This document shows, piece by piece, positions 1 to 64,000 of a DNA stretch of 64,000 bases (the first letter of the stretch is position 1; each line of letters begins with the position of its first letter). Source of the stretch: Alphaproteobacteria bacterium (lineage in GTDB: Bacteria > Pseudomonadota > Alphaproteobacteria > Sphingomonadales > Sphingomonadaceae). The DNA lies in contig JAUIIG010000003.1 in the NCBI GenBank assembly GCA_030431875.1, forward strand, positions 1 through 64,000. The letters are read 5' to 3'. Both the position numbers and the translations under genes were made by a program. The notes below the pieces were generated by a model, which saw only the letters and a list, made by a program, of their open reading frames with translations, was not told the DNA's origin and did not search any database.

Positions 1-370
1 GGACATCGTCCTGCGCCTGCGCCCCAGCTACTTCCCCTTCACCGAGCCTTCGGTGGAAGTCGACGTCGGCTTCGCCATCGAAAACGGCAAGCGCGTGCTT
101 GGTGGTTCGGGCGACCAACCCGGCCACGGCTGGATGGAGCTGCTGGGCAGCGGCATGGTCAACCGCCGGGTGATCGAATTCGCCGGGCTCGACCCCGATG
201 AATGGCAGGGCTTTGCCTTCGGCGTCGGCGTCGACCGGCTGGCCATGCTGAAGTATGGCATGGACGACCTGCGCGCCTTCTTCGACGGCGATTACCGCTG
301 GGCCGACCACTACGGCTTTTCGCCCTTCGACCAGCCGACCCTTTCCGCAGGCGTAGGAGCGAAAGCATGA
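1..370 (+). CDS. pheS: Phenylalanine--tRNA ligase alpha subunit, 3' end
   Basis: Only the last 122 codons are present; the frame is open from base 2 and the gene starts before the window. The product is the catalytic alpha subunit of the cytoplasmic (alpha-beta)2 PheRS, which charges tRNA-Phe. The class II core is visible: [11 protein letters not shown] near the window start (motif 2 region) and [17 protein letters not shown] near the C-terminus (motif 3, with the conserved GxGxxR-type ATP-binding arginine). The stop TGA overlaps the pheT start as ATGA, which indicates translational coupling of the two subunits. Confidence 0.97.
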
Positions 371-2760
371 AGTTCTCGCTCGAATGGCTGAAGTACTTCC
401 TCGACACCGATGCGAGCGTGGCGGAAATCTCTGCCAAGCTGAACGCCATTGGCATCGAAGTGGAAGACATCGAAGACCCGGCCGAGAAGCTGGAAGGCTT
501 CCGCGTGGCCCACGTGCTCACCGCCAAGCCGCACCCCGACGCCGACAAGCTGCAGGTGCTGACGGTCGACACTGGCGAGGGTGATCCCCTGCAGGTCGTC
601 TGCGGCGCTCCCAACGCGCGTGCGGGTATGAAGGGCGTCCTCGGCCAGGCAGGGGCGATCGTTCCGGCCAACGGCATGAAGCTGCGCAAGTCGGAGATTC
701 GCGGTGTCGAATCGAACGGCATGATGTGCTCGGTGCGCGAGCTGGAGCTGGGCGATGACCACGAAGGCATCATCGAGCTTCCCGAGGATGCGCCGGTCGG
801 CACCAGTTTTGCCGAATATCACGCCGCTTCTCCGGTGTTCGACGTGGCGATCACGCCCAACCGGCCTGATTGCATGGGCGTCTACGGCATCGCCCGCGAC
901 CTTGCGGCTGCGGGCATGGGCAAGCTGAGCCCGCTGCGCGAGCATGACATCGAAGAGACGTTCGCGTGCCCGGTCGAAATCCGCACCGACGATGCCGAGG
1001 GTTGCCCGGCCTTTTATGGCCGCGTGATCAGGGGCGTCACCAACGGCGCCTCGCCCGACTGGATGCAGCGCCGCCTGATCGCGGCTGGCCAGCGACCCAT
1101 TTCGGCGCTGGTGGACATTACCAATTACATGATGCTGGCCTTCGGGCGTCCGGCCCACGTCTATGACCTTGCCAAGCTCAACGGCCCGGTGGTCGCGCGT
1201 CGCGCCAGCGATGGCGAACAGGTCGAGGCGCTGAACGGCAAGACCTACACGCTCGACAGCACGATGACCGTGATCGCCGACGACAACGGCGTGCACGACA
1301 TTGCCGGGATCATGGGCGGTGAATATTCGTCCGTGCAGGACGGCACGACCGACGTGCTGCTCGAAATCGCCTATTTCGATCCGGACCGCATCGGCGTGAC
1401 CGGGCGCAAGCTCGGCCTTGCCACCGATGCCCGCACGCGTTTCGAGCGCGGTGTCGATCCCGCATGGCTGGAAGAGGGCCTCGATGGCCTCACCAGCCTG
1501 ATCCAGCGCATTTGCGGCGGCGAAGCGAGCGAAATGGTCAAAGCTGGCAATCCGCCTGCCGAACCCAAGGTCGTGCAGTTCGACCCGGCCCTCACCGCCA
1601 GCCTTGGCGGCGTGGACGTGCCGGAAGCCGAACAGAAGCGCATCCTTGAAAGCCTCGAATTCGAAGTCGGTGCGGACTGGCAGGTGTCCTGTCCGCCGCG
1701 TCGCCATGACATCGAAGGCCCGGCTGACCTCGTCGAGGAAGTCGTGCGCATCTACGGTCTCGACAATGTCGCCAGCGTGGCATTGCCGCGTGTCGATGGC
1801 GTTGCGCGGCCCACGGCCACGCCGATGCAGGCGCTCGAACGCCGCCTGCGCCGCGGGGCTGCCGCGCGCGGGCTGAACGAGGCGGTGACCTGGTCCTTCC
1901 TGCCCGAGGCCGATGCGCAGCACTTCCTCGATGGCAACGAGACCCCGTGGGTGCTCGACAACCCGATCAGCGAGGACATGAAGGCCATGCGCCCCTCGCT
2001 CATCCCCGGCCTGCTGAGCGCTGCCAAGCGCAACGCCGACCGTGGTGCGGCAAGCTCCCGCCTGTTCGAGATCGGTCGCCGCTACCTGCGCGCCAAGGCC
2101 GGCGACAGCGACGAACACCCGACGCTGGCCGTGCTGCTGGCAGGCGAGAAGCTGTCGCGTGGCTGGGCAACCGGCAAGGCCGTCAGGTTCGACGCCTTCG
2201 ACGCCAAGGCCGAAGCCGAGGCCCTGCTGGCCGAAGCCGGCGCACCGGTCGACAAGCTGATGGTGATGAGCGAGGCGGGGTCGCAGTTCCACCCCGGCCA
2301 GTCCGCCACCCTGCGTCTCGGCCCCAAGAACGTGCTCGCCCGCTTCGGCGCGCTGCACCCGTCGACGCTGGATGCCTTCGACATCGACGGCCCCGTGGTT
2401 GCGGTGGAAATCTACCTCGACGCCATTCCCGCCAAGAAAGGCAAAGGCGGCTTCGAAAAGCCGCACTTCGCACCGCCTGCGCTGCAGTCGGTCGAACGCG
2501 ACTTTGCCTTCCTGGTGCCCGCCGAGCTTCCCGCGGGCGACCTGCTGCGCGCGGTGAAGGGCGCGGACAAGGCCAACATCGTCGACGCCCGTGTGTTCGA
2601 CGTCTTTGCCGGTCAGGGCGTGCCCGAAGGCAAGAAGTCGCTCGCCATCGAGGTGACGCTGCAGCCGGGTGAGAAGAGCTACAAGGACGAAGACCTGAAG
2701 GCGATCTCCGATGCCGTGGTGGCCGCCGCCGCCAAGCTTGGCGCCGAGCTGCGCGGCTGA
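367..2760 (+). CDS. pheT: Phenylalanine--tRNA ligase beta subunit
   Basis: Beta subunit of PheRS, 797 aa, normal family length (about 790-800). It carries the editing site and tRNA-binding domains. The start chosen is the ATG overlapping the pheS stop (ATGA); the frame is open further upstream, but that reading is out of frame with pheS and not homologous. An EMAP-type tRNA-binding domain lies at about residues 40-150 (HPDADKL at 56-62), followed by B3/B4 editing and B5 domains (residues about 210-475). The C-terminal ferredoxin-fold anticodon-binding domain covers about the last 95 residues, with the stretch from residue 705 matching this region. It is co-transcribed with pheS, and prfC follows after 6 bases. 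Confidence 0.97.
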
Positions 2761-2766
2761 TCCACC

Positions 2767-4299
2767 ATGTCCAATCGCCGCACCTTCGCGATCATCTCGC
2801 ACCCCGACGCGGGTAAGACCACGCTGACCGAGAAGCTGCTGCTGCAAGGCGGCGCTATCCATGCGGCCGGCCAAGTGAAGGCGCGCGGCGAGGCGCGGCG
2901 TGCGCGCTCGGACTGGATGAAGATCGAGCAGCAGCGCGGCATCTCGGTCACCTCCAGCGTGATGACCTTCGAGAAGGAAATTGACGGCAAGACCATCACC
3001 TTCAACCTGCTCGATACGCCGGGCCACGAGGACTTCTCCGAAGACACCTATCGTACGCTGACCGCGGTCGATTCCGCCATCATGGTGATCGACGCGGCCA
3101 AGGGTATCGAGCCGCAGACGCTGAAGCTGTTCGAAGTCTGCCGCCTGCGCTCGGTGCCGATCATCACCTTCGTCAACAAGGTCGACCGCGAGGGCCGCGA
3201 CGCTTTCGAGACGCTCGACGAAGTGGCCGACAAGCTGGCGCTCGACGTCAGCCCGCAGATGTGGCCGATTGGCATGGGCGGCCTGTTCGAAGGCCTGCTC
3301 GACTTCCGCACCAGCGAGGTCGCCCGGCCCGAAGGCGGGTCGAAGGAATACCTTGGCAAGCGCGAGAAGGACGCCGCGATCCCCGAGCAATATGCCGAGG
3401 AGATCGAACTGGCGCAGGTCGGCTATCCCGAATTCGATCTGGAAGCCTATCGCAATGGTGACCTGACGCCGGTCTATTTCGGGTCTGCGCTGAAGAACTT
3501 CGGGGTCGAGGAGCTGATCGACGCCATCGCCCGCTATGCCCCGCCGCCGCGTCCGCAACCGGCAGGTGAGGAGACGATCAGCCCCGATCTCGACGAGGTC
3601 ACCGGCTTCATCTTCAAGGTGCAGGCCAACATGGACCCCAACCACCGCGACCGCATTGCTTTCATGCGGCAGGTGTCGGGCACCTTCAAACGCGGCATGA
3701 AGCTGACGCCCAGTGGCCTCGGCAAGCCAATTGCGGTGCATTCGCCGATCCTGTTCTTCGCGCAGGACCGCGAGATCGCCGACACCGCCGAAGCGGGCGA
3801 CATCATCGGCATCCCCAACCACGGCACCCTGCGCGTTGGCGATACCCTGTCAGAGAAGAACCAGGTCCGCTTCACCGGCCTGCCCAACTTCGCGCCGGAA
3901 ATCCTGCGCCGCGTCCAGTTGAAGGACCCGACCAAGACCAAGCAGCTGCGCAAGGCGCTCGACGACCTTTCCGAGGAAGGCGTGATCCAGGTGTTCTACC
4001 CGGTCATCGGTGGCTCCAGCATTGTCGGCGTGGTCGGCCAGCTGCAGCTCGACGTGCTCGTTTCGCGCCTGAGCGCGGAATACAAGGTGGAAGCAGCGCT
4101 GGAAGCCTCGCCCTTCGCCACGGCGCGGTGGCTGAAAGGAACTGACGCGGCCCTCAGGGACTTCGAGAAGTTCAACCAGGGCAACCTCGCGCTCGACCGC
4201 GATGGCGACATGGTGTTCATGGCCAAGAGCGCCTGGGACGTCGGCTACCAGCAGGAAAAGAACCCGGACCTGACGTTCAGCGCCACCAAGGAGCGGTGA
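2767..4299 (+). CDS. prfC: Peptide chain release factor 3
   Basis: Class II release factor GTPase that removes RF1/RF2 from the ribosome after termination. It is 510 aa, slightly shorter than the 529 aa of E. coli RF3. The G1 motif SHPDAGKTT is at residues 11-19, the G3 motif DTPGHEDF at 83-90 and the G4 motif NKVD at about 135. The switch-I region with RSDWMKIEQQRGIS is typical of RF3 and separates it from EF-G and LepA. It lies 6 bases after pheT, so it is probably in the same transcript. The window also contains prfA and prmC at 57.7-59.7 kb, so much of the termination machinery is encoded here. Confidence 0.96.
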   Translation: MSNRRTFAIISHPDAGKTTLTEKLLLQGGAIHAAGQVKARGEARRARSDWMKIEQQRGISVTSSVMTFEKEIDGKTITFNLLDTPGHEDFSEDTYRTLTAVDSAIMVIDAAKGIEPQTLKLFEVCRLRSVPIITFVNKVDREGRDAFETLDEVADKLALDVSPQMWPIGMGGLFEGLLDFRTSEVARPEGGSKEYLGKREKDAAIPEQYAEEIELAQVGYPEFDLEAYRNGDLTPVYFGSALKNFGVEELIDAIARYAPPPRPQPAGEETISPDLDEVTGFIFKVQANMDPNHRDRIAFMRQVSGTFKRGMKLTPSGLGKPIAVHSPILFFAQDREIADTAEAGDIIGIPNHGTLRVGDTLSEKNQVRFTGLPNFAPEILRRVQLKDPTKTKQLRKALDDLSEEGVIQVFYPVIGGSSIVGVVGQLQLDVLVSRLSAEYKVEAALEASPFATARWLKGTDAALRDFEKFNQGNLALDRDGDMVFMAKSAWDVGYQQEKNPDLTFSATKER

Positions 4300-4330
4300 C
4301 AGTCGCGCGGCGCTGGCCTATTCCTTGGCC

Positions 4331-4932
4331 ATGGCTGACTTCTTCGACTCCCTGAACGACAAGCACATCGCGATGATCGAGGCCCAGCCGGTCTTTTTCG
4401 TCGCCACGGCCGCGCCCGATGCGCGGGTCAACCTGTCGCCCAAGGGTTACGATGCCTTCCGCGTCCTCTCGCCGACGCGGGTCGCCTATCTCGACCTAGG
4501 CGGATCGGGCAACGAGACCAATGCCCACCTGCTGGCCGACGATCACCCGCAGGGCGGGCGGATCACGCTGATGTTCTGCAATTTTCAGCAGCCAGCGCTG
4601 ATCCTGCGCATCTATGGCCGCGGCCAGCCGGTGCTGCCGTGGGAGCGCGGCTGGGACGAGATTTCGCAACACTTCACCCTGCTGCCCGGCACGCGCCAGA
4701 TCTTCGACATCGCAGTGGAAAGCGTGCAGACGAGCTGCGGCTATGGCGTGCCCTTCATGGGGTTCGAGCGCGAGCGGCACACGCTGGTGAAGCACCATGC
4801 CAATGCGGACCCGCAGGAGTGGGCGGGCAAGTACAAGCGTCGGCGCGAGTCTATCGACGGCCTGCCAACGCGACCGACCGATCGCTATATCGCCGGGGTC
4901 ACGCCTGATTCCGGGCCCAACGCGGACGACTG

Positions 4933-4933
<1 letters not shown>
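4331..4933 (+). CDS. Pyridoxamine 5'-phosphate oxidase-family FMN-binding protein
   Basis: A protein of 200 aa with a split-barrel flavin-binding fold resembling the pyridoxamine-phosphate-oxidase-related family. The N-terminal part (QPVFFVATAA...VNLSPKGYDAFRVL) is characteristic of the subgroup found alone in many proteobacteria, whose substrate is unknown. The start is taken as the ATG at 4331; a TTG two codons upstream (4325) would give MAMADFF, and no clear Shine-Dalgarno sequence separates the two. The stop overlaps the next start (TGATG), so it is coupled to the endonuclease/phosphatase-fold gene downstream. Its role could be reduction of small quinones or flavins, but nothing here shows the substrate. 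Confidence 0.85.
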
Positions 4934-6118
<1,185 letters not shown>

Positions 6119-6135
6119 TCAGGGGGCCTAGAACA

Positions 6136-7503
6136 ATGAAATCTGCAATGTGGAAACTGGGCGCTGTCGGTGTGACGGCGCTGCTCGCATCCAGCCCGGC
6201 CATGGCCGCGGTGGCTGAAGCCCCCGCCGTCGATCCCGCTCTCGAAGCTGTCAGCGGTGGTACGGCGTACATTCTCAACACGCTGCTGTTCCTGATCGGT
6301 GGCTTCCTGGTCATGTGGATGGCCGCTGGCTTCGCCATGCTCGAAGCTGGCCTCGTCCGCGCCAAGAACACCTCGACGCAGTGCCTCAAGAACATCGGCC
6401 TCTACGCCATTGCCGGCCTGATGTTCTGGATCATCGGCTACAACATTGCCTACCCGGGCACGATGGGCGAGGACTGGAACGGCTACATCGGCGGTTTCAC
6501 CGGCTGGTATTCGATGCAGGCCGCTGGCGCCGACATCATGCAGGGCGGCGAGGAAGCCGCTGGCTATTCGGTCGCTTCCGACTGGTTCTTCCAGATGGTC
6601 TTCTGCGCCACCACCGCCTCGATCGTTTCGGGCACCTTGGCTGAACGCATCAAGATCGTTCCGTTCTTCATCTTCGTCACCGTGCTTACCGGCGTGATCT
6701 ACCCGGTCGTGGTGAGCTGGGAATGGGGTACGGGCTTCCTCGATACCGACTATGCCTTCTCCGACTTTGCCGGTTCCACCCTGGTCCACTCAACCGGTGG
6801 CTGGGCGGCCCTGATCGGTGCCCTGATCCTCGGCCCGCGCCTCGGCCGCTATGCCGACGGCAAGGTGAATGTCTTCCCCGGCACCAACATCCCGCTGGCG
6901 ACCCTGGGTACCTTCATCCTGTGGCTCGGCTGGTTCGGCTTCAACGGCGCATCGCAGCTCGCGATGGGTACGGTGAGCGATGTCGGCGACGTATCGAAGA
7001 TCTTCGTCAACACCAACATGGCCGCTTGTGCCGGTGTGGTTGTCGCGATCATCGCCACCCAGCTGCGCTACGGCAAGGCTGACGTCACCATGGCGCTCAA
7101 CGGTGCCCTTGGCGGCCTGGTTGCCATCACTGCCGAACCGCTCATGCCGAATGTTGGCATGGCAGTTATCATCGGTGGTATCGGTGGCATCCTGCCGGTG
7201 CTGTTCGTGCCGCTCCTCGACAAGCTGAAGATCGACGACGTCGTTGGTGCCATCCCGGTCCACCTTGTGGCTGGCATCTGGGGCACCATGGCCGTGCCGA
7301 TCACCAATGACGGTGCCACCTTCGGCGGCCAGTTCATGGGTGTCCTGGCCTGCGCCGTCTGGGTCAGCGCTGCCTCGGCCATCGTCTGGCTCGCTCTCAA
7401 GTACACCGTGGGCCTGCGTCCCTCGGCGGAAATCGAGACTGCAGGTCTCGACGTCCACGAGACCGGTGTCGAAGCCTATCCGGGTCTCGCCAACCAGGCG
7501 TAA
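6136..7503 (+). CDS. amtB: Ammonium transporter
   Basis: Inner-membrane trimeric ammonium channel, 455 aa. The ATG at 6136 follows AGGGGG at 6121-6126. Residues 1-29 form a cleavable signal peptide ending in AMA-A, as in other bacterial Amt proteins, followed by about 11 hydrophobic helices. The twin pore histidines are present as His218 (TLVHSTGG) and His376 (IPVHLVAG), and the Amt signature around AALIGALILGPR is intact. It is co-expressed with glnK, whose product gates it. A second P-II gene follows beyond a strong terminator. Confidence 0.97.
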   Translation: MKSAMWKLGAVGVTALLASSPAMAAVAEAPAVDPALEAVSGGTAYILNTLLFLIGGFLVMWMAAGFAMLEAGLVRAKNTSTQCLKNIGLYAIAGLMFWIIGYNIAYPGTMGEDWNGYIGGFTGWYSMQAAGADIMQGGEEAAGYSVASDWFFQMVFCATTASIVSGTLAERIKIVPFFIFVTVLTGVIYPVVVSWEWGTGFLDTDYAFSDFAGSTLVHSTGGWAALIGALILGPRLGRYADGKVNVFPGTNIPLATLGTFILWLGWFGFNGASQLAMGTVSDVGDVSKIFVNTNMAACAGVVVAIIATQLRYGKADVTMALNGALGGLVAITAEPLMPNVGMAVIIGGIGGILPVLFVPLLDKLKIDDVVGAIPVHLVAGIWGTMAVPITNDGATFGGQFMGVLACAVWVSAASAIVWLALKYTVGLRPSAEIETAGLDVHETGVEAYPGLANQA

Positions 7504-7514
7504 CCCCTACCGAA

Positions 7515-7559
7515 TTGGCGGGGTCAGGATCTCTCCTCCTCTCCCCCTGACCCCGCCAA
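7515..7559. repeat. Perfect 14-bp inverted repeat after amtB
   Basis: TTGGCGGGGTCAGG at 7515-7528 is exactly complementary to 7546-7559, with a 17-base pyrimidine-rich loop. It starts 12 bases after the amtB stop. There is no T-tract, so it is more likely a 3'-end stabilising hairpin or processing site than a terminator. A classical terminator follows 34 bases later. Confidence 0.8.
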
Positions 7560-7592
7560 CACTCGTTCCTCCTGCGAACGTACACCTTGAAC

Positions 7593-7626
7593 GGGCCGGA
7601 GCGGCAAAGCTCCGGCCCCTTTTTTT
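7593..7626 (+). terminator. Rho-independent terminator after amtB
   Basis: GGGCCGGAGC (7593-7602), a six-base loop, GCTCCGGCCC (7609-7618), then C and seven T residues. A ten-pair perfect stem followed by a U-tract is a canonical intrinsic terminator. It separates glnK-amtB from the second P-II gene. Confidence 0.92.
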
Positions 7627-7701
7627 GGCCCAATTTTTTTGTTGCCAGCCGCCCCCCCAAGGCGGTTACAAGCGTGTCACAAGCATCAGGGGAATTGAGC
7701 C

Positions 7702-8040
7702 ATGAAAATGGTCGTCGCAGTGATCAAGCCGTTCAAGCTGGAAGCCGTGCGTGAGGCGCTGGCAGGGATCGGGGTGGCCGGCATGACCGCCTGCGAGGCC
7801 AAGGGCTTCGGGCGGCAGAAGGGGCAGACGGAGATCTATCGCGGCGCCGAATATGCCGTGAACATGCTGCCCAAGGTTCGGCTCGAGATCGTCGCCAGTG
7901 ACGAGATGGCTCCCAAGATCGTGGAAACCGTGCGCGAAGCGGCCAACACCGGCACCATCGGCGACGGCAAGATCTTCGTGCTCGACGTGGGTGAGGCCAC
8001 GCGTATCCGCACCGGTGAGACCGGGGAACTGGCGCTTTAA
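7702..8040 (+). CDS. glnB: Nitrogen regulatory protein P-II (GlnB type)
   Basis: A second P-II protein, 112 aa, with conserved Tyr51 in the T-loop (IYRGAEY) and the C-terminal TRIRTGE nucleotide-contact motif. It is about 80% identical by eye to the GlnK at 5780, and the Shine-Dalgarno AGGGG lies 9 bases before the ATG. It is separated from amtB by a terminator, so it has its own promoter in 7627-7701; no sigma-54 motif was found there. In organisms with two paralogues, one usually handles AmtB and the other NtrB and GlnE. Which role belongs to this copy is inferred from position only, and the name glnB could be swapped with glnK. Confidence 0.92.
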   Translation: MKMVVAVIKPFKLEAVREALAGIGVAGMTACEAKGFGRQKGQTEIYRGAEYAVNMLPKVRLEIVASDEMAPKIVETVREAANTGTIGDGKIFVLDVGEATRIRTGETGELAL

Positions 8041-8047
8041 GGACTGC

Positions 8048-8938
8048 TCAGCCTTCGGGGTTCTCGCGCCGGCTCCAGCGCTCGCGGATCATGTCTGACG
8101 TTTCGCGGCTGCCATCGTGGCTCCAGCCCGGCTCGCGCCACATGTAGGAAAACTTGTGCCGCCACGGGGCCTGCCACACGTCGCGGGCAATGCCGATCCA
8201 TTCGTGGAACACGGCATGCAGCAGGTTGAAGCTGCCCAGCTGGCGTACGATCCCGTAGTGGATGCGATCTTCATTGTCCTCCGGCGTGAAGGTGCCGAAC
8301 AGCTTGTCCCAGACGATGAAGGTCCCCGCGTAATTGCGGTCGAGGTAGCGGGCGTTCACCGCGTGATGCACCCGGTGGTGCGAAGGCGTGTTCATCACTG
8401 CTTCGAACCAGCGCGGCATGCGGTCTACCACTTCGGTGTGGATCCAGAACTGGTAGATCAGGTTGAAGCCGGCGCAGACGAGGATCATCCCCGGCTCGAA
8501 TCCCACAGCGGCCAGCGGCCAGCGGAATACGAAGCCCAGGGCGATGAAGCCGGTCCAACTTTGCCGCAAGGCGGTGGAGAGGTTGTAGTGCTGGCTGGAA
8601 TGGTGGTTCACGTGGCTCGCCCAGAACCAGCGCACGCGGTGCGCCGTGCGGTGGAACCAGTAGTAAGCGAGGTCATCGAGCACGAAGCACAGTGGCCAGG
8701 CCCACCAGGCCCAGCCGATCGACAGCGGGCTCTGCTGGTGGATCCAGACGAGCATGCCAGCGGTGAGCCCGCCGGTGATGGCTCCTATCACGGTGCTGCC
8801 CAAGCCAAAGGCCAGCGAAATGCCGGTGTCCCGCCATTCGTAACGCTGGCGCTGCCCGCTCGCGCGGACCCACAGCAATTCGCCCACGATCAGCGCGACG
8901 AATACGGGAATGGCATAGGCGACCGGGTCGAAGGGCAT
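8048..8938 (-). CDS. Sterol desaturase / fatty acid hydroxylase family membrane protein
   Basis: Di-iron membrane hydroxylase, 296 aa, with about four hydrophobic helices. The histidine clusters that hold the two irons are all present: HRTAH (residues 96-100), HVNHH (109-113) and HRVHH (188-192). Bacterial members hydroxylate fatty acids, carotenoids or sterol-like lipids; the substrate cannot be read from sequence. It heads away from glnB (convergent, 7-base gap) and lies 5 bases downstream of the small membrane-anchored protein at 8944-9333, so it is the last gene of a three-gene minus-strand operon. Confidence 0.9.
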   Translation of the reverse strand: MPFDPVAYAIPVFVALIVGELLWVRASGQRQRYEWRDTGISLAFGLGSTVIGAITGGLTAGMLVWIHQQSPLSIGWAWWAWPLCFVLDDLAYYWFHRTAHRVRWFWASHVNHHSSQHYNLSTALRQSWTGFIALGFVFRWPLAAVGFEPGMILVCAGFNLIYQFWIHTEVVDRMPRWFEAVMNTPSHHRVHHAVNARYLDRNYAGTFIVWDKLFGTFTPEDNEDRIHYGIVRQLGSFNLLHAVFHEWIGIARDVWQAPWRHKFSYMWREPGWSHDGSRETSDMIRERWSRRENPEG

Positions 8939-8943
8939 GGCGC

Positions 8944-9333
8944 CTAATTAACAGCGCTGTCAGCAGCGGTCCAGTCTCCGGCTGCGGCACCCAGATCCAG
9001 CGTCACGGGGTGGCCTTCGCAAGAAACTTGTAGCTTGCCGTCTTTGTAGGCAGGGGAACAGTCGGCGGGCAGTGGCCTCGCCACAAAGCGATTGCCGTGC
9101 GGCACGAGTACCAGCAGGCGGCCATCCCGATCGCGCGCGATGGCGGCCTTGCCCTCTAGATCCATGGCAACCTCCACTGGCTCGAACCCGCCCGGTGCCA
9201 GCCGAACCAGTTCGGCAGCTTCTGCAGGCGAATCGAGTCGGGCTTGCTGGCGAAAGCCCAGCAGCCAGGTCATTCCCACCAACAGCAGGACGGCAACAAG
9301 CGAACCGCCCAGCAAGAGGAGTTCGCTGTCCAT
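8944..9333 (-). CDS. Membrane-anchored hypothetical protein
   Basis: A protein of 129 aa that I do not recognise. Residues 5-27 form one hydrophobic N-terminal helix (signal anchor) and the rest is a small soluble domain, probably periplasmic, with two cysteines (DCSP and VSCEG) about 16 residues apart that could form a disulfide. The start is the ATG at 9333; the frame extends upstream without homology. It sits 4 bases after the phosphatase-like gene and 5 bases before the hydroxylase gene, so it is in the same operon. Confidence 0.72.
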   Translation of the reverse strand: MDSELLLLGGSLVAVLLLVGMTWLLGFRQQARLDSPAEAAELVRLAPGGFEPVEVAMDLEGKAAIARDRDGRLLVLVPHGNRFVARPLPADCSPAYKDGKLQVSCEGHPVTLDLGAAAGDWTAADSAVN

Positions 9334-9337
9334 GGTG

Positions 9338-9778
9338 CTATCGCCGCGCCTCGCTTGAGAGACCTTGCAGCACAGCGGCAATCGGGCTGATGTCGTAGCC
9401 GGCAGCCGCGGCGGCCGTGACCAGGTCCTGCGGATCTGCGCCCCGGCTGGCCTCCGCCAGTGACCAGAGGAAAGTCGAGCGGGTGCCGCTGCGGCAATAG
9501 GCCAGCGTCGGGCCTTCCGCCTCTTCCAGCGCGGCAACGGTCTCGGCCACCTTGTCCGGCGTCATTCCGCCCCCGGTTACGGGGATATAGCGATAGCCGA
9601 GGCCCAGTTCCTTGGCGGCGGCGCCGATTTCGGCGCTGCTCGGCTGGCCCTCTTCCTCGCCGTCCGGGCGATTGTTGATCACCGAAGTGAAGCCGTCGGC
9701 CTTGGCCTGCGCGAGCTCTTCGAGGCTAATCTGGGGGCTGGCCCAGACGGTGTCGGACAGGCGTCGGAAATCGGTCAT
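9338..9778 (-). CDS. TIGR01244-type rhodanese/phosphatase-fold protein
   Basis: A protein of 146 aa with a cysteine-phosphatase-like P-loop CRSGTRS (active-site Cys95). N-terminal features such as SVINNRPDGEEEGQP are typical of the Blh / TIGR01244 family, which has been linked to sulfide handling and persulfide chemistry and is also described as a DSP-like phosphatase. The start ATG at 9778 fits the family; the frame extends 29 codons further upstream without homology. It is first in the minus-strand operon with the anchored protein and the hydroxylase. Confidence 0.85.
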   Translation of the reverse strand: MTDFRRLSDTVWASPQISLEELAQAKADGFTSVINNRPDGEEEGQPSSAEIGAAAKELGLGYRYIPVTGGGMTPDKVAETVAALEEAEGPTLAYCRSGTRSTFLWSLAEASRGADPQDLVTAAAAAGYDISPIAAVLQGLSSEARR

Positions 9779-9865
9779 GGCAGCATCCTCTGGCGCTTCG
9801 ATGGGGCGCTGCAACCCATGCTGTAGCCGCGCGGCAAGGACAAGGGCCGAATTGCCGAGATGCAA

Positions 9866-10038
9866 CGCCCGGCGACGTCATCGGGCCGTCATCTTAAATC
9901 ATTCGCGTCGCGCCGCTTTCTCCGCTATAAAAGGGAGTGATTGAAACGGCGGGGCAGGTCCTCCGTTTCCGGTCGACGGGCAATTCGCCCGCATCGTCGA
10001 CCGCTGGAAGAGGGCGGGATTGAAGGTTTTTCGAATAC
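9866..10038 (+). promoter_or_regulatory. Promoter region and long 5' leader of the cold-shock gene
   Basis: A divergent intergenic region. TATAAA at 9926-9931 is a good -10 hexamer with no strong -35 element, which gives an untranslated leader of about 100 bases before the ATG at 10039. Long structured leaders are normal for cold-shock genes, but no specific cold-shock element is recognised. Confidence 0.45.
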
Positions 10039-10827
10039 ATGGGTTATGATCGAGGGCGTCGCGGACGGGGTCGCGACAAGCGTGACAACATTGGGGAAGA
10101 AGGCTTCGATCCCTTCATGGATGGCCCCCCTCCGGCATCCGGCGGCTGGCGCGACGGCGGTGAAGACCGCTTCGGCGGTGGTGGCGGCGGCGGCCGCTTC
10201 AACGATGATCGCGGCGGCGGTGGCTTCGGCGGTGGAGACCGCGGCGGCTTCAGCGGCGGCGGCAACCGCGGTGGCGGTTTCGGCGGTGGCGGCGGCGGTG
10301 GTCGCGGCGGCCCGCGCGGTGGCGGCGGTGGTGGCGGCATGCCCGCACAGGTCGTTGGCACTGGCCAAGGCAAGGTAAAGTTCTTCAACGCCCAGAAGGG
10401 TTTCGGCTTCATCCAGCGTGATGAAGGCGGCGAAGACGTGTTCGTGCACATCAGCCAGGTCGAACGTGCGGGTCTCGAAGGTCTCGCTGAAGGGCAGGAA
10501 CTGCAGTTCAACCTCGTCGATCGCGGCGGCAAGATTTCCGCAGCAGACCTGCAGGTTGTCGGCGACGTGATCGCCGCACCGGCACGTGCACCGCAGCGTG
10601 AGCTGACGGGCGAAAAGGCCGTGGGCACGGTCAAGTTCTTCAACACCATGAAGGGCTTCGGCTTCATCACCCGCGATGACGGCAAGGAAGACGCTTTCGT
10701 GCACATCAGCGCGGTTGAGCGTTCCGGCATCCAGGGCATCAACGAGGGCGACCGTTTCGAGTTCGACCTCGAGGTCGACCGACGAGGCAAGTACTCGGCC
10801 GTCAACCTGGTCCCCGTGCAGGGCTAA
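10039..10827 (+). CDS. Double cold-shock-domain protein with Gly/Arg-rich N-terminus
   Basis: A nucleic-acid-binding protein of 262 aa. Residues 1-100 are a low-complexity, Gly-, Arg- and Asp-rich tail with several RGG-like repeats. Two cold-shock domains follow: the first at about 108-174 (KGFGFI at 120-125, VFVHI at 134-138) and the second at about 193-259 (KGFGFI at 205-210, FVHI at 220-223). Tandem CSD proteins of about 160-200 aa are common in alphaproteobacteria; the disordered RGG tail is an addition that resembles eukaryotic glycine-rich RNA chaperones. An internal ATG at codon 101 (10339) could give a tail-less form. It is probably an RNA chaperone or transcription antiterminator. 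Confidence 0.9.
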   Translation: MGYDRGRRGRGRDKRDNIGEEGFDPFMDGPPPASGGWRDGGEDRFGGGGGGGRFNDDRGGGGFGGGDRGGFSGGGNRGGGFGGGGGGGRGGPRGGGGGGGMPAQVVGTGQGKVKFFNAQKGFGFIQRDEGGEDVFVHISQVERAGLEGLAEGQELQFNLVDRGGKISAADLQVVGDVIAAPARAPQRELTGEKAVGTVKFFNTMKGFGFITRDDGKEDAFVHISAVERSGIQGINEGDRFEFDLEVDRRGKYSAVNLVPVQG

Positions 10828-10852
10828 CTGGCACGGCGACCAGCCAAGGTTG

Positions 10853-10930
10853 CGGCGGCCGAGTATGTTTGACCGGCCGCCGACACCCTCCTAGACGAGA
10901 GCGTATTGGCGGTCCGGGTGGCCGCTTTTT
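10853..10930 (+). terminator. Two hairpins ending the cold-shock transcript
   Basis: CGGCGGCCG (10853-10861) pairs perfectly with 10874-10882 but has no T-tract. The second hairpin, GCGG (10909-10912) to CCGC (10922-10925) with a wobble extension, is followed by five T residues at 10926-10930. It lies 30 bases before argD, so it either ends the cold-shock message or acts as a weak attenuator of read-through into the arginine genes. Confidence 0.6.
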
Positions 10931-10960
10931 GCTTTTCTTGCTTTCCTAGGAATTCTCACA

Positions 10961-12151
10961 ATGTCGATTACTCCCCTGATGCCCGTCTACCCCCGGTGCG
11001 GCGTGCGGCCCGTAGAGGGCGACCACTGCCACCTGATCGACGAAGACGGCACGCGCTATCTCGACTTTGCATCCGGCATTGCCGTCAACCTGCTCGGCCA
11101 TTCCCACGCAGGCCTGATCGGTGCGATCCAGCGCCAGGCCGCCAAGCTGATGCATGTCTCCAACCTTTATGGCAGCCCACAGGGCGAGGAACTGGCACAG
11201 CGGCTGGTCGACAAGACCTTTGCCGATACCGTCTTCTTCACCAATTCCGGGGCCGAGGCCGTGGAATGCGCGATCAAGACCGTGCGCGCCTACCACCAGC
11301 ATGTCGGCAACGACGACAAGTACGAGATCATCACCTTCAAGAATGCCTTCCACGGGCGGACAATGGCGACGATCTCCGCCTCCAACCAGGAGAAGATGCA
11401 CAAGGGGTTCTACCCCATGCTGGCGGGCTTCAAGTACGTCGACTTCGACGACCTCGAAGGCGCCAAGGCCGCCATTGGCCCGAACACGGCGGGCTTCCTG
11501 GTAGAGCCGGTACAAGGCGAGGGCGGCATCCGTCCTGCCTCGCAAGAATTCATGCAGGGCCTGCGTGACCTGGCCGACGAGCATGACCTGCTACTGGCGC
11601 TGGACGAGGTGCAGTGCGGTGTCGCGCGAACTGGCACGCTCTATGCCTATGAGCAATACGGCATCGTTCCCGATGTCGTGGCCACGGCCAAGGGCATCGG
11701 CGGCGGCTTCCCGATGGGCGCCTGCCTCGCCACCGAAAAGGCCGCGCGCGGCATGGTGATTGGCACCCACGGCTCCACCTATGGCGGCAACCCGCTGGCT
11801 ATGGCCGCGGGCATGGCGGTGATGGATGCGGTGGCCAACGACGAGTTCCTCGCCGAAGTGCGCGCCAAGGGAGAACGCCTGCGCACCCGGCTGGAGCAAT
11901 TCATTGGCAACTACCCCGAGCTGTTCGAGGGTGTGCGCGGCATGGGCCTGATGCTGGGGATCAAGATGAAGGCTGAGCCGCGGCCCTTCATGGTGCACCT
12001 GCGCGACAACCACCAGCTGCTGACCGTGGCCGCGGGCGACCAGACCCTGCGGCTGCTGCCGCCGCTGGTGATCGAGGATGCCGAGATTGACGAGTTCTTC
12101 GAGAAGCTGTCGGCCGGTGCCGCGAGCTACACCCCGGAAGACGCGTCATGA
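10961..12151 (+). CDS. argD: Acetylornithine aminotransferase
   Basis: PLP-dependent class III aminotransferase, 396 aa, converting N-acetylglutamate semialdehyde to N-acetylornithine in arginine synthesis; it may also serve as the succinyldiaminopimelate aminotransferase of lysine synthesis. Lys244 in [10 protein letters not shown] is the Schiff-base lysine, and TNSGAEA, the phosphate-binding loop, and ALDEVQCG, with the pyridine-nitrogen aspartate, are intact. It overlaps argF by ATGA, so the pair is translationally coupled and the operon provides two arginine steps. Confidence 0.95.
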
Positions 12152-13110
12152 GCGGAGACGAAGCGCTCGATCTCGCACCGGTGGTGCGGAACCTGCTCGA
12201 CCTGTCGGATGCGGGCGGGGATGCCATTGCGGCGATGATCAACGACGCGATAGACCGCAAGGCCGCGCGCAAGGGCTGGCCCAAGGGCAAGCCCGATGCG
12301 GACGCGCCGCTCGCTGGCCACGTGCTCGCCATGGTGTTCGAAAAGAGCTCGACGCGCACCCGCGTCAGCTTCGATATTGCCATGCGCCAGCTGGGCGGTT
12401 CGGCGATCATTCTCGATTCGGGCACGTCGCAGCTGGGGCGCGGCGAATCGATTGCCGACACTGCGCGCGTGCTCAGCCGCATGGCCGACGCGATCATGGT
12501 CCGGACGGACGATCACGCCAAGATCGAGGAGATGGGGAAGTACGCCCATGTGCCGGTTATCAACGGCCTGACGGACCGCTCGCACCCGTGCCAGATCGTG
12601 GCTGACCTGCTGACCGTGATCGAGCATCGCAAGGCCCTGCCGGGGCTGGAGGTGGCCTGGTTCGGCGACGGCAACAACGTGCTGCACTCGATCCTCGAGG
12701 CGGCATCGCTGATGAAGTTCAACGTCCGCGTGGCCACGCCGGCGGGTTATGAGCCCGAGGCCGAATTTGTCGAGATGGCCCGAAATGCGGGTTGCACCGT
12801 CACCTTGACGCAGGATGCGCAGGCCGCGGCGAGCGGGGCTGACGTGATCGTCACGGATACATGGGTCTCGATGGGGCAGGAGCACGTCCACAACAAGCTC
12901 GCTGCCATGGAGCCTTACCGGGTCGACGAGGCCTTGATGGCCCATGCCAAGGCGGACGCGATTTTCCTGCACTGCCTGCCAGCGCACGTCGGTGACGAGG
13001 TGAGCGAGGCTGTGTTCGAAGGGCCGCAGTCGGTGGTGTTCGACGAAGCCGAGAACCGCATCCATGCGCAGAAGTCCATCTTGCTGTGGTGTTTCGGCAA
13101 GCTAGGGTGA
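12148..13110 (+). CDS. argF: Ornithine carbamoyltransferase
   Basis: Trimeric transcarbamylase, 320 aa, making citrulline from ornithine and carbamoyl phosphate. The carbamoyl-phosphate loop SSTRT is at residues 67-71, and HPCQ and the catalytic HCLPAH are present, so it is active by motif. An insertion with [16 protein letters not shown] near residues 44-60 is usual in sphingomonads. It starts within the argD stop codon (ATGA). Biosynthetic use is inferred from its pairing with argD and the absence of arginine deiminase genes nearby. Confidence 0.95.
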
Positions 13111-13141
13111 GCGCGCTTCACAATTTGCGACAGCCCCCCAT

Positions 13142-14047
13142 ATGCCGCGCATGACCGATAACCCGCCTGCCACCTTCTCGGACCAGCTGCTCGGCTTCGC
13201 CATTCCCTCGCGCAACTCGCGAGGGCGAGCGGTGCGGCTTGGCCCGGTACTCGACGAGATCCTTGCCGCACACGACTATCCGCCGGCGCTGAAACATTGC
13301 CTTGCGGAAGCGCTTGTCGTGACAACGCTGATGGGCGGGTTGCTGAAGGACGAGGGCGACCAGCTCACCATGCAGGCGCAGGGTGAAGGGGGTGCCGTCA
13401 GCCTTTTGGTCTGCGACTATCGCGATGGAGAGGTTCGCGGTTATGTCGAGCACGATCCGGAGCAGGCCCCTGCCGACGGGGCAAATGCCGACTTGCAGAG
13501 CCTGTTCGGCAAGGCCCACCTCGCGATCACGTTCGACATCGCCAAGACCGGCAAGCGCTACCAGGGAATCGTGCCCCTGGAGGGCGATTCGCTGGGCGTG
13601 GCGGTGGAAGCCTATTTCGCGCAAAGCGAGCAGATCCCGACGCTGATCCGCACCGCAATCCGCTCAGGCGCAGGCGGCACCCTGGCCGCTGGCTTCCTCG
13701 TGCAACACCTTGCCGAAGGCGAGGAAGGCCGCGAGCGGCTGCACGTCAAGCTCGACGATCCCGAGTGGGAACACGTCGCGGTCATGGGCGAAAGCCTGCG
13801 GCACGAGGAACTGGTCGATTGCAATCTGTCGCTCGAAGAACTGGTCTGGCGTCTCTATCACGAAGAGGACAAGGTGCTCATCCTACCCGGTGCGGCCTTG
13901 TCCAAGGGATGCCGTTGCACCGTGGCGCATTTTGAAGATGTCCTGGCGCGTTTTCCCAAGGAAGACCGCCGCGAAATGGCTAATGATGACGGGATCATCC
14001 TTGTAGATTGCGCGTTCTGTTCGAAGGTCTTTCCGATCCAGGACTAA
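13142..14047 (+). CDS. hslO: Hsp33 redox-regulated chaperone
   Basis: Cytosolic holdase chaperone, about 301 aa, activated by oxidation. The C-terminal zinc-binding redox switch has both cysteine pairs, CRC near residue 257 and CAFC near residue 292, the expected CxC...CxxC arrangement. The start may be the ATG at 13142 or the one at 13151; neither has a clear Shine-Dalgarno sequence. It follows argF by 31 bases, as in many sphingomonads, and may be read from the same promoter. Confidence 0.94.
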   Translation: MPRMTDNPPATFSDQLLGFAIPSRNSRGRAVRLGPVLDEILAAHDYPPALKHCLAEALVVTTLMGGLLKDEGDQLTMQAQGEGGAVSLLVCDYRDGEVRGYVEHDPEQAPADGANADLQSLFGKAHLAITFDIAKTGKRYQGIVPLEGDSLGVAVEAYFAQSEQIPTLIRTAIRSGAGGTLAAGFLVQHLAEGEEGRERLHVKLDDPEWEHVAVMGESLRHEELVDCNLSLEELVWRLYHEEDKVLILPGAALSKGCRCTVAHFEDVLARFPKEDRREMANDDGIILVDCAFCSKVFPIQD

Positions 14048-14071
14048 CGATTCGTCGCAGCTGAAGTGCAA

Positions 14072-14110
14072 TTGGTCGTTCATATTCGCTGTGCTATAAG
14101 GTCAGCGAAT
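14072..14110 (+). promoter_or_regulatory. Sigma-70-type promoter overlapped by an inverted repeat
   Basis: TTGGTC (14072-14077), a 17-base spacer and TATAAG (14095-14100) make a good housekeeping promoter. ATTCGCT (14084-14090) and AGCGAAT (14104-14110) form a perfect 7-base inverted repeat bracketing the -10 hexamer, the position expected of an operator. It precedes the secreted-protein gene at 14119, leaving a very short leader of about 12 bases. Confidence 0.6.
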
Positions 14111-14118
14111 GGAGTGAA

Positions 14119-14529
14119 ATGGAAGTGAAGCATTTGGGCAAATTCGTCGGGTTGAGCAGCGTCGTGGCGGCAGCCACGGTGGCGCTGACGCCTGCCGTTG
14201 CGCAAGCGCCCGAGCTTGCTATGCTCGATACGCTGACGCGTGGTGCTTGGGAGTTCCAATCCCGCGATGGCGACGAGACCCTGCGCATCTGCGTGCGGAC
14301 TGGCCGCGAGCTGATCCAGCTGCGCCATCGCCAGCCGAACTGCGAGCAGTTCATCGTGCAGGACGAAGCCACCGAAGTAACCGTGCAGTACACCTGCCGC
14401 GGCAATGGCTACGGCCGCACCTCCATCCGCAAGGAAGGCAGCGAGCTGGTGCAGATCCGCAGCCAGGGCACACAGGGCGGGTCGCCTTTCTCGCTCGTAG
14501 GTGAGGCACGCCGTACCGGTAGTTGCTGA
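14119..14529 (+). CDS. Secreted DUF3617-like hypothetical protein
   Basis: A protein of 136 aa with a Sec signal peptide (hydrophobic core about residues 9-25, cleavage after AVA or AQA). The mature part has four cysteines (RICVR, PNCEQ, YTCRG, GSC), probably forming two disulfides in the periplasm. The pattern GAWEFQSRDG...C...YTCRGNGYGRT resembles the DUF3617 family of secreted proteins of unknown function. It has its own promoter, with an inverted repeat over the -10 element, and is not coupled to hslO or queC. Confidence 0.75.
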   Translation: MEVKHLGKFVGLSSVVAAATVALTPAVAQAPELAMLDTLTRGAWEFQSRDGDETLRICVRTGRELIQLRHRQPNCEQFIVQDEATEVTVQYTCRGNGYGRTSIRKEGSELVQIRSQGTQGGSPFSLVGEARRTGSC

Positions 14530-14567
14530 CCCTTGCCGCGCGGCCCGCATGTGCCTAGCGCGGAAAT

Positions 14568-15269
14568 ATGAGTGAATCCGGAAAGATTGCTGTCGTCCTG
14601 CTTTCTGGCGGGCTCGATTCCATGGTCACCGCCGCACTTGCGCGTGAGCAAGGCTATCGCCTGCATGCCCTCACCATCAACTATGGCCAGCGCCACCTGC
14701 GCGAACTGGAGTCAGCGAGCGCCATTGCTGAAAAGCTCGGCGTGGAGCGCCACGTGCTCTTGCCGCTCGACCTGCGCCAGTTCGGCGCCTCGGCGCTGAC
14801 GGATGACATTGACGTGCCCAAGGATGGCGTGGGCGACGATATCCCGGTCACCTATGTGCCTGCGCGCAACCTGCTGTTCCTGTCGCTGACAACGGCCTTT
14901 GCGGAAAGTTCGGGGTCCAGCGACATCTTCATCGGCGTCAATGCGCTCGACTATTCGGGCTATCCCGATTGTCGTCCGGAATTCATCGCCAGCTTTGCCG
15001 AGACCGCGCGGCTTGGCACCAAGCAAGGCGTCGAGGGCGAACCCTTTACCATTCACGCGCCGTTGCAACACAAGACCAAGGCCGACATCGCCAACGAGTG
15101 CCACCGGCTGGGACTAGACCCGGCCTGGAGCTGGTCCTGCTACGATCCCACGCCTGAAGGGCTGGCATGCGGCTTGTGTGACAGCTGCCGCTTGCGACTG
15201 AAGGGTTTCGCTGAAGCGGGCGTCGAGGATACCACTGCCTATGCTGCTCGTCCCGAAGGTATCGACTAG
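14568..15269 (+). CDS. queC: 7-cyano-7-deazaguanine synthase
   Basis: QueC, 233 aa, uses ATP and ammonia to convert 7-carboxy-7-deazaguanine to preQ0 in queuosine synthesis. The PP-loop SGGLDS is at residues 13-18. The zinc site is complete: Cys191, Cys201, Cys204 and Cys207. queD and queE are not adjacent. The related gene gluQ, which modifies queuosine-like position 34 of tRNA-Asp, is at 35.9 kb. Its stop codon overlaps that of the convergent sodC gene within a shared CTAG. Confidence 0.96.
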   Translation: MSESGKIAVVLLSGGLDSMVTAALAREQGYRLHALTINYGQRHLRELESASAIAEKLGVERHVLLPLDLRQFGASALTDDIDVPKDGVGDDIPVTYVPARNLLFLSLTTAFAESSGSSDIFIGVNALDYSGYPDCRPEFIASFAETARLGTKQGVEGEPFTIHAPLQHKTKADIANECHRLGLDPAWSWSCYDPTPEGLACGLCDSCRLRLKGFAEAGVEDTTAYAARPEGID

Positions 15270-15796
15270 CGGGGGACTATTATACCACAGGCAATCCGGT
15301 TGCCGGCATTGCCTGCCGGGTCGCTGCGATAGTCATCGGGCCCGGCGTGCACGACGACGGCAGTTCCGTCCCGGTCGAAGATCTGCGCCAAGACGGTGTC
15401 GCTGCTCCCCCGCAGGATCGTGCTCATCGTACCAATGCCGTCGGCAGACACCGGGACATTGGGCATGTCACCCAGGTGCGCGCCCATGGGGTTGCGCGTG
15501 CCGTGCTGGTTTCCCCCGGGATTGAGGTGTCCCCCGGCTGACGTGAAATCACCGGCGCTGCAATCACCCGCCGTGTGCAGGTGCACGGCGTGGCTGCCTT
15601 CTGGCAGGCCTTGGACCGATACCGAAATCGTCACTTCGCCCGCCAGCGAGTAGAGCCGCACGCTTCCGACATCCTCGCCGACACTGTTGAAAATGGTGGC
15701 GCTACCGACCTCGTCAGCTGCGGATTCGTAGGCGGTTGCACAACCGCTGCTGGCGACAAGGACGAGAGTGGCGAGAACGCTGTTGCGAATGGACAT
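15266..15796 (-). CDS. sodC: Cu/Zn superoxide dismutase, probable lipoprotein
   Basis: Periplasmic superoxide dismutase, 176 aa. The copper and zinc ligands are in place: HAVHLH, the disulfide cysteine in AGDC, GGHLNPGG and HLGDMPNV, and the distal VVVHAGPDD and RIACGII with the second disulfide cysteine. The N-terminus (VLVASSGC) ends in a cysteine with a lipobox-like sequence, so it is probably membrane-anchored; a conventional signal peptidase I cut is the alternative. The start ATG at 15796 is the one that yields this leader. Its stop shares CTAG with queC. It lies 57 bases downstream of the degraded phage cluster. Confidence 0.92.
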   Translation of the reverse strand: MSIRNSVLATLVLVASSGCATAYESAADEVGSATIFNSVGEDVGSVRLYSLAGEVTISVSVQGLPEGSHAVHLHTAGDCSAGDFTSAGGHLNPGGNQHGTRNPMGAHLGDMPNVPVSADGIGTMSTILRGSSDTVLAQIFDRDGTAVVVHAGPDDYRSDPAGNAGNRIACGIIVPR

Positions 15797-15853
15797 GACG
15801 GCTCCGGCTTGGGCGGCTCTGCTGCCTCTCGCGCTGCCCGCCAACCGGGTTCG

Positions 15854-16252
15854 CTAAGGCGTGGTTAGAATGCCCGAAACCTGCAGCGCTGCAACCAGTT
15901 CCGCGATCGCCGCACGCGCCTCGCTGTCTTCGATCGTGCCACCGGTGGGGGCGGTCACTGCTGCGGCCCGCTGCCAACCGCCGTCATAGCGCGCGCTCTG
16001 ACCAGCGGCCTTGTCGAAGACCACCATGCCGTCAACGGGTTGGGCGAACAGCCAGCTACCGCCTTGCCGGCTGGCGATCATGCCCGCCTGCGCGGACCAG
16101 TCACCGGTCGGCGCATTGCCCACCAGCCAGCATTCACCATCTGCCGGACTTGCCGGAGGATCGTTCGCCTCACCCTCGATTACCGCGTGGAGCAAGGCGT
16201 CAATCCGGGCGAAGGCCTCGTTGACAGTGATCTCTTTCTGGGCTTGCGCCAC
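15854..16252 (-). pseudogene. DUF2793 phage/GTA tail-end protein, 5'-truncated
   Basis: Reading from about 16252 on the minus strand gives VAQAQKEITVNEAF, the N-terminal hallmark of DUF2793 proteins found at the distal end of sphingomonad gene-transfer-agent clusters, and then a complete-looking domain of about 130 residues. The normal first residues are missing: immediately upstream the sequence becomes the prohead protease gene in another frame. A GTG at 16252 could still start translation. It looks like the surviving 3' end after a deletion removed the capsid and tail genes. Confidence 0.75.
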
Positions 16253-16400
16253 GATCGGGCCGGTGTTGCCAGTAGAGCGGCAGCGGCTCGCCGCCCGCCT
16301 GTGCCCGTTCGGCCAAGGTGCGAGCGAAGGCGCCGGGTACGATGGTGTCGCGCGCGCCGTCGGCAATGCCGAACAGCGCAGCGTATCCAGCCAGTCTCAA
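16200..16400 (-). pseudogene. HK97-type prohead protease, truncated after about 50 codons
   Basis: Starting at a TTG that overlaps the upstream stop (TTGA at 16400-16397), residues 1-50 match the N-terminus of GTA prohead proteases (RLAGYAALFG, VPGAFARTL, PLYWQHRPDR). After residue 50, near base 16251, the similarity ends abruptly and the frame runs into DUF2793 sequence read out of frame, stopping at 16200. The catalytic His/Ser/Glu part of the protease is absent, so the gene is dead and no procapsid maturation enzyme remains. Confidence 0.8.
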
Positions 16401-16705
16401 CGCAGCAGGTCCGTCACGCCCAGCCGCACGGCGATGCCGATCAGAAGCAGGGCCATCAGGCCGCGCACGCACCATTCGACAACCGCCTTGCTGGCGCTGG
16501 CCTTGGCCGCGCGCCAGGCGCTCAGCAGGTCACGCAATTCGTCGAGGTCTTCGTGTGCGCCCTCGTCATCGAGGCCGAGCTTGTCGAGCACGCGTTCGGC
16601 GCCCAGCTCGCTCGATTCCTCGACGATGGCGCGCAGGGTGACGAGGTCGGCGCCGGTTTCCAGCGCCTGGGCCATCAGCCCGGCGAGCATGTCTTCGCGG
16701 TTCAT
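16397..16705 (-). CDS. DUF6127-family GTA-associated membrane protein
   Basis: A protein of 102 aa with an acidic helical N-terminal part (about residues 1-70) and one C-terminal membrane helix (about 82-100). It is a conserved small gene found between portal and prohead protease in sphingomonad gene-transfer-agent clusters; its role in particle assembly is unknown. It overlaps the portal stop by ATGA and the protease TTG by four bases, so the original operon coupling is preserved here. Confidence 0.8.
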   Translation of the reverse strand: MNREDMLAGLMAQALETGADLVTLRAIVEESSELGAERVLDKLGLDDEGAHEDLDELRDLLSAWRAAKASASKAVVEWCVRGLMALLLIGIAVRLGVTDLLR

Positions 16706-17862
16706 TGGCTATCTCCATTGGGAGCGAGGCCAAGCATGGCCCGCTTTTCGTCGTCGGTAAGGAAGTCGGCGGCGGTCACATGCGACCACAGCTTCTCGCG
16801 GTCTTCGGACAGCGCCGGGACGCGGTCGAGATCGACCTTCAGGGCGAGTTCGGGCCACCACGGCGCAAGTCCCAGCGACATGCCGTCGAGGATCTTGCCT
16901 GCCAGCGGCAGCAGCGTCAGCCGCCACAGCGCCCGGTTGGCCTCGCGGTAATTGGCATAGGTGTTGTCGCCCGGCAGGCCGAGCAGCATCGGCGGCACCC
17001 CGAAGGCCAGCGCAATGTCGCGCGCGGCAGCCGCCTTCAGCTCGGCAAAGTCCATGTCGGCGGGCGAGAGCGACAGGCTCTGCCACTTGAGTCCGCCTTC
17101 CAGCAGCATGGGCCGTCCGGCATTGCCGCCGCCCTGGTAGGCGCTGGCAAGCTCGGCCTTGAGCCGTTCGAACTGGTCCGCAGTCAGCCCGCCCATGTCC
17201 GGCCCGTTGTCATAGACCAGCGCGCCGGAGGGCCGTGCAGCATTCTCCAGCAGGGCGAGGTTCCAGCGCGCGGCCTCGTTATGGATCGCCACGGCCTGTT
17301 CGGCGGCAGAGAGGCAGCCTGCGCCATAGTGATCGTCGACCGGATGGAAGCTCTTGAGGTGGATCAGGCACGGCCAGCCGTCGGCATCCTCCAGCGGGAT
17401 CTCGCGCACAGCATCACCGACACGGTAGCGGTATCCGGTGGGCCAGCCGTCCGCGCCCTGCACCACCGAGACACGCTCTGGCCGCAAGGCGAACAGCGAT
17501 ACGGGCTGGCTGCCCGAACCGCGCATCACCTGCACATAGGCATTGCCGTGGAGCAGCAATTGCGCGGCGAGCACTTCCAGCAGCGACTGCCCGCCATGGC
17601 TAGCACGCAGCAGGGCAAGCACCTTGGGATCGGTATCGGCGATCGGCGCATCGCCGACCCCCTCGGCCACGATCCGCACCGCGCGCTGGGCGACCGGGTT
17701 GTCGAGGAAGGCGTGGCGGACGCTCGACCGGTAGTCGAACGGCGCCCGCGCGCCGGCGGTCTCGTAGGTCCACGACCACGGGGTGTGAAAACCGCGCGCA
17801 AGCGGCACGGCGGCCCCGCCGCCGCCCTTGAAGGCAGCGCGGAGGCTGTCGAGAAATGACAT
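16702..17862 (-). CDS. Phage/GTA portal protein (HK97 family)
   Basis: A protein of 386 aa, a normal length for GTA portal proteins. It forms the dodecameric ring through which DNA is pumped into the head. Family features are LLLHGNAYVQ, HLKSFHPVDDHYGAGCLSAAE and the C-terminal GVPPMLLGLPGDNTYANYREA motif. No frameshift or stop is seen, so the gene is intact although the cluster downstream is deleted. In relatives terL is immediately upstream; here 475 non-coding bases intervene. Confidence 0.9.
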   Translation of the reverse strand: MSFLDSLRAAFKGGGGAAVPLARGFHTPWSWTYETAGARAPFDYRSSVRHAFLDNPVAQRAVRIVAEGVGDAPIADTDPKVLALLRASHGGQSLLEVLAAQLLLHGNAYVQVMRGSGSQPVSLFALRPERVSVVQGADGWPTGYRYRVGDAVREIPLEDADGWPCLIHLKSFHPVDDHYGAGCLSAAEQAVAIHNEAARWNLALLENAARPSGALVYDNGPDMGGLTADQFERLKAELASAYQGGGNAGRPMLLEGGLKWQSLSLSPADMDFAELKAAAARDIALAFGVPPMLLGLPGDNTYANYREANRALWRLTLLPLAGKILDGMSLGLAPWWPELALKVDLDRVPALSEDREKLWSHVTAADFLTDDEKRAMLGLAPNGDSQ

Positions 17863-18337
17863 TCAATTCTCCGAATTGTTGTTGAGTGAGAGCCAGCCTC
17901 GTGGGGTTTATCCCCAAAAAGCGGAACAAAGTGAGATTCGTATGTTGCGACTCACGTGGCTGATGGCCGATACTTCGAATCGGTAGCCAGTCTGCCGTCT
18001 TTTGATTCTGGAACACTGCGCCTCTGAAGCGGCGCGGAGGCAAGGTGCCATCCGGAGCGGGGGCTCAACCCCTCATTCGAAAGGCGGGTGCGTGATGCGA
18101 CGAGTAATCGTTCGAGCATACACGAGGCTGCGTCTGGGCCGGGTGGAGTATGTCCGTACTCACACCCGACGTTGGCCAAGACAGCTAGCATTCTCGTTCT
18201 AAGCAAGTGAGCGGCAGGCTGGCTACCACCAACACATTGGACGGATCCAACGTTGGCGTGATGCCATGATGCCAGGATTGCAGCAAACTCAAAATTTCTT
18301 TGCCTCTGAATTGTTTGCGAAACTTTCCACAAGAGAG
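17863..18337. other. 475-bp non-coding stretch between terL and portal
   Basis: No convincing gene on either strand. Base composition looks less GC-rich and less codon-structured than the flanking genes. It contains small dyads: GAGTA/TACTC around 18150-18165, a TTGGA/TCCAA palindrome at 18237-18250 and the overlapping perfect palindrome CCAACGTTGG at 18247-18256. The longest open frames (for example 18095-18202 on the plus strand) have no recognisable similarity. It may be a decayed insertion. Confidence 0.5.
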
Positions 18338-19669
18338 TCAGAAAGCCTGCACACGCGGGCATGCCCGCCGTTCCAGCATCAGTTCCGTCAGCCCCCAGAC
18401 CAGCGCATCCGCGCGGTCGGGCGACCGGCCCGGTCCTTCGTAGCCGCCGCCCACCATCAGGCCGCAGAGCTCGTCTTCGAGCTGCGCGAACTGGCCGACG
18501 TGGTTGACGCGGCCGCTCTCGTAGAGCGCGGCAACGGGTTCGGCGCGGGCGACCTTGCCGCGGCTGGCGTGGACCAGCTTCAAGGGCATCTGGCAGTCGG
18601 CGGCGCGCAGGACTGAGGCGACCATATCGCCGCCCTGGTTGGCTTCGGCGACCACGCGGTCGGCCTTCCAGTGCAGCGCCGCCGCCGCCACTGCCCGCGC
18701 CCATTGTTCGGGGCTGGTGCCTCGCACCGAGGCGTCTTCCAGCACCTTGCCCTGGCCTTCGGGCGTCACCGCGCAAACCACGATCCCGCAGGCATCGCCG
18801 TGTGACGAGGCAGGCGGATCGACCGCCACGACCACGCGCGCCAGCTCTCCGACATAGGCAACCTCGCGGCAGCGCTCGACCAGCGAACGTGTCCACAGCG
18901 CGCCCTCGATATCCTCCAGCAGTTCGCCTTCGAGTTCCTGTCGCCCCAGCGATGTTGAACCGTATTGGTTCTCCATCGCCCGGATGAATTCGGTCGGCAG
19001 GTGTTCGCGGTTGGCCGAAGTCGAGCCGCGCGTCACCACCACGTCCGGGTCGCTACCGTCGCCGAGGAGCCGTCGCATCAGCGGCACGGCGCGCGGAGTG
19101 GTGGTGGCGAGCACCTGCGGGCGCTCGCCCAGCCGCAGGCCCATTTGCAGGTTGTCCCACGCTGTCAGGGCGCGGGAGGAAGAATTATCCCATTTGGCTA
19201 TCTCGTCGCACCAGGCGTGCGAATGCTGCGGGCCGCGCAGGCTCTCCGGCTCCCCTGCCGAATAGAGCGTGGCCTGCGCCCCACCGGGCCAGGTCAAGCG
19301 CCGCAGGCTCGGCTCGAACACCGGTCCTTCATCACCATGATGGCATGCCAGCAGCCCGCTCTCGCCTTCGACCATGACCGCGCGCGCTTCGCCGATCGAG
19401 CGTGCAACCAAGGCAATCCGCGCCTCGGGCTCGTCTTCGGCGATATGCCGCACCCATTCCGCGCCCGCCCGCGTCTTGCCAAAGCCGCGCCCGGCCATGA
19501 TCAGCCATGTGCGCCAGTTGCCGGGCGGCGGCAGCTGCTCGCTGCGCGCCCAGAACGGCCAGTAGGCTTCCAGCAACTCCTGCTCGTCGACTTTCAGGCC
19601 ATTGAGCAGCTTGTGCCGGTCGCTCGGCTCCTGGTCGATGACATAGCGACCGCGATCAGTCGCTGTCAT
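18338..19669 (-). CDS. Phage/GTA terminase large subunit
   Basis: DNA-packaging motor, 443 aa. The ATPase domain has Walker A GRGFGKTRAG (about residues 60-69) and a Walker B-like AWCDEIAKW. The C-terminal nuclease has acidic residues in VAVDPPASS, VAEANQGG and the distal SPDRADALVW. It is full length and intact, similar to gene 2 of the Rhodobacter capsulatus gene-transfer agent. It overlaps the small-terminase-like gene by 14 bases. In the absence of capsid genes here it cannot build particles unless they lie elsewhere. Confidence 0.92.
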   Translation of the reverse strand: MTATDRGRYVIDQEPSDRHKLLNGLKVDEQELLEAYWPFWARSEQLPPPGNWRTWLIMAGRGFGKTRAGAEWVRHIAEDEPEARIALVARSIGEARAVMVEGESGLLACHHGDEGPVFEPSLRRLTWPGGAQATLYSAGEPESLRGPQHSHAWCDEIAKWDNSSSRALTAWDNLQMGLRLGERPQVLATTTPRAVPLMRRLLGDGSDPDVVVTRGSTSANREHLPTEFIRAMENQYGSTSLGRQELEGELLEDIEGALWTRSLVERCREVAYVGELARVVVAVDPPASSHGDACGIVVCAVTPEGQGKVLEDASVRGTSPEQWARAVAAAALHWKADRVVAEANQGGDMVASVLRAADCQMPLKLVHASRGKVARAEPVAALYESGRVNHVGQFAQLEDELCGLMVGGGYEGPGRSPDRADALVWGLTELMLERRACPRVQAF

Positions 19670-20306
19670 GGCCTGCCCGTTTGGTGTCCAGCTCCGCCAT
19701 CAGCTTGTCGGCGGCGGCCTTGCGTTCGCGCATCTTGTCGATCTTGGCATTGAGCCGGGCGAGCACTTCGCCCCGGTCGCGCTTGCCGCGCCTTGCCCGT
19801 TCGCGTGCTGCGCTTTCCTTATGCGCGGCGAGCAGGCGCAGGGCATTGGCGACGTCCATCTTGTATCCGGGATCGGGATCGCGGAGGTAGCCGAGCACCT
19901 CCATCTCGAGGTTGGTGTAACCTTCGTACAGCGCGGCCTGCCAACTGGCGGCGAACTTCCCGTCGCGGGCACGCAACGAATAGACGGTCGATAGCGGGAC
20001 ATTTTCCCGTTCGGCAGATGTCTTGATATTCGAAGTCTCCGCCAGATGGGCAAGAAAGCCCTTTTGCCAGCCGCTGTTGGCTGCGGGTGCGGGGCCGGCA
20101 CTGGCTTGGTCCATAGTCGGCAGAATGCCCATTTCCAGCGCTGCATCCCAAGCGTCAGCGAAGGCCTTGTTGCGCCTGCGCTGCGCGTAGATTGCGTTGC
20201 TGGTCCGGCCTGATCGTTCGATGGCCGCGCCGACCTTACGGGTGTCAGCCAGTGTTTCGAGGAAAAGGGGAATCCATGCGGGCCCCGGAATCGCTGATTG
20301 CGTCAC
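19656..20306 (-). CDS. Small-terminase-like DNA-binding protein of the GTA cluster
   Basis: A protein of 216 aa starting at a GTG (20306). It contains two copies of a roughly 43-residue helix-turn-helix-like unit, residues 15-57 and 84-126, each of the form FL-x2-LA ... S-x3-YA/S-x-R ... W-x-AAL, followed by a basic coiled-coil-like tail (about 150-205). Its position immediately before terL matches the small terminase (gene 1) position of gene-transfer agents, which binds DNA and feeds it to the large subunit. A single-unit relative is encoded at 48438-49004. Confidence 0.78.
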   Translation of the reverse strand: MTQSAIPGPAWIPLFLETLADTRKVGAAIERSGRTSNAIYAQRRRNKAFADAWDAALEMGILPTMDQASAGPAPAANSGWQKGFLAHLAETSNIKTSAERENVPLSTVYSLRARDGKFAASWQAALYEGYTNLEMEVLGYLRDPDPGYKMDVANALRLLAAHKESAARERARRGKRDRGEVLARLNAKIDKMRERKAAADKLMAELDTKRAGHDSD

Positions 20307-20406
20307 ACGGCCTCCATTGTCGTCGTTGCAAACAAAAGGGCGCCCCCGCCGCCGGGACCGCCCTGAAACCGCCTTGCGGCGACTCGCTTTATCGCGATGT
20401 TTGGCT

Positions 20407-20435
20407 TCTCTAACCAAAGAGTGTGACGATGTCAA
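20407..20435 (-). promoter_or_regulatory. Candidate promoter of the GTA-like cluster
   Basis: On the minus strand TTGACA (20435-20430), a 17-base spacer and TAGAGA (20412-20407). The -35 is perfect and the -10 weak. Its predicted start is about 95 bases upstream of the GTG at 20306. The surrounding 215-base gap between this cluster and the divergent yqaA gene is AT-richer than its neighbours; no CtrA full site was seen. Confidence 0.45.
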
Positions 20436-20521
20436 TAATAAAGTGCCAAATAGGTTAGATTGTAGGACTTGCCCCTTGGGGCGGGCTCCCCTAATCGGCG
20501 ATAAACGGCACAGGATTTCCC

Positions 20522-21172
20522 ATGCTTCGCGGATTGTACGACTGGACGATGGCCAAGGCGGCCCATCCCAAGGCAGAGTGGTGGCTGGCCTTCTTCGCCT
20601 TTGTCGAATCGAGTTTCTTCCCCATCCCGCCACACCCGCTGTTGGGCCTGATGTGCCTGGCCGAGCCGAAGAAGGCGATCCGCTTTGCGCTGGTCTGCAC
20701 CGGCTTTTCAGTGCTGGGCGGGCTGTTCGGCTACCTGATCGGCTACTTCCTCTACGAGGCCGTGGGCGAGGCCATGATCGGGGCGCTGGGGCTGAGCGAC
20801 AGCTTCCCGCAGGCTGCCTGCTATATCCGCGAACAGGGCGCGGCGGCGGTGTTCCTGGCGGCAGGTACGCCGATCCCGTTCAAGCTGATGACCATCACCG
20901 CCGGTTTCGTGGAGATGCACCTCGTCACCTTCCTGCTGGCAGCGATCGCCGGGCGCGGACTGATCTTCATGGTGGTGGGCGTGCTGTTCCGCCTGTTCGG
21001 CGCGCCGATCAAGGCCTTTATCGACAAGTACCTGGTCATGGTGACCTCGGCCTTCGTGGTGCTGGTGGTGGGTGGCTTCCTTGCCCTGACACAACTCGGT
21101 CATAATGACCGTGCAGAGGCTTCGAGCGGCCCCTGCGCCAGTGTGACTTCCATGGAAGACCTGCAGGGCTGA
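20522..21172 (+). CDS. YqaA/DedA-family inner-membrane protein
   Basis: A protein of 216 aa with four to five hydrophobic segments. The re-entrant motif AGTPIPFKLMTITAG and the upstream ESSFFPIPPHPLLG are characteristic of the YqaA branch of the DedA superfamily, thought to be proton-coupled lipid transporters or flippases. The last 25 residues are polar and unrelated to the family. It is divergent from the GTA-like cluster; aquaporin follows 71 bases later on the same strand. Confidence 0.87.
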   Translation: MLRGLYDWTMAKAAHPKAEWWLAFFAFVESSFFPIPPHPLLGLMCLAEPKKAIRFALVCTGFSVLGGLFGYLIGYFLYEAVGEAMIGALGLSDSFPQAACYIREQGAAAVFLAAGTPIPFKLMTITAGFVEMHLVTFLLAAIAGRGLIFMVVGVLFRLFGAPIKAFIDKYLVMVTSAFVVLVVGGFLALTQLGHNDRAEASSGPCASVTSMEDLQG

Positions 21173-21243
21173 GGGGCAATGTAACCACATACTCCGGGGC
21201 CAGCGAACAAGGGATCGGTGCAGGCAACAGGGACAGGAACCAC

Positions 21244-21918
21244 TTGGCACAGCATGACACCAACCGTCGCCTGGCCGGGGAGGCTGTAGGCAGCTTCTTC
21301 CTGTTCGCCGGGGTCATCGGCTCCGGCGTGATGGCTGAGGCGCTTGCGGGAGGCAATGTCGCCGTCGCGCTGTTGGGCAATACCATTGCCACCGGGGCGA
21401 TCCTCTATGTGCTGATCGCCATGCTGGGGCCGGTATCGGGTGCGCACTTCAATCCGGCGGTGACCTTCGCCTTCGCCCTGCGCCGCGAGATCGGCTGGCG
21501 GATCGGCGCGCTTTACGTGCTGGTGCAGCTGACCGCTGGCGCGCTGGGTGCATGGGCCGCACACCTGATGTTCGACCTGCCGATCCTGCAGTTCTCCACC
21601 AAGGCGCGCGCCGGGATCGGCCAGTGGACCGGCGAGCTGGTGGCCACGCTCGGGCTGGTGCTGACGATCCTCGCGCTGTTGCGGGTGCGGCCGCAGGCGA
21701 TCCCGGCCGCAGTGGCGCTCTACATCACCTCCGCCTACTGGTTCACCAGTTCGACCAGCTTTGCCAACCCCGCGATCACCGTGGTGCGCAGCCTGTCGGA
21801 CACCTTCGCCGGGATTGCCCCCGGTGATGTGCCGATGTTTATCGGGGCGCAATTGATCGGCGCGGTGCTCGCGGTGCTGCTGGCGGGTTGGCTGTTCAGG
21901 GCAGACCCGGCAGACTAG
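21244..21918 (+). CDS. Aquaporin / MIP-family channel
   Basis: A six-helix channel protein of 224 aa. The two pore half-helices carry HFNPAVT (first NPA) and SFANPAIT (second NPA), so both NPA boxes are intact. It starts at a TTG (21244) with AGGA about 8 bases upstream; no ATG or GTG lies upstream in frame. The sequence resembles the AqpS-like group often found in arsenic-resistance operons of alphaproteobacteria, but no ars gene is adjacent, so arsenite or glycerol conduction is only inferred. Its stop shares CTAG with the convergent lipoprotein gene. Confidence 0.9.
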   Translation: MAQHDTNRRLAGEAVGSFFLFAGVIGSGVMAEALAGGNVAVALLGNTIATGAILYVLIAMLGPVSGAHFNPAVTFAFALRREIGWRIGALYVLVQLTAGALGAWAAHLMFDLPILQFSTKARAGIGQWTGELVATLGLVLTILALLRVRPQAIPAAVALYITSAYWFTSSTSFANPAITVVRSLSDTFAGIAPGDVPMFIGAQLIGAVLAVLLAGWLFRADPAD

Positions 21919-23330
21919 GCCGGGTCAACGCGGAACAGCTCGCCGTCGCCATCGAGGATATAGAGCGTTCCGCTATCGTCCGCGGCAATCGCGACTATTG
22001 CGTCAAGGCTGCCCGCGTCAGGAGCAAAGTCTTCAGTTCGGCGTTCAAGTTCATCGGTGCGATGCAGGAAGCCGTCGGTCAGCAGGCCTCGCGGGAACGA
22101 CCAGATCGTGCCCGACTGGTCAGCGAATACAAAGTGATTCTCGATCCCGGCAATGGTCCCCTGGTAATCTATGCCTCCTACCGGTCCGGCCCCCTCGCGC
22201 GGCTCGCTGCCTGCAGTGTAAGCGATTGTTGGACCGATGCGATCCGCCGGCGCGCCGGCGGCAATTTCGACCGTGCCTTCGAAGAATGGCCACCCGAAAT
22301 GGATCGGCTGTTGGTTTGCCAGGAAGCGGTTGATCTCGTGTTCGCGCGTGTCACCTCGATCGAGCAACAGGAATTCGCCATCGATCGTGCTGAGGGCGCC
22401 TGGCTGGCGGATACCCTCTCCGACCTGGCCGAAGCACATGGTACGCGTCGAGGCAGAACAGCCAGCGCCGACAAAGCGGCGCAGGGTGCCAATACCTTCG
22501 CCAGCCTGGGCCACGTCGCCGGAAGGATTGCCCATAGCGGCATAGAGCCCACCATCCGGGGCGAAGCCGAGGGCAGCATCGACATTACGGCGCCCGTTGA
22601 GGATACCGAGGCTGCCGCCGGCAAATACTCCGTTGGCCTCTCCCGCTGGTCGGCGAGCGAAGAGCCGGTCGCCTTCGCGGGAGAGCAACAACAGGTTGCC
22701 AGGGAATGCCCCCTGCAATCCGAAGGCAATATCCAGCAGTTCGTAATCGGCCGTTGCCGGTGCCGCCCGGACTTCGCCCTTCAGCGTGCCCAGCGGGCCA
22801 TCAAAGGCCAATACGCGCCCGCTACGTTCACCCACAAGTATCTCGCCGGCCGTATCGGTTCGGGCAAGTCCGACGGGGTCGGCAAGGCCGGTTGCAATCC
22901 GGGTGACACGGATACCTTCGCGCGAGTTGACCAGCGTCACGCGCAGGTTCTTGCTTGCCTGCTGCGAACCGGATGAGGCCACTATCTCCAACTCGAAGAT
23001 GTTATCGCCGTTGGAATCGGCTTCGAGATCGAAGTTTGCCGGGTGGGTGAAGCGCAGGCTGCCGGCCGAGGTCAGGGTAAAGCGCGCCGCATCCGGAGTG
23101 CTGCCGAGAGAGAAGGTCGTCGTTCCGTTCCCGCCCGTGGCACTGGCAGTATAGAATGATGCCGTGGAGTTCTCCTCCACCGATGCCGTTGCCGACGAAG
23201 TGATCGACAAAGGTACCGGCGGCGGTGTCGGTGTTGGTGTCGGGGTCGAACTGCCGCCGCCCCCGCATGAAGCGAGCACGGAAGCCAGGGCTAGCGATGC
23301 CGCGCCGCGACCAGAGTATTTCCCGAACAT
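21915..23330 (-). CDS. Sugar-dehydrogenase-like beta-propeller lipoprotein
   Basis: A protein of 471 aa. The leader SLALASVLASC has a lipobox and predicts a lipoprotein, followed by a GGGGSS and TPTPTPTPPP linker. Residues about 40-140 resemble a cadherin-like or Ig-like module (SATASVEENSTASF, FDLEADSNGDN). The rest looks like a soluble aldose/PQQ-dependent sugar dehydrogenase propeller (LLDIAFGL, NLLLLS, HFGWPFFEG, GPTIAYT, FADQSGTIWSF). The catalytic histidine and PQQ contacts of authentic glucose dehydrogenase cannot be confirmed by eye. The start is the ATG at 23330. It is expected to be periplasmic or outer-membrane-tethered. Confidence 0.8.
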   Translation of the reverse strand: MFGKYSGRGAASLALASVLASCGGGGSSTPTPTPTPPPVPLSITSSATASVEENSTASFYTASATGGNGTTTFSLGSTPDAARFTLTSAGSLRFTHPANFDLEADSNGDNIFELEIVASSGSQQASKNLRVTLVNSREGIRVTRIATGLADPVGLARTDTAGEILVGERSGRVLAFDGPLGTLKGEVRAAPATADYELLDIAFGLQGAFPGNLLLLSREGDRLFARRPAGEANGVFAGGSLGILNGRRNVDAALGFAPDGGLYAAMGNPSGDVAQAGEGIGTLRRFVGAGCSASTRTMCFGQVGEGIRQPGALSTIDGEFLLLDRGDTREHEINRFLANQQPIHFGWPFFEGTVEIAAGAPADRIGPTIAYTAGSEPREGAGPVGGIDYQGTIAGIENHFVFADQSGTIWSFPRGLLTDGFLHRTDELERRTEDFAPDAGSLDAIVAIAADDSGTLYILDGDGELFRVDPA

Positions 23331-23396
23331 GCGCGGCCAACCCTTTTTCTTACAGAGGGTTAGGGCTATCCGAATGCTCCCGGAAGTCAACTCGCT

Positions 23397-24647
23397 TTAG
23401 ATAATCCCCACGGCCTTCCCGGCGCGCTCGAACATGCCGAGGATGGTCTCGACCTCTTCCGAAGAGTGCTCGGCGCAGAGCGAGCAGCGCAGCAGCGTCA
23501 TGTTGGCAGGCGTTGCCGGCGGACGCGCCAGGTTCACGTAGAGACCTTCCTTCAGCAGGGCTTCCCACATGGCGGCCCCGCGTTCGAGGTCTGGCATGAT
23601 GACCGCAACGATGGCGCTTTCCGGCTCGTCCGTGCCGAGCTGGAAGCCCATCGCGGTCAACCCGCCGTGCAGGCGCTTGGAATTCTCCCACAAGTGCGCG
23701 CGCTTGTTGGAGCCGTGCATCAGCTTGCGGATCGAGGTTGCCGCGGTTGCCACCACGCTGGGTGGCAGCGAAGCGGTGAAGACGTAGGGACGGCAGACCA
23801 GCCGCATGATCTCGAACTTAGGGTGGTTGGACACGCAGAAACCGCCCACCGTGCCCACGCTCTTGGAGAAAGTGCCGATGATGAAGTCGCAGTCGTCGAT
23901 CACACCGGCCTGCTCGCAGACACCGCGACCGTTTTCGCCGATGAAGCCCATCGAGTGCGCCTCGTCGACCAGCACCATGGCGCCGTATTTCTTGGCCACG
24001 GCGACCATCTCGGCGAGCGGGGCAATGTCGCCCAGCATCGAATAGACGCCTTCCAGCACCACCAGGATGCCCGCCCCTTCCGGGATCCGGCGGAGGCGCT
24101 TTTCCATCGCCTCGATATCGTTGTGCTTGAACGGCACGATCTCGGCCTTGCCCATGGCGCAGCCATCCCAGATCGAAGCGTGGCTATCGATGTCGAGGAC
24201 AATGTAGTCGCCCTTGCCGGCGATGGTGGAGATGATGCCGAGGTTGGCCTGGTAGCCAGTCGAGAACACCATGGCATGATCCATGGCGTAGAATTCCTTG
24301 AGCGCTTCCTCGCATTCCTTGTGGCCCTGGTACGTCCCATTCAGCACGCGGCTGCCGGTGGTGCCCGAACCGAAGTTGTCGAGAGCGTCCTTACCGGCCT
24401 GGATCACGTCCGGATCAAAGGTCATGCCCATGTAGTTGTAGGTGCCGAGCAGGATGGTATCGCGCCCGTTGCAGATCGCCCGGGTGGGCGAGAGCACCTT
24501 CTCCATCACCAGCGAAAACGGGTCTTCCACGCCGCTCGCCAGCAGGTTCTCGCGGATCGCGATGGTCTCGTCGAACTTGGAGAACAGGTCCTTGGAATCG
24601 CCAGCCACGGTCTGCGGCTGGTCCGGCTGTGAAATGCCTTCACTCAT
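23397..24647 (-). CDS. spt: Serine palmitoyltransferase
   Basis: PLP enzyme of the alpha-oxoamine synthase family, 416 aa, condensing serine with an acyl thioester to 3-ketosphinganine, the first step of sphingolipid synthesis. Lys262 (GTFSKSVGT) is the PLP lysine, His156 (DSHAS) stacks on the cofactor, and DEAHS (228-232) holds the ring nitrogen. The sequence, including GSGTTGSR and LGTYNYMG, is very close to the soluble homodimeric enzyme of Sphingomonas. It lies 7 bases downstream of a dedicated acyl carrier protein gene, which suggests an acyl-ACP rather than acyl-CoA donor. Confidence 0.95.
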   Translation of the reverse strand: MSEGISQPDQPQTVAGDSKDLFSKFDETIAIRENLLASGVEDPFSLVMEKVLSPTRAICNGRDTILLGTYNYMGMTFDPDVIQAGKDALDNFGSGTTGSRVLNGTYQGHKECEEALKEFYAMDHAMVFSTGYQANLGIISTIAGKGDYIVLDIDSHASIWDGCAMGKAEIVPFKHNDIEAMEKRLRRIPEGAGILVVLEGVYSMLGDIAPLAEMVAVAKKYGAMVLVDEAHSMGFIGENGRGVCEQAGVIDDCDFIIGTFSKSVGTVGGFCVSNHPKFEIMRLVCRPYVFTASLPPSVVATAATSIRKLMHGSNKRAHLWENSKRLHGGLTAMGFQLGTDEPESAIVAVIMPDLERGAAMWEALLKEGLYVNLARPPATPANMTLLRCSLCAEHSSEEVETILGMFERAGKAVGII

Positions 24648-24654
24648 GGCCGTG

Positions 24655-24897
24655 TCAGCCCTGGGTCTGGCTGGCGACGGCGTCGACGAGCTGGCCGTAG
24701 TTCTCGATCTCGGCCTGCTGGTTCATCGAGATGATGATGTCGAACTCGTCCTCGATGGCGGCGACGAAATCCATCACCGTCAGGCTGTCGAACTCCAGGT
24801 CCCCGGCGAAAGTGGTGGCGTCGGTGATCTCCACGCCCTTCTTGTTGAACTCCCCGATGATCGAGCGGATCTTGGTATCGACGGCGTCGCGGTCCAT
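24655..24897 (-). CDS. Acyl carrier protein paired with serine palmitoyltransferase
   Basis: A small acidic carrier protein of 80 aa. Ser38 in EFDSLTVMDF is the phosphopantetheine attachment site, in a DSL motif. The start is the ATG at 24897; the frame is open further upstream without homology. Its position directly before spt matches sphingolipid loci of Caulobacter and sphingomonads, where a specialised ACP presents the fatty acid. It is distinct from the housekeeping AcpP, which lies in fatty-acid synthesis loci. Confidence 0.93.
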   Translation of the reverse strand: MDRDAVDTKIRSIIGEFNKKGVEITDATTFAGDLEFDSLTVMDFVAAIEDEFDIIISMNQQAEIENYGQLVDAVASQTQG

Positions 24898-25046
24898 AGT
24901 AATTCCTGTTTGTACCTGTGGCGGGCGCAGGCCAGCCATTGCATTGCGTCGGCAAAGCGGCTGACCATGGTGCTTGTCAAGCGGATTGGCGATTGGCAAG
25001 CTTGATCAGGGTCTTGCAGATTTGACCGAAACGGCTGGGGGGCAGC

Positions 25047-25583
25047 ATGAACGAACCAAAGGCAGGCGAGCCGCGCAAGTTTGCCACGAACTCGGTGCAG
25101 ATGCTGCGCACGGTGCAAAGCAATACGCTCGCGCTATCCTCGATGGCGGACCAGAAAGCCTCGATCCTGATGGGCGCAACCTTCGTGGTGTTCTCCATTT
25201 CGGTTGGCCGCGCTCTGGAAGGTTCCATGCCCTATTCGCTGGGTGTGCTGGCGATCTTTGCCTTCCTCTCCTCGCTCTCCGCCGCCTGGGCTGTCATGCC
25301 GTCAATCATGCAGCCCCCGCAGGTGCCGAACAAGCAGCAGAATCCGCTGTTCTTCGGGCATTTCGCCTTCCGCGACGAAGCGGAATGGGCTGACGAATTC
25401 CTCGAACAGATGGAAGACGAGGAAGCCATGTTCCGCATGATGCTGCGCGACCTCTATCAGAACGGGCTGGTGCTGCAGCGGCGCAAGTACCGCTACCTGT
25501 CCTATGCCTACCGGTTGTTCGTCTACGGGATGATGCTGACGCTAGTGGCGGTGGCTATCGAATATTCGCTCACCTATGCCTGA
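25047..25583 (+). CDS. PycTM-like (DUF5706) membrane protein
   Basis: A protein of 178 aa with an N-terminal soluble segment containing SMADQKASILMGATF, two adjacent membrane helices (about residues 42-60 and 66-86), a long cytoplasmic stretch and a third helix near the C-terminus (about 158-176). The ADQKAS...GA pattern is the signature of the PycTM/DUF5706 family, some members of which are effectors of Pycsar anti-phage systems. No cyclase gene is adjacent, so this is a stand-alone copy. It is divergent from acp-spt across a 149-base gap. Confidence 0.75.
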   Translation: MNEPKAGEPRKFATNSVQMLRTVQSNTLALSSMADQKASILMGATFVVFSISVGRALEGSMPYSLGVLAIFAFLSSLSAAWAVMPSIMQPPQVPNKQQNPLFFGHFAFRDEAEWADEFLEQMEDEEAMFRMMLRDLYQNGLVLQRRKYRYLSYAYRLFVYGMMLTLVAVAIEYSLTYA

Positions 25584-25609
25584 TCCTTGGCGCCTGATTC
25601 CTGGCGCCT
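25582..25609. repeat. Tandem 14-bp duplication
   Basis: GATCCTTGGCGCCT (25582-25595) is followed directly by GATTCCTGGCGCCT (25596-25609), with two differences. The first unit overlaps the stop codon of the PycTM-like gene. It fills most of the short convergent gap before divK. Confidence 0.7.
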
Positions 25610-25618
25610 AGCGACCCG

Positions 25619-25996
25619 TCAGGCAGCTTCGCGTTCCACCAGGCCTTTCACGGCGGCCATGAAGGGGCCGATGCTCACCGGCTTCGACAGGTAGCCTTCG
25701 GCGCCCGAATCGCGGATGCGCTGTTCGTCGCCCTTGCCGGCATAGGCGGTGACGGCCAGCACTGGTACGCCCGACAGGTCCGCATCGCCTTTCATGGTGG
25801 AGATCAGGTCCAGCCCGGATACTTCCTGCAACTGGATATCCATGACCACGAGGTTGGGCGTGAATTCGCGCGCGCGTTCGATAGCCATGTTGCCGTCGGC
25901 GCAAGGCTCGACCGCAAAGCCGCCAGCCTGCAGTACGTCGCAGAAAAGTTTCCGGTTCAGATCGTTGTCCTCGACAACGAGGATGCGCTTCGTCAT
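25619..25996 (-). CDS. divK: Single-domain response regulator DivK
   Basis: CheY-fold protein, 125 aa, one receiver domain only. Asp53 (MDIQL) is the phosphorylation site, Asp10 coordinates Mg2+ and Lys105 (LSKPVS) is the conserved lysine. The sequence aligns along its length with Caulobacter DivK (VEDNDLNRKLF, DIQLQEVSGL, VTAYAGKGDE), the cell-fate regulator controlling CckA through DivL. pleD, often downstream of divK, is not present. It is divergent from the DUF3572 gene across 58 bases containing a perfect DnaA box. Confidence 0.92.
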   Translation of the reverse strand: MTKRILVVEDNDLNRKLFCDVLQAGGFAVEPCADGNMAIERAREFTPNLVVMDIQLQEVSGLDLISTMKGDADLSGVPVLAVTAYAGKGDEQRIRDSGAEGYLSKPVSIGPFMAAVKGLVEREAA

Positions 25997-26045
25997 TGAG
26001 CCCCCAACGCTTCCACCCCAGTGGAAGCCTGTCCATTACCCTGCT

Positions 26046-26054
26046 TGTGGATAA
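26046..26054 (-). promoter_or_regulatory. Perfect DnaA box
   Basis: TGTGGATAA on the plus strand is the exact complement of the DnaA consensus TTATCCACA. It ends one base before the GTG of the DUF3572 gene and lies 50 bases upstream of the divK start. It is a single box, so this is not an origin. Confidence 0.65.
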
Positions 26055-26336
26055 GTGACAATTCTAAACGCGAATGAAGATTCGGTTACCTCGGCTTCGG
26101 CGCTTGCCTTGCAGGCGCTCGGCTGGGTGCTGGCGGATGACCGGCGGGCGCAACGTTTCCTTGACCTAACAGGCTTGACGCCCGACGGCCTGCGCGAGGC
26201 AATTGGCGACACGTCGACGCACCGCGCGGTGCTCGATTTCCTCGCCCAGCACGAGCCCGACCTGCTGGGTGCCGCCGAAGCGCTTGGCATCGAGCCCGAC
26301 AGACTGGTTGCCGCCCAAAGGAGTCTGCACGCATGA
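26055..26336 (+). CDS. DUF3572 family protein
   Basis: A small all-helical protein of 93 aa (SALALQALGWVLADDRRAQRFLDLTGL...), the size and pattern of DUF3572, a family restricted to alphaproteobacteria and of unknown function. It starts at a GTG (26055) and overlaps the HAD gene by ATGA. In many relatives it lies next to divK, as here. Confidence 0.85.
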   Translation: MTILNANEDSVTSASALALQALGWVLADDRRAQRFLDLTGLTPDGLREAIGDTSTHRAVLDFLAQHEPDLLGAAEALGIEPDRLVAAQRSLHA

Positions 26337-26959
26337 GCCGCCCCCTGGTCGTTACCGATTGCGATGAAGTCCTGCTGCACATGGTGCGGCACTTCCGTGA
26401 CTGGCTGGATTCCGAACATGACATCGCCTTCGAGCTGGAAGGCAACCCCTTCATCCAGTCGATGCGCCGCCGTGACAGCGAGACCGCCTTGAGCGAGGCA
26501 GAGGTGTGGGAGCTGCTGGGCGGTTTCTTCGACACGCAAATGCACGCGCAAGAGCCGATTGCCGGTTCGGTAGAGGCCATCGCTGAATTGCAGCGCGAGG
26601 CTGACGTGGTGGTGCTCACCAACCTCAACCACGAACGCAACCAGGCGCGGCGCAAGCAGTTGCAGGCGCTCGGCATCGACCTGCCGGTATTCACCAACCT
26701 CGGCCCCAAGGGCGGCGCCTTGCAGAAGATCGTCGAGGAGCACGATGCCAACCGCGCCGTCTTCATCGACGATATCGCCAAGCACCACGAGAGCGCATCC
26801 GAACATGTCCCGCACGTCCACCGGCTGCATTTCTGCGGCGAACCGGCAATCGCCCCGCACGTGCCCTGTGCCCACGAGGCCGGCCATGCCCATGCGCGGA
26901 TAGACAATTGGGCCGAGGCTCTGCCATGGCTGCTGGAAACCCTGCACGGAGACAAGTGA
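26333..26959 (+). CDS. HAD-family hydrolase
   Basis: A protein of 208 aa with a haloacid-dehalogenase fold. Motif I is VVTDCDEVL (nucleophile Asp at residue 9 and DxD), motif II is VVLTN and motif IV is AVFIDD. It has a histidine-rich segment (HVPHVHRLHF...HEAGHAHA) that could bind a metal. The substrate is unknown; small phosphate monoesters are usual. It overlaps both neighbours (ATGA and TGATG), so it is tightly coupled to the DUF3572 and RidA genes. Confidence 0.85.
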   Translation: MSRPLVVTDCDEVLLHMVRHFRDWLDSEHDIAFELEGNPFIQSMRRRDSETALSEAEVWELLGGFFDTQMHAQEPIAGSVEAIAELQREADVVVLTNLNHERNQARRKQLQALGIDLPVFTNLGPKGGALQKIVEEHDANRAVFIDDIAKHHESASEHVPHVHRLHFCGEPAIAPHVPCAHEAGHAHARIDNWAEALPWLLETLHGDK

Positions 26960-27420
26960 TGTCCTACGAAGCACGACTGCAAGAGCTCGGCATCGTCCTG
27001 CCCGACGTGTCACCCCCTCTGGCCAGCTATGTTCCGGTCATGGTGCAAGGCGACCTCGCCTTTGTTTCGGGCCAGCTGCCCTTCATCGATGGCGAACTCG
27101 TGACCGGTACGCTGGGCAAGGATGTCGAGCTGGACCAGGCGATCGTTGCGGCGCGCGCCTGCGGCCTGATGATCCTGGCCCAGTTGAAAGCGGCCATCGG
27201 TTCGCTCGACAAGGTGGAGCGGGTGGTAAAGCTGGGCGGCTTCGTCGCCTCGACGCCGGGCTTTACCGACCAGCACAAGGTGGTGAACGGCGCGTCTGAC
27301 CTGATGGCCGAAGTGTTCGGCGATGCTGGCCGCCATGCCCGCGCGGCTGTCGGCGTGCCCAGCCTGCCGGTCGGCGCGGCGGTGGAAGTCGACGCGGTGA
27401 TCGCCCTCACGGCGGGCTGA
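26959..27420 (+). CDS. RidA-family protein
   Basis: A protein of 153 aa of the YjgF/UK114 superfamily, larger than E. coli RidA (128 aa) and of the LPD-type subgroup with an N-terminal extension. These trimers hydrolyse reactive enamines or imines made by PLP enzymes. The active-site arginine of classical RidA cannot be placed with certainty in this subgroup. The start ATG overlaps the HAD stop (TGATG). Confidence 0.86.
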   Translation: MSYEARLQELGIVLPDVSPPLASYVPVMVQGDLAFVSGQLPFIDGELVTGTLGKDVELDQAIVAARACGLMILAQLKAAIGSLDKVERVVKLGGFVASTPGFTDQHKVVNGASDLMAEVFGDAGRHARAAVGVPSLPVGAAVEVDAVIALTAG

Positions 27421-27423
27421 CCC

Positions 27424-28170
27424 ATGTCCAAGGCGGACAAGCTGCAGACGCTGGCAGCCTATGCCTATGCCCACCGCGGGCTGCACGATGCCCAAGTGCC
27501 GGAAAACTCGCTGTCTGCCTTTCGCGGTGCCATCGCGAAAGGGCTCGGCATCGAATGCGATGTGCGCAAGAGCAGCGACGGCCGCGCCATGGTGTTCCAC
27601 GACAAGGATCTGGAGCGGCTGACCGGGCGCAGCGGGGCCATGGGTCAACGCTCGGTGGGAGATCTCACCTCGATCGCCCTGACCGGCAGCGAAGAGACTA
27701 TCCCGACCCTGCGCGACACGCTCGACCTGGTGGCCGGGCAGGTGCCGCTGCTGCTGGAGATCAAGATCGACGGCACGCGCCCGGTGGAAGCCTTGTGCCG
27801 CGCCGTACGCCGCGACCTCGAGGGCTATCGCGGACCCGTAGCGGTGATGAGCTTCGACGTCCGGGTTCCGCAGTGGTTCGCCGCGCGTGAGCCGGACCTG
27901 CCCGCAGGCCTGGTGCTGACCGAGCAGAACGCCCGAACGCTGATCGCCTCACTCGCGCTGCGCCATGCGGCCAGCAGGACCAAGGCCGATTTCCTCGCGC
28001 TCGATATCCGTGATTTGCCGAGCAAGATCTCGGCCAAGGCGCTGGCGCAGGGCAAGCCGCTGTTTACCTGGACCGTGCGCAATGCCGAGCAAGTCGAGAC
28101 GGCGCAGCAGGCGGGCGCCATGCCGATCCTCGAAGCGGCAGGGGTGGCGGCGTGGGAGGCTGCCTCCTAG
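27424..28170 (+). CDS. Glycerophosphodiester phosphodiesterase
   Basis: A TIM-barrel phosphodiesterase of 248 aa without a signal peptide, hence cytoplasmic. AHRGLHDAQVPENSLSAF carries the catalytic histidine and the conserved ENS motif, ECDVR has the metal-binding acidic residues, and VFHDKDLERLTG has the second catalytic histidine. LEIKI is the next metal site. It cleaves deacylated phospholipids to sn-glycerol-3-phosphate and an alcohol. It follows the RidA gene by 3 bases. Confidence 0.92.
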   Translation: MSKADKLQTLAAYAYAHRGLHDAQVPENSLSAFRGAIAKGLGIECDVRKSSDGRAMVFHDKDLERLTGRSGAMGQRSVGDLTSIALTGSEETIPTLRDTLDLVAGQVPLLLEIKIDGTRPVEALCRAVRRDLEGYRGPVAVMSFDVRVPQWFAAREPDLPAGLVLTEQNARTLIASLALRHAASRTKADFLALDIRDLPSKISAKALAQGKPLFTWTVRNAEQVETAQQAGAMPILEAAGVAAWEAAS

Positions 28171-28180
28171 ATTGGCCGCG

Positions 28181-29317
28181 ATGGCTGAACCTGCGCTCAC
28201 CGCTCGCATTGCTCCTTCGGTCGGCAGCGTCGATGCCGCCACCTGGGATCGGCTGGCAGGCCGCGACAATCCCTTCACCGGCCATGCTTTCCTGAGCCTG
28301 CTGGAAGATTCGGGCAGTGTCGGCCCGGGCTCCGGCTGGCTGCCCGCACCGCTCCTGCTCGAAAACGAAGAGGGCAGGCTGGTCGGCGCCTTGCCGAGCT
28401 ATCTCAAGGGCCACAGCCAGGGCGAGTACGTGTTCGATCACGGCTGGGCCGATGCTTTCGAGCGGGCGGGCGGCCAATACTATCCCAAGTTGCAGGTATC
28501 CGTGCCGTTCACGCCCGCGACCGGGCCAAGGCTGCTGGTAGAGGATGATCGCTACGCCTTTCCCCTGCTCCGCGCAGCAGAACAGCTGGTGGCGCAGAAC
28601 GGCTGGTCCGGAGCCCACGCGACCTTCGTGGAGGCGGCGCAGCAGGACCTGTTCACGGCGGCAGGCTGGCTCCGGCGAGAGGATATCCAGTTCCACTGGC
28701 TGAACCGCGACTATGCCAGCTTCGACGATTTCCTCGCCGGGCTGACCAGTCGCAAGCGCAAGGACCTGCGCAAGGAACGCCGTGCGGCGTGCGAAGGACT
28801 GGAAATCAAGGCGCTGTCGGGCGATGACATCCGCGCCGAACATTGGGACGCTTTCTGGCTGTTCTACCAGGATACCGGCGCGCGCAAGTGGGGCACGCCC
28901 TACCTGACCCGCGAGGCGTTCGACCTGATGGGGCAGCGCATGGGCAACAAGCTGTTGTTATTGCTTGCCTATGAGGAGGGCCTGCCGATTGCGGGCGCGC
29001 TCAATTTCATCGGGGGTGAAGCGCTTTACGGACGCTATTGGGGGTGTTTGTCGGAACGCCGCTTCCTGCATTTCGAGCTATGCTATTACCGCGCCATCGA
29101 CGCGGCGATCGAACGGGGACTGAAACGGGTAGAAGCGGGCGCACAAGGCGGACACAAGCTCGCCCGGGGCTATGAACCGGTGGCTACCGTGTCGATGCAT
29201 TACATCGCCGATCCGGGTTTCCGCGCAGCCGTGGCGGATTTCCTCGAACGCGAGCGGCAAGGGATCGCTATTGACCAGGACTACCTGGCGAACCGTACGC
29301 CCTTCCGCAAAGGGTGA
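28181..29317 (+). CDS. GNAT-type (COG3146/FemAB-like) acyltransferase
   Basis: A protein of 378 aa matching the COG3146 family of predicted N-acyltransferases: FTGHAFLSLLEDSGS near the N-terminus, KLQVSVPFTPATG in the middle, RKRKDLRKER and the acyl-CoA-binding-like HKLARGYEPV near the C-terminus. Two GNAT-like halves are expected. The substrate is unknown. The ATG at 28181 is chosen; the open frame upstream overlaps the phosphodiesterase gene and is spurious. Its TGA abuts the opposing stop of the Sel1-repeat gene (TGATCA). Confidence 0.87.
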   Translation: MAEPALTARIAPSVGSVDAATWDRLAGRDNPFTGHAFLSLLEDSGSVGPGSGWLPAPLLLENEEGRLVGALPSYLKGHSQGEYVFDHGWADAFERAGGQYYPKLQVSVPFTPATGPRLLVEDDRYAFPLLRAAEQLVAQNGWSGAHATFVEAAQQDLFTAAGWLRREDIQFHWLNRDYASFDDFLAGLTSRKRKDLRKERRAACEGLEIKALSGDDIRAEHWDAFWLFYQDTGARKWGTPYLTREAFDLMGQRMGNKLLLLLAYEEGLPIAGALNFIGGEALYGRYWGCLSERRFLHFELCYYRAIDAAIERGLKRVEAGAQGGHKLARGYEPVATVSMHYIADPGFRAAVADFLERERQGIAIDQDYLANRTPFRKG

Positions 29318-29656
29318 TCAGGCGGCGCGGACGTTCGACTGGCGCAGCCATTCGCGGGCGCGGCGCTGGGCGTCGGCGATCTCGACAGCCGTCATCTCGT
29401 CGGACACATCGGCGCGGCACCAGGCAGCAGCTTCGTGACCCTGCGAGGCGGCGAGGTTGAACCACTTGTGTGCTTCGATCAGGTCGCATTCCACGCCGTG
29501 GCTGCCGGTCGAATAGGCAACGCCGAGGTCGTAATAGGCATTGGTGTCACCGTCGGCGGCAGCCGCGAGGCAGCGCGCCACCAGCATATCCATGCCCGAA
29601 ACGTCGGCGGGCTTTACCTTGGCGAAAGTCTCAATCTTGGCGAGTTCCATTTTCAT
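29318..29656 (-). CDS. Sel1-repeat protein
   Basis: A soluble protein of 112 aa with one clear Sel1-like (TPR-related) repeat, DLIEAHKWFNLAASQGHEAA, preceded by a partial one (DTNAYYDLGVAYSTG). Such short Sel1 proteins mediate protein-protein contacts; the partner is unknown. The start ATG at 29656 has GGGGG 5-9 bases upstream. No signal peptide is seen. Confidence 0.82.
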   Translation of the reverse strand: MKMELAKIETFAKVKPADVSGMDMLVARCLAAAADGDTNAYYDLGVAYSTGSHGVECDLIEAHKWFNLAASQGHEAAAWCRADVSDEMTAVEIADAQRRAREWLRQSNVRAA

Positions 29657-29806
29657 AGTCCCCCTGGTGTGTTGACCGAGCCCCAACCGCCCGGGTCCAG
29701 CATTGTGGACGAGCCGATGTTTTGACGAACGTGGTCAAGAAATGGTTAACGCGGCCGGTAAATTCTTCATGGACGCCAATTGCGTGTGCGCAATCCAGAT
29801 TGCCGC

Positions 29807-29835
29807 TTGTGCCTGCAATGCCCTCGCCTTATAGG
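29807..29835 (+). promoter_or_regulatory. Candidate housekeeping promoter of dksA
   Basis: TTGTGC (29807-29812), a 17-base spacer and TATAGG (29830-29835), giving a leader of about 100 bases to the dksA ATG. A small inverted repeat ATTGCG-N4-CGCAAT lies just upstream, near 29780-29795. The remaining gap back to 29657 shows no gene. Confidence 0.5.
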
Positions 29836-29941
29836 CCCGCCGATCACGGCTTCGGCAGCCGCGCGAATAGATCCCAGCAAGAGCGGGACGGTCGGCGGGT
29901 GTTGCAGGGGAGGCCCTTCATTCGGGATTCGGAGCAATTGA

Positions 29942-30400
29942 ATGGCAACTGCCACGCATGACGACATCGACATCCTCGCCAAGGCCAAGCGGGCCCTGCC
30001 GGCGGACTACACGCCGAGCGAAGATGAAGAGTACATGTCGGAAAAGCAGCTGAACTATTTCCGCGTACTGCTGCTGGAATGGAAGAAGTCGATCGTCGCC
30101 GCCTCCGAGAATACCCTGCAGAGCCTGCAGGACGGCCCGATCCGCGAACCCGACCTCAACGACCGCGCTTCCAGCGAGACGGACTGGGGCATCGAACTGC
30201 GCACGCGCGACCGGCAGCGCAAGCTGATCTCCAAGATCGACGCTGCCATGCGCCGCATCGACCAGGGCGAATACGGCTGGTGCGAAGTGACGGGTGATCC
30301 GATCGGCCTCAATCGCCTGACCGCACGCCCCATCGCCACTATGACGGTGGAAGCCCAGCAGGCCCACGAACGCCGCGAGAAAATCTCCCGCGACGACTGA
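29942..30400 (+). CDS. dksA: RNA polymerase-binding transcription factor DksA
   Basis: A protein of 152 aa that binds the secondary channel of RNA polymerase and works with ppGpp. It has the coiled-coil N-terminal half with the acidic tip region (QDGPIREPDLNDRASSETDW) and the C-terminal globular domain. The zinc finger is degenerate: only one cysteine (GWCEVTG) remains of the four found in E. coli DksA, as in several alphaproteobacteria. Function probably persists without zinc. It has its own promoter region upstream. Confidence 0.94.
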   Translation: MATATHDDIDILAKAKRALPADYTPSEDEEYMSEKQLNYFRVLLLEWKKSIVAASENTLQSLQDGPIREPDLNDRASSETDWGIELRTRDRQRKLISKIDAAMRRIDQGEYGWCEVTGDPIGLNRLTARPIATMTVEAQQAHERREKISRDD

Positions 30401-30529
30401 CCCGGAATGGGACAGTGCGGTTCACCGGCGCGATCTATTAACGGATGGTTAGCCCTTCGGACGGCATCCCGTTCCTGTTTTTGAAACGCGGGCACGAAGC
30501 CCGCTCCAACCGGTGTCGGTAGCAGGAAA

Positions 30530-30889
30530 ATGAACAGTCCGATGAGCAATGTCGAAACTCGCCAGGTTGATCGCGACAGCCTGTTCCTGCTCGCTCAACT
30601 GCGTGTTGACGGGCAGGAGCAGATGTACCGCGTCAAGGTGCGTAACCTGTCCGCTGGCGGCATGATGGCCGAAGGTGACGTGCAGGTGCTGCGCGGCGCA
30701 CTGGTGGAAATCGAGCTGCGCAATATCGGCTGGGTGGATGGCACCGTGGCCTGGAAGCAGGGCAACCGCTTCGGTATCGCCTTCGTCGACGAGATCGATC
30801 CGCGTGTGGCGCGTGCGAGCATCACCGGCACAACGGTGTCCTACACTCCGCCCAGCCCCGAACCCGACCGCAAGTTACGCAAGATCTGA
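30530..30889 (+). CDS. PilZ-domain protein
   Basis: A small c-di-GMP-binding-type protein of 119 aa. The PilZ pattern is present in part: an arginine-rich entry (TRQVDRDS), VRNLSAGGMMAEG (the N/DxSxxG motif) and GNRFGIAFVD. The RxxxR motif is weak here, so binding is not assured. The ATG at 30530 has AGGA 6-9 bases upstream; a second ATG at 30542 is possible. It is a free-standing regulator and its output is unknown. Confidence 0.85.
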   Translation: MNSPMSNVETRQVDRDSLFLLAQLRVDGQEQMYRVKVRNLSAGGMMAEGDVQVLRGALVEIELRNIGWVDGTVAWKQGNRFGIAFVDEIDPRVARASITGTTVSYTPPSPEPDRKLRKI

Positions 30890-30939
30890 TCGACCTGCGC
30901 AGTTGATGCCGTCGCCGCCTCGCCCTATTCGGGCGAACG

Positions 30940-32424
30940 ATGAAGCTTTCCCTGCTCCCGCTTTGCCTTGTGCTGCTTGCTGGCCTTTCGGCTTGCGGCT
31001 CCAGCAATGACGGCGAACTGGATATCGTCCTTATCGGTGACGAGGATGCCGTCCTGACCACCGGCCTGCGGCTTTCCGGCCCGGCCCAGCACGTTCGCGG
31101 CGCTACCCAGACCGGGCTGGTCACGCTCAATGCGCAAGGCGAGGTTGTTCCGGCAATCGCCGAGACCTGGCTGCCAACCGACGACGGGCTCAGCTACATT
31201 TTCCGCCTGCGTGACACCACGTGGCCCGACGGCGAACCGATGACGGCCGCCAGCGTGCGCGAGGCGCTGGAACAGGCGCTCGACGGACTCGACGGGACCT
31301 CGCTGGGTAACGACCTGTCATTGATCGCAGAGGTACGCGCCATGGCCGGGCGCGTTATCGAGATCCGGCTGGCAACGCCCGAACCCTACTTGCTGCAACT
31401 GCTCGCCCAGCCCGAGTTGGCCTTGCGCCAACCTGGCGGGGAAACCGGCGCCATGTCGCTGGTTCGGCGGGAGAACGGCGATATCACGCTGGAGATGAAG
31501 CCGCCGCTGGCGCGCGGGCTGCCGGATGAAGAGGACTGGCAGGACGATGTGCGCCTGCTGCGCCTGCATATGCGCCCTGCTGCTGACGCCATCGCCATGT
31601 TCGACAACGGCGAGGTGCAGCTGGTCATGGGCGGCACGTTGGGGGACCTGCCGCTGGTGGAAACCGGCCCGCTGTCCTCGGGCACCTTGCAGATCGATAC
31701 GACCTACGGCCTGTTCGGCTTGCAGGTGCGTAGCGAGGACGGCCTGTTGGGCAACGACGGCGTGCGCGAAGGGCTGGCCATGGCAATCGACCGGCAGGCC
31801 CTGCTCGAACGCTACAACATCGGCGGGTGGGTGCCGACGACGCGGCCGGTTTCACCCGGGCTGCCGGGAGACCCGGGACTGGTCCGCGAACGCTGGGTGG
31901 ACGAGCCCATTGCCGACCTGCGAGCCGAAGCCACCGCGCGGATCGCCGCCTGGCGCCAGCAGTTCGACGAAGGAGACCTTTCGCAGCCGGCCGTGCTGAC
32001 CATCGCCCTCGAAAGCGGGCCCGGCTGGAGCCGCTTCTACGAGGACCTGGCGCGCCAGCTCGCCAGCATAGGCATCCGCCTGCAGCGCGTGGCCGATGCC
32101 CGCGAGGCGGACCTGGTGCTGGTCGACCGGGTGGCGCGATATCCCGCCCCGCGCTGGTTCCTCAACCAGTTCAACTGCTCGCTGCGGCAGGGCCTGTGCG
32201 ACGAGGATGTCGATGCCCAGGTGGAACTTGCCATGGCCGAACGCGACCCCGCCTCGCGCGCGCGCCTGATGGCCCAGGCAGAAGCCAACCTGACTCTGGC
32301 AAATGTCTATATTCCAATAGGTTCGCCCTTGCGTTGGTCGCTTATCCGCGGCGGCGTCAATGGCTTCGATGCCAACGTCTATGCCTTCCATCCCTTGCCG
32401 GAGATGGCCGAAATACCCAGATAA
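30940..32424 (+). CDS. Solute-binding lipoprotein (SBP family 5)
   Basis: A protein of 494 aa with a lipobox (LAGLSAC, Cys19) and the fold of peptide/nickel-binding proteins of ABC transporters (TGLVTLNAQGEVVPAIAETWLPTDDGLSYIF, DNGEVQLVMGG, VREGLAMAIDRQALL). It is expected to be attached to the periplasmic face of the inner membrane. No permease or ATPase gene is adjacent, so it is an orphan component or has another role, such as binding peptides for sensing. DUF4112 follows 21 bases later. Confidence 0.87.
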   Translation: MKLSLLPLCLVLLAGLSACGSSNDGELDIVLIGDEDAVLTTGLRLSGPAQHVRGATQTGLVTLNAQGEVVPAIAETWLPTDDGLSYIFRLRDTTWPDGEPMTAASVREALEQALDGLDGTSLGNDLSLIAEVRAMAGRVIEIRLATPEPYLLQLLAQPELALRQPGGETGAMSLVRRENGDITLEMKPPLARGLPDEEDWQDDVRLLRLHMRPAADAIAMFDNGEVQLVMGGTLGDLPLVETGPLSSGTLQIDTTYGLFGLQVRSEDGLLGNDGVREGLAMAIDRQALLERYNIGGWVPTTRPVSPGLPGDPGLVRERWVDEPIADLRAEATARIAAWRQQFDEGDLSQPAVLTIALESGPGWSRFYEDLARQLASIGIRLQRVADAREADLVLVDRVARYPAPRWFLNQFNCSLRQGLCDEDVDAQVELAMAERDPASRARLMAQAEANLTLANVYIPIGSPLRWSLIRGGVNGFDANVYAFHPLPEMAEIPR

Positions 32425-32445
32425 GGGCCAAGGAGACCTGCTTGC

Positions 32446-32865
32446 ATGACTGAAAACGTCCAGCGTCCACGCCCTATGACCGCCGACCTGCCGCTCGGCA
32501 CGGATACGGTTTCGATCCGCCGCCGGATCGAGGCGATGGAGCAATTGCTCGAACGCAGTTTCGTGATTCCGGGTATCAACCGGCCAGTCGGCCTCGATGC
32601 CATCGTCGGCCTGGTGCCGGTGGTAGGTGACGTCGTAGCGATGGGCCTGGGTGCCTATATCGTCTGGGAAGCGCGCAACCTGGGCATGCCCAAGTGGAAG
32701 CTGCTGCGCATGGCGGGCAATGTCGCTTTCGACAGCGCCGTAGGTGCCGTGCCCATGGTGGGCGACCTGTTCGACTTCCTGTTCCGCTCCAACACCCGCA
32801 ACCTGCGGATCGTGAAGCGGCACCTCGACAAGCATCACCCGGAAAGCCGCGTGATCGAGGGGTAG
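32446..32865 (+). CDS. DUF4112 membrane protein
   Basis: A protein of 139 aa with one to two hydrophobic segments. The DUF4112 signature is clear: PGINRPVGLDAIVGLVPVVGDVV and the repeated VGAVPMVGDLFDFLFRSNTRN. It is conserved across bacteria and archaea with unknown function. It may be co-transcribed with the lipoprotein gene 21 bases upstream, and kynA follows after 49 bases. Confidence 0.9.
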   Translation: MTENVQRPRPMTADLPLGTDTVSIRRRIEAMEQLLERSFVIPGINRPVGLDAIVGLVPVVGDVVAMGLGAYIVWEARNLGMPKWKLLRMAGNVAFDSAVGAVPMVGDLFDFLFRSNTRNLRIVKRHLDKHHPESRVIEG

Positions 32866-32914
32866 CGCCCTGCAAATAGTTTCCATCGCGACCAGTCTGG
32901 CCTAGGAGCGGGCC

Positions 32915-33706
32915 ATGGCGCGCGATGTAACCTATTCGTCCTACCTCGACCTCGCACGTATCCTGGCGGCCCAGCACCCTGCCTCGGACGCGCACGACGA
33001 GTTCCTCTTCATCATCGTCCACCAGGCGAGCGAGCTATGGCTCAAGCTGTGCCTGCACGAGCTGGAAGCCGCGCGCGAGCTGGTGATTGCCGACGATCTC
33101 GATCCCGCCTTCAAGATGCTGAGCCGCGTGGCGCAGGCGCAGCGGCAGCTGATTTCCAGTTGGGACGTGCTCGCCACGATGACGCCGCATGACTATTCGC
33201 TGATCCGCCCGCACCTCGGCTCCTCCAGCGGGTTCCAGTCGGCGCAGTACCGGATGATGGAATTCATCCTTGGCGGGCGCGATCCGAAGAAGGTGACCAT
33301 GCACGAGGCCACGCCCGAGGTGGCCGACAAGTTGCGCGCCGAACTGGCGCGGCCCAGCCTCTACGGCGAAGTGCTGCGGTTGCTGCGCAAGCGCGGCTTT
33401 GCCATCCCGCAAGGCGTCGTCGAAGGCGAACTCGGCACGCCGCACCAGTCTATTCCCGAAGTGGTCGAGGCCTGGGCACAGGTCTACCGTGATCCCAAGA
33501 CGCATTGGGATCTCTACGAACTGGCTGAAAAGCTGGTCGACCTCGAATATCATTTCCAGCGCTGGCGCTTCGGTCACCTCAAGACGGTGGAGCGGATCAT
33601 CGGCTTCAAGACCGGCACCGGCGGCACGGCCGGCGTGCCTTACCTCGAAAGCGTGCTCAAGCTGGGCTTCTTCCCTGAATTGCTGGCGGTGAGGACCGAG
33701 CTGTGA
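32915..33706 (+). CDS. kynA: Tryptophan 2,3-dioxygenase
   Basis: Haem-dependent, tetrameric enzyme, 263 aa, opening the indole ring of tryptophan to N-formylkynurenine. Family motifs include VTYSSYLDL, LFIIVHQASELWLKL (with the active-site histidine), LGSSSGFQSAQYR and the C-terminal FKTGTGGTAGVPYL. It is slightly shorter than human TDO, as bacterial forms are. GTGA overlaps the kynU start, so the pair is coupled in the kynurenine pathway. The intervening formamidase kynB is not present here. Confidence 0.95.
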   Translation: MARDVTYSSYLDLARILAAQHPASDAHDEFLFIIVHQASELWLKLCLHELEAARELVIADDLDPAFKMLSRVAQAQRQLISSWDVLATMTPHDYSLIRPHLGSSSGFQSAQYRMMEFILGGRDPKKVTMHEATPEVADKLRAELARPSLYGEVLRLLRKRGFAIPQGVVEGELGTPHQSIPEVVEAWAQVYRDPKTHWDLYELAEKLVDLEYHFQRWRFGHLKTVERIIGFKTGTGGTAGVPYLESVLKLGFFPELLAVRTEL

Positions 33707-34929
33707 CGGATTGGGCTGCCGAAGCAGCAAGGCTTGATGCCGCCGACCCGCTCGTCAAGTGGCGCAGGGAATACCTGATCGATGAAGACCTGGCCTATCT
33801 CGACGGCAATTCGCTTGGCGCCCTGCCCAAGGCGACGCCGGTGCGGATCGAAGAGGTTGTCCGCCAGGAATGGGGCGAGGGGCTGGTCACCAGCTGGAAC
33901 GCAGCCGGATGGATCGACTTGCCCGGGCGGATCGGCTCCAAGATCGCGCCGCTGATCGGTGCACGGCCCGAAGAGGTGATCGCTTGCGATTCCGTCTCGG
34001 TGAACCTGTTCAAGCTGATCAGCGCAGCCCTGGCCATGCGGCCGGGACGCAAGGTGGTGCTGTCCGAACCGGGCAACTTTCCCACCGATCTCTACATGAT
34101 CGACGGGCTGGTGCAGCAGGGCCTTGCCGAAGCGCGGCTGGCCGAGCGTGACCAGATCGAAGCCGCGCTGGATGATGACGTGGCGCTGCTGCTGCTCACC
34201 CACGTGCATTACAAGACCGGCGAGATCTTCGACATGCAGCGCCTGACGGAGGCTGCACACGAGGCAGGAGCGCTAGTGCTGTGGGACCTGTCGCATTCTA
34301 CCGGCGCGGTGCATGTCGATCTGGAGGAAGCTGGCGCCGACTTTGCCGTGGGTTGCGGCTACAAGTATCTGAACGGCGGCCCCGGTGCGCCCGCCTTCGC
34401 CTATGCTGCTTTCCGCCACCAGGAGGTGTTGCAGCAACCGCTCAGCGGCTGGATGGGCCACAAGTCGCCTTTCACCTTCGTCGACCACTACGAGCCCGCA
34501 CCGGGCATCGAACAGATGCTAGCGGGCACGCCGCCGATCCTCTCGATGAGCGCGCTGGAAGTGGGCGTCGACCTGATCGCCGCCATCGGCATCGACGCGC
34601 TGGTCGCCAAGTCGCGCGCACTATCCGAATTCACCCGCCAGGCCATGGCGGACGTTGTGCCAGAACTGCCCTGCGTCTCGCCCGAAGACCCATCGGCTCG
34701 CGGCAGCCAGCTCTCCTACCGGCACGACCACGCCTACGAACTGTGCCAGGCCCTGATCGCCCGCAAGGTCATCGGAGACTTCCGCGCGCCGGACCTGCTG
34801 CGTATCGGCTTCGCCCCCGCCTACGTCCGCTTCGCCGACTGCTGGCGCGTGGTGAGCGAACTGCGCGATATTCTCGACAGCGGGGAATGGCAGAAGCCGG
34901 AATACGCGGCGCGGGCGGCGGTTACCTGA
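33703..34929 (+). CDS. kynU: Kynureninase
   Basis: PLP enzyme, 408 aa, splitting kynurenine into anthranilate and alanine. LDGNSLGALP is the N-terminal family motif, LWDLSHSTGAVHVDL contains the aspartate that contacts the cofactor, and GCGYKYLNGGPG holds the PLP lysine. The start is a GTG overlapping the kynA stop (GTGA). Together they make a tryptophan-degradation operon feeding anthranilate or, through other enzymes, NAD synthesis. Confidence 0.95.
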   Translation: MTDWAAEAARLDAADPLVKWRREYLIDEDLAYLDGNSLGALPKATPVRIEEVVRQEWGEGLVTSWNAAGWIDLPGRIGSKIAPLIGARPEEVIACDSVSVNLFKLISAALAMRPGRKVVLSEPGNFPTDLYMIDGLVQQGLAEARLAERDQIEAALDDDVALLLLTHVHYKTGEIFDMQRLTEAAHEAGALVLWDLSHSTGAVHVDLEEAGADFAVGCGYKYLNGGPGAPAFAYAAFRHQEVLQQPLSGWMGHKSPFTFVDHYEPAPGIEQMLAGTPPILSMSALEVGVDLIAAIGIDALVAKSRALSEFTRQAMADVVPELPCVSPEDPSARGSQLSYRHDHAYELCQALIARKVIGDFRAPDLLRIGFAPAYVRFADCWRVVSELRDILDSGEWQKPEYAARAAVT

Positions 34930-34937
34930 GAAGCAGC

Positions 34938-35177
34938 ATGATCTTCAATGTGATAGACAATCGCAAACGACGACATCGGTGGAAACGCGTTAATGCCGTT
35001 ATCGAAGCAACCGCGCATGATAACTCGGTCAATGATGCGGATACCGTTCCCGACAGTCCCGATGACATTACGTACGAGGAGCGAGAAGGAGTTTCGTTGC
35101 AAGAAGCGATAGTCTGGGCGGATGCTCAACCTTCGGCTGTGACACTTTTTCTCTACGACGAGGGCGAAGGAATCTAG
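34938..35177 (+). CDS. Small hypothetical protein, atypical composition
   Basis: A protein of 79 aa that I do not recognise. It has a basic start (NRKRRHRWKR, residues 8-17) and an acidic remainder (DDITYEEREG). Its DNA is visibly AT-richer with unusual codons (ATA, CAA, CGA) compared with the adjacent genes. The ATG is 8 bases after kynU, with a weak GAGAAG 6-11 bases upstream. It may be recently acquired or a chance open frame. Confidence 0.45.
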   Translation: MIFNVIDNRKRRHRWKRVNAVIEATAHDNSVNDADTVPDSPDDITYEEREGVSLQEAIVWADAQPSAVTLFLYDEGEGI

Positions 35178-35186
35178 CCTGCTACC

Positions 35187-35795
35187 TCACTCCTCCAGCT
35201 CGATGTCCCAGTAGAGCCAGTCGCGCCAGGTTTCGTGGAGGTAGTTCGGCGGGAAGGCCTTGCCCTGCTGCTGTAGTTGCCAGCTCGTCGGTCGGATCGG
35301 CTCGACATGCAGCCGCATGTTCGCCTGCTGCGGGGTCCGGCCACCCTTCTTCATGTTGCACGGGGCACAGGCCGTGGCGATGTTCTCCCACGTGGTCTTG
35401 CCGCCAAGCCGGCGCGGGATCACGTGGTCGTAGGTGAGGTGCTGCTGGCTGCCGCAGTACTGGCAGGAAAACTTATCGCGCAGGAACAGGTTGAAACGGG
35501 TGAAGGCGGGGAACTGGCTCGGCTTCACATATTGCCGCAGCGCGATCACGCTGGGCACCTGCATGTCGAGCGATTGCGAGTGCACCGCGCGGTCGTAACT
35601 CGCCACGATATCCACCCGTTCGAGGAACACCGCCTTGATCGCGGTCTGCCAGGGCCAGAGGCTGAGCGGGTAGTAGGAGAGCGGGGTATAGTCGGCGTTC
35701 AGCACCAGCGCCGGGCAGCTTTCCAGCTTCCGCGTCGGGTCATCGTCAGCGCTGCGAAACTTCGCGGCCCGTTCGATCAGTTCGGCTTTGAACAC
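35187..35795 (-). CDS. HNH endonuclease family protein
   Basis: A protein of 202 aa. The C-terminal half carries an HNH motif: CQYCG (zinc knuckle), LTYDHVIPRRLGG (catalytic His) and IATACAPCNMKKG (second zinc knuckle and Asn/His-like end). The N-terminal half (ALVLNADYTPLSYYPLSLW) is typical of a stand-alone HNH family widespread in proteobacteria and not linked to restriction genes. It may act in DNA repair or phage-like processing; nothing here tells which. Confidence 0.88.
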   Translation of the reverse strand: MFKAELIERAAKFRSADDDPTRKLESCPALVLNADYTPLSYYPLSLWPWQTAIKAVFLERVDIVASYDRAVHSQSLDMQVPSVIALRQYVKPSQFPAFTRFNLFLRDKFSCQYCGSQQHLTYDHVIPRRLGGKTTWENIATACAPCNMKKGGRTPQQANMRLHVEPIRPTSWQLQQQGKAFPPNYLHETWRDWLYWDIELEE

Positions 35796-35920
35796 GTTCC
35801 TGTGCCCTCCCTGATTGATCTGGAATGTGCCTTTGCATCGAAAAACGTCAACCCTGTTACAGACAGGCTATCCACAGGGATATTCACATGGGACGCTCTG
35901 TGGCATAAGCCAATCTGCCC

Positions 35921-36778
35921 ATGATCGTCACCCGTTTCGCCCCCAGTCCCAACGGCCCGCTGCACCTTGGTCATGCGTGGTCAGCCATCGTGGCGCATGA
36001 CCTTGCGCGCGAAGCGGAGGGGCGGTTCCTGCTGCGGATCGAGGATATCGACGGTGCCCGTTCACGCCCCGAGCTGGCGGACCACTTCCGCCGCGATCTC
36101 GAATGGCTGGGGCTGGAATGGGAGGAGGTGCCCGCCCAGTCCACGCGCCTTGAAAGCTACGAAGCCGCCGCACGGCGCCTGCTGGACGAGGGGCTGCTCT
36201 ACCGCTGCACCTGCACCCGCGCGGAGATCGCTGCGCTGGAGCCCGAGATCGGGCCCGAAGGTGCGATCTATCCGGGCACCTGCAAGGGCGAGAACTACGA
36301 CCCCTCACGATCCTTCGCCTTGCGACTGGATTGCGAGGCAGCGCTCGAGCGTACCGGGGAGCTGTTCTGGGAGGATGAGAGCGCCGGCACGATCCTCGCC
36401 AATCCGCGCGAGCTGGGCGACGTGGTGCTGGTGCGCAAGGATGCGCCCGCCAGCTATCACCTCGCCGCGACGCTGGACGATGCGGCGGACGGCGTCACGC
36501 TGGTAACGCGCGGGGAGGACCTGTTCATCGCCACCCACGTGCACCGATTGTTGCAGGAACTGCTCGGACTGCCCGTTCCGCGCTGGCACCACCATGGCCT
36601 GCTGCTGGAGGACGAGGGCAAGAAATTGGCCAAGAGCCGCCAGTCGGGCGAACGCCGCTGGGGTCTGGCCGACATGCGCGAAGCGGGCGAAGACGGACGC
36701 GTGCTTGCCGAAAAGCTGCGCATGGGCCAAATGCCGTGTGGCATTACCCTCTCCCGCTTCCCACATGGTGGATCATGA
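35921..36778 (+). CDS. gluQ: Glutamyl-queuosine tRNA(Asp) synthetase
   Basis: GluQRS, 285 aa: a shortened glutamyl-tRNA synthetase without anticodon-binding domain that attaches glutamate to queuosine-34 of tRNA-Asp. The class I HIGH-like motif is PLHLGHA (near residue 13-19), the KMSKS-like element is KLAKS, and zinc-site cysteines CTCTR and YPGTC are present. The absence of the C-terminal domain separates it from GltX. It overlaps the small membrane gene by ATGA. queC for the same modification is at 14.6 kb. Confidence 0.94.
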   Translation: MIVTRFAPSPNGPLHLGHAWSAIVAHDLAREAEGRFLLRIEDIDGARSRPELADHFRRDLEWLGLEWEEVPAQSTRLESYEAAARRLLDEGLLYRCTCTRAEIAALEPEIGPEGAIYPGTCKGENYDPSRSFALRLDCEAALERTGELFWEDESAGTILANPRELGDVVLVRKDAPASYHLAATLDDAADGVTLVTRGEDLFIATHVHRLLQELLGLPVPRWHHHGLLLEDEGKKLAKSRQSGERRWGLADMREAGEDGRVLAEKLRMGQMPCGITLSRFPHGGS

Positions 36779-37002
36779 ACACATTCCTCACCATCCTGCT
36801 CATCTTCTTCGCCATCATGGCGGCAGTCTCACTGGTGCGCGGCATCGTCGCCTTCCTGCAGACGACCAAGATCGACCTCGAAAGCGGCGGTGAAAACTCC
36901 AAGGCGCTGATGGAAGCCCAGAACCGCGCCATGTTCTCGCGCATCAAGTACCAGGCCCTGGCAATTGCCGTCGTCGCGGTGCTGCTCTTGATTAATCGGT
37001 AG
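36775..37002 (+). CDS. HIG1-like two-helix membrane protein
   Basis: A protein of 75 aa with two membrane helices (residues about 4-27 and 57-73) separated by a polar loop (TKIDLESGGENSKALMEAQNRAMFSRIKYQ), the arrangement of twin-transmembrane HIG1-like proteins of alphaproteobacteria. In many relatives such a gene precedes the cobalamin adenosyltransferase, as here. The start overlaps the gluQ stop. The function is unknown. Confidence 0.78.
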   Translation: MNTFLTILLIFFAIMAAVSLVRGIVAFLQTTKIDLESGGENSKALMEAQNRAMFSRIKYQALAIAVVAVLLLINR

Positions 37003-37014
37003 TAGTGAGTGACA

Positions 37015-37112
37015 CGGTCGGCGGTTAGCCGACCGCAAGGGCGACCGCCCGCCCGCAGCGGGCGCAGCTTGCCTGCGCGCATAGCGAGGACGAAAGCGCG
37101 GAGGCGCTTTCG
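37015..37112 (+). repeat. Structured intergenic repeat, copy A
   Basis: First of four copies of a hairpin-rich element. From 5' to 3': an eight-pair hairpin CGGTCGGC/GCCGACCG (37015-37035); the core GGGCGACCGCCCGCCCGCAG (37039-37058); a middle hairpin GCGCAG/CTGCGC; the box GCGAGGAC (37084-37091); and a terminal perfect nine-pair hairpin CGAAAGCGC/GCGCTTTCG with loop GGAG (37091-37112). It ends against the ribosome-binding site (GGAAG, 37112-37116) of the adenosyltransferase gene. Confidence 0.85.
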
Positions 37113-37121
37113 GAAGATGAA

Positions 37122-37688
37122 ATGGTAAAATTGAACAAGATCTACACCCGCACTGGGGATGACGGCACCACCGGGCTCGTCGACGGGTCCCGGCTACCCA
37201 AGCATGCAGCGCGGATGCAGGCAGTAGGCGACGTCGACGAAGCCAATGCTGCCATCGGCATGGCAGCCGTGGTGGCCGAGGGCGAACTTTGCGCCGACCT
37301 TGTCCGTTTGCAGAACGACCTGTTCGACCTCGGCGCCGACCTCGCCACGCCGGGCGAGGACTTCGAACCCGGCGAGATGGTGCTGCGGATCGTTCCGGCA
37401 CAGGCCCAATGGATCGAGACGCGGATCGACGCGCTCAACGCCGCGCTGGAGCCGCTGACCAGTTTCGTCCTGCCCGGCGGCAGCGAGCTGGCCGCGCGGC
37501 TGCACGTGGCGCGCACCGTCGCGCGGCGGGCGGAACGCTCCATGACCGCGCTGGCGCAAGGCGAACCGGTCAACCCGGCGGCGCTGGCCTTCATCAATCG
37601 CTTGTCCGACTACCTCTTCACCGCCGCCCGCGTCGCCAATGATGGCGGCAAGGACGACGTGCTCTGGACGCCCGGCGCCAACCGGTAG
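37122..37688 (+). CDS. Cob(I)alamin adenosyltransferase, PduO type
   Basis: A trimeric ATP:corrinoid adenosyltransferase of 188 aa that makes adenosylcobalamin from cob(I)alamin. The N-terminal ATP loop YTRTGDDGTTGL (residues 8-19) and the C-terminal RTVARRAERS and NRLSDYLFTAAR motifs are characteristic of the PduO family. The ATG at 37122 has GGAAG 5 bases upstream; that site directly follows a hairpin of repeat copy A. A three-codon open frame ATG-AAA-TGG-TAA (37116-37127) overlaps the start in another frame. Confidence 0.94.
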   Translation: MVKLNKIYTRTGDDGTTGLVDGSRLPKHAARMQAVGDVDEANAAIGMAAVVAEGELCADLVRLQNDLFDLGADLATPGEDFEPGEMVLRIVPAQAQWIETRIDALNAALEPLTSFVLPGGSELAARLHVARTVARRAERSMTALAQGEPVNPAALAFINRLSDYLFTAARVANDGGKDDVLWTPGANR

Positions 37689-37741
37689 AATTTGGAACAA
37701 GCCTCCTTGCTCGCCCGTTGGTGAGGCAAAGGAGACAATTG

Positions 37742-38095
37742 ATGAGCAATTCCAAGGCTGAAAGCCCCGAAGCGCGTCAGGCGGGCCTTGCCCCCGAGAC
37801 CCATAACGACGAGCAGGACGAGCACCTGATGCAGGCGCAGGCCGTATCAGCGGAAGCGCGCCGCACGACCGTGACCACGCGCATGCCGACCGAGAGTGAA
37901 AAGGCTCATGGCGGCATCACCCTGCTCAACATGTCGAAGCAAGACACCGTCGACCACATGCGCGACATGGAAAGTTCGGGACGCATCGACATGGATGCTT
38001 ACACTGGCGAACCGAACCACGATGATAACGAGGGCAAGTACGGCAAGGGCCAAGCGGCCAAGGACGATGCGATCGAACAGCCGATCAACAGCTAG
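37742..38095 (+). CDS. Acidic hydrophilic hypothetical protein
   Basis: A protein of 117 aa rich in Asp, Glu, Gln, Asn and Lys with no hydrophobic segment, probably largely disordered. An excellent Shine-Dalgarno sequence (AGGAG) sits 7 bases before the ATG at 37742, so it is a real gene. I do not recognise a family; the NMSKQDTVDHMRDMESSGRID stretch (residues about 63-83) is the most structured part. It resembles stress-type hydrophilic proteins. The stop shares CTAG with DUF202. Confidence 0.7.
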   Translation: MSNSKAESPEARQAGLAPETHNDEQDEHLMQAQAVSAEARRTTVTTRMPTESEKAHGGITLLNMSKQDTVDHMRDMESSGRIDMDAYTGEPNHDDNEGKYGKGQAAKDDAIEQPINS

Positions 38096-38505
38096 CCGCC
38101 GCCGATACTGCCATCGTTGAGGATCCAGAGGCCGGCGGTCAGCACTGCTGCGCCGAAAGCAACGCACCATGACAGCAGCCGGAAATTGGGCGGCGACGTG
38201 CCTTCCAGTTCGTGTGCGTGGAGCTTGTCCAGCGTATTACAGGCGCGCTTGGATGCCGCCAGCGCCAGCCAGCCTCCGGCAAGGATGAACACGGTGGCGA
38301 TAGCCCGGGCCAGCCACGGTGGCTCGAAATCGCCGAACACCGCACGAAAACCCAGCCCGATACCGATGGCAGCGAAAGCCGTGCGGATCCACCCGGCGTA
38401 AGTGCGTTCCATCGCCATGATGGTGCGATCCTCGGCAAGGTCCGTGCGGAACTCCGCCCAGTGGGTGGACTTGTCTTCGTCGTCGGGCGGATCGTCTTGC
38501 GCCAT
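38092..38505 (-). CDS. DUF202 (YidH-family) membrane protein
   Basis: A protein of 137 aa with three membrane helices. The DUF202 signature is LAEDRTIMAMERTYAGWIRTA, where the conserved ERT(L/Y)xxWxR motif opens the first helix. The family is common in bacteria; the function is unknown. Its stop codon overlaps that of the opposite gene in a CTAG. Confidence 0.9.
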   Translation of the reverse strand: MAQDDPPDDEDKSTHWAEFRTDLAEDRTIMAMERTYAGWIRTAFAAIGIGLGFRAVFGDFEPPWLARAIATVFILAGGWLALAASKRACNTLDKLHAHELEGTSPPNFRLLSWCVAFGAAVLTAGLWILNDGSIGGG

Positions 38506-38551
38506 GCCGCCAGGTTAGCGGGCCAGCGCGCTTTGGCAAATCGGCGTGTGC

Positions 38552-41182
38552 TCAGTCTTCGTCGGCTTGCCGCTTGAGCTGGTAAAGCAGGTCCAGCGCC
38601 TCGCGCGGGGTGAGGGCATCGACGTCGAGAGCTTGCAGCTCTTCGCGCAGCAGGTCGCGGTCTTCCTCGACCTCGTGGGCGACAGCCGCGAAGAGCGGCA
38701 GTTCGCCAAGGCCAGCGGCCAGCCCGCCGGTTTCGGCGCGTCCCTTTTCCAGCCGATCGAGCACCGACTTGGCGCGCTTGACCACTTGTGGCGGCACACC
38801 CGCTAGTTTGGCGACGGCGAGGCCATAGGAGCGGTCCGCCGCGCCCTCGGCCAGCTCGTGCAGCAGGACAAGGTCGCCCTTCCATTCTTTGGCGCGGACG
38901 TGGTGCAGGCTCAGCGCCTCGCAGGTCTCCGCCAGTCGCGCCATCTCGTGATAGTGCGTCGCGAAGAGGCAGCGGCTCTTGTTGGTCTCATGGATCGCTT
39001 CGGCGACGGCCCATGCCAAGGCGAGGCCGTCGTAGGTGGAAGTGCCGCGTCCGACTTCGTCGAGGATCACGAAACTGCGTTCGCCCGCCTGGCTCAGGAT
39101 GGCGGCGGTCTCGACCATCTCGACCATGAAGGTGGATCGCCCGCGCGCCAAGTTGTCCGACGCGCCGACGCGGCTGAACAACTGGTCTACCAACCCGATC
39201 CGCGCGGCGTGGGCGGGGACATAGCCGCCCGCCTGGGCCAGCAGCACGATCAGCGCATTCTGGCGCAGAAAGGTCGACTTGCCGCCCATGTTGGGCCCGC
39301 CGACCAGCCACAGCCGGTCGCGCTGCGAAAGCGCGCAGTCGTTGGCGACGAAGCGTTCGCCCTGCGCGGCGAGAGCCGCTTCGACCACGGGGTGGCGTCC
39401 GCCCTCAATGGCGAGCACGGGCTCTTCGGTGACGTCAGGGCGGCACCATTCGCCATCGCTCGCGCGCTCGGCCTGTCCAGCGGCAACGTCGAGCCGGGCC
39501 AGTGCTGCGGCAGTGGCGGCAATGGCCTCACGCCGCGCACAGATGCGCTCCACGAACCCTTCGAAATGCGCCTCTTCCGCCGCTAGCGCATGGCCGCCGG
39601 CCTCGGCGATGCGGTTGGCTTCCTCGTGCAGATGCAGCGAGTTGAAGCGCGCGGCATTGGCCATGGTCTGGCGGTGGGTGAAGCCGGAATCCTGCGCCAT
39701 CAGCTTGTCGGCGTGCTTGCTCGGCACTTCGATGAAATAGCCGAGCACGCCGTTGTGCTTGATCTTGAGCGAAGGGGTGTCCGTTTCCTCGCGGTAGCGC
39801 GCTTCCAGCGCGGCAATGGCGCGGCGGGCATTGCCCGAGGTGGCCCGCAGGTCATCCAGCGCGGCGTCGTAGCCTTCCGCGATATAGCCGCCGTTCTGCC
39901 GCTCGGTGGGCGGCGAGGGCACCAGCGCGCGGCTGAGCAGGTCGGTCAGTTCGCCGTGTCCGCGCAAATGCGGCAGCAGGCTGTCGAGCAGGGTCGGCCG
40001 GTCCGGCTGGCCTTGCAGCAGTTCGTGGATGCGTCGCGCTTCGCTCAACCCGTCGCGTACCTGGCCCAGGTCGCGCGGACTGCCGCGACCGGCAACGATC
40101 CGGCCCAGCGCGCGGCCAATATCGGGCAGGCTCCGCAACATGCCGCGCAAGTCCGCCCGCAACAGGGGATCGGCGAGCACGAAGCTGACCAGCGCCAGCC
40201 GCTCCTCGATCGCTGGCCGGTCTGCTAACGGTGCAGCGAGATCTTCGGCGAGTTGTCGCGCACCCGCGCCGGTAACGCAGCGGTCGATTGCCGCGATCAG
40301 GCTGCCGGTGCGGCCACCCTGCTGGCTGGTGAGGATTTCAAGGCTGGCCCGGGTTGCCTCATCCATGGCCATGTGTTCGCCGCTGGCGCGGGCTTGCGGT
40401 GGCAGCAGTAGCGGCAGCGAACCGCGTCCGGCATGTTCGAGATAGGCCACCAGCCCGCCCGCTGCCGCAAGCATGGCGCGGCTGAACTGGCCAAACCCGT
40501 CGAGCGTCGCCACGCCGTGGACCTTCTTGAGCCGCGCCTCCCCGGCGTCGCTTCCGAAGTCGCTACGGGGGCGCAGGACTGCTTCGAACGGAGCTTCGTC
40601 CCAGCCTTCGGGCACGACCACTTCGCTTGCCCCGATCCGCGCCAGCACGGCGGGCAGGCGCTCGGGCGCGCATTCCTCCAGCGTCATGGCCCCGGTCGAG
40701 ATGTCGCAGGCCGCCACGCCGCAGGTTCCGCGCACATCGCAGACGGCTGCCAGCATGTTGGCGCGGCGCGGCTCCAGCAGGGCCTCTTCGGTGAGCGTGC
40801 CCGCCGTTACGAAGCGCACGATGTCGCGCTTCACCAGCGCCTTCGACACCGGCGAGCCTTCGCGCCGGGCGCGTTCCTTGGCCTCGTCCGGCGTTTCCAC
40901 CTGCTCGGCGATCGCCACCCGGCATCCTGCCTTGATCAGCCTTGCCAGGTAGCCTTCCGCCGCATGCACCGGCACGCCGCACATGGGCACCGGCTCCCCG
41001 CTGTGTTCGCCGCGCGTGGTCAGCGCGATATCGAGCACGCCCGCAGCCGTTTTTGCGTCGTCGAAGAACAGCTCGAAGAAGTCGCCCATGCGGTAGAACA
41101 ACAGGCAATCGCCGGCCTCCGACTTGAGGTCGAAATATTGCGCCATCATGGGAGTTGCAGTTGAGGATTGAGGGCCGGCCAT
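38552..41182 (-). CDS. mutS: DNA mismatch repair protein MutS
   Basis: Mismatch-recognition ATPase, 876 aa, full length. The mismatch-binding domain carries GDFFELFFDDA (Phe-x-Glu) near the N-terminus. The ATPase domain has Walker A GGPNMGGKST, the Walker B aspartate in FVILDEVGRG, and the dimerisation His/STYDGLALAWA segment. It starts at the ATG at 41182; an internal start at the MMAQYFDLK methionines is possible. mutL is not adjacent. Confidence 0.97.
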   Translation of the reverse strand: MAGPQSSTATPMMAQYFDLKSEAGDCLLFYRMGDFFELFFDDAKTAAGVLDIALTTRGEHSGEPVPMCGVPVHAAEGYLARLIKAGCRVAIAEQVETPDEAKERARREGSPVSKALVKRDIVRFVTAGTLTEEALLEPRRANMLAAVCDVRGTCGVAACDISTGAMTLEECAPERLPAVLARIGASEVVVPEGWDEAPFEAVLRPRSDFGSDAGEARLKKVHGVATLDGFGQFSRAMLAAAGGLVAYLEHAGRGSLPLLLPPQARASGEHMAMDEATRASLEILTSQQGGRTGSLIAAIDRCVTGAGARQLAEDLAAPLADRPAIEERLALVSFVLADPLLRADLRGMLRSLPDIGRALGRIVAGRGSPRDLGQVRDGLSEARRIHELLQGQPDRPTLLDSLLPHLRGHGELTDLLSRALVPSPPTERQNGGYIAEGYDAALDDLRATSGNARRAIAALEARYREETDTPSLKIKHNGVLGYFIEVPSKHADKLMAQDSGFTHRQTMANAARFNSLHLHEEANRIAEAGGHALAAEEAHFEGFVERICARREAIAATAAALARLDVAAGQAERASDGEWCRPDVTEEPVLAIEGGRHPVVEAALAAQGERFVANDCALSQRDRLWLVGGPNMGGKSTFLRQNALIVLLAQAGGYVPAHAARIGLVDQLFSRVGASDNLARGRSTFMVEMVETAAILSQAGERSFVILDEVGRGTSTYDGLALAWAVAEAIHETNKSRCLFATHYHEMARLAETCEALSLHHVRAKEWKGDLVLLHELAEGAADRSYGLAVAKLAGVPPQVVKRAKSVLDRLEKGRAETGGLAAGLGELPLFAAVAHEVEEDRDLLREELQALDVDALTPREALDLLYQLKRQADED

Positions 41183-41298
41183 GGAGACAGCGGGACTAGC
41201 CCCGTGCGCGCCGATTCGGGAAGGGCGGGCGTGCCGCTTTCCCCTATCGCAGCACGAAAACCCGCTCTATGGTCCGCGTAGCAAAGGGGGATTCACGC

Positions 41299-43563
41299 GT
41301 GGCCGACGAAAAGAAGACCAGTTTCACCGAGCGCGAGGCGCTGTTCTACCACGAGGCTATCCGCCCGGGTAAGATCGAGATCATCGCCTCCAAGCCGATG
41401 ACCACCCAGCGCGACCTGAGCCTGGCCTATTCGCCCGGCGTCGCCGTGCCCGTGCAGGCCATCGCTGACGATCCCGCCAATGCTGCCAAGTACACTGCCA
41501 AGTCGAACCTTGTGGCCGTGATTTCGAACGGCACGGCGATCCTTGGCCTGGGCAATCTCGGTGCGCTGGCCTCGAAGCCTGTCATGGAAGGCAAGGCGGT
41601 GCTGTTCAAGCGCTTCGCCGACGTCGATTCCATCGACATCGAGCTCGATACCGAAGACCCCGAGAAGTTCATCGAGGCGGTCGCCCTGATGGAGCCGACC
41701 TTTGGCGGCATCAACCTGGAAGACATCGGCGCGCCCGAATGCTTTATCATCGAGCAGGCTTTGCGTGAACGGATGAACATTCCGATCATGCATGACGACC
41801 AGCATGGCACGGCGATCATCACCGCTGCTGGCCTGCTCAACGCCTGCCACCTGACCAAGCGCGACGTTGCCGAGGTGAAGGTTGTGGTGAACGGTGCCGG
41901 TGCCGCCGCGCTCGCCTGTACCGCGCTGGTGAAGGCCATGGGCGTCAAGCACGAGAACGTCATCGTCTGTGATCGCAAGGGGCCGATCTATCCCGGCCGC
42001 GAAGGCGTGGACCAATGGAAGAGTGCCCACGCGGTGGAGACCGAACACCGCACGCTGGAAGAGGCGCTGAAGGGGGCGGACATCTTCCTCGGCCTGTCGG
42101 CTGCCGGCGCGCTCAAGCCCGAATGGGTGGCCGAGATGGCGGACCAGCCGATCATCTTCGCCATGGCCAACCCGACGCCGGAAATCATGCCGGACGAAGC
42201 CAAGGCCGTGCGTCCCGATGCCATCGTGGCGACCGGGCGCAGCGACTTCCCCAACCAGGTCAACAACGTGCTCGGCTTCCCCTTTATCTTCCGCGGCGCG
42301 CTCGATGTGCGGGCCACCGCGATCAACGAGGAAATGAAGGTCGCCGCCGCCCGTGCCATTGCCGAACTGGCCCGCGAACGTGTGCCCGAGGAAGTGGCCG
42401 CCGCATACGGCAAGAATCACCAGTTCGGCGTCGAATACATCATCCCGGCGCCCTTCGATCCGCGCCTGATGGAGGTTGTCTCCTCCGCCGTGGCCAAGGC
42501 GGCGATGGATTCGGGTGTGGCGCAATCGCCGATCGAGGATTTCGACGAATACCGCCACCAGCTCAAGGCGCGGCTCAACCCGACGACGTCGGTGCTCACC
42601 CGCGTTTACGAAGACGCCAAGGCCAATCCCAAGCGGATGGTCTTCGCGGAGGCGGAGGAAGAAGTGGCGCTGCGCGCCGCCATCCAGTTCCGCGATTTCG
42701 GCTATGGCACGCCGATCCTTGTCGGCCGGACCGAGAAGGTGCGCGAGAAGCTGGTGGAACTGTCGGTGGAAGATCCCGACAGCTTCGAGATCGCCAACTC
42801 GAACACCTACGAGAAGATCGAGCCGATGGTGGAATACCTCTACAAGCGGCTCCAACGGCGCGGTCATACCGAGCGCGACGTGCGCCGCATGGTGAACCAG
42901 GAACGCAACGTCTTCGCCGCCCTGCTGGTAGCATTGGGCGAAGGCGATGGCATGATCACCGGCCTGACCCGGACCTTCAGCCAGACCGCGCGCGAGATTG
43001 GCCGCGTGCTTGATCACAAGCCGGGCCATACGCCCTTCGGCATGCACATGGTGATCGGCAAGAACCACACCACCTTCCTCGCCGACACGGTGATCAACGA
43101 GCGACCCAGTGCCGAACAGCTGGCCCATATCGCCAAGGAAAGCGCTGCCGTCGCCCGCCGCATGGGCCACGAACCGCGCGTCGCCTTCCTGTCCTATTCC
43201 ACCTTCGGCAACCCGCCGGGACAGTGGCTGGGCAATATCCGCGACGCCGTGGCGATCCTCGATGCCGACGAAACGGTGAACTTCGAATACGAAGGCGAGA
43301 TGGCGCCCGATGCCGCGCTCAACGACAAGGTCATGGCGCTCTACCCGTTCAGCCGCCTGTCCGGCCCGGCCAACGTGCTGATCATGCCCGGCCTGCAGTC
43401 TGCCAACCTTTCGGCCAAGCTGCTGCGCGAACTGTCCGGCGATACCACCATCGGCCCGCTGATGATCGGTTCGGAAAAGCCGGTGCAGATCGCCCCCATG
43501 ACCTCGCTGGCACCCGACGTGCTGACACTGGCCGTGCTGGCCTCTGCGGGGGTCGTGGGCTAG
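41299..43563 (+). CDS. maeB: NADP-dependent malic enzyme with phosphotransacetylase-like domain
   Basis: A two-domain protein of 754 aa. The N-terminal malic-enzyme domain (residues about 1-425) has SLAYSPGVAVP, the metal/substrate segment PIMHDDQHGTA and the nucleotide loop GAGAAALAC. The C-terminal domain (about 430-754) is a phosphate-acetyltransferase-like regulatory module, thought to bind acetyl-CoA. It converts malate to pyruvate, generating NADPH. The start is the GTG at 41299, with AAGGGGG 8 bases upstream; an upstream ATG in the same frame has no such site. Confidence 0.95.
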   Translation: MADEKKTSFTEREALFYHEAIRPGKIEIIASKPMTTQRDLSLAYSPGVAVPVQAIADDPANAAKYTAKSNLVAVISNGTAILGLGNLGALASKPVMEGKAVLFKRFADVDSIDIELDTEDPEKFIEAVALMEPTFGGINLEDIGAPECFIIEQALRERMNIPIMHDDQHGTAIITAAGLLNACHLTKRDVAEVKVVVNGAGAAALACTALVKAMGVKHENVIVCDRKGPIYPGREGVDQWKSAHAVETEHRTLEEALKGADIFLGLSAAGALKPEWVAEMADQPIIFAMANPTPEIMPDEAKAVRPDAIVATGRSDFPNQVNNVLGFPFIFRGALDVRATAINEEMKVAAARAIAELARERVPEEVAAAYGKNHQFGVEYIIPAPFDPRLMEVVSSAVAKAAMDSGVAQSPIEDFDEYRHQLKARLNPTTSVLTRVYEDAKANPKRMVFAEAEEEVALRAAIQFRDFGYGTPILVGRTEKVREKLVELSVEDPDSFEIANSNTYEKIEPMVEYLYKRLQRRGHTERDVRRMVNQERNVFAALLVALGEGDGMITGLTRTFSQTAREIGRVLDHKPGHTPFGMHMVIGKNHTTFLADTVINERPSAEQLAHIAKESAAVARRMGHEPRVAFLSYSTFGNPPGQWLGNIRDAVAILDADETVNFEYEGEMAPDAALNDKVMALYPFSRLSGPANVLIMPGLQSANLSAKLLRELSGDTTIGPLMIGSEKPVQIAPMTSLAPDVLTLAVLASAGVVG

Positions 43564-43567
43564 CCGC

Positions 43568-44254
43568 CTACCACGGCACTTCGGTGCCGTCGTAAGCAAG
43601 GAAAGCGTGGCGCGGCGTGGCCTCGGCCTCGAGCAGGTCGAGCATGCCGTTCACGCTCGTCTCCACGTCGATCAGGCCGTTCGGCCCGCCCATGTCGGTG
43701 CGCACCCAGCCGGGGTGCAGCGAGATCACGCCCACGCCGCGTTCCTCTGCGTGCTTGGCGAAGAGCGAGCGCGCCAGCATGTTCTGCGACACCTTGGACA
43801 GGCGGTAGAGGTTCGTGCCGCCCGAGGAATCGTCGATCGAACCCATCTTGCTCGACATCATGGCAATCGTGCCGCCCTGCTTCATCAGCGGCAGCAGCGC
43901 GAGGGCCGCCTGCGCCGGGGCAACGGCATTGGTCATCACGATATCGGCGACATTGTCACGCGTCAGGTCTTCGATCCCTTGCGCGTCACCGCCGTAGATA
44001 CCGGGATTCATCACCAGCAGGTTGACTGAACCTTCCGCGCAGGCATGGGCAATCCCGGCCACTGCCTGCTCGTCAGTCACGTCGCACTTCATGACTTCGA
44101 CCAAGGGTGCATTGGCCTCGGCAACGTCGTGCAGATCGGGGCTGGTGCTGCGTTCGGTGGCGATCACCTTGTACCCGCGCCGCGCCAGTTCCTGCGTCAG
44201 TCCCAAGCCGAGGCCGCGCGAGGCGCCGATCACGATGGCTGTCTTGTCACTCAT
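43568..44254 (-). CDS. Short-chain dehydrogenase/reductase
   Basis: A Rossmann-fold oxidoreductase of 228 aa. The nucleotide loop is GASRGLGLG (residues 10-18), NxG appears as NPGIYGG, and the catalytic set is Ser in MMSSKMGS and YRLSK (YxxxK). SLHPGWVRTDMGG follows as in the classical family. It resembles carbonyl-reductase-like SDRs; the substrate is unknown. It converges on maeB with a 4-base gap. Confidence 0.9.
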   Translation of the reverse strand: MSDKTAIVIGASRGLGLGLTQELARRGYKVIATERSTSPDLHDVAEANAPLVEVMKCDVTDEQAVAGIAHACAEGSVNLLVMNPGIYGGDAQGIEDLTRDNVADIVMTNAVAPAQAALALLPLMKQGGTIAMMSSKMGSIDDSSGGTNLYRLSKVSQNMLARSLFAKHAEERGVGVISLHPGWVRTDMGGPNGLIDVETSVNGMLDLLEAEATPRHAFLAYDGTEVPW

Positions 44255-44312
44255 GCAAATGTCCTTTCAATCCTTTCGGACTGAACTGGTGCGCGAGCAG
44301 GGAAGTTCCAAC

Positions 44313-45026
44313 CTATTTCCGCCGATAGCGGAAGTACCAAACCTCGTGCCCGTAGGTGTTGCGCGCCTTGTGCTCGTAACGCGTCTCGGGCCAGCCGGAG
44401 GGGCGGTTGCGGAAGCTGTTCGGGCCGTCGGTCACCCATTCGAAGGGTCCGCTCTCGGGGTCCATGAACCGCTGCATCACCATCAGCGCGTGGCGGACAT
44501 AGACCGGATGGTCAGTGCCGAAACGGAACTCGCCACCGGGCTTCAGCTTGTCGGCGAACATCTGCACCGGCCCATCGTTCATCATCCGCCGCTTGGCGTG
44601 CTTGGCCTTGGGCCAGGGATCCGGGTGCAGCAGGTAGAGCATGGTCAGCGATCCGTCCGGGATACGCGAGAGCACTTCCAGCGCGTCGCCGTGGTGGATG
44701 CGGACGTTGGCCAGCGTGCCATCACGGACATGGGTCAGCGCCTGCGCCACGCCGTTGAGGAAGGGCTCGGCACCTATGAAGCCGTGGTCGGGCAGCAGGT
44801 CGGCGCGGTAAGCCATGTGCTCGCCGCCGCCGAAGCCAATCTCGAAATGCAGCGGACGGTCCTCGCCGAACAGGCGCTCTGCCGTCACAGGCCCCTCCGC
44901 CGGCACCGCGATGCGCGGCAACAGGGTGTCGACCAGCTCCTGCTGCGCGGCGCGCAGGGGCTTGCCCTGGCTGCGGCCATAGAGCCGGTTGAGCGTTGTC
45001 GGATCGCCTTCCTTGTGCGCTGTCAT
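44313..45026 (-). CDS. trmB: tRNA (guanine-N7-)-methyltransferase
   Basis: A SAM-dependent enzyme of 237 aa making m7G46 in tRNA. The SAM-binding loop is EIGFGGGEH, and the family motifs HPDPWPKAKHAKRRM (catalytic Asp) and PGGEFRFGTDH are present. The start ATG at 45026 matches the family; the open frame reads on upstream through non-coding sequence. Repeat copy D lies 45 bases upstream in the same orientation. Confidence 0.95.
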   Translation of the reverse strand: MTAHKEGDPTTLNRLYGRSQGKPLRAAQQELVDTLLPRIAVPAEGPVTAERLFGEDRPLHFEIGFGGGEHMAYRADLLPDHGFIGAEPFLNGVAQALTHVRDGTLANVRIHHGDALEVLSRIPDGSLTMLYLLHPDPWPKAKHAKRRMMNDGPVQMFADKLKPGGEFRFGTDHPVYVRHALMVMQRFMDPESGPFEWVTDGPNSFRNRPSGWPETRYEHKARNTYGHEVWYFRYRRK

Positions 45027-45070
45027 GTCTGCTGCGCATACATTCTTTTTGTTTGGCCTCAAGCGCCGGC

Positions 45071-45164
45071 GTGGCCGTCCGGCCACTTGGCTGTCCTCGC
45101 TTTCGGGCAGGCAAGCTGCCCACGCTGCGGGCGGGCGGTCGCCCTGGCGGCTGCTTTGCAGCCG
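45071..45164 (-). repeat. Structured intergenic repeat, copy D
   Basis: Minus-strand copy. Read 5' to 3' from 45164: hairpin CGGCTGC/GCAGCCG with AAA loop; core GGGCGACCGCCCGCCCGCAG (45144-45125), identical to copies A and B; middle hairpin GGGCAG/CTGCCC with loop CTTGC; box GCGAGGAC (45100-45093); terminal hairpin GTGGCC/GGCCAC with loop GGAC (45086-45071). The middle-hairpin loop CTTGC is the same as in copy A while its stem bases are changed on both sides. Confidence 0.85.
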
Positions 45165-45257
45165 AAGCGCAGGCCGTGGTGGCTCCCCTCCTTTGTCCAG
45201 TTCGCAAATAACCCGCGGGGTTGAGACTTGCGTCCGGCTTCGGCTAGGCGCGCGGCC

Positions 45258-46469
45258 ATGGAACAGGCCATTGCACTTTTCGAAGCCCAGCCCGGATGGG
45301 CGCAGACCGTCATCGCGCTCGCCGTGCTGGTGCTGGTCGCGCTGGCGGTCAACTACCTGCTCAAGCGCGTCCTGCTGCGGCTGGCCGCGCCCTTCCTCGA
45401 CACGCGCAGCCTGACCGCGGACAAGGCTGCCTTCCGGCTGGCGACCGTCGCGCCGTTGCTGATCGTTGCCAATGGTATCCAGCATGTTCCCAACCTTCCC
45501 GAAGAACTGACTTTGCTCGTCCGTAACCTTGCCGAGGCCTCGATCGTGCTGAGCGTGGCCATGGCGATGAGCAAGGCTCTCGACTACGTCGACGAGGTCT
45601 ACCGCCGCCGCCCCGATGCGCACATGCGGCCGATCAAGGGCTATGTGCAGGTCCTCAAGATCGTCATCTACTGCGGCGCGGCAATCCTCGGCATCTCGGC
45701 GCTGATCGAACAGTCGCCGCTGCTTTTGCTGTCCGGCCTGGGGGCCATGGCCGCCGTGCTGCTGCTGGTGTTCAAGGACACCATCCTCTCGCTCGTCGCC
45801 TCGGTCCAGTTGACCAGCAACGACATGCTGCGGGTTGGCGACTGGATCGAGATGCCCGGCATGAACGCCGATGGCGACGTGATCGACATCGCGCTGCACA
45901 CGGTGAAGGTGCAGAACTTCGACAAGACCATCACCACCATTCCCACGCACCGGCTGATTTCCGACAGTTACCGCAACTGGCGCGGGATGAGCGATGCCGG
46001 CGGTCGCCGCATCAAGCGCGCCCTGCCGCTGGACCAGAACTCCGTCCGCTTCCTGTCTGACGAGGAAGTCGACAACCTGCGCCGTTTCCGCCTGCTTTCC
46101 GATTACCTTGCCGACAAGGACAGGGAATTGTCCGAGTGGAACGCGCGCGAGCTGGCGGGCGACAGCAACCCGGTCAACGCGCGGCGGATCACCAACGTGG
46201 GCACCTTCCGCGCCTATGTGATCGCCTACCTGCGCGCCCATCCGGAGCTGGAGGACAAGCATTTCACCCTGCTGGTCCGCCAGCTGGAACCGACCCCGCA
46301 AGGCCTGCCGCTGGAAATCTATTGCTTCACCGGAACCACCGACTGGGGCGAGTACGAACGCATCCAGGCTGACATTTTCGATCACCTGCTGGCGATCCTG
46401 CCCGAGTTCGGCCTGCGCCTGTTCCAGCAGCCGAGCGGGCTCGACCTTCAGGGACTGCGCGCCGCCTAG
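45258..46469 (+). CDS. Mechanosensitive channel of the MscS/YbdG type
   Basis: An inner-membrane protein of 403 aa with about five N-terminal hydrophobic segments (residues 10-190) and a cytoplasmic MscS domain. The pore-lining region GLGAMAAVLLLVFKDTILSLVASVQL and the beta-domain VGDWIEMPGMNADGDVIDIALHTVKVQNFD match the YbdG group, a low-conductance channel responding to hypo-osmotic stress. The start is the ATG at 45258. It is divergent from trmB, with repeat D in between. Confidence 0.92.
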   Translation: MEQAIALFEAQPGWAQTVIALAVLVLVALAVNYLLKRVLLRLAAPFLDTRSLTADKAAFRLATVAPLLIVANGIQHVPNLPEELTLLVRNLAEASIVLSVAMAMSKALDYVDEVYRRRPDAHMRPIKGYVQVLKIVIYCGAAILGISALIEQSPLLLLSGLGAMAAVLLLVFKDTILSLVASVQLTSNDMLRVGDWIEMPGMNADGDVIDIALHTVKVQNFDKTITTIPTHRLISDSYRNWRGMSDAGGRRIKRALPLDQNSVRFLSDEEVDNLRRFRLLSDYLADKDRELSEWNARELAGDSNPVNARRITNVGTFRAYVIAYLRAHPELEDKHFTLLVRQLEPTPQGLPLEIYCFTGTTDWGEYERIQADIFDHLLAILPEFGLRLFQQPSGLDLQGLRAA

Positions 46470-46478
46470 GCAGAATTA

Positions 46479-47066
46479 TTACTGCCCGGCAGCCTCCTGC
46501 CGTTCCCGCAGCAGGCGAATTTGTGTCAGGACTTCCTGCCCGGCGGCAAAGAGCGGGGACAGCGGGTCATGTCCGTTCACAAGCTCTTCGCCATTCGCAT
46601 TGCCGGAATAGACGCCGCTTTCCGTGATGATGAAGAACCTTACTTCGTCTCGATCAGGAAGAGGATAGTCCGTCGCTTGCGGCAAGGCTGCGACATGTTC
46701 GGCTGCGGCCATGACGAACTGCTGCGCGGCCTCCGCCACCTGTGCAGATTCCTGCCCGGAGCCGATAATCCCGCCGCCGGTCGACAAGTAGATGCTGGCA
46801 TCTCCGCTGGCGAAGGCGACGATGGTCACGGTGCCACCTCGCATGTCCATGTCCATGACAACGCCGTAGGGTTCGGTCCTGTCGCCCGGCTCAAGTCCGA
46901 TATCGTCCGTCCGCGTGGTCAGCGCCAGCTCGCGCAAGCCGAGGTACATTTGGGTCGCTTCCTCTTGCGACTGGGGTGCCTTGGCGCGCGCCCCTGAAGG
47001 CAGGATGCCAAGCACACAAGGCGCGAACAGCAATGCTGCCAGGACAATTCTGAGGGTCACAGGCAC
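46479..47066 (-). CDS. Secreted hypothetical protein
   Basis: A protein of up to 195 aa with a Sec signal peptide (hydrophobic residues about 5-22, cleavage near GARA-KA). The mature part is acidic and lacks cysteines, so it is probably a soluble periplasmic protein. I do not recognise a family. The start is a GTG at 47066 or the one two codons later; neither has a strong ribosome-binding site. It lies downstream of ctrA on the same strand but beyond a strong terminator, so it is transcribed separately. Confidence 0.65.
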   Translation of the reverse strand: MPVTLRIVLAALLFAPCVLGILPSGARAKAPQSQEEATQMYLGLRELALTTRTDDIGLEPGDRTEPYGVVMDMDMRGGTVTIVAFASGDASIYLSTGGGIIGSGQESAQVAEAAQQFVMAAAEHVAALPQATDYPLPDRDEVRFFIITESGVYSGNANGEELVNGHDPLSPLFAAGQEVLTQIRLLRERQEAAGQ

Positions 47067-47129
47067 TCCAGTCTTCTCGCTGCCGTCATTGCCTGTCGCC
47101 TATGCAGGGCGGGGCCTGTAGGCAACAGC

Positions 47130-47163
47130 AAAACGGCCCGCCACCGTCAGGTAGCAGGCCGTT
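47130..47163 (-). terminator. Rho-independent terminator after ctrA
   Basis: On the minus strand AACGGCCTGCTACC (47163-47150), a four-base TGAC loop, and GGTGGCGGGCCGTT, ending in TTTT at 47133-47130. The 14-pair stem has only two G-T wobbles. It lies about 30 bases after the ctrA stop. Confidence 0.88.
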
Positions 47164-47191
47164 CGCAACCCCCCATTCGGGTACGTCAGTT

Positions 47192-47887
47192 TCAGGCGGC
47201 TTCTTCCACCGCATCCGGATCGCGCAGCACGTAGCCGCGGCCCCAGACGGTTTCGATGTAGTTCTCGCCGCCGCAGGCGCTCGACAGCTTCTTGCGCAGC
47301 TTGCAGATGAACACGTCGATGATCTTCAGTTCCGGCTCGTCCATCCCGCCATAGAGGTGGTTGAGGAACATTTCCTTGGTCAGCGTGGTGCCCTTGCGCA
47401 GCGAAAGCAGCTCGAGCATCGCGTATTCCTTGCCGGTGAGGTGGACGCGGGCACCGTCGACTTCGACGGTCTTGGCGTCGAGGTTCACCGCCAGCTTGCC
47501 GGTGCGGATGACCGACTGGCTGTGGCCCTTCGAGCGGCGCACCACGGCGTGGATGCGGGCGACCAGCTCGTCACGGTGGAACGGCTTGGTCACGTAGTCG
47601 TCGGCACCGAAGCCGAACGAACGGATCTTGGAATCCATTTCGGCAATGCCCGACAGGATCAGCACCGGCGTCTGCACCTTGGCCACGCGCAGCTTCTTGA
47701 GCACGTCATAGCCATGCATGTCGGGCAGGTTCAGGTCGAGCAGGATGATGTCGTAATCATACAGCTTGCCCAGATCGAGGCCCTCTTCGCCGAGATCGGT
47801 CGAGTAGACGTTGAACCCCTCGGTCGTGAGCATCAGCTCGATCGCCTTGGCGGTTGTCGGTTCGTCTTCGATCAACAGAACGCGCAT
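47192..47887 (-). CDS. ctrA: Cell-cycle response regulator CtrA
   Basis: An OmpR-type response regulator of 231 aa. Asp51 ([14 protein letters not shown]) is the phospho-acceptor. The receiver domain covers residues 1-116 and the winged-helix DNA-binding domain about 125-225, with [17 protein letters not shown] and [12 protein letters not shown] as in Caulobacter CtrA, to which it is nearly identical in these motifs. It is phosphorylated through CckA-ChpT. Targets are TTAA-N7-TTAA sites in cell-cycle, flagellar and GTA genes. The start is the ATG at 47887. Confidence 0.96.
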
Positions 47888-48008
47888 CGTATTACCCCTT
47901 CGTGTCCCCGTAGGATTGCCCCCTTGGGAGCAGTTGCCTGGAATTAACCACGCCACTTCTCACCAAAAAAGGTTAATAAAGAGTTTCCCGCGTTAAGACT
48001 TTCCGTGT

Positions 48009-48022
48009 GAGTCTTTCGAGTC
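48009..48022. promoter_or_regulatory. Paired GANTC (CcrM) sites upstream of ctrA
   Basis: GAGTC at 48009-48013 and again at 48018-48022, five-base-pair matches to the CcrM methylation target GANTC, separated by four bases. They lie about 125-135 bases upstream of the ctrA start. In Caulobacter a GANTC site in the ctrA P1 promoter couples its transcription to replication fork passage. Confidence 0.5.
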
Positions 48023-48037
48023 ACACTGTTTGGTTTG

Positions 48038-48128
48038 CGCTCCGGCCTCCGCCGGAGCGTCCTCGGCGCTGTTCTCTCCACTACGGCTGCGCCTCCGTTG
48101 CGAGGCACCTGCGGGCGGGCAGTCGCCC
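48038..48128 (-). repeat. Structured intergenic repeat, copy C
   Basis: Minus-strand copy. Read 5' to 3': core GGGCGACTGCCCGCCCGCAG (48128-48109), one substitution from the other three copies; middle hairpin GCCTC/GAGGC; box CCGAGGAC (48066-48059 region); terminal perfect nine-pair hairpin CGCTCCGGC/GCCGGAGCG with loop GGAG (48059-48038), the same loop as copy A with an entirely different stem. The 5' hairpin is not evident. It is oriented like ctrA, about 150 bases upstream of it. Confidence 0.8.
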
Positions 48129-48230
48129 GTGCCCTTCGCTGCGCTCGGGTTTGGGTGCTGGCCGTTAAGGTGTGGGGGGGAAGTCGTTAAGGTCGGGCCT
48201 CCTTTCTGACGCCAGAAAGCACGTGCTGAT

Positions 48231-48326
48231 CGGGCCGCAGGCTCGCAAGGGCGACCGCCCGCCCGCAGCGGGCGCGTAGCGAAGCGAAGCGCGTCTAGCG
48301 AGGACGCACCGACGCAGGTCGGTGCG
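48231..48326 (+). repeat. Structured intergenic repeat, copy B
   Basis: Plus-strand copy. It has hairpin CGGGCC/GGCTCG with a GCA loop (48231-48245); the core GGGCGACCGCCCGCCCGCAG (48249-48268), the flanking 31 bases 48245-48275 being identical to copy A; box GCGAGGAC (48298-48305); and a terminal perfect nine-pair hairpin CGCACCGAC/GTCGGTGCG with loop GCAG (48305-48326). It lies downstream of, and antisense to, the end of the gene at 48438. Confidence 0.85.
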
Positions 48327-48437
48327 CAAAACAAACCTGACAAACCTGACATCGTGACGATGCCCGCTTGCCCCCGCAAACCCGCAGCGAGCGGGCGTTT
48401 CCGCGCCCAACACGAAGTTGACACCGGGCCGCCAAAA

Positions 48438-49004
48438 TCAATCCTCCTCCCCGTAATCGTCGTCCTCTTCAACTTCCACAGCGCGCTGCGCCGCCAAGGC
48501 CCGTCGGTATTCGGCATCGAGGTACTGCTCCTCCTCCCATGTTTCAGGCCCGTCCTCGACCCGGTCCACCAGCGCGCCGAACTCGTCGGGGCGATAGCTG
48601 GAAGCAAGATGCCAGGACTCGCGCCTCTGCGGATGGAACCGCTCGCGAATGGCCAGGAGTGCCACTGCCGCGCGTTCGTCGAACCTGCGCGAGGTGCCGA
48701 CCAGTTCGCCCTGGTAGTAATGCGGGACCTCCACCCCGTTGATCGCCCGCTCGATCACTGCCTCGGCCAGCACGTCGAACCGGCATAGCAAGGCCGCCTG
48801 CCACGCGAGGTCGAACGGTTCACCCTTGAGCCGCGCCCGCAAGGCATAGGCCGACTGGCGGCTCATGCCGACGGCGCGCGCGGCGGCAGAGACGCAATGA
48901 CTGGCCGCAAGCTCACGCAGGAACGCGGCCTGCCGCGCGGGCGTCCAGCCATCGTGACGGGGTGCAGGGATCGGGGCGAGGGCGGTTTCGGTGGACTCGG
49001 TCAT
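48438..49004 (-). CDS. Helix-turn-helix hypothetical protein, small-terminase-like
   Basis: A protein of 188 aa. Residues 28-72 form one unit of the same pattern seen twice in the GTA small-terminase-like protein (FL-x2-LA ... SRQSAYALRAR ... WQAAL), a likely DNA-binding helix-turn-helix. The C-terminus is a strongly acidic tail (VEVEEDDDYGEED). It is not next to phage genes. It could be a regulator or a relic of the same mobile lineage. The start is the ATG at 49004. Confidence 0.68.
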   Translation of the reverse strand: MTESTETALAPIPAPRHDGWTPARQAAFLRELAASHCVSAAARAVGMSRQSAYALRARLKGEPFDLAWQAALLCRFDVLAEAVIERAINGVEVPHYYQGELVGTSRRFDERAAVALLAIRERFHPQRRESWHLASSYRPDEFGALVDRVEDGPETWEEEQYLDAEYRRALAAQRAVEVEEDDDYGEED

Positions 49005-49085
49005 GCCGCGGAGGGAGGCATGGGGCAAGGGGTGTAGGAAAGGGGATTGCGCGAGCCATACCATCGCCGAGTACTTAATTCGGGC

Positions 49086-49808
49086 TCAGGCTGGCTGTGA
49101 ACGCCGTTTCCAATCGAGCGATAGTCCGATCCGCCGTGCGTGCTGACCGTCCCAGTTGGTCGTCAGGCCATGCCTTTCGAGTTCTTGCTGGATTTCGTGG
49201 CCAATACCCACTGCCGCGCTTTCGCCTTCTTCCTTGGCTCCATAGTTGAGATAGAGGCCGCGCCCCTCAACTGCGCTTTCGGTGTCCTGCATGTGGAAGA
49301 AGGCATAACCTCGCGAAGGCAGGCCAGCCCGGTCTGCGGCGTCCATTTCATCCCATATCTCGGCCGATCCGCAGGTGCCGCAGCACGAGAAATGCTGCCG
49401 AGCAACAATCCCCTTTTCCTCAAGTGTGCGAAAGGCCGCATCAAGCCGGTCACAATCGGTGATTTCTGGCCAGCTGGCCTGTTCGGCGCGGTGGCGGGCA
49501 ATAACATCGTCGATCATGCCCCCTGCGAAAACGGCGATTTCGTCTTCCGGCATCTCGTCCATAAAGACGTCGCAGACGGACTGGATGATTTCTTCGCGCG
49601 AAAGATATCCTGCTGTGACATCGCGCTCGATGTGTCTGCGAATCCAGCTCTCGATTTCACCACGAGTAGGCGGCGGTGGCGGAAGACTTGACGGTGGTGG
49701 CCACCCCACTTTCGGAATTTCTGAAACATGCGGCAGATCCAATTCAGCGCCCGGCGTTGGCCCCGATTTGCTCCGTCCGAGCAGGCGATTGAAGAAGGCT
49801 CTTAGCAT
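49086..49808 (-). CDS. DUF6891 family protein
   Basis: A protein of 240 aa. It matches DUF6891: ASWPEITDCDRLDAAFRTLEEKGIVARQ, a CCGTCG cysteine cluster (residues about 143-148) likely to bind a metal, and FFHMQDTESAVEGRGLYLNYG. Residues 1-60 are a proline-rich linker (PPPSSLPPPPPT) after a short basic start. The function is unknown. Its codon use is less GC-biased than that of rpoN, and it occupies the place where hpf and ptsN often follow rpoN. Confidence 0.8.
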   Translation of the reverse strand: MLRAFFNRLLGRSKSGPTPGAELDLPHVSEIPKVGWPPPSSLPPPPPTRGEIESWIRRHIERDVTAGYLSREEIIQSVCDVFMDEMPEDEIAVFAGGMIDDVIARHRAEQASWPEITDCDRLDAAFRTLEEKGIVARQHFSCCGTCGSAEIWDEMDAADRAGLPSRGYAFFHMQDTESAVEGRGLYLNYGAKEEGESAAVGIGHEIQQELERHGLTTNWDGQHARRIGLSLDWKRRSQPA

Positions 49809-49858
49809 GGTGCAGATTTACGCTTGGAAGCACGATGAGTGCAACCGATAGCTTTCCC

Positions 49859-51316
49859 TCACCCCATGGCCTGCAACTTCTTCGCCCGCCTTCTCTGCAC
49901 CGACGACCCAATCCCGATAGCCTCGCGGTATTTCGCTACGGTGCGTCTCGCCAAATCAAATCCTTCGGCTTTAAGCAGGTCGACAAGAGCATCGTCGGAG
50001 AGGATCTTCTTCGGGTCTTCGGCGTCGCACAGGGCTTTGATGCGGGCCTTTACCGCCTCGGCGCTGGCGCCTTCGCCGTCGGCTGAGCCCACGCCCGAAG
50101 TGAAGAAGTACTTCAGTTCGAAGGTGCCGCGTTCGCAGGCGAGGAACTTGTTGCTGGTGACGCGGCTGACCGTGCTTTCGTGCATCTCGATGGCCTCGGC
50201 CACGCGGGCCAGGGTCAGCGGGCGCAGTTCGGAAACGCCGCGGCGGAAGAAGCCGTCCTGCTGCTTCACGATCTCGGCGGCGACCTTCAGGATGGTCTTC
50301 TGCCGCTGGTCGAGCGCCTTGATCAGCCAGTTGGCGTCGGCCAGCTTCTCGCTTAGCCAGCCCTTGGCCTCCTTGCCGGTGCAGCCGCCGCGCAGCTCGA
50401 CATAGTAGCTGCGGTTGACCACCAGCCGCGGCAGGGTCGCCTCGTTCAGCTGGATGTCCCAGCCCTCGTTGCCCTCGGCGTCGGTGACGGCGGAGAGCAG
50501 CACGTCGGGCACCACCGCCGCGCTGGCGCTGCCGCCGAATTGAAGGCCCGGCTTGGGGTCGTAGCTGCGCAGCTCGGCGAGCATGTCGGCGAGGTCCTCG
50601 TCATCGACGCGGCAGATGCGCTTGAGGTGCGCGAAGGCACCCTTGGCGACCAGTTCGAGGTTGTCGATCAGCACTTCCATGCACGGATCGTAGCGGTCGG
50701 CCTCTTTCGCCTGCAGCGCGAGGCATTCGGACAGGCTGCGTGCGCCGACGCCTGCGGGGTCGAGCGACTGGACCAGTGCCAGGGCGCGCTCGACCTGCGC
50801 CAGTGGGACGTCGAGGTTGATCGCCACCTCGCGCAGGTCCGAGGCAAGATAGCCCGCCTCGTCGAGCAGGCCCACGATATGGCGGGCGATGAAGGCGGTC
50901 TGCGGATCGGGTGCGGCAGGGCCGACCTGCGCTTCGAGGTGGTCCGCCAGCGAGAGGTCCTCGTTGCTGCGGTTCTCGAAGTCGAAGCCCTCGCCGTCAC
51001 CGCCGCCCGCCGAGTGCGCCGACCAGTCACCGGTATCGCGGTCGACGTCCAGCGCGCCGGGATCGATATCGAGCGCCTCGTTGCCGTCGCCGGAGGAGGA
51101 ATCGCTGATCTGCGGTTCGTCGCTTTCGGGCGGCGCGTCACGGTTCTCGGCGCGCATTTCGCCCGCTTCGAGCAGCGGGTTGCTCTCCAGCGCCTCGCCA
51201 ATGAAGGTTTCGATCTCGAGGTTCGACAGCGCCAGCAGCTTGATCGCCTGCTGCAGCTGCGGCGTCATTACCAGCGATTGCGATTGCCTGAGGTCCAGGC
51301 GAGGACCGAGCGCCAT
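49859..51316 (-). CDS. rpoN: RNA polymerase sigma-54 factor
   Basis: A protein of 485 aa. Region I is LRQSQSLVMTPQLQQAIKLL (Gln-rich activator-response segment), region II is acidic (residues about 55-110), and region III ends in the helix-turn-helix and the RpoN box ARRTVAKYRE that contacts the -24 element. The start is the ATG at 51316. It lies 79 bases downstream of lptB on the same strand. Its likely local target is the glnK-amtB promoter at 5716. Confidence 0.96.
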   Translation of the reverse strand: MALGPRLDLRQSQSLVMTPQLQQAIKLLALSNLEIETFIGEALESNPLLEAGEMRAENRDAPPESDEPQISDSSSGDGNEALDIDPGALDVDRDTGDWSAHSAGGGDGEGFDFENRSNEDLSLADHLEAQVGPAAPDPQTAFIARHIVGLLDEAGYLASDLREVAINLDVPLAQVERALALVQSLDPAGVGARSLSECLALQAKEADRYDPCMEVLIDNLELVAKGAFAHLKRICRVDDEDLADMLAELRSYDPKPGLQFGGSASAAVVPDVLLSAVTDAEGNEGWDIQLNEATLPRLVVNRSYYVELRGGCTGKEAKGWLSEKLADANWLIKALDQRQKTILKVAAEIVKQQDGFFRRGVSELRPLTLARVAEAIEMHESTVSRVTSNKFLACERGTFELKYFFTSGVGSADGEGASAEAVKARIKALCDAEDPKKILSDDALVDLLKAEGFDLARRTVAKYREAIGIGSSVQRRRAKKLQAMG

Positions 51317-51395
51317 TATGTCTGCTCGCCAAGGCTCGGGCGGCGCCTGCCTCGCGGCTGGCACCGCGCCCCAGCCGCGAGGCCGGGATCACAGG

Positions 51396-52211
51396 TCACA
51401 GCGTGAAATGCTCGCCGAGATAGAGGCGGCGCACGTTCTCGTCTGCGACCAGTTCCTGCGGGCTGCCGGCGAACAGCACCTGGCCGCCGTAGATGATGCA
51501 GGCGCGGTCGACGATGTCGAGAGTCTCACGGACGTTGTGATCGGTGATCAGCACGCCGATGCCCCGCGCCTTCAGGTCGCGCACCAGGTCACGGATGTCG
51601 CTGATCGACAGCGGGTCGATGCCCGCGAAGGGTTCGTCGAGCAGCATGATCGAAGGCTTGGCGGCCAGCGCGCGGGCGATTTCGCAGCGGCGGCGTTCAC
51701 CGCCCGACAGCGCCATGGCGGGGCTGGAGCGCAGGCGGGTGATGTGGAATTCCTCCAGCAGCCGCTCCAGTTCGGCTTCGCGGGTGGCCTTGTCCGGCTC
51801 CACCATTTCCAGCACGCAGCGGATGTTCTGTTCCACCGTCATGCCGCGAAAGATCGAGGTTTCCTGCGGCAGGTAGCCCAGGCCGAGGATCGCGCGGCGG
51901 TACATCGGCAGCTTGGTGACGTCGACGCCGTCCATCATGATGCGGCCGCTGTCGGGCTTCACCAGCCCCATGATCGAATAGAAGCAAGTGGTCTTGCCCG
52001 CTCCGTTGGGGCCCAGCAGGCCCAGCACTTCGCCCTTGGCCACGGTCAGCGAGATGTCCGTCAGGACCGCGCGCTTGTCATAGCTCTTGGCGATGGAGAC
52101 GACCTCCAGCCCGCCCTGCGGCGGCAGTGCAGGCGAGGCGTTGGCAGGCGCGTCGGCCAGGGCATGGAGCATCGCGTCTTCGTCCAGTGGCTCGTCGTCG
52201 AGTGCAGTCAT
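51396..52211 (-). CDS. lptB: LPS export ABC transporter ATP-binding protein
   Basis: A cytoplasmic ATPase of 271 aa that powers the LptBFG complex. Walker A GPNGAGKT is at residues 67-74, the signature LSGGERRR and Walker B IMLLDEPFAGID follow, and the H-loop is ITDHNV. The N-terminus is about 33 residues longer than in E. coli LptB and Asp/Glu/Ala-rich. lptA and lptC, often upstream, are not seen; the upstream gene is divergent. Linkage to rpoN is conserved in alphaproteobacteria. Confidence 0.95.
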   Translation of the reverse strand: MTALDDEPLDEDAMLHALADAPANASPALPPQGGLEVVSIAKSYDKRAVLTDISLTVAKGEVLGLLGPNGAGKTTCFYSIMGLVKPDSGRIMMDGVDVTKLPMYRRAILGLGYLPQETSIFRGMTVEQNIRCVLEMVEPDKATREAELERLLEEFHITRLRSSPAMALSGGERRRCEIARALAAKPSIMLLDEPFAGIDPLSISDIRDLVRDLKARGIGVLITDHNVRETLDIVDRACIIYGGQVLFAGSPQELVADENVRRLYLGEHFTL

Positions 52212-52383
52212 GGCCGCTCATCTAGCACGCTGTGCCAGCCTTTGAAGGGTGTTTGGCAAGATTCCTGCATGGTCATGCTGGATATGGGGTCTGGCGCAAC
52301 AAAATGAACCTATGGTTGACGCCCTTGCAAGAATGCATCGGTTTTGGGATAACCGGAGTCGGGATTGGACAAGGAGAGGCGCA

Positions 52384-52761
52384 ATGAACAGGGCGCTCGA
52401 AGGAACGACCAAGGCGGAAAACCGCACGGCCCACAAGCTCGACTGGCGACGCAAGATCAGCGATCACGTCGCCTTTGGCCTGCTGGTTTACACCGGGCTA
52501 CACATCGTACTGACCATGGGCGCGCTGAAAAGCGGCCACGGTTCCCTGCTGCCCTACTTTGCGCTGGTGGTGCTCGTCGCTGCCGTCATTCCCGCCTGTC
52601 GCTGGTTCGAAATGCGCTGGGAGGAGCTGAGCGCCCACGATGCCAGCGATCCCGGCCTTGCTCCGCAGTTCCGCCGCGAGGTGGCCATGCTGTGGCTCGC
52701 CGTCGTCGGCCTGCCCGTGGCCCTGACCTTCGGCTTCAAGGGCATCGCGGCCCTGTTCTGA
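52384..52761 (+). CDS. Three-helix membrane protein
   Basis: A protein of 125 aa that I do not recognise. It has a basic start and three hydrophobic segments (residues about 28-46, 53-70 and 98-118) with short polar loops. A strong Shine-Dalgarno AAGGAG lies about 8 bases before the ATG at 52384. Its TGA is 5 bases before the TTG of the BON-MscS channel gene, so the two are probably in one operon and may act together. Confidence 0.72.
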   Translation: MNRALEGTTKAENRTAHKLDWRRKISDHVAFGLLVYTGLHIVLTMGALKSGHGSLLPYFALVVLVAAVIPACRWFEMRWEELSAHDASDPGLAPQFRREVAMLWLAVVGLPVALTFGFKGIAALF

Positions 52762-52766
52762 GACTA

Positions 52767-54161
52767 TTGCGGCATCTTGTTGCCGCCCTTGCGCTGGCCC
52801 TTTTCGCGGTGCCAGCCGCGGCAGCGGTGCCCGGTGCCGACCTGCCCGCCGATGCGGCTGACACGCCGCCTGCAGCACCTGCCGCCGGATCAATCGAACT
52901 GGAACGTGACGGCGACACTGACGAGCGCATTGCCCGACGCCTGTCCGACATCTTCACCAATGTCCCGAGCCTTTCGGCCGTAACCGTCACCGTCAACGAG
53001 GGTGTCGTCACGCTGGGCGGCATGGCTCCGGACGATGCCGCAGTCGAGCGGGCCGAGGCAATCGCCGTTGGCGTTGAAGGCGTGGCGACCGTGGAGAACG
53101 GCATCGAGCGTGATCTCTCGGTCGACGTTGCTGGCGGGATCGGCGGGCTGGGAGACCGGCTGCAGGAATTTACCCGCATGCTGCCGCTGCTCGGCACCGC
53201 CCTGCTGGTGGCGCTGCTGATTGGCGGGTTCGGTTACCTGCTCTCGTCCTTCTCGGGCCTGTGGCGGCGGCTGACACCCAACGTCTTCCTCGCCGAACTG
53301 ATCGCCAGCGCCCTGCGCTTCGTTTTCGTTGTCTTTGGCCTCGTCGTGGCGCTCGACATGATCGGGGCAGGTGCGCTGATGGGAGCGGTGTTGGGCGGCG
53401 CCGGGGTCATCGGCATCGCGCTCGGCTTTGCCATGCGTGACACGGTGGAGAACTACGTCGCTTCGCTGATGCTCAGCCTGCGCCAGCCTTTCCGCGCCAA
53501 CGACCATGTGCTGATCGACGCGCACGAAGGCCGTGTGATCCGGCTTACCAGCCGCGCCACCGTGCTGATGACCCTCGACGGCAACCACCTGCGCATTCCC
53601 AATTCCACCGTCTTCAAGGCGGTGATCCTCAACTACACCCGCAACCCGCAGCGGCGCTTCGACTTCGCGCTGGGCGTCGATGCCGACGACGATGCCGAAG
53701 CGGCGGTGGCGCTGGGCCGCGACACGCTGCGCGGACTGCCCTTCGTGCTGGACGATCCCTCCGCCGAGGTGCGCATAGAGGAGGTCGGCGATAGCAACGT
53801 GGTGCTGCGCTTCTTCGGCTGGGTCGACCAGCGCGAGGCCGATTGGGGCAAGGCCCGCAGCCGCGCCATTGCTGCCTGCAAGGTCGCGCTGGAAGAGGCA
53901 GGCTTTGCCCTGCCCGAGCCGATCTACCGCCTGCGCTTCGACCAGCGCACTGCCAGCCTGCCGTTCGAGAATATCGGTGAAGGCAAGCCGCGCACCCCTG
54001 CGCCGCCGTCATCGCCCCCGCCCCCGCGTCCTGCGCCCGCCGAGCCGGGCGACGACGTCGCGCCCGATGACGAGGTGGCGCGCATGGTGGAGGAAGAACG
54101 CGCCGCGCCGGAGAAGGGGCAGGAGAACGACCTGCTCGATCCCGCCCGCCCGGTGGAGTGA
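52767..54161 (+). CDS. BON-domain MscS-type mechanosensitive channel
   Basis: A protein of 464 aa. The start is inferred as the TTG at 52767, which yields a clean signal peptide (residues 1-20, RHLVAALALALFAVPAAAA). A periplasmic BON domain follows (about residues 50-120, DERIARRLSDIF...VTVTVNEGVVTLGG). Then come three membrane helices and the MscS domain (GGAGVIGIALGFAMRDTVENYVASLML pore and beta-domain). The C-terminal 60 residues are proline-rich and acidic and likely disordered. It may sense lipid or peptidoglycan through BON. Confidence 0.88.
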   Translation: MRHLVAALALALFAVPAAAAVPGADLPADAADTPPAAPAAGSIELERDGDTDERIARRLSDIFTNVPSLSAVTVTVNEGVVTLGGMAPDDAAVERAEAIAVGVEGVATVENGIERDLSVDVAGGIGGLGDRLQEFTRMLPLLGTALLVALLIGGFGYLLSSFSGLWRRLTPNVFLAELIASALRFVFVVFGLVVALDMIGAGALMGAVLGGAGVIGIALGFAMRDTVENYVASLMLSLRQPFRANDHVLIDAHEGRVIRLTSRATVLMTLDGNHLRIPNSTVFKAVILNYTRNPQRRFDFALGVDADDDAEAAVALGRDTLRGLPFVLDDPSAEVRIEEVGDSNVVLRFFGWVDQREADWGKARSRAIAACKVALEEAGFALPEPIYRLRFDQRTASLPFENIGEGKPRTPAPPSSPPPPRPAPAEPGDDVAPDDEVARMVEEERAAPEKGQENDLLDPARPVE

Positions 54162-54203
54162 TTGCAGGCGAATTGCCTGCGCGGCTGCCTGTTCCCGTCG
54201 CGG

Positions 54204-54590
54204 TCAGCTGGCGCTGGGCCGCGAGGTCCAGGCGCCAAGCACGCAGCCCGCCAGCAACAGCGACAGCGACAGTGCGAACAAGGGGGTGAAAACGGCCACG
54301 CCGCCGGTCGCCAGCCCGATGCCGGCATCGATCAGCACATAGGCTGCCGCCACCGCCAGGGCGAAGGGCAACCAGGGCCTGTCGGGCCGCCGCGTGGTGA
54401 CCCATTGCAGCACCAGGAATGACAGCAGGAAGCCGCCGATCGGGGCCGTCCAGACGGCAATGGCTTCGGGCGCCAGCGGCTCGTCGCGCGTCACGTTCGA
54501 AATCAGGATCGCCACTGTCGCCAGCAGCATGTTCAGCGCCAGGATCAGCAGCGCCCAGCCGGCCGCCTTGGCATAGTCCATTCCGGTCAT
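54204..54590 (-). CDS. Four-helix membrane protein
   Basis: A protein of 128 aa with four hydrophobic segments (residues about 8-29, 46-64, 76-95 and 101-121); I do not recognise a family. The start is the ATG at 54590 with AGGGG about 7 bases upstream; an ATG at 54581 is also possible. It is 58 bases downstream of ppa and on the same strand. Confidence 0.7.
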   Translation of the reverse strand: MTGMDYAKAAGWALLILALNMLLATVAILISNVTRDEPLAPEAIAVWTAPIGGFLLSFLVLQWVTTRRPDRPWLPFALAVAAAYVLIDAGIGLATGGVAVFTPLFALSLSLLLAGCVLGAWTSRPSAS

Positions 54591-54648
54591 CGTATTTCCC
54601 CTCCCTGCACCGCGTTCCTTACTACGCCAATGCACGGCGGGAAGCCAA

Positions 54649-55179
54649 CTACTTGGCCTCGTAACGCTCGATCGCTTCCACCACGATGCGGCGAGCTTCG
54701 GCAGCGTCGCCCCAGGCACCGACGCGCACCCACTTTTCGGCTTCGAGGTCCTTGTAGTGGGTGAAGAAGTGCTCGATCTGCTGGAAGATGATGCTCGGCA
54801 GGTCCTTCGTTTCGCCCACGTCCGAGTAATAGGGGAAGGTGGTGTCCACCGGCACGCAGATCAGCTTCTCGTCGCCGCCGTGTTCGTCTTCGAGGTTGAG
54901 TACGCCGATGGGGCGCGCACGCACCACGCAGCCGGCGATGAAGGGCGAGCGGGCGATGACCAGCGCATCCAGCGGGTCGCCATCGGGCGACAGTGTGTGC
55001 GGCACGAAGCCGTAGTTGGCAGGATAGCGCATCGGGGTGTGCAAGATGCGGTCGACAAACAGCGCGCCGCTGGCCTTGTCGAACTCGTACTTCACCGGTT
55101 CGCCGCCGGTGGGCACTTCGATGATGACGTTCAGGCTCTCGGGCGGGTTATCGCCGACCGGGATATGTTCGATACGCAT
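54649..55179 (-). CDS. ppa: Inorganic pyrophosphatase (family I)
   Basis: A Mg2+-dependent soluble pyrophosphatase of 176 aa, exactly the family length. Motifs are the substrate-binding KYEFDK, the ANYGFVP segment, the signature DGDPLDALV with three metal-binding aspartates, and KDLEAEKWV near the C-terminus. It pulls biosynthetic reactions, including tRNA charging, forward. The start is the ATG at 55179. Confidence 0.96.
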   Translation of the reverse strand: MRIEHIPVGDNPPESLNVIIEVPTGGEPVKYEFDKASGALFVDRILHTPMRYPANYGFVPHTLSPDGDPLDALVIARSPFIAGCVVRARPIGVLNLEDEHGGDEKLICVPVDTTFPYYSDVGETKDLPSIIFQQIEHFFTHYKDLEAEKWVRVGAWGDAAEARRIVVEAIERYEAK

Positions 55180-55340
55180 GGATGCTCTATCCTCTAGCGG
55201 GTTAAGCGGCATCCCCTCCCAAAATCCGTGGCGCGCCTAGCCCAGACGGGGGCAATTGCCAAGCGCGGGGATTCGGCGCAGACTTCCGGACAAGGTCAAC
55301 AAGAGTCGCAAGGACTCGGACAGCGGAGAGGAGAACCAAC

Positions 55341-56453
55341 ATGCATGTCGGGATGGCGACGGGCTTTGCCTATCAGGGCGGTGACTACGGAACCGATGCG
55401 GATTTCATCCGGCAGGAGATTTCCAACCTGCTGCTGGCGGAGAAGCTGGGCTTCGATTCGGTGTGGATCACCGAACATCACTTCTCCACCTATTCGATGT
55501 CGAACGACCCGCTGCAGCTGCTCACCTATATCGCCGGGCAGACCAAGCACGTGAAGCTGGGCACCCAGTGCATCATCGTGCCGTGGCACAACCCGGCGCG
55601 GCTGGCCGAAAAGATCATCAACCTCGATATCCTGTCGAACGGGCGCTGCATCCTCGGCTTCGGCGGCGGGCTGGCGGCGCATGAATTTGCCGGTCTCGGC
55701 ATCGACCAGAACCGCAGCCGTGCGCTCTACAACGATATCCTCGACGTGCTGATCCCGGCGCTGGAAACCGGCGTGCTGGAGGGCGAGGGCGAATTCGGCA
55801 CGATCCCGCGCGTCGAGCTGCGCCCGGGACCGATCAAGAGCTTCGAAGGCCGCAAGTTCTGCGGGTCGCTGTCAGGTAATTCGATGTATTCCGCCGCCAA
55901 GCACGGCTTCGGCAACATGATCCTGTCGATCCCGCAGCGCGGCACCAAGCCGAGCGAGAACAAGTACCTCGACGTGTGGCAGGAAGTGAACGGCGCAGGC
56001 ACCACGCCGCCGCCGCCGATGCTGTCGGGCAATTACTATGTCCACGCCGACGGTGACTATGCCCGCGAACGCGGCAACCATTTCCTGTCGCAGACCATGC
56101 GTGCCGCCGTCACCAACTACCACCTCGACAAGCCCGGCACCTATGCCAACGTCAAGGGCTACGAGCACTACGAGAACATGATGCTCAAGACGCCCGAAGA
56201 GGTGGAGCAGTACTCCGCCGGCTTCGGCCGCGGCGCCGTGGCGGGCACGCCGCAGGAAGTGCTCGATCACATGTGGGAACTGAAGGAACAATATGGGCCG
56301 CAGGGCTTCTTCCCGCACCTCTACTATGGCGGCATGTCGCAGGAGGAATCGCTGGCGAACATCCACCTGTTTGCCGAGAAGGTTATGCCCGAGCTTAAGA
56401 GCTGGGAAAGCGACACCTCGATCGACGACCGCTTCCTGGAGGCAGCGGAGTAG
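55341..56453 (+). CDS. LLM-class flavin-dependent oxidoreductase
   Basis: A bacterial-luciferase-like monooxygenase of 370 aa with a TIM-barrel fold. The N-terminal part (VWITEHHFSTYSMSNDPLQLL) and NGRCILGFGGG are typical of the family that uses reduced FMN, or F420 in actinobacteria. The substrate cannot be told; alkanal-type or xenobiotic compounds are usual. The ATG at 55341 follows GGAGAGGAG. No flavin reductase gene is adjacent. Confidence 0.9.
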   Translation: MHVGMATGFAYQGGDYGTDADFIRQEISNLLLAEKLGFDSVWITEHHFSTYSMSNDPLQLLTYIAGQTKHVKLGTQCIIVPWHNPARLAEKIINLDILSNGRCILGFGGGLAAHEFAGLGIDQNRSRALYNDILDVLIPALETGVLEGEGEFGTIPRVELRPGPIKSFEGRKFCGSLSGNSMYSAAKHGFGNMILSIPQRGTKPSENKYLDVWQEVNGAGTTPPPPMLSGNYYVHADGDYARERGNHFLSQTMRAAVTNYHLDKPGTYANVKGYEHYENMMLKTPEEVEQYSAGFGRGAVAGTPQEVLDHMWELKEQYGPQGFFPHLYYGGMSQEESLANIHLFAEKVMPELKSWESDTSIDDRFLEAAE

Positions 56454-56491
56454 TTGCGCGTTCACGGGGCGCGGCCTAATGGCTGCGTCCC

Positions 56492-57727
56492 ATGAGCAAG
56501 ACCCCTCAAGCTATCCGCGGCACGCAGGATATTTTCGGACCCGACGCCGAGGCATTCGCCTTTGTCGTCGAGACCTTCGAGCGCGTGCGCAAGCTGTACC
56601 GTTTCCGCCGGGTGGAAATGCCGGTGTTCGAAAAGACCGAGGTCTTCGCCCGCTCGATCGGCGAGACCACCGATATCGTCTCGAAGGAAATGTATTCGTT
56701 CGAGGATCGCGGCGGGGAATCGCTGACGCTGCGCCCGGAATTCACTGCCGGTATTGCCCGCGCTTACCTCACCAACGGCTGGCAGCAGCACGCGCCGCTG
56801 AAGGTCGCCACCCACGGCCCGCTGTTCCGCTACGAGCGCCCGCAGAAGGGCCGTTATCGCCAGTTCCACCAGATCGACGCCGAGATCATCGGCGCGGCGG
56901 AACCGCAGGCCGATGTCGAACTGCTGGCCATGGCCGACCAGGTAATCCGCGAGCTGGGGATCGAAGGCGTGACCCTGCACCTCAACACGCTGGGCGACGG
57001 CGACAGCCGCGAAGCATGGCGCGCGGCGCTGGTCGAATACTTCGGCGCGGTGAAGGGCGAGCTGAGCGAAGATTCGCAGGAACGCCTCGACAAGAACCCG
57101 CTGCGCATCCTCGACAGCAAGGATCCGCGCGACCGCAAGTTCGTGGCTGATGCGCCCAAGATCGACCAGTTCCTGTCCGACGATGCACGTGCCTTCTTCG
57201 GTGCCGTCACCAGCGGGCTCGATGCGGCAGGCGTGAAATGGACGCGCGCCGAAAGCCTCGTGCGCGGGCTGGACTACTATCGTCACACGGCCTTCGAATT
57301 CATTCCCGACGAGGGTTCGGCGGCAGCTGGTGCACTGGGCAGTCAGTCCACCATCCTCGGTGGCGGGCGTTACGATGGCCTGATGGAGTCGCTCGGCGGC
57401 CATCCGACGCCTGCCGTTGGCTGGGCCGCGGGGATCGAGCGGCTGGCGATGTTGGTTGGCGACAAGGGTGAAGCGCCTGCCGATGTGATCGTGGTTGTCG
57501 AGGACGACAGCCTGATGGCTGCGGGTGTGACCACGCTGGGCAAGCTGCGTGCGGCAGGCCTTACGGCGGAAATGATTGCCAGCGGCAGCCCGCGCAAGCG
57601 CTTCGACAAGGCCGTGAAGGTCGGCGCCTTGTCCATCGTTGGCCTGTCGGTTCGCGATGGCGAAACCAACCTGCGTATCAAGGCTGAAGGCGACATGGCT
57701 GACCGCGTCGAGGCAATCGTCCGTTGA
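56492..57727 (+). CDS. hisS: Histidine--tRNA ligase
   Basis: A class II synthetase of 411 aa. Motif 1 begins at [14 protein letters not shown], motif 2 is [19 protein letters not shown], the histidine-specific loop is [12 protein letters not shown], and motif 3 is [12 protein letters not shown]. An anticodon-binding domain covers about the last 90 residues. prfA starts within its stop codon (TTGA), and prmC follows, so termination and charging genes are linked. Confidence 0.97.
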
Positions 57728-58791
57728 CCATCCCCGCCGAACGTCTCCACCAGATCGCCAACCGCTTCGCGGAGCTCGAAGCGCGCATGGCTTCGGGCCA
57801 GCTGGAGGGCGAAGAATTCGTCCAGGCCAGCCGCGACTATGCCGAGCTTGAGCCGGTGGCCAAGGCGGCCGCCGAAGTGCAGGCCATGCGCGACGAGATT
57901 GCGGGCCTCAACGAGATGCTCTCGGACCCCGAGATGAAGGCCATGGCCGAAGAAGAGCTGGCCAGCCTCAAGAAGGCGCTGCCCGAAGCCGAGCATGCGC
58001 TCGCCATCGCCATGTTGCCCAAGGACGCGGCTGACGCGCGTCCGGCCATGCTGGAAATCCGCGCCGGCACCGGCGGTGACGAGGCGGCTCTGTTCGCGGG
58101 CGACCTCTACCGCATGTACGAGAAATATGCCGCCGAGCAGGGATGGAAGGTCGAGCCGGTCTCCATCGCGGCGGCGGATGTGGGCGGCTACAAGGAAATT
58201 GTCGCCAACATCAACGGCACCGGCGTTTTCGCCAAGCTGAAGTTCGAATCTGGCGTGCATCGCGTGCAGCGCGTGCCCGTCACCGAGTCTGGCGGTCGTA
58301 TCCATACCTCCGCGGCGACCGTGGCCGTCCTGCCCGAGCCGACCGAGGTCGACATGACCATCGACGATAACGACCTGCGGATCGACATCTACCGCTCGTC
58401 GGGCGCGGGTGGCCAGCACGTCAACACCACCGATTCCGCCGTCCGCATCACCCATATCCCCACCGGGATCGTGGTGGCGATGCAGGACGAGCGCAGCCAG
58501 CACAAGAACCGCGACAAGGCGATGAAGGTGCTGCGCGCGCGCCTCTACGAAGCCCGCCGCGCCGAGGCGCACGGGGCCGAAGCCGAAGCGCGCAAGGCCA
58601 TGGTCGGCTCTGGTGATCGCTCCGAACGCATCCGCACCTACAACTTCCCGCAGGGCCGCGTTACCGATCACCGCATCGGCCTGACGCTGCACAAGCTGCC
58701 GGAGATCCTCGAAGGCCACGGTTTGGGGGAAATGATCGACGCGTTGATCGCCGAGGACGAGGCCAAGCGACTGGCCGCGATGGGCGACTAG
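57724..58791 (+). CDS. prfA: Peptide chain release factor 1
   Basis: RF1, 355 aa, recognising UAA and UAG. The discriminator PxT appears as PVT in [10 protein letters not shown], and the catalytic GGQ in SGAGGQHVN is intact with flanking HVNTTDSA. It starts at a TTG (57724) that overlaps the hisS stop; no other start upstream is possible without leaving the frame, and the predicted N-terminus fits relatives. It is followed by prmC, which methylates the GGQ glutamine. Confidence 0.96.
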
Positions 58792-58795
58792 GCCA

Positions 58796-59650
58796 GTGGC
58801 CACGGTCACCGCCACCCTGCGGGAAGCGGCGCGGCTGCTGACCGGACTTTCCGATACCCCGCGTCTCGACGTCGAACTGCTGATGGCAGAAGCGCTGGGC
58901 GTCTCGCGCTCCGACATGCTGCTGTGCCACCATGACAGCGAGGTCCCCGCGCGCTTTGCCGAGCTTCTCAACCGCCGACTGGAGCGTGAGCCGGTGGCCT
59001 ATATCCTTGGGCGGCAGGAGTTTTACGGGCGTGACTTCGCGGTGACGCGCGACACGCTGATCCCCCGCGCCGATAGCGAGACTGTGGTGCAGGCGGCACT
59101 CGATGCAGCAAGACCTGACGCCCGCGTGCTCGACTGCGGCACGGGCACGGGGGCGCTTTTGCTCACCTTCCTTGCCGAATGCCCGCAGGCGACCGGGATC
59201 GGCATCGATACCTCGTCCGGCGCTGGCATGGTGGCGGCGGCGAACGTGGAAGCATTGGGGCTGACTGGACGCGCGCAGATCGTCCGCCGCGACTGGAACC
59301 AGCCCGGCTGGGCCGACGACCTGGGCCGCTTTGACCTCGTCATCGCCAATCCCCCCTATGTCGAGGAAAACGCCGATCTTCAGCCGGATGTGCGTGATTT
59401 TGAGCCTGCCAGCGCCCTGTTCGCCGGTCCCGACGGGCTCGACGATTACCGCGTCCTGGTGCCGCAATTGCCCGCCCTGTTGACAGAAAATGGCGTGGCC
59501 GTGTTGGAAATCGGCCATAGGCAGGCGCAATCGGTGTCGGAAGTCGCCCGAAATCAGGGTTTTACTGCCGAAGTGCACCAGGACCTCGGCGGGCGTGACC
59601 GGGCGCTCGTCTTGCGATTAACGCTTGGCAAAGGCGAATCGACTAGCTAA
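58796..59650 (+). CDS. prmC: Release factor glutamine methyltransferase
   Basis: A SAM-dependent N5-glutamine methyltransferase of 284 aa. The SAM loop is VLDCGTGTGALLL, and the catalytic NPPY motif binds the glutamine. RADSETVV is a typical family element (the proline-Arg-x-Glu-T region). The GTG at 58796 is 4 bases after the prfA stop, so enzyme and substrate are made together. HemK is an older name. Confidence 0.95.
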   Translation: MATVTATLREAARLLTGLSDTPRLDVELLMAEALGVSRSDMLLCHHDSEVPARFAELLNRRLEREPVAYILGRQEFYGRDFAVTRDTLIPRADSETVVQAALDAARPDARVLDCGTGTGALLLTFLAECPQATGIGIDTSSGAGMVAAANVEALGLTGRAQIVRRDWNQPGWADDLGRFDLVIANPPYVEENADLQPDVRDFEPASALFAGPDGLDDYRVLVPQLPALLTENGVAVLEIGHRQAQSVSEVARNQGFTAEVHQDLGGRDRALVLRLTLGKGESTS

Positions 59651-59754
59651 CTCTATGAACAGGTCCACGGCGCAAGGCGCTGGACCGCAACTCCAACATT
59701 TGCCTGGCCTGCGGTGAAACCCCGCTGTGAGCATATGCAGATGAAGGGCAGATA

Positions 59755-59773
59755 GCATCCCGTACAGGGATGC
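59755..59773 (+). promoter_or_regulatory. Hairpin in the leader of the DUF4167 gene
   Basis: GCATCCC (59755-59761), loop GTACA, GGGATGC (59767-59773): a perfect seven-pair stem in the 188-base gap between prmC and the DUF4167 gene. There is no T-tract, so it is not an obvious terminator. The rest of the gap shows a second, broken dyad (GGTCCA...TGGACC) near 59662. Confidence 0.45.
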
Positions 59774-59838
59774 CTCCAGAAGGGGTCATATGGCGCAGCG
59801 GCATCATTCCGCGGCCAGATTGAGGAAGCGAATTTCCC

Positions 59839-60546
59839 TTGAACAGCAATCGTAACAACAACCGTCGTCGTGGCCGTGGCAATAACCGTGGCGGAAACCA
59901 GGGTGGCGGTGGCAACCAGTCCAACCGGATCGATTCCCGCGCGCGCGGCAATGCCCCGCAGCTGCTGGAAAAGTACAAGAAGCTGGCGCACGACGCTTCG
60001 CTGAACGACGACCGGGTGCAGACCGAATACTACCTGCAGTTCGCCGATCACTATTTCCGCGTCATCGCCGACAACAAGGCGCAGAAGGAAGAGCAGCAGG
60101 CCAAGCGCAATGCCGAGCGCGATTCCAACCGTTCTGACGACGACGATGATGACGATGACGACCAGCAGCAGCAGGATATGTCGCGCGGTCGCCGGAACCC
60201 CAAGGGTAACCGTCGTAACGCCAACGAGCCCGAAGAGGGCGTAGAGGGCCCCTCGGCCGACGAGGAAGACGACGACAACCCGTTCACCCGCGACAGCGCG
60301 AAGAAGAAGCCGCGCAAGTCGACCCGTAAGCCCCGGGACGAACAGCGCGACGAACAGCGCGACGACGATGACGACAACGATGGCGCGCTCGATCCGGGTA
60401 TGCTGCCGCCGGCCATCGCCCGTGGTTCGGATGACGACGACGGTGACGAGGACGAAGCTCCGCGCCGCAAGCTCACCCGTTCGCGCCGCAAGAAGGCTGA
60501 CGACGACGACAATGACGGCGAAGAGGCCCTCGAAGCCGTCAACTGA
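59839..60546 (+). CDS. DUF4167 family protein with acidic low-complexity tracts
   Basis: A protein of 235 aa. The conserved DUF4167 core is residues about 28-90 (SRARGNAPQLLEKYKKLAHDASLNDDRVQTEYYLQFADHYFRV), preceded by an Asn/Arg/Gly-rich start (NSNRNNNRRRGRGNNRGG) and followed by about 140 residues of alternating poly-Asp and Lys/Arg-rich stretches. It is probably an RNA-binding, largely disordered protein; the family is confined to alphaproteobacteria. It starts at a TTG (59839). The prmC-DUF4167 order is conserved in relatives. Confidence 0.88.
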   Translation: MNSNRNNNRRRGRGNNRGGNQGGGGNQSNRIDSRARGNAPQLLEKYKKLAHDASLNDDRVQTEYYLQFADHYFRVIADNKAQKEEQQAKRNAERDSNRSDDDDDDDDDQQQQDMSRGRRNPKGNRRNANEPEEGVEGPSADEEDDDNPFTRDSAKKKPRKSTRKPRDEQRDEQRDDDDDNDGALDPGMLPPAIARGSDDDDGDEDEAPRRKLTRSRRKKADDDDNDGEEALEAVN

Positions 60547-60578
60547 GCGCTGACAGCAGGAAGACGGTGAGGCGGACG

Positions 60579-62189
60579 ATGGCCAGCGGGCTTTCCTTGA
60601 CTGATCGTCCGGCCCTGATCGACCGACTTGCCACGTGGCCGCGCTTGTCCGCGCTGGTCCTCGGCCTGCTTTCCGCAACCGGCTTCCAGCCCATCGGCCT
60701 GTGGCCCCTGGCCTTGCTGTCTGTAGGTGTCTTTGCCTTGCTGGCGGCCCGGACAAAAAGCTGGCTGCGCGCCTTCGGCCTCGGCTGGGTGTTCGGCGTG
60801 GCGCATTTCACGCTCGGCAACGTCTGGATCGCCAACAGCTTCACCTACCAGTCGGAAATGCCGCAGGTGCTGGGCTGGCTGGCCGTGCCGCTCCTGTCGC
60901 TCTACCTCGCGGTCTATCCCGGATTGGCAGCGCTGGCGGCGCGGGCCGTGGTGAAAGGCGGGCACGGCTGGTCCTTTGCGCTGGTCTTCGCGGGAGCGTG
61001 GATCGTCACCGAATGGATGCGCGGCTGGGTCTTCACCGGCTATGCCTGGAACCCGCTGGCCATGGTGCTGCTGGGCCCGTTCGACCGGCCCGGCCTGGCC
61101 GCCATTGCCCCGGTGATGGGCACCTATGCCTTGTCGGGTCTCGCGGTCCTGCTGGGCTGCGCGCTGGTGCTGCTGCTGCGCGAGCGCAACTGGCTGGCCA
61201 GTGGCGGCGTCGCCGTACTGCTGGTGGCCGGCATGTACCTGCCGCCGGTTGCCGAACGCGAGGGCGAGCTGCTGGTCACCATCGTCCAGCCCGATATCCC
61301 GCAGGAACAGATCAGCGACCCGCTCTACTACGAAGCCAATTTCAACCGCATGGCCCGGCTCTCTCCGCGGCTCGATGAAAGCACCGCGCCGCGCCTCGTC
61401 CTCTGGCCCGAGGCGGGCATGGCGGACTACCTGCGCGACGGCTATCCGCAGCGCTATTATGACCGGACCACGGCACTCGCCAGCCCGGACTATGCCCGCC
61501 GCCGTCTCGGCGCGACCGTGGGCGAAGGCTCGGTGCTGATGACCGGCGCGGTCGACCTCGAGATCGGCCCGGACGAGAACGGCTGGGTGCGGGCCCTGGG
61601 CGCGCGCAATGCGGTGACCGCGGTCAGCGCCGACGGCGAGATCCTGGGCGGCTATGCCAAGGCGCACCTCGTGCCTTACGGCGAATACCTGCCCATGCGC
61701 GGCCTGCTCGAGCCGCTCGGCCTGTCGCGGCTGGTGGCCGGATCGATCGATTTCTGGCCTGGGCCTGGACCGCGCACGCTGGACCTTGGTGACCATGGCC
61801 GCGTGGGCGTGCAGGTCTGTTACGAGATCGTCTTCTCCGGCGAGGTGGTCGATCCCGAGAACCGTCCGGACTTCATCTTCAACGCGTCCAGCGAAGGCTG
61901 GTTCGGCGCTTTCGCCCCGTCGCAGTTCCTCGCCCAGTCGCGCATGCGGGCGATCGAGGAAGGCCTGCCGGTGCTGCGCGCCACCAACAGCGGCATCAGC
62001 GCGGTGATCGATCCGCGCGGCGTGGTGCGTGACCACCTTGGCCTGCCCGATGGCGGTCGGATCGATGCCGCCGTGCCGCCCGCCGCTGCGCCTACGCTGT
62101 TCGCCCGGATCGGCAACGCGCTGTCGCTTCTTTGGGCACTGGTTTTCCTGCTGGCCGCTCTTGTTGCCATGCGTCGGCAGTCCAGTTAG
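60579..62189 (+). CDS. lnt: Apolipoprotein N-acyltransferase
   Basis: An inner-membrane enzyme of 536 aa that N-acylates the lipobox cysteine of lipoproteins. About six N-terminal helices are followed by a nitrilase-like domain with the catalytic triad: Glu in LVLWPEAG, Lys in GYAKAHLVPYGEYLP and Cys in VGVQVCYEIVF. The start is the ATG at 60579 with GAGG 6 bases upstream; an in-frame GTG four codons earlier (60567) is an alternative. Lipoproteins encoded in this window are likely substrates. Confidence 0.95.
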   Translation: MASGLSLTDRPALIDRLATWPRLSALVLGLLSATGFQPIGLWPLALLSVGVFALLAARTKSWLRAFGLGWVFGVAHFTLGNVWIANSFTYQSEMPQVLGWLAVPLLSLYLAVYPGLAALAARAVVKGGHGWSFALVFAGAWIVTEWMRGWVFTGYAWNPLAMVLLGPFDRPGLAAIAPVMGTYALSGLAVLLGCALVLLLRERNWLASGGVAVLLVAGMYLPPVAEREGELLVTIVQPDIPQEQISDPLYYEANFNRMARLSPRLDESTAPRLVLWPEAGMADYLRDGYPQRYYDRTTALASPDYARRRLGATVGEGSVLMTGAVDLEIGPDENGWVRALGARNAVTAVSADGEILGGYAKAHLVPYGEYLPMRGLLEPLGLSRLVAGSIDFWPGPGPRTLDLGDHGRVGVQVCYEIVFSGEVVDPENRPDFIFNASSEGWFGAFAPSQFLAQSRMRAIEEGLPVLRATNSGISAVIDPRGVVRDHLGLPDGGRIDAAVPPAAAPTLFARIGNALSLLWALVFLLAALVAMRRQSS

Positions 62190-62238
62190 AGCCTCGCCGC
62201 GAACAACTTGAGTATTTTACGAGAAGGCAATCTCCAAC

Positions 62239-63456
62239 ATGCGCCAATCCTACCTGTTTACGTCCGAGTCCGTTTCCGAAGGCCATCCGGACAAGGTCTC
62301 CGACCAGATCTCCGACGCCATTGTCGACCTGTTCCTGTCGAAGGACCCCGAGGCCCGCGTCGCTTGCGAAACGCTGACCACGACGCAGCTGGTGGTGCTG
62401 GCGGGCGAAATCCGCTGCAAGGGCGTTTACGAGAACGGCGCATGGGCCCCCGGCGCGCTGGAAGAGATCGAGCGCACCGTGCGCGGCGTGGTCAAGGACA
62501 TCGGCTACGAACAGGACGGCTTCCACTGGGAGACGCTGACCTTCGAGAACCACCTGCACGGCCAGTCGGTGCACATTGCGCAGGGCGTGGATGCCGGTGC
62601 GGAAGGCTCCAACAAGGACGAAGGCGCAGGCGACCAGGGCATCATGTTCGGCTTTGCCTGCGACGAGACGCCGGACCTGATGCCGGCCCCGATCGACTAT
62701 AGCCACAAGATCCTCGAGCAGATGGCAGCGGACCGCAAGGACGGCACTGCCCCGTTCCTGGAGCCGGACAGCAAGAGCCAGGTCACCCTGCGTTACGAGA
62801 ACGGCAAGCCCGTCGCCTGCACCGCCGTGGTGGTCTCCACCCAGCATGCCGAAGGTTATGACCAGGGCGAGAAGGAAGCCGAACTGCACGCCTATGTGAA
62901 GGGGGTCGTCGGCAAGATCCTGCCCGAAGGCTTCATCACCGACGAAACCGAGTGGCACATCAACCCCACCGGCAGCTTCGTGATCGGCGGCCCGGACGGC
63001 GACGCGGGCCTCACGGGCCGCAAGATCATCGTCGATACCTATGGCGGTGCGGCCCCGCACGGCGGCGGCGCTTTCTCGGGTAAGGACCCGACCAAGGTCG
63101 ACCGCTCGGCGGCCTATATCACCCGCCACCTCGCCAAGAACGTGGTGGCGGCTGGCCTCGCCACCAAGTGTACGATCCAGATCGCCTATGCCATCGGCGT
63201 GTCGAAGCCGCTGTCGCTCTATGTCGACACCCACGGCACCGGCACGGTGGACGACGCCGCGATCGAGGATGCGATCCGTAGCAATGCCAAGCTGGGCGGC
63301 CTGACGCCGCGCGCGATCCGCACCTACCTCGGCCTCAACAAGCCGATCTATCGCCAGAGCGCGGCCTATGGCCACTTCGGGCGCACGGCAGAGGGCGACC
63401 TGTTCCCGTGGGAACGCACCGACCTTGCCGCTGACCTGAAGGCAGCGCTCGCCTGA
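62239..63456 (+). CDS. metK: S-adenosylmethionine synthetase
   Basis: MAT enzyme, 405 aa, making SAM from methionine and ATP. Motifs are GHPDK (residues 15-19), [10 protein letters not shown], the P-loop-like [19 protein letters not shown] and [15 protein letters not shown]. The gap before it is only 49 bases and shows no recognised SAM riboswitch. It follows lnt on the same strand and precedes a DUF418 gene. SAM made here feeds prmC and trmB among others. Confidence 0.96.
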
Positions 63457-63474
63457 TCCGGGAGGGGCCCGATA

Positions 63475-64000
63475 ATGTCGGGCTCCGCCCCCTTCTCCGC
63501 ACCAGCTTCCCGCCAGCGCGTTACCGCGCTCGACGCCCTGCGCGGGGTGGCGGTGATCGGCATTGCGGTGATGAACGTCATCGCCTTTGCCATGCCGGCC
63601 AATGCCTATCTCAACCCGGCCGTCTGGGGCGGCACGGGGCCGCTGGAGACCACGCTCTGGGCGGCGACCTACCTGCTTGTGGAAGACAAGTTCCGCGCCC
63701 TCTTCGCCATGATGTTCGGCGCGGGCGTGGCGATCCTGCTCGGCAAAGGCGAGCACCCCACGCGCGCGCATTATGCCCGCATGTTCGTGCTGCTGGCGAT
63801 CGGCCTGACCCATGCGGTGCTGCTGGCGAGCAATGACGTGCTGCGCATCTATGCCGTGGCCGGATTGCTGCTGCCGCTGGCAGCGCGCTGGCCGGTGCGG
63901 CGTCTGGTCTGGGCGGCAGTGCTGCTGGTTGCGGGACAGCTGGCCGTGTCGGGCTGGTACGCCTGGGGCTGGCTGGAGTTCTGGCACCAGCGCAACAGCG
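63475..64000 (+). CDS. DUF418 family membrane protein, 5' end
   Basis: The first 175 codons are present and the gene continues past the window. VTALDALRGVAVIGIAVMN is the typical start of YeiB/DUF418 proteins, followed by DKFRALFAMMFGAGVAI and RMFVLLAIGLTHAVLL, each in a hydrophobic segment. About five helices are visible. The ATG at 63475 has GGGAGGGG 8 bases upstream. The function is unknown; the family is thought to be an inner-membrane transporter or acyltransferase-like protein. Confidence 0.88.
   Translation, partial: MSGSAPFSAPASRQRVTALDALRGVAVIGIAVMNVIAFAMPANAYLNPAVWGGTGPLETTLWAATYLLVEDKFRALFAMMFGAGVAILLGKGEHPTRAHYARMFVLLAIGLTHAVLLASNDVLRIYAVAGLLLPLAARWPVRRLVWAAVLLVAGQLAVSGWYAWGWLEFWHQRNS

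Follow-up and report, generated by a model that had tools for sequence, protein, structure and literature searches.

A palindromic repeat of Erythrobacteraceae is probably a REP/BIME-like mobile DNA element with terminal stems swapped as blocks

The CGTC-tagged REPs, which are mostly alphaproteobacterial, include the RPE-4 and RPE-6 repeats of Rickettsia, according to the parts of Di Nocera et al. 2013 (PMC3733652) used here, which also mention E. lithoralis. REPINs and GTAG REPs are presented in the sections of PMC3116915 used here as miniature mobile DNA with inverted doublets as the unit, accompanied by singlets, and compensatory changes in REPIN hairpins are reported there. Enterobacterial BIMEs are, in the available portion of PMC2817692, mosaic units of inverted REPs in alternating orientation. 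The repeat analysed here shares these features of REPINs and BIMEs. Searches of the open literature for a description of it in Erythrobacter or sphingomonads, and for related mechanisms, turned up REP surveys only.

The searches R1 and R2 identified four half-elements in the window, which is the whole 64-kb stretch of DNA that was analysed (Table 1), and 53 in the whole draft genome. Matches occur in 59 of 199 genomes of the family, with its own genome counted. The repeat is therefore not confined to the four copies from which it was first described. The 20-base core was found at 29 genome sites at up to two mismatches, and the reversed-core control at none. Its four positions in the window, 37039 (+), 45125 (-), 48109 (-, with one change) and 48249 (+), agree with the preliminary description, against an expectation of 0.11 hits in a shuffled window when up to three mismatches are allowed. 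The half-elements are of two related but different types, alpha and beta. All 18 adjacent pairs in the genome are arranged head to head, and 17 of them combine alpha with beta. The complete unit is an imperfect palindrome of 260–320 bp, in which an alpha and a beta arm face each other head to head, and solo arms are present beside the complete units. Each arm ends with an A-rich tail and a mostly perfect 8-bp hairpin, the four-base loop of which is rich in purines. One whole unit folded as single-stranded DNA performs far better than shuffled sequences (z -6.8). The broad characteristics of REP/BIME-like repeats are all present, as the repeat is multi-copy, extragenic by heuristic gene calls, palindromic, dispersed and often inversely paired.

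Table 1 Copies of the repeat in the window, with their parts and gene settings
Feature	Position	Strand	Basis	Setting
Copy A, solo alpha half-element	37008..37127	+	R1 100.9 bits	Stop codon of small gene (37000-37002), element, start codon (37122) of cobalamin adenosyltransferase-like ORF
Copy A, first hairpin H1	37015..37035	+	fold	
Copy A, 20-base core with small GGGC-GACC-GCCC hairpin inside	37039..37058	+	core search, fold	
Copy A, box GCGAGGAC	37084..37091	+	sequence	
Copy A, H3 (terminal hairpin) with loop GGAG on the 8-bp stem GAAAGCGC	37092..37111	+	sequence, fold	
Copy B, solo, alpha-like body with gamma terminal module	45042..45171	-	R1 36.9 bits, orthologous loci	Upstream of trmB-like ORF
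Copy C (beta type), the left half of the C/D pair	48023..48156	-	R2 65.5 bits, R1 50.6 bits, orthologous loci	Upstream of ctrA-like response regulator ORF
Copy C, H3 (terminal hairpin) with loop GGAG on the stem GCTCCGGC	48039..48058	-	sequence, fold	
Copy D (alpha type), the right half of the C/D pair	48224..48341	+	R1 123.6 bits	
Copy D, H3 (terminal hairpin) with loop GCAG on the stem GCACCGAC	48306..48325	+	sequence, fold	
C plus D, complete head-to-head beta/alpha unit	48023..48341		geometry as in 18/18 genome pairs	

Copies A and D are alpha and copy C is beta, and C and D constitute one head-to-head unit, not two independent copies. The boxes are as first described, and so are the terminal hairpins of copies A, C and D, whereas the GTGGCC/GGCCAC hairpin listed with them, which is that of copy B, is off their register and belongs to another terminal module, here named gamma (AGCCAAG...GGCGCTTGAGGCCAAAC). 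The middle hairpin GGGCAG/CTGCCC with the CTTGC loop, previously placed in copy D, is located in copy B, and the middle hairpin of copy D is longer. Folded singly as RNA, copies A to D are modestly better than shuffles (z -3.21 to -0.54 for the eight strands).

The element sits at gene boundaries, mostly just past stop codons. Of 30 coding-like 3' junctions, 26 have the terminal hairpin H3 no more than 15 nt from a stop codon, and at 10 of them the distance is exactly 10 nt. The genes around 31 units are convergent in 14 cases, co-directional in 15 and divergent in 2. The gene calls behind these junctions and orientations, and behind the convergent gaps of the window given below, come from a GC3 heuristic, which got the genes around copy B wrong and probably also those around loci L008, L023 and L045. 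The reading of the hairpin as an intrinsic terminator was rejected, since none of the sequences examined has a T-run after it on either strand. One site carries the element in genome G227 but lacks it in G234, the sister of G227, as well as in G226, G209 and G208, as placed by a two-gene tree with midpoint rooting and no support values shown. At one orthologous site the element is present in either orientation, depending on the species. A joined-flank search at four loci gave one filled/empty pair, beside a glutamine-synthetase-like gene, one locus filled in both sisters, and two with other sequence in the sister. A MITE of a DDE insertion sequence would have terminal inverted repeats together with a target-site duplication. 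The ends of the element are inverted, and no duplication was visible by eye at two filled/empty comparisons, which are too few and not clean and are compatible with a short one.

Both sides of the stems change together, as was claimed previously, and this covariation is strong relative to shuffle and slide controls. The number of double-changed cells is 29 for alpha, compared with 10.2 in shuffles, and 23 for beta, compared with 6.5 (0 of 500 shuffles in each case). The sisters G227 and G234 have 13 comparable orthologous H3 hairpins. Nine of these lack any pair changed on both sides, including four with a one-sided change, and the remaining four differ at 3, 5, 4 and 4 pairs. None differs at one or two pairs, and random placement of the changes left as many hairpins unchanged in 0 of 100,000 trials. 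Therefore, the hairpins are replaced as blocks. In two of the four replacements the body beside H3 has only 3 and 4 differences per 66 positions and the flanks are near-identical too, and in the other two the body differs at 36 and 44 of 66 positions, counts that are ungapped and inflated by indels. The type of H3 shows no linkage with the remainder of the copy: pairs of copies with the same stem have 21.3 differences and all pairs 20.8 (p=0.57, 21 alpha copies). The covariation most likely results from block replacement of hairpins rather than from stepwise compensatory selection on RNA. The block differences at orthologous sites support the earlier suggestion of a REP/MITE-like DNA element with arms replaced as units. 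We consider it likely that this is a mobile DNA element of the REP/BIME-like kind, non-autonomous and with terminal stems that are swapped as blocks.

Based on the comparison of the sister genomes, a replacement mechanism can be proposed. At a fixed site, a whole terminal stem would be replaced by another, and the terminal hairpins would act as modules. The most likely route is ectopic exchange between dispersed copies, which may be anchored on one side by homologous box and body sequence and on the other by microhomology in the tail. We infer the origin of the blocks in other copies, the exchange and a mobilising enzyme. The donor copies of the replaced stems were not established. Of eight stems at replaced sites, three recur at another examined locus of the same genome and six at another examined locus of one of the two sisters. 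Stems of the window's own genome are found in G227 in 5 of 19 cases and in G234 in 6 of 19, and recurrence within a genome is no higher than this sharing with a third species. In one hairpin, that of locus L015, the two arms are of different stem types and meet at the GGAG loop. Chimaeric hairpins were rejected as a general signature, as this is the one clear case among 204 box sites, and the rest are mostly good hairpins (116) or chance sites. A RAYT is unsupported as the mobiliser. The search of the repeat's own draft genome, which is 96% complete, for PF01797 (RAYT/Y1_Tnp) gave no match, and 30 loci of the family with a Y1_Tnp gene contained no R1 match at E<=0.01 and a single one at E 0.08, so that a cognate RAYT flanked by copies, as in REPINs, was not found. 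The element is also not commoner in genomes with the gene (6 of 31) than in those without it (53 of 168) in the family sample. We speculate, and hold it unlikely, that a dedicated non-RAYT activity uses the conserved box and tail to swap terminal hairpin cassettes among scattered copies, while the remainder of each element and its site stay put. If so, hairpins would circulate through the genome like interchangeable parts.

The preliminary description also considered a folded RNA, in which case the copies would be dispersed RNA genes or leaders, and a cis-regulatory or small RNA would have its hairpins kept by compensatory selection. The strong covariation in alpha and beta, the position at mRNA ends and the alpha middle stem, which has one invariant and one mostly G.U pair, are consistent with this, as is the folding of the sense strand in the orientation first described, which is slightly to clearly better than that of the opposite strand in all four window copies. 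The mismatches in the H3 stems of 121 hairpins (12 G.U, 7 A.C and 5 others) lean the same way; however, the preference for G.U is not significant. The direction of the difference is the one that an RNA read on the alpha strand would give. The comparison with Rfam that had been recommended provided no match for the window at the gathering threshold or for the C/D unit at E<=1. Stems that change by three to five pairs or by none, so that whole stems differ between sisters, stem types unlinked to the body, occupancy that differs between sister species and the presence of either orientation at one orthologous site make an RNA highly improbable. Local template switching during replication (quasi-palindrome correction), a mechanism described for RNA hairpins in the part of PMC8794818 used here, would rewrite one arm from the other and require no exchange between copies. 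It would keep arms perfect, as they are in 98 of the 121 hairpins, and would suit a situation in which donor copies are not established. Nevertheless, arm copying alone makes no stem that differs at 3–5 pairs on both sides, and the six of eight stems that recur at another locus of one sister also make template switching quite unlikely.

Different stems at orthologous sites could also originate if whole half-elements inserted independently of one another at preferred positions by gene ends. The filling of the same gap in different orientations in different species agrees with such insertions, and so does the divergent body in two of the four replacement cases, but the near-identical body and flanks in the other two argue against them, and we regard them as an improbable source of the differences. 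A role at mRNA 3' ends, as an exonuclease barrier, in ribosome stalling or in bidirectional termination, is compatible with a mobile element and would make mobility secondary to the upkeep of the hairpins. Roles of this sort have already been proposed for REPs of other bacteria. The short distance of H3 from stop codons and the mostly convergent and co-directional genes favour it, as does the report that REPs less than 16 nt from a stop codon lower translation (PMC12306157 citing Liang 2015, in the portion used here). However, the element is absent from 22 of 30 loci with the orthologue of the gene downstream of copy A, so that this gene has no need of the element, no T-run follows the hairpin in the sequences examined, and gaps between convergent genes of the window are in many cases just a few bases long in any event (median 7, 11 gaps). 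This role is possible but doubtful as the main reason for the hairpins.

Strong base-pair covariation is usually read as a sign of functional RNA, and a mobile element with swapped stems would be an example from nature in which it comes most likely from block replacement of DNA hairpins. Such repeat families could mislead covariation-based RNA discovery. The repeat is also a REP-like family without a detected RAYT, in which pairs of sister species enable both gain and hairpin replacement to be followed, and it bears on the question of what moves CGTC-type REPs.

The repeat differs from REPINs and GTAG REPs in that no GTAG-type tag is present at the foot of the stem, GGAG being the loop, and no Y1_Tnp gene was detected in its genome. 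Enterobacterial BIMEs have different sequences and a different tag, and the arms of the Erythrobacteraceae repeat are larger. The CGTC REPs, as described in the parts of PMC3733652 used here, have stems of 8–9 bp, loops of 4–5 bases and several stem types per family, form predominantly head-to-head dimers, often heterodimers, without a linked transposase, and lie close to gene 3' ends, in both convergent and co-directional arrangements. The repeat is alike in all these respects; its fit in stem and loop length comes from a search pattern that fixed the stem length and part of the loop, and the absence of a transposase refers to PF01797, the family searched. Where CGTC REPs have CGTC adjacent to the stem, the tag of the repeat is GGAC, as part of GAGGAC. 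GAGGAC precedes the stem in 25 of 29 core-found copies, CGTC is present only across the stem, as the complementary sequence, and the unpaired terminal CGTC, TGTC or CCTC of the superfamily is lacking. The first two stem pairs of CGTC REPs are A-T, whereas in 91 hairpins collected with the same pattern the first pair is G-C in 86 and the second A-T in 47. The repeat has no CCA tail, each of its arms has some 75 additional conserved bases that include more hairpins, and its units of 260–320 bp compare with 20–40 bp for CGTC REPs. Separate repeats that match a CGTC-1 consensus occur in relatives. The Erythrobacteraceae repeat is best read as a new REP/BIME-like family, to which the CGTC REPs are nearest, with another tag and much larger arms.

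The draft genome that contains the window (GCA_030431875.1; 2.96 Mb in 91 contigs, 96% complete) holds 29 copies of the 20-base core at up to two mismatches, and none of the reversed-core control at the same threshold. Covariance models of the two half-types, R1 (alpha; built from 13 of 24 copies) and R2 (beta; 10 of 14 copies), gave 52 and 50 matches at E≤0.01. Their union comprises 53 half-elements, namely 18 pairs, whose halves are separated by under 70 bp, plus 17 solos. Every pair has its minus-strand half on the left and its plus-strand half on the right; by the better model score, 17 pairs combine alpha with beta, and one combines beta with gamma, the other terminal module. A half-element is composed of a variable first hairpin (H1), GCAA, a small hairpin in the core, CCCGCAG, a middle hairpin, the box GCGAGGAC or CCGAGGAC, the terminal hairpin (H3), and an A-rich tail ending in CAAAC or similar. 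Box, H3, and tail also occur without the core, as remnants or mini-copies, at loci L205, L147, and L015 (near 1680-1730), which suggests that this part is able to stand alone.

At up to three mismatches, the window contains four cores (0.11 expected), and the positions of the four copies agree with the preliminary description. The middle hairpin GGGCAG/CTGCCC, which had been assigned to copy D, belongs to copy B, and the terminal hairpin of copy B, previously grouped with the others, is part of another module. A 690-codon frame crosses copy B into a trmB-like ORF, and automatic annotation could join residues encoded by copy B to the trmB-like protein.

Features in the window, with z-scores of RNA folding for copies folded singly (strand of the preliminary description / other strand)
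Feature	Position	Strand	Type	z
Copy A	37008-37127	+	alpha	-3.21 / -3.19
Copy B	45042-45171	-	alpha-like body, gamma terminal module	-2.17 / -2.00
Copy C	48023-48156	-	beta	-2.44 / -1.68
Copy D	48224-48341	+	alpha	-2.18 / -0.54
690-codon frame	44313-46385	-		
AATGTATGCGCAGCAGACATGA	45022-45043	-		
ctrA-upstream sequence	47956-48035			

Changes on both sides were found at 9 of 27 base pairs in alpha and 9 of 29 in beta. The double-changed cells number 29 in alpha and 23 in beta, versus 10.2 and 6.5 in shuffles, and none of 500 shuffles reached either value; sliding the structure gave 0-6 such cells, and the number of double-changed pairs, a weaker measure, was equalled by 6 of 500 shuffles in alpha and none of 500 in beta. 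These controls are lenient because the structures were derived from the same sequences and the copies are related.

The RNA folding of the single copies is modest; the head-to-head C/D unit folded as RNA reached z -4.1, and one unit tested with DNA parameters formed an extended, imperfect palindrome from which the two H3 hairpins project as side arms (z -6.8). A search of the collected loci for GAGGA, eight bases, the loop [GC][GC]AN, and eight bases, with the core upstream, yielded 143 sites; the 22 that formed no more than four Watson-Crick pairs were left out. The remaining 121 H3 hairpins, orthologues included, contain 55 distinct stems, 98 perfect stems, and the loops GGAG (88), GGAT (27), GCAG (3), and GGAA (3). 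Their mismatches are G.U (12), A.C (7), and other (5); a smaller earlier set (91 of 109 sites) contained 7, 6, and 5. A single transition in a perfect stem produces G.U and A.C equally often, and therefore the mismatch counts do not point to RNA, although a weak preference for G.U may still be compatible with them. The alpha middle stem has one invariant and one mostly G.U pair, the retention of which would fit an RNA. Among 21 alpha copies, a shared H3 stem does not go with greater similarity in the rest of the copy (21.3 differences in 15 same-stem pairs, 20.8 in all pairs; p=0.57).

The H3 hairpins were compared between the sister genomes G227 and G234, which are 95% identical at one gene and have 23 and 19 R1 matches, respectively. 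From 15 R1 loci of each, 11 orthologous filled sites were aligned (locus identity 88.7-92.9%), giving 22 locus-strand combinations, 13 of them comparable and nine without a match in one or both genomes. No two-sided pair change is present in nine of the 13 hairpins (one-sided changes occur in four of the nine), and the other four differ at 3, 5, 4, and 4 pairs. When 16 pair changes were placed randomly over 13 x 8 pairs, at least nine unchanged hairpins occurred in none of 100,000 trials. At two sites the body adjoining the replaced H3 has 3 and 4 differences in 66 positions, and at the other two 36 and 44, where the ungapped comparison is inflated by indels. Six of the eight stems at the replaced sites recur at another examined locus of either sister. 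Three of eight recur at another examined locus of the same genome, relative to a baseline of five (G227) and six (G234) shared among the 19 stem types of the window's genome; donor copies within the genome are therefore possible. At locus L015 of the window's genome, one hairpin combines arms from two stem types.

Occupancy also varies at orthologous sites. Of 30 loci compared upstream of the adenosyltransferase gene, 8 hold an element, in one orientation or the other, and the remaining 22 show a short gap, different sequence, or a different gene upstream; the site is filled in G227 and empty in its sister G234, and in G226, G209, and G208. Inspection by eye of 29 readable loci upstream of ctrA identified 11 elements that start within a few bases of one place and differ in their H3 stems, and one element farther up. 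Across the genus, the sequence upstream of ctrA takes at least two forms, one near GAGTCTTTCGAGTCACA and another, present in four loci, GAGTCTTCCTTGCAACA; beyond the GAGTCTTCCTTGCAACA form, none of the 29 loci showed an element. A box search upstream of trmB flagged 5 of 30 loci, which by eye comprise three elements (the window's genome, G215, and G014) and two chance matches; a gamma-like sequence at L242 was undetected by this search. The sisters G215 and G224 differ here. Between the gamma-type element and the trmB start, the window and loci L233 and L235 have AATGTATGCGCAGCAGACATGA, common to three non-sister species and different in the other 27 loci, perhaps owing to between-species recombination of the trmB locus.

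According to a heuristic gene caller, run on the 31 of 35 units for which a locus had been collected, the flanking genes are convergent for 14 units, co-directional for 15, and divergent for 2; the corresponding numbers for all gaps in the window are 11, 42, and 11. For 30 of 45 outward H3 ends, a coding-like frame stops within 80 nt; in 26 of these 30 H3 starts at most 15 nt from the stop codon, and in ten exactly 10 nt. Gaps between convergent genes of the window are themselves short (median 7, n=11), which accounts for part of this closeness. CGTC and GTAG REPs are reported to lie similarly close to gene 3' ends (PMC3733652).

At E≤1e-4 with strict filters, R1 matched 59 of 199 family genomes, the window's included. 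In the class sample, the same threshold gave 4 of 289 genomes, three from the same family and the fourth a weak match in a 64%-complete genome. An exact 27-mer was found in 27 stretches of named genomes, some from one genome; 25 are labelled Erythrobacter, Porphyrobacter, Qipengyuania, Aurantiacibacter, Erythrobacteraceae, or Sphingomonadaceae. The 27-mer at L077 is on a contig labelled as a Gammaproteobacteria MAG, possibly a mis-binned Erythrobacter sequence. The transposase domain Y1_Tnp (PF01797) had no match in the window's draft genome and is present in 31 of 199 family genomes, six of which have the element, versus 53 of the 168 others; R1 in 30 family Y1_Tnp loci gave one match (E 0.08). 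Short repeats in related genomes (L101, L111, L080) that match a CGTC-1 consensus are separate from the present element. That consensus, at up to three changes, matched six times in 779 kb of other loci and not at all in 246 kb of partly overlapping loci of the window's genome.

We found no description of long two-type arms or of hairpin replacement at orthologous sites in the open literature on Erythrobacter and sphingomonad repeats and related mechanisms. Compensatory changes in REP hairpins were reported before for REPINs, according to the accessible part of PMC3116915. Of the kinds described so far, the CGTC REP superfamily comes closest, as far as the available text of PMC3733652 presents it. 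The present element differs in tag, first stem pairs, tail, and size, and is therefore not placed in that superfamily. Like CGTC REPs so described, it is paired, has no transposase detected in the search for Y1_Tnp, is located beside gene ends, and has several stem types.
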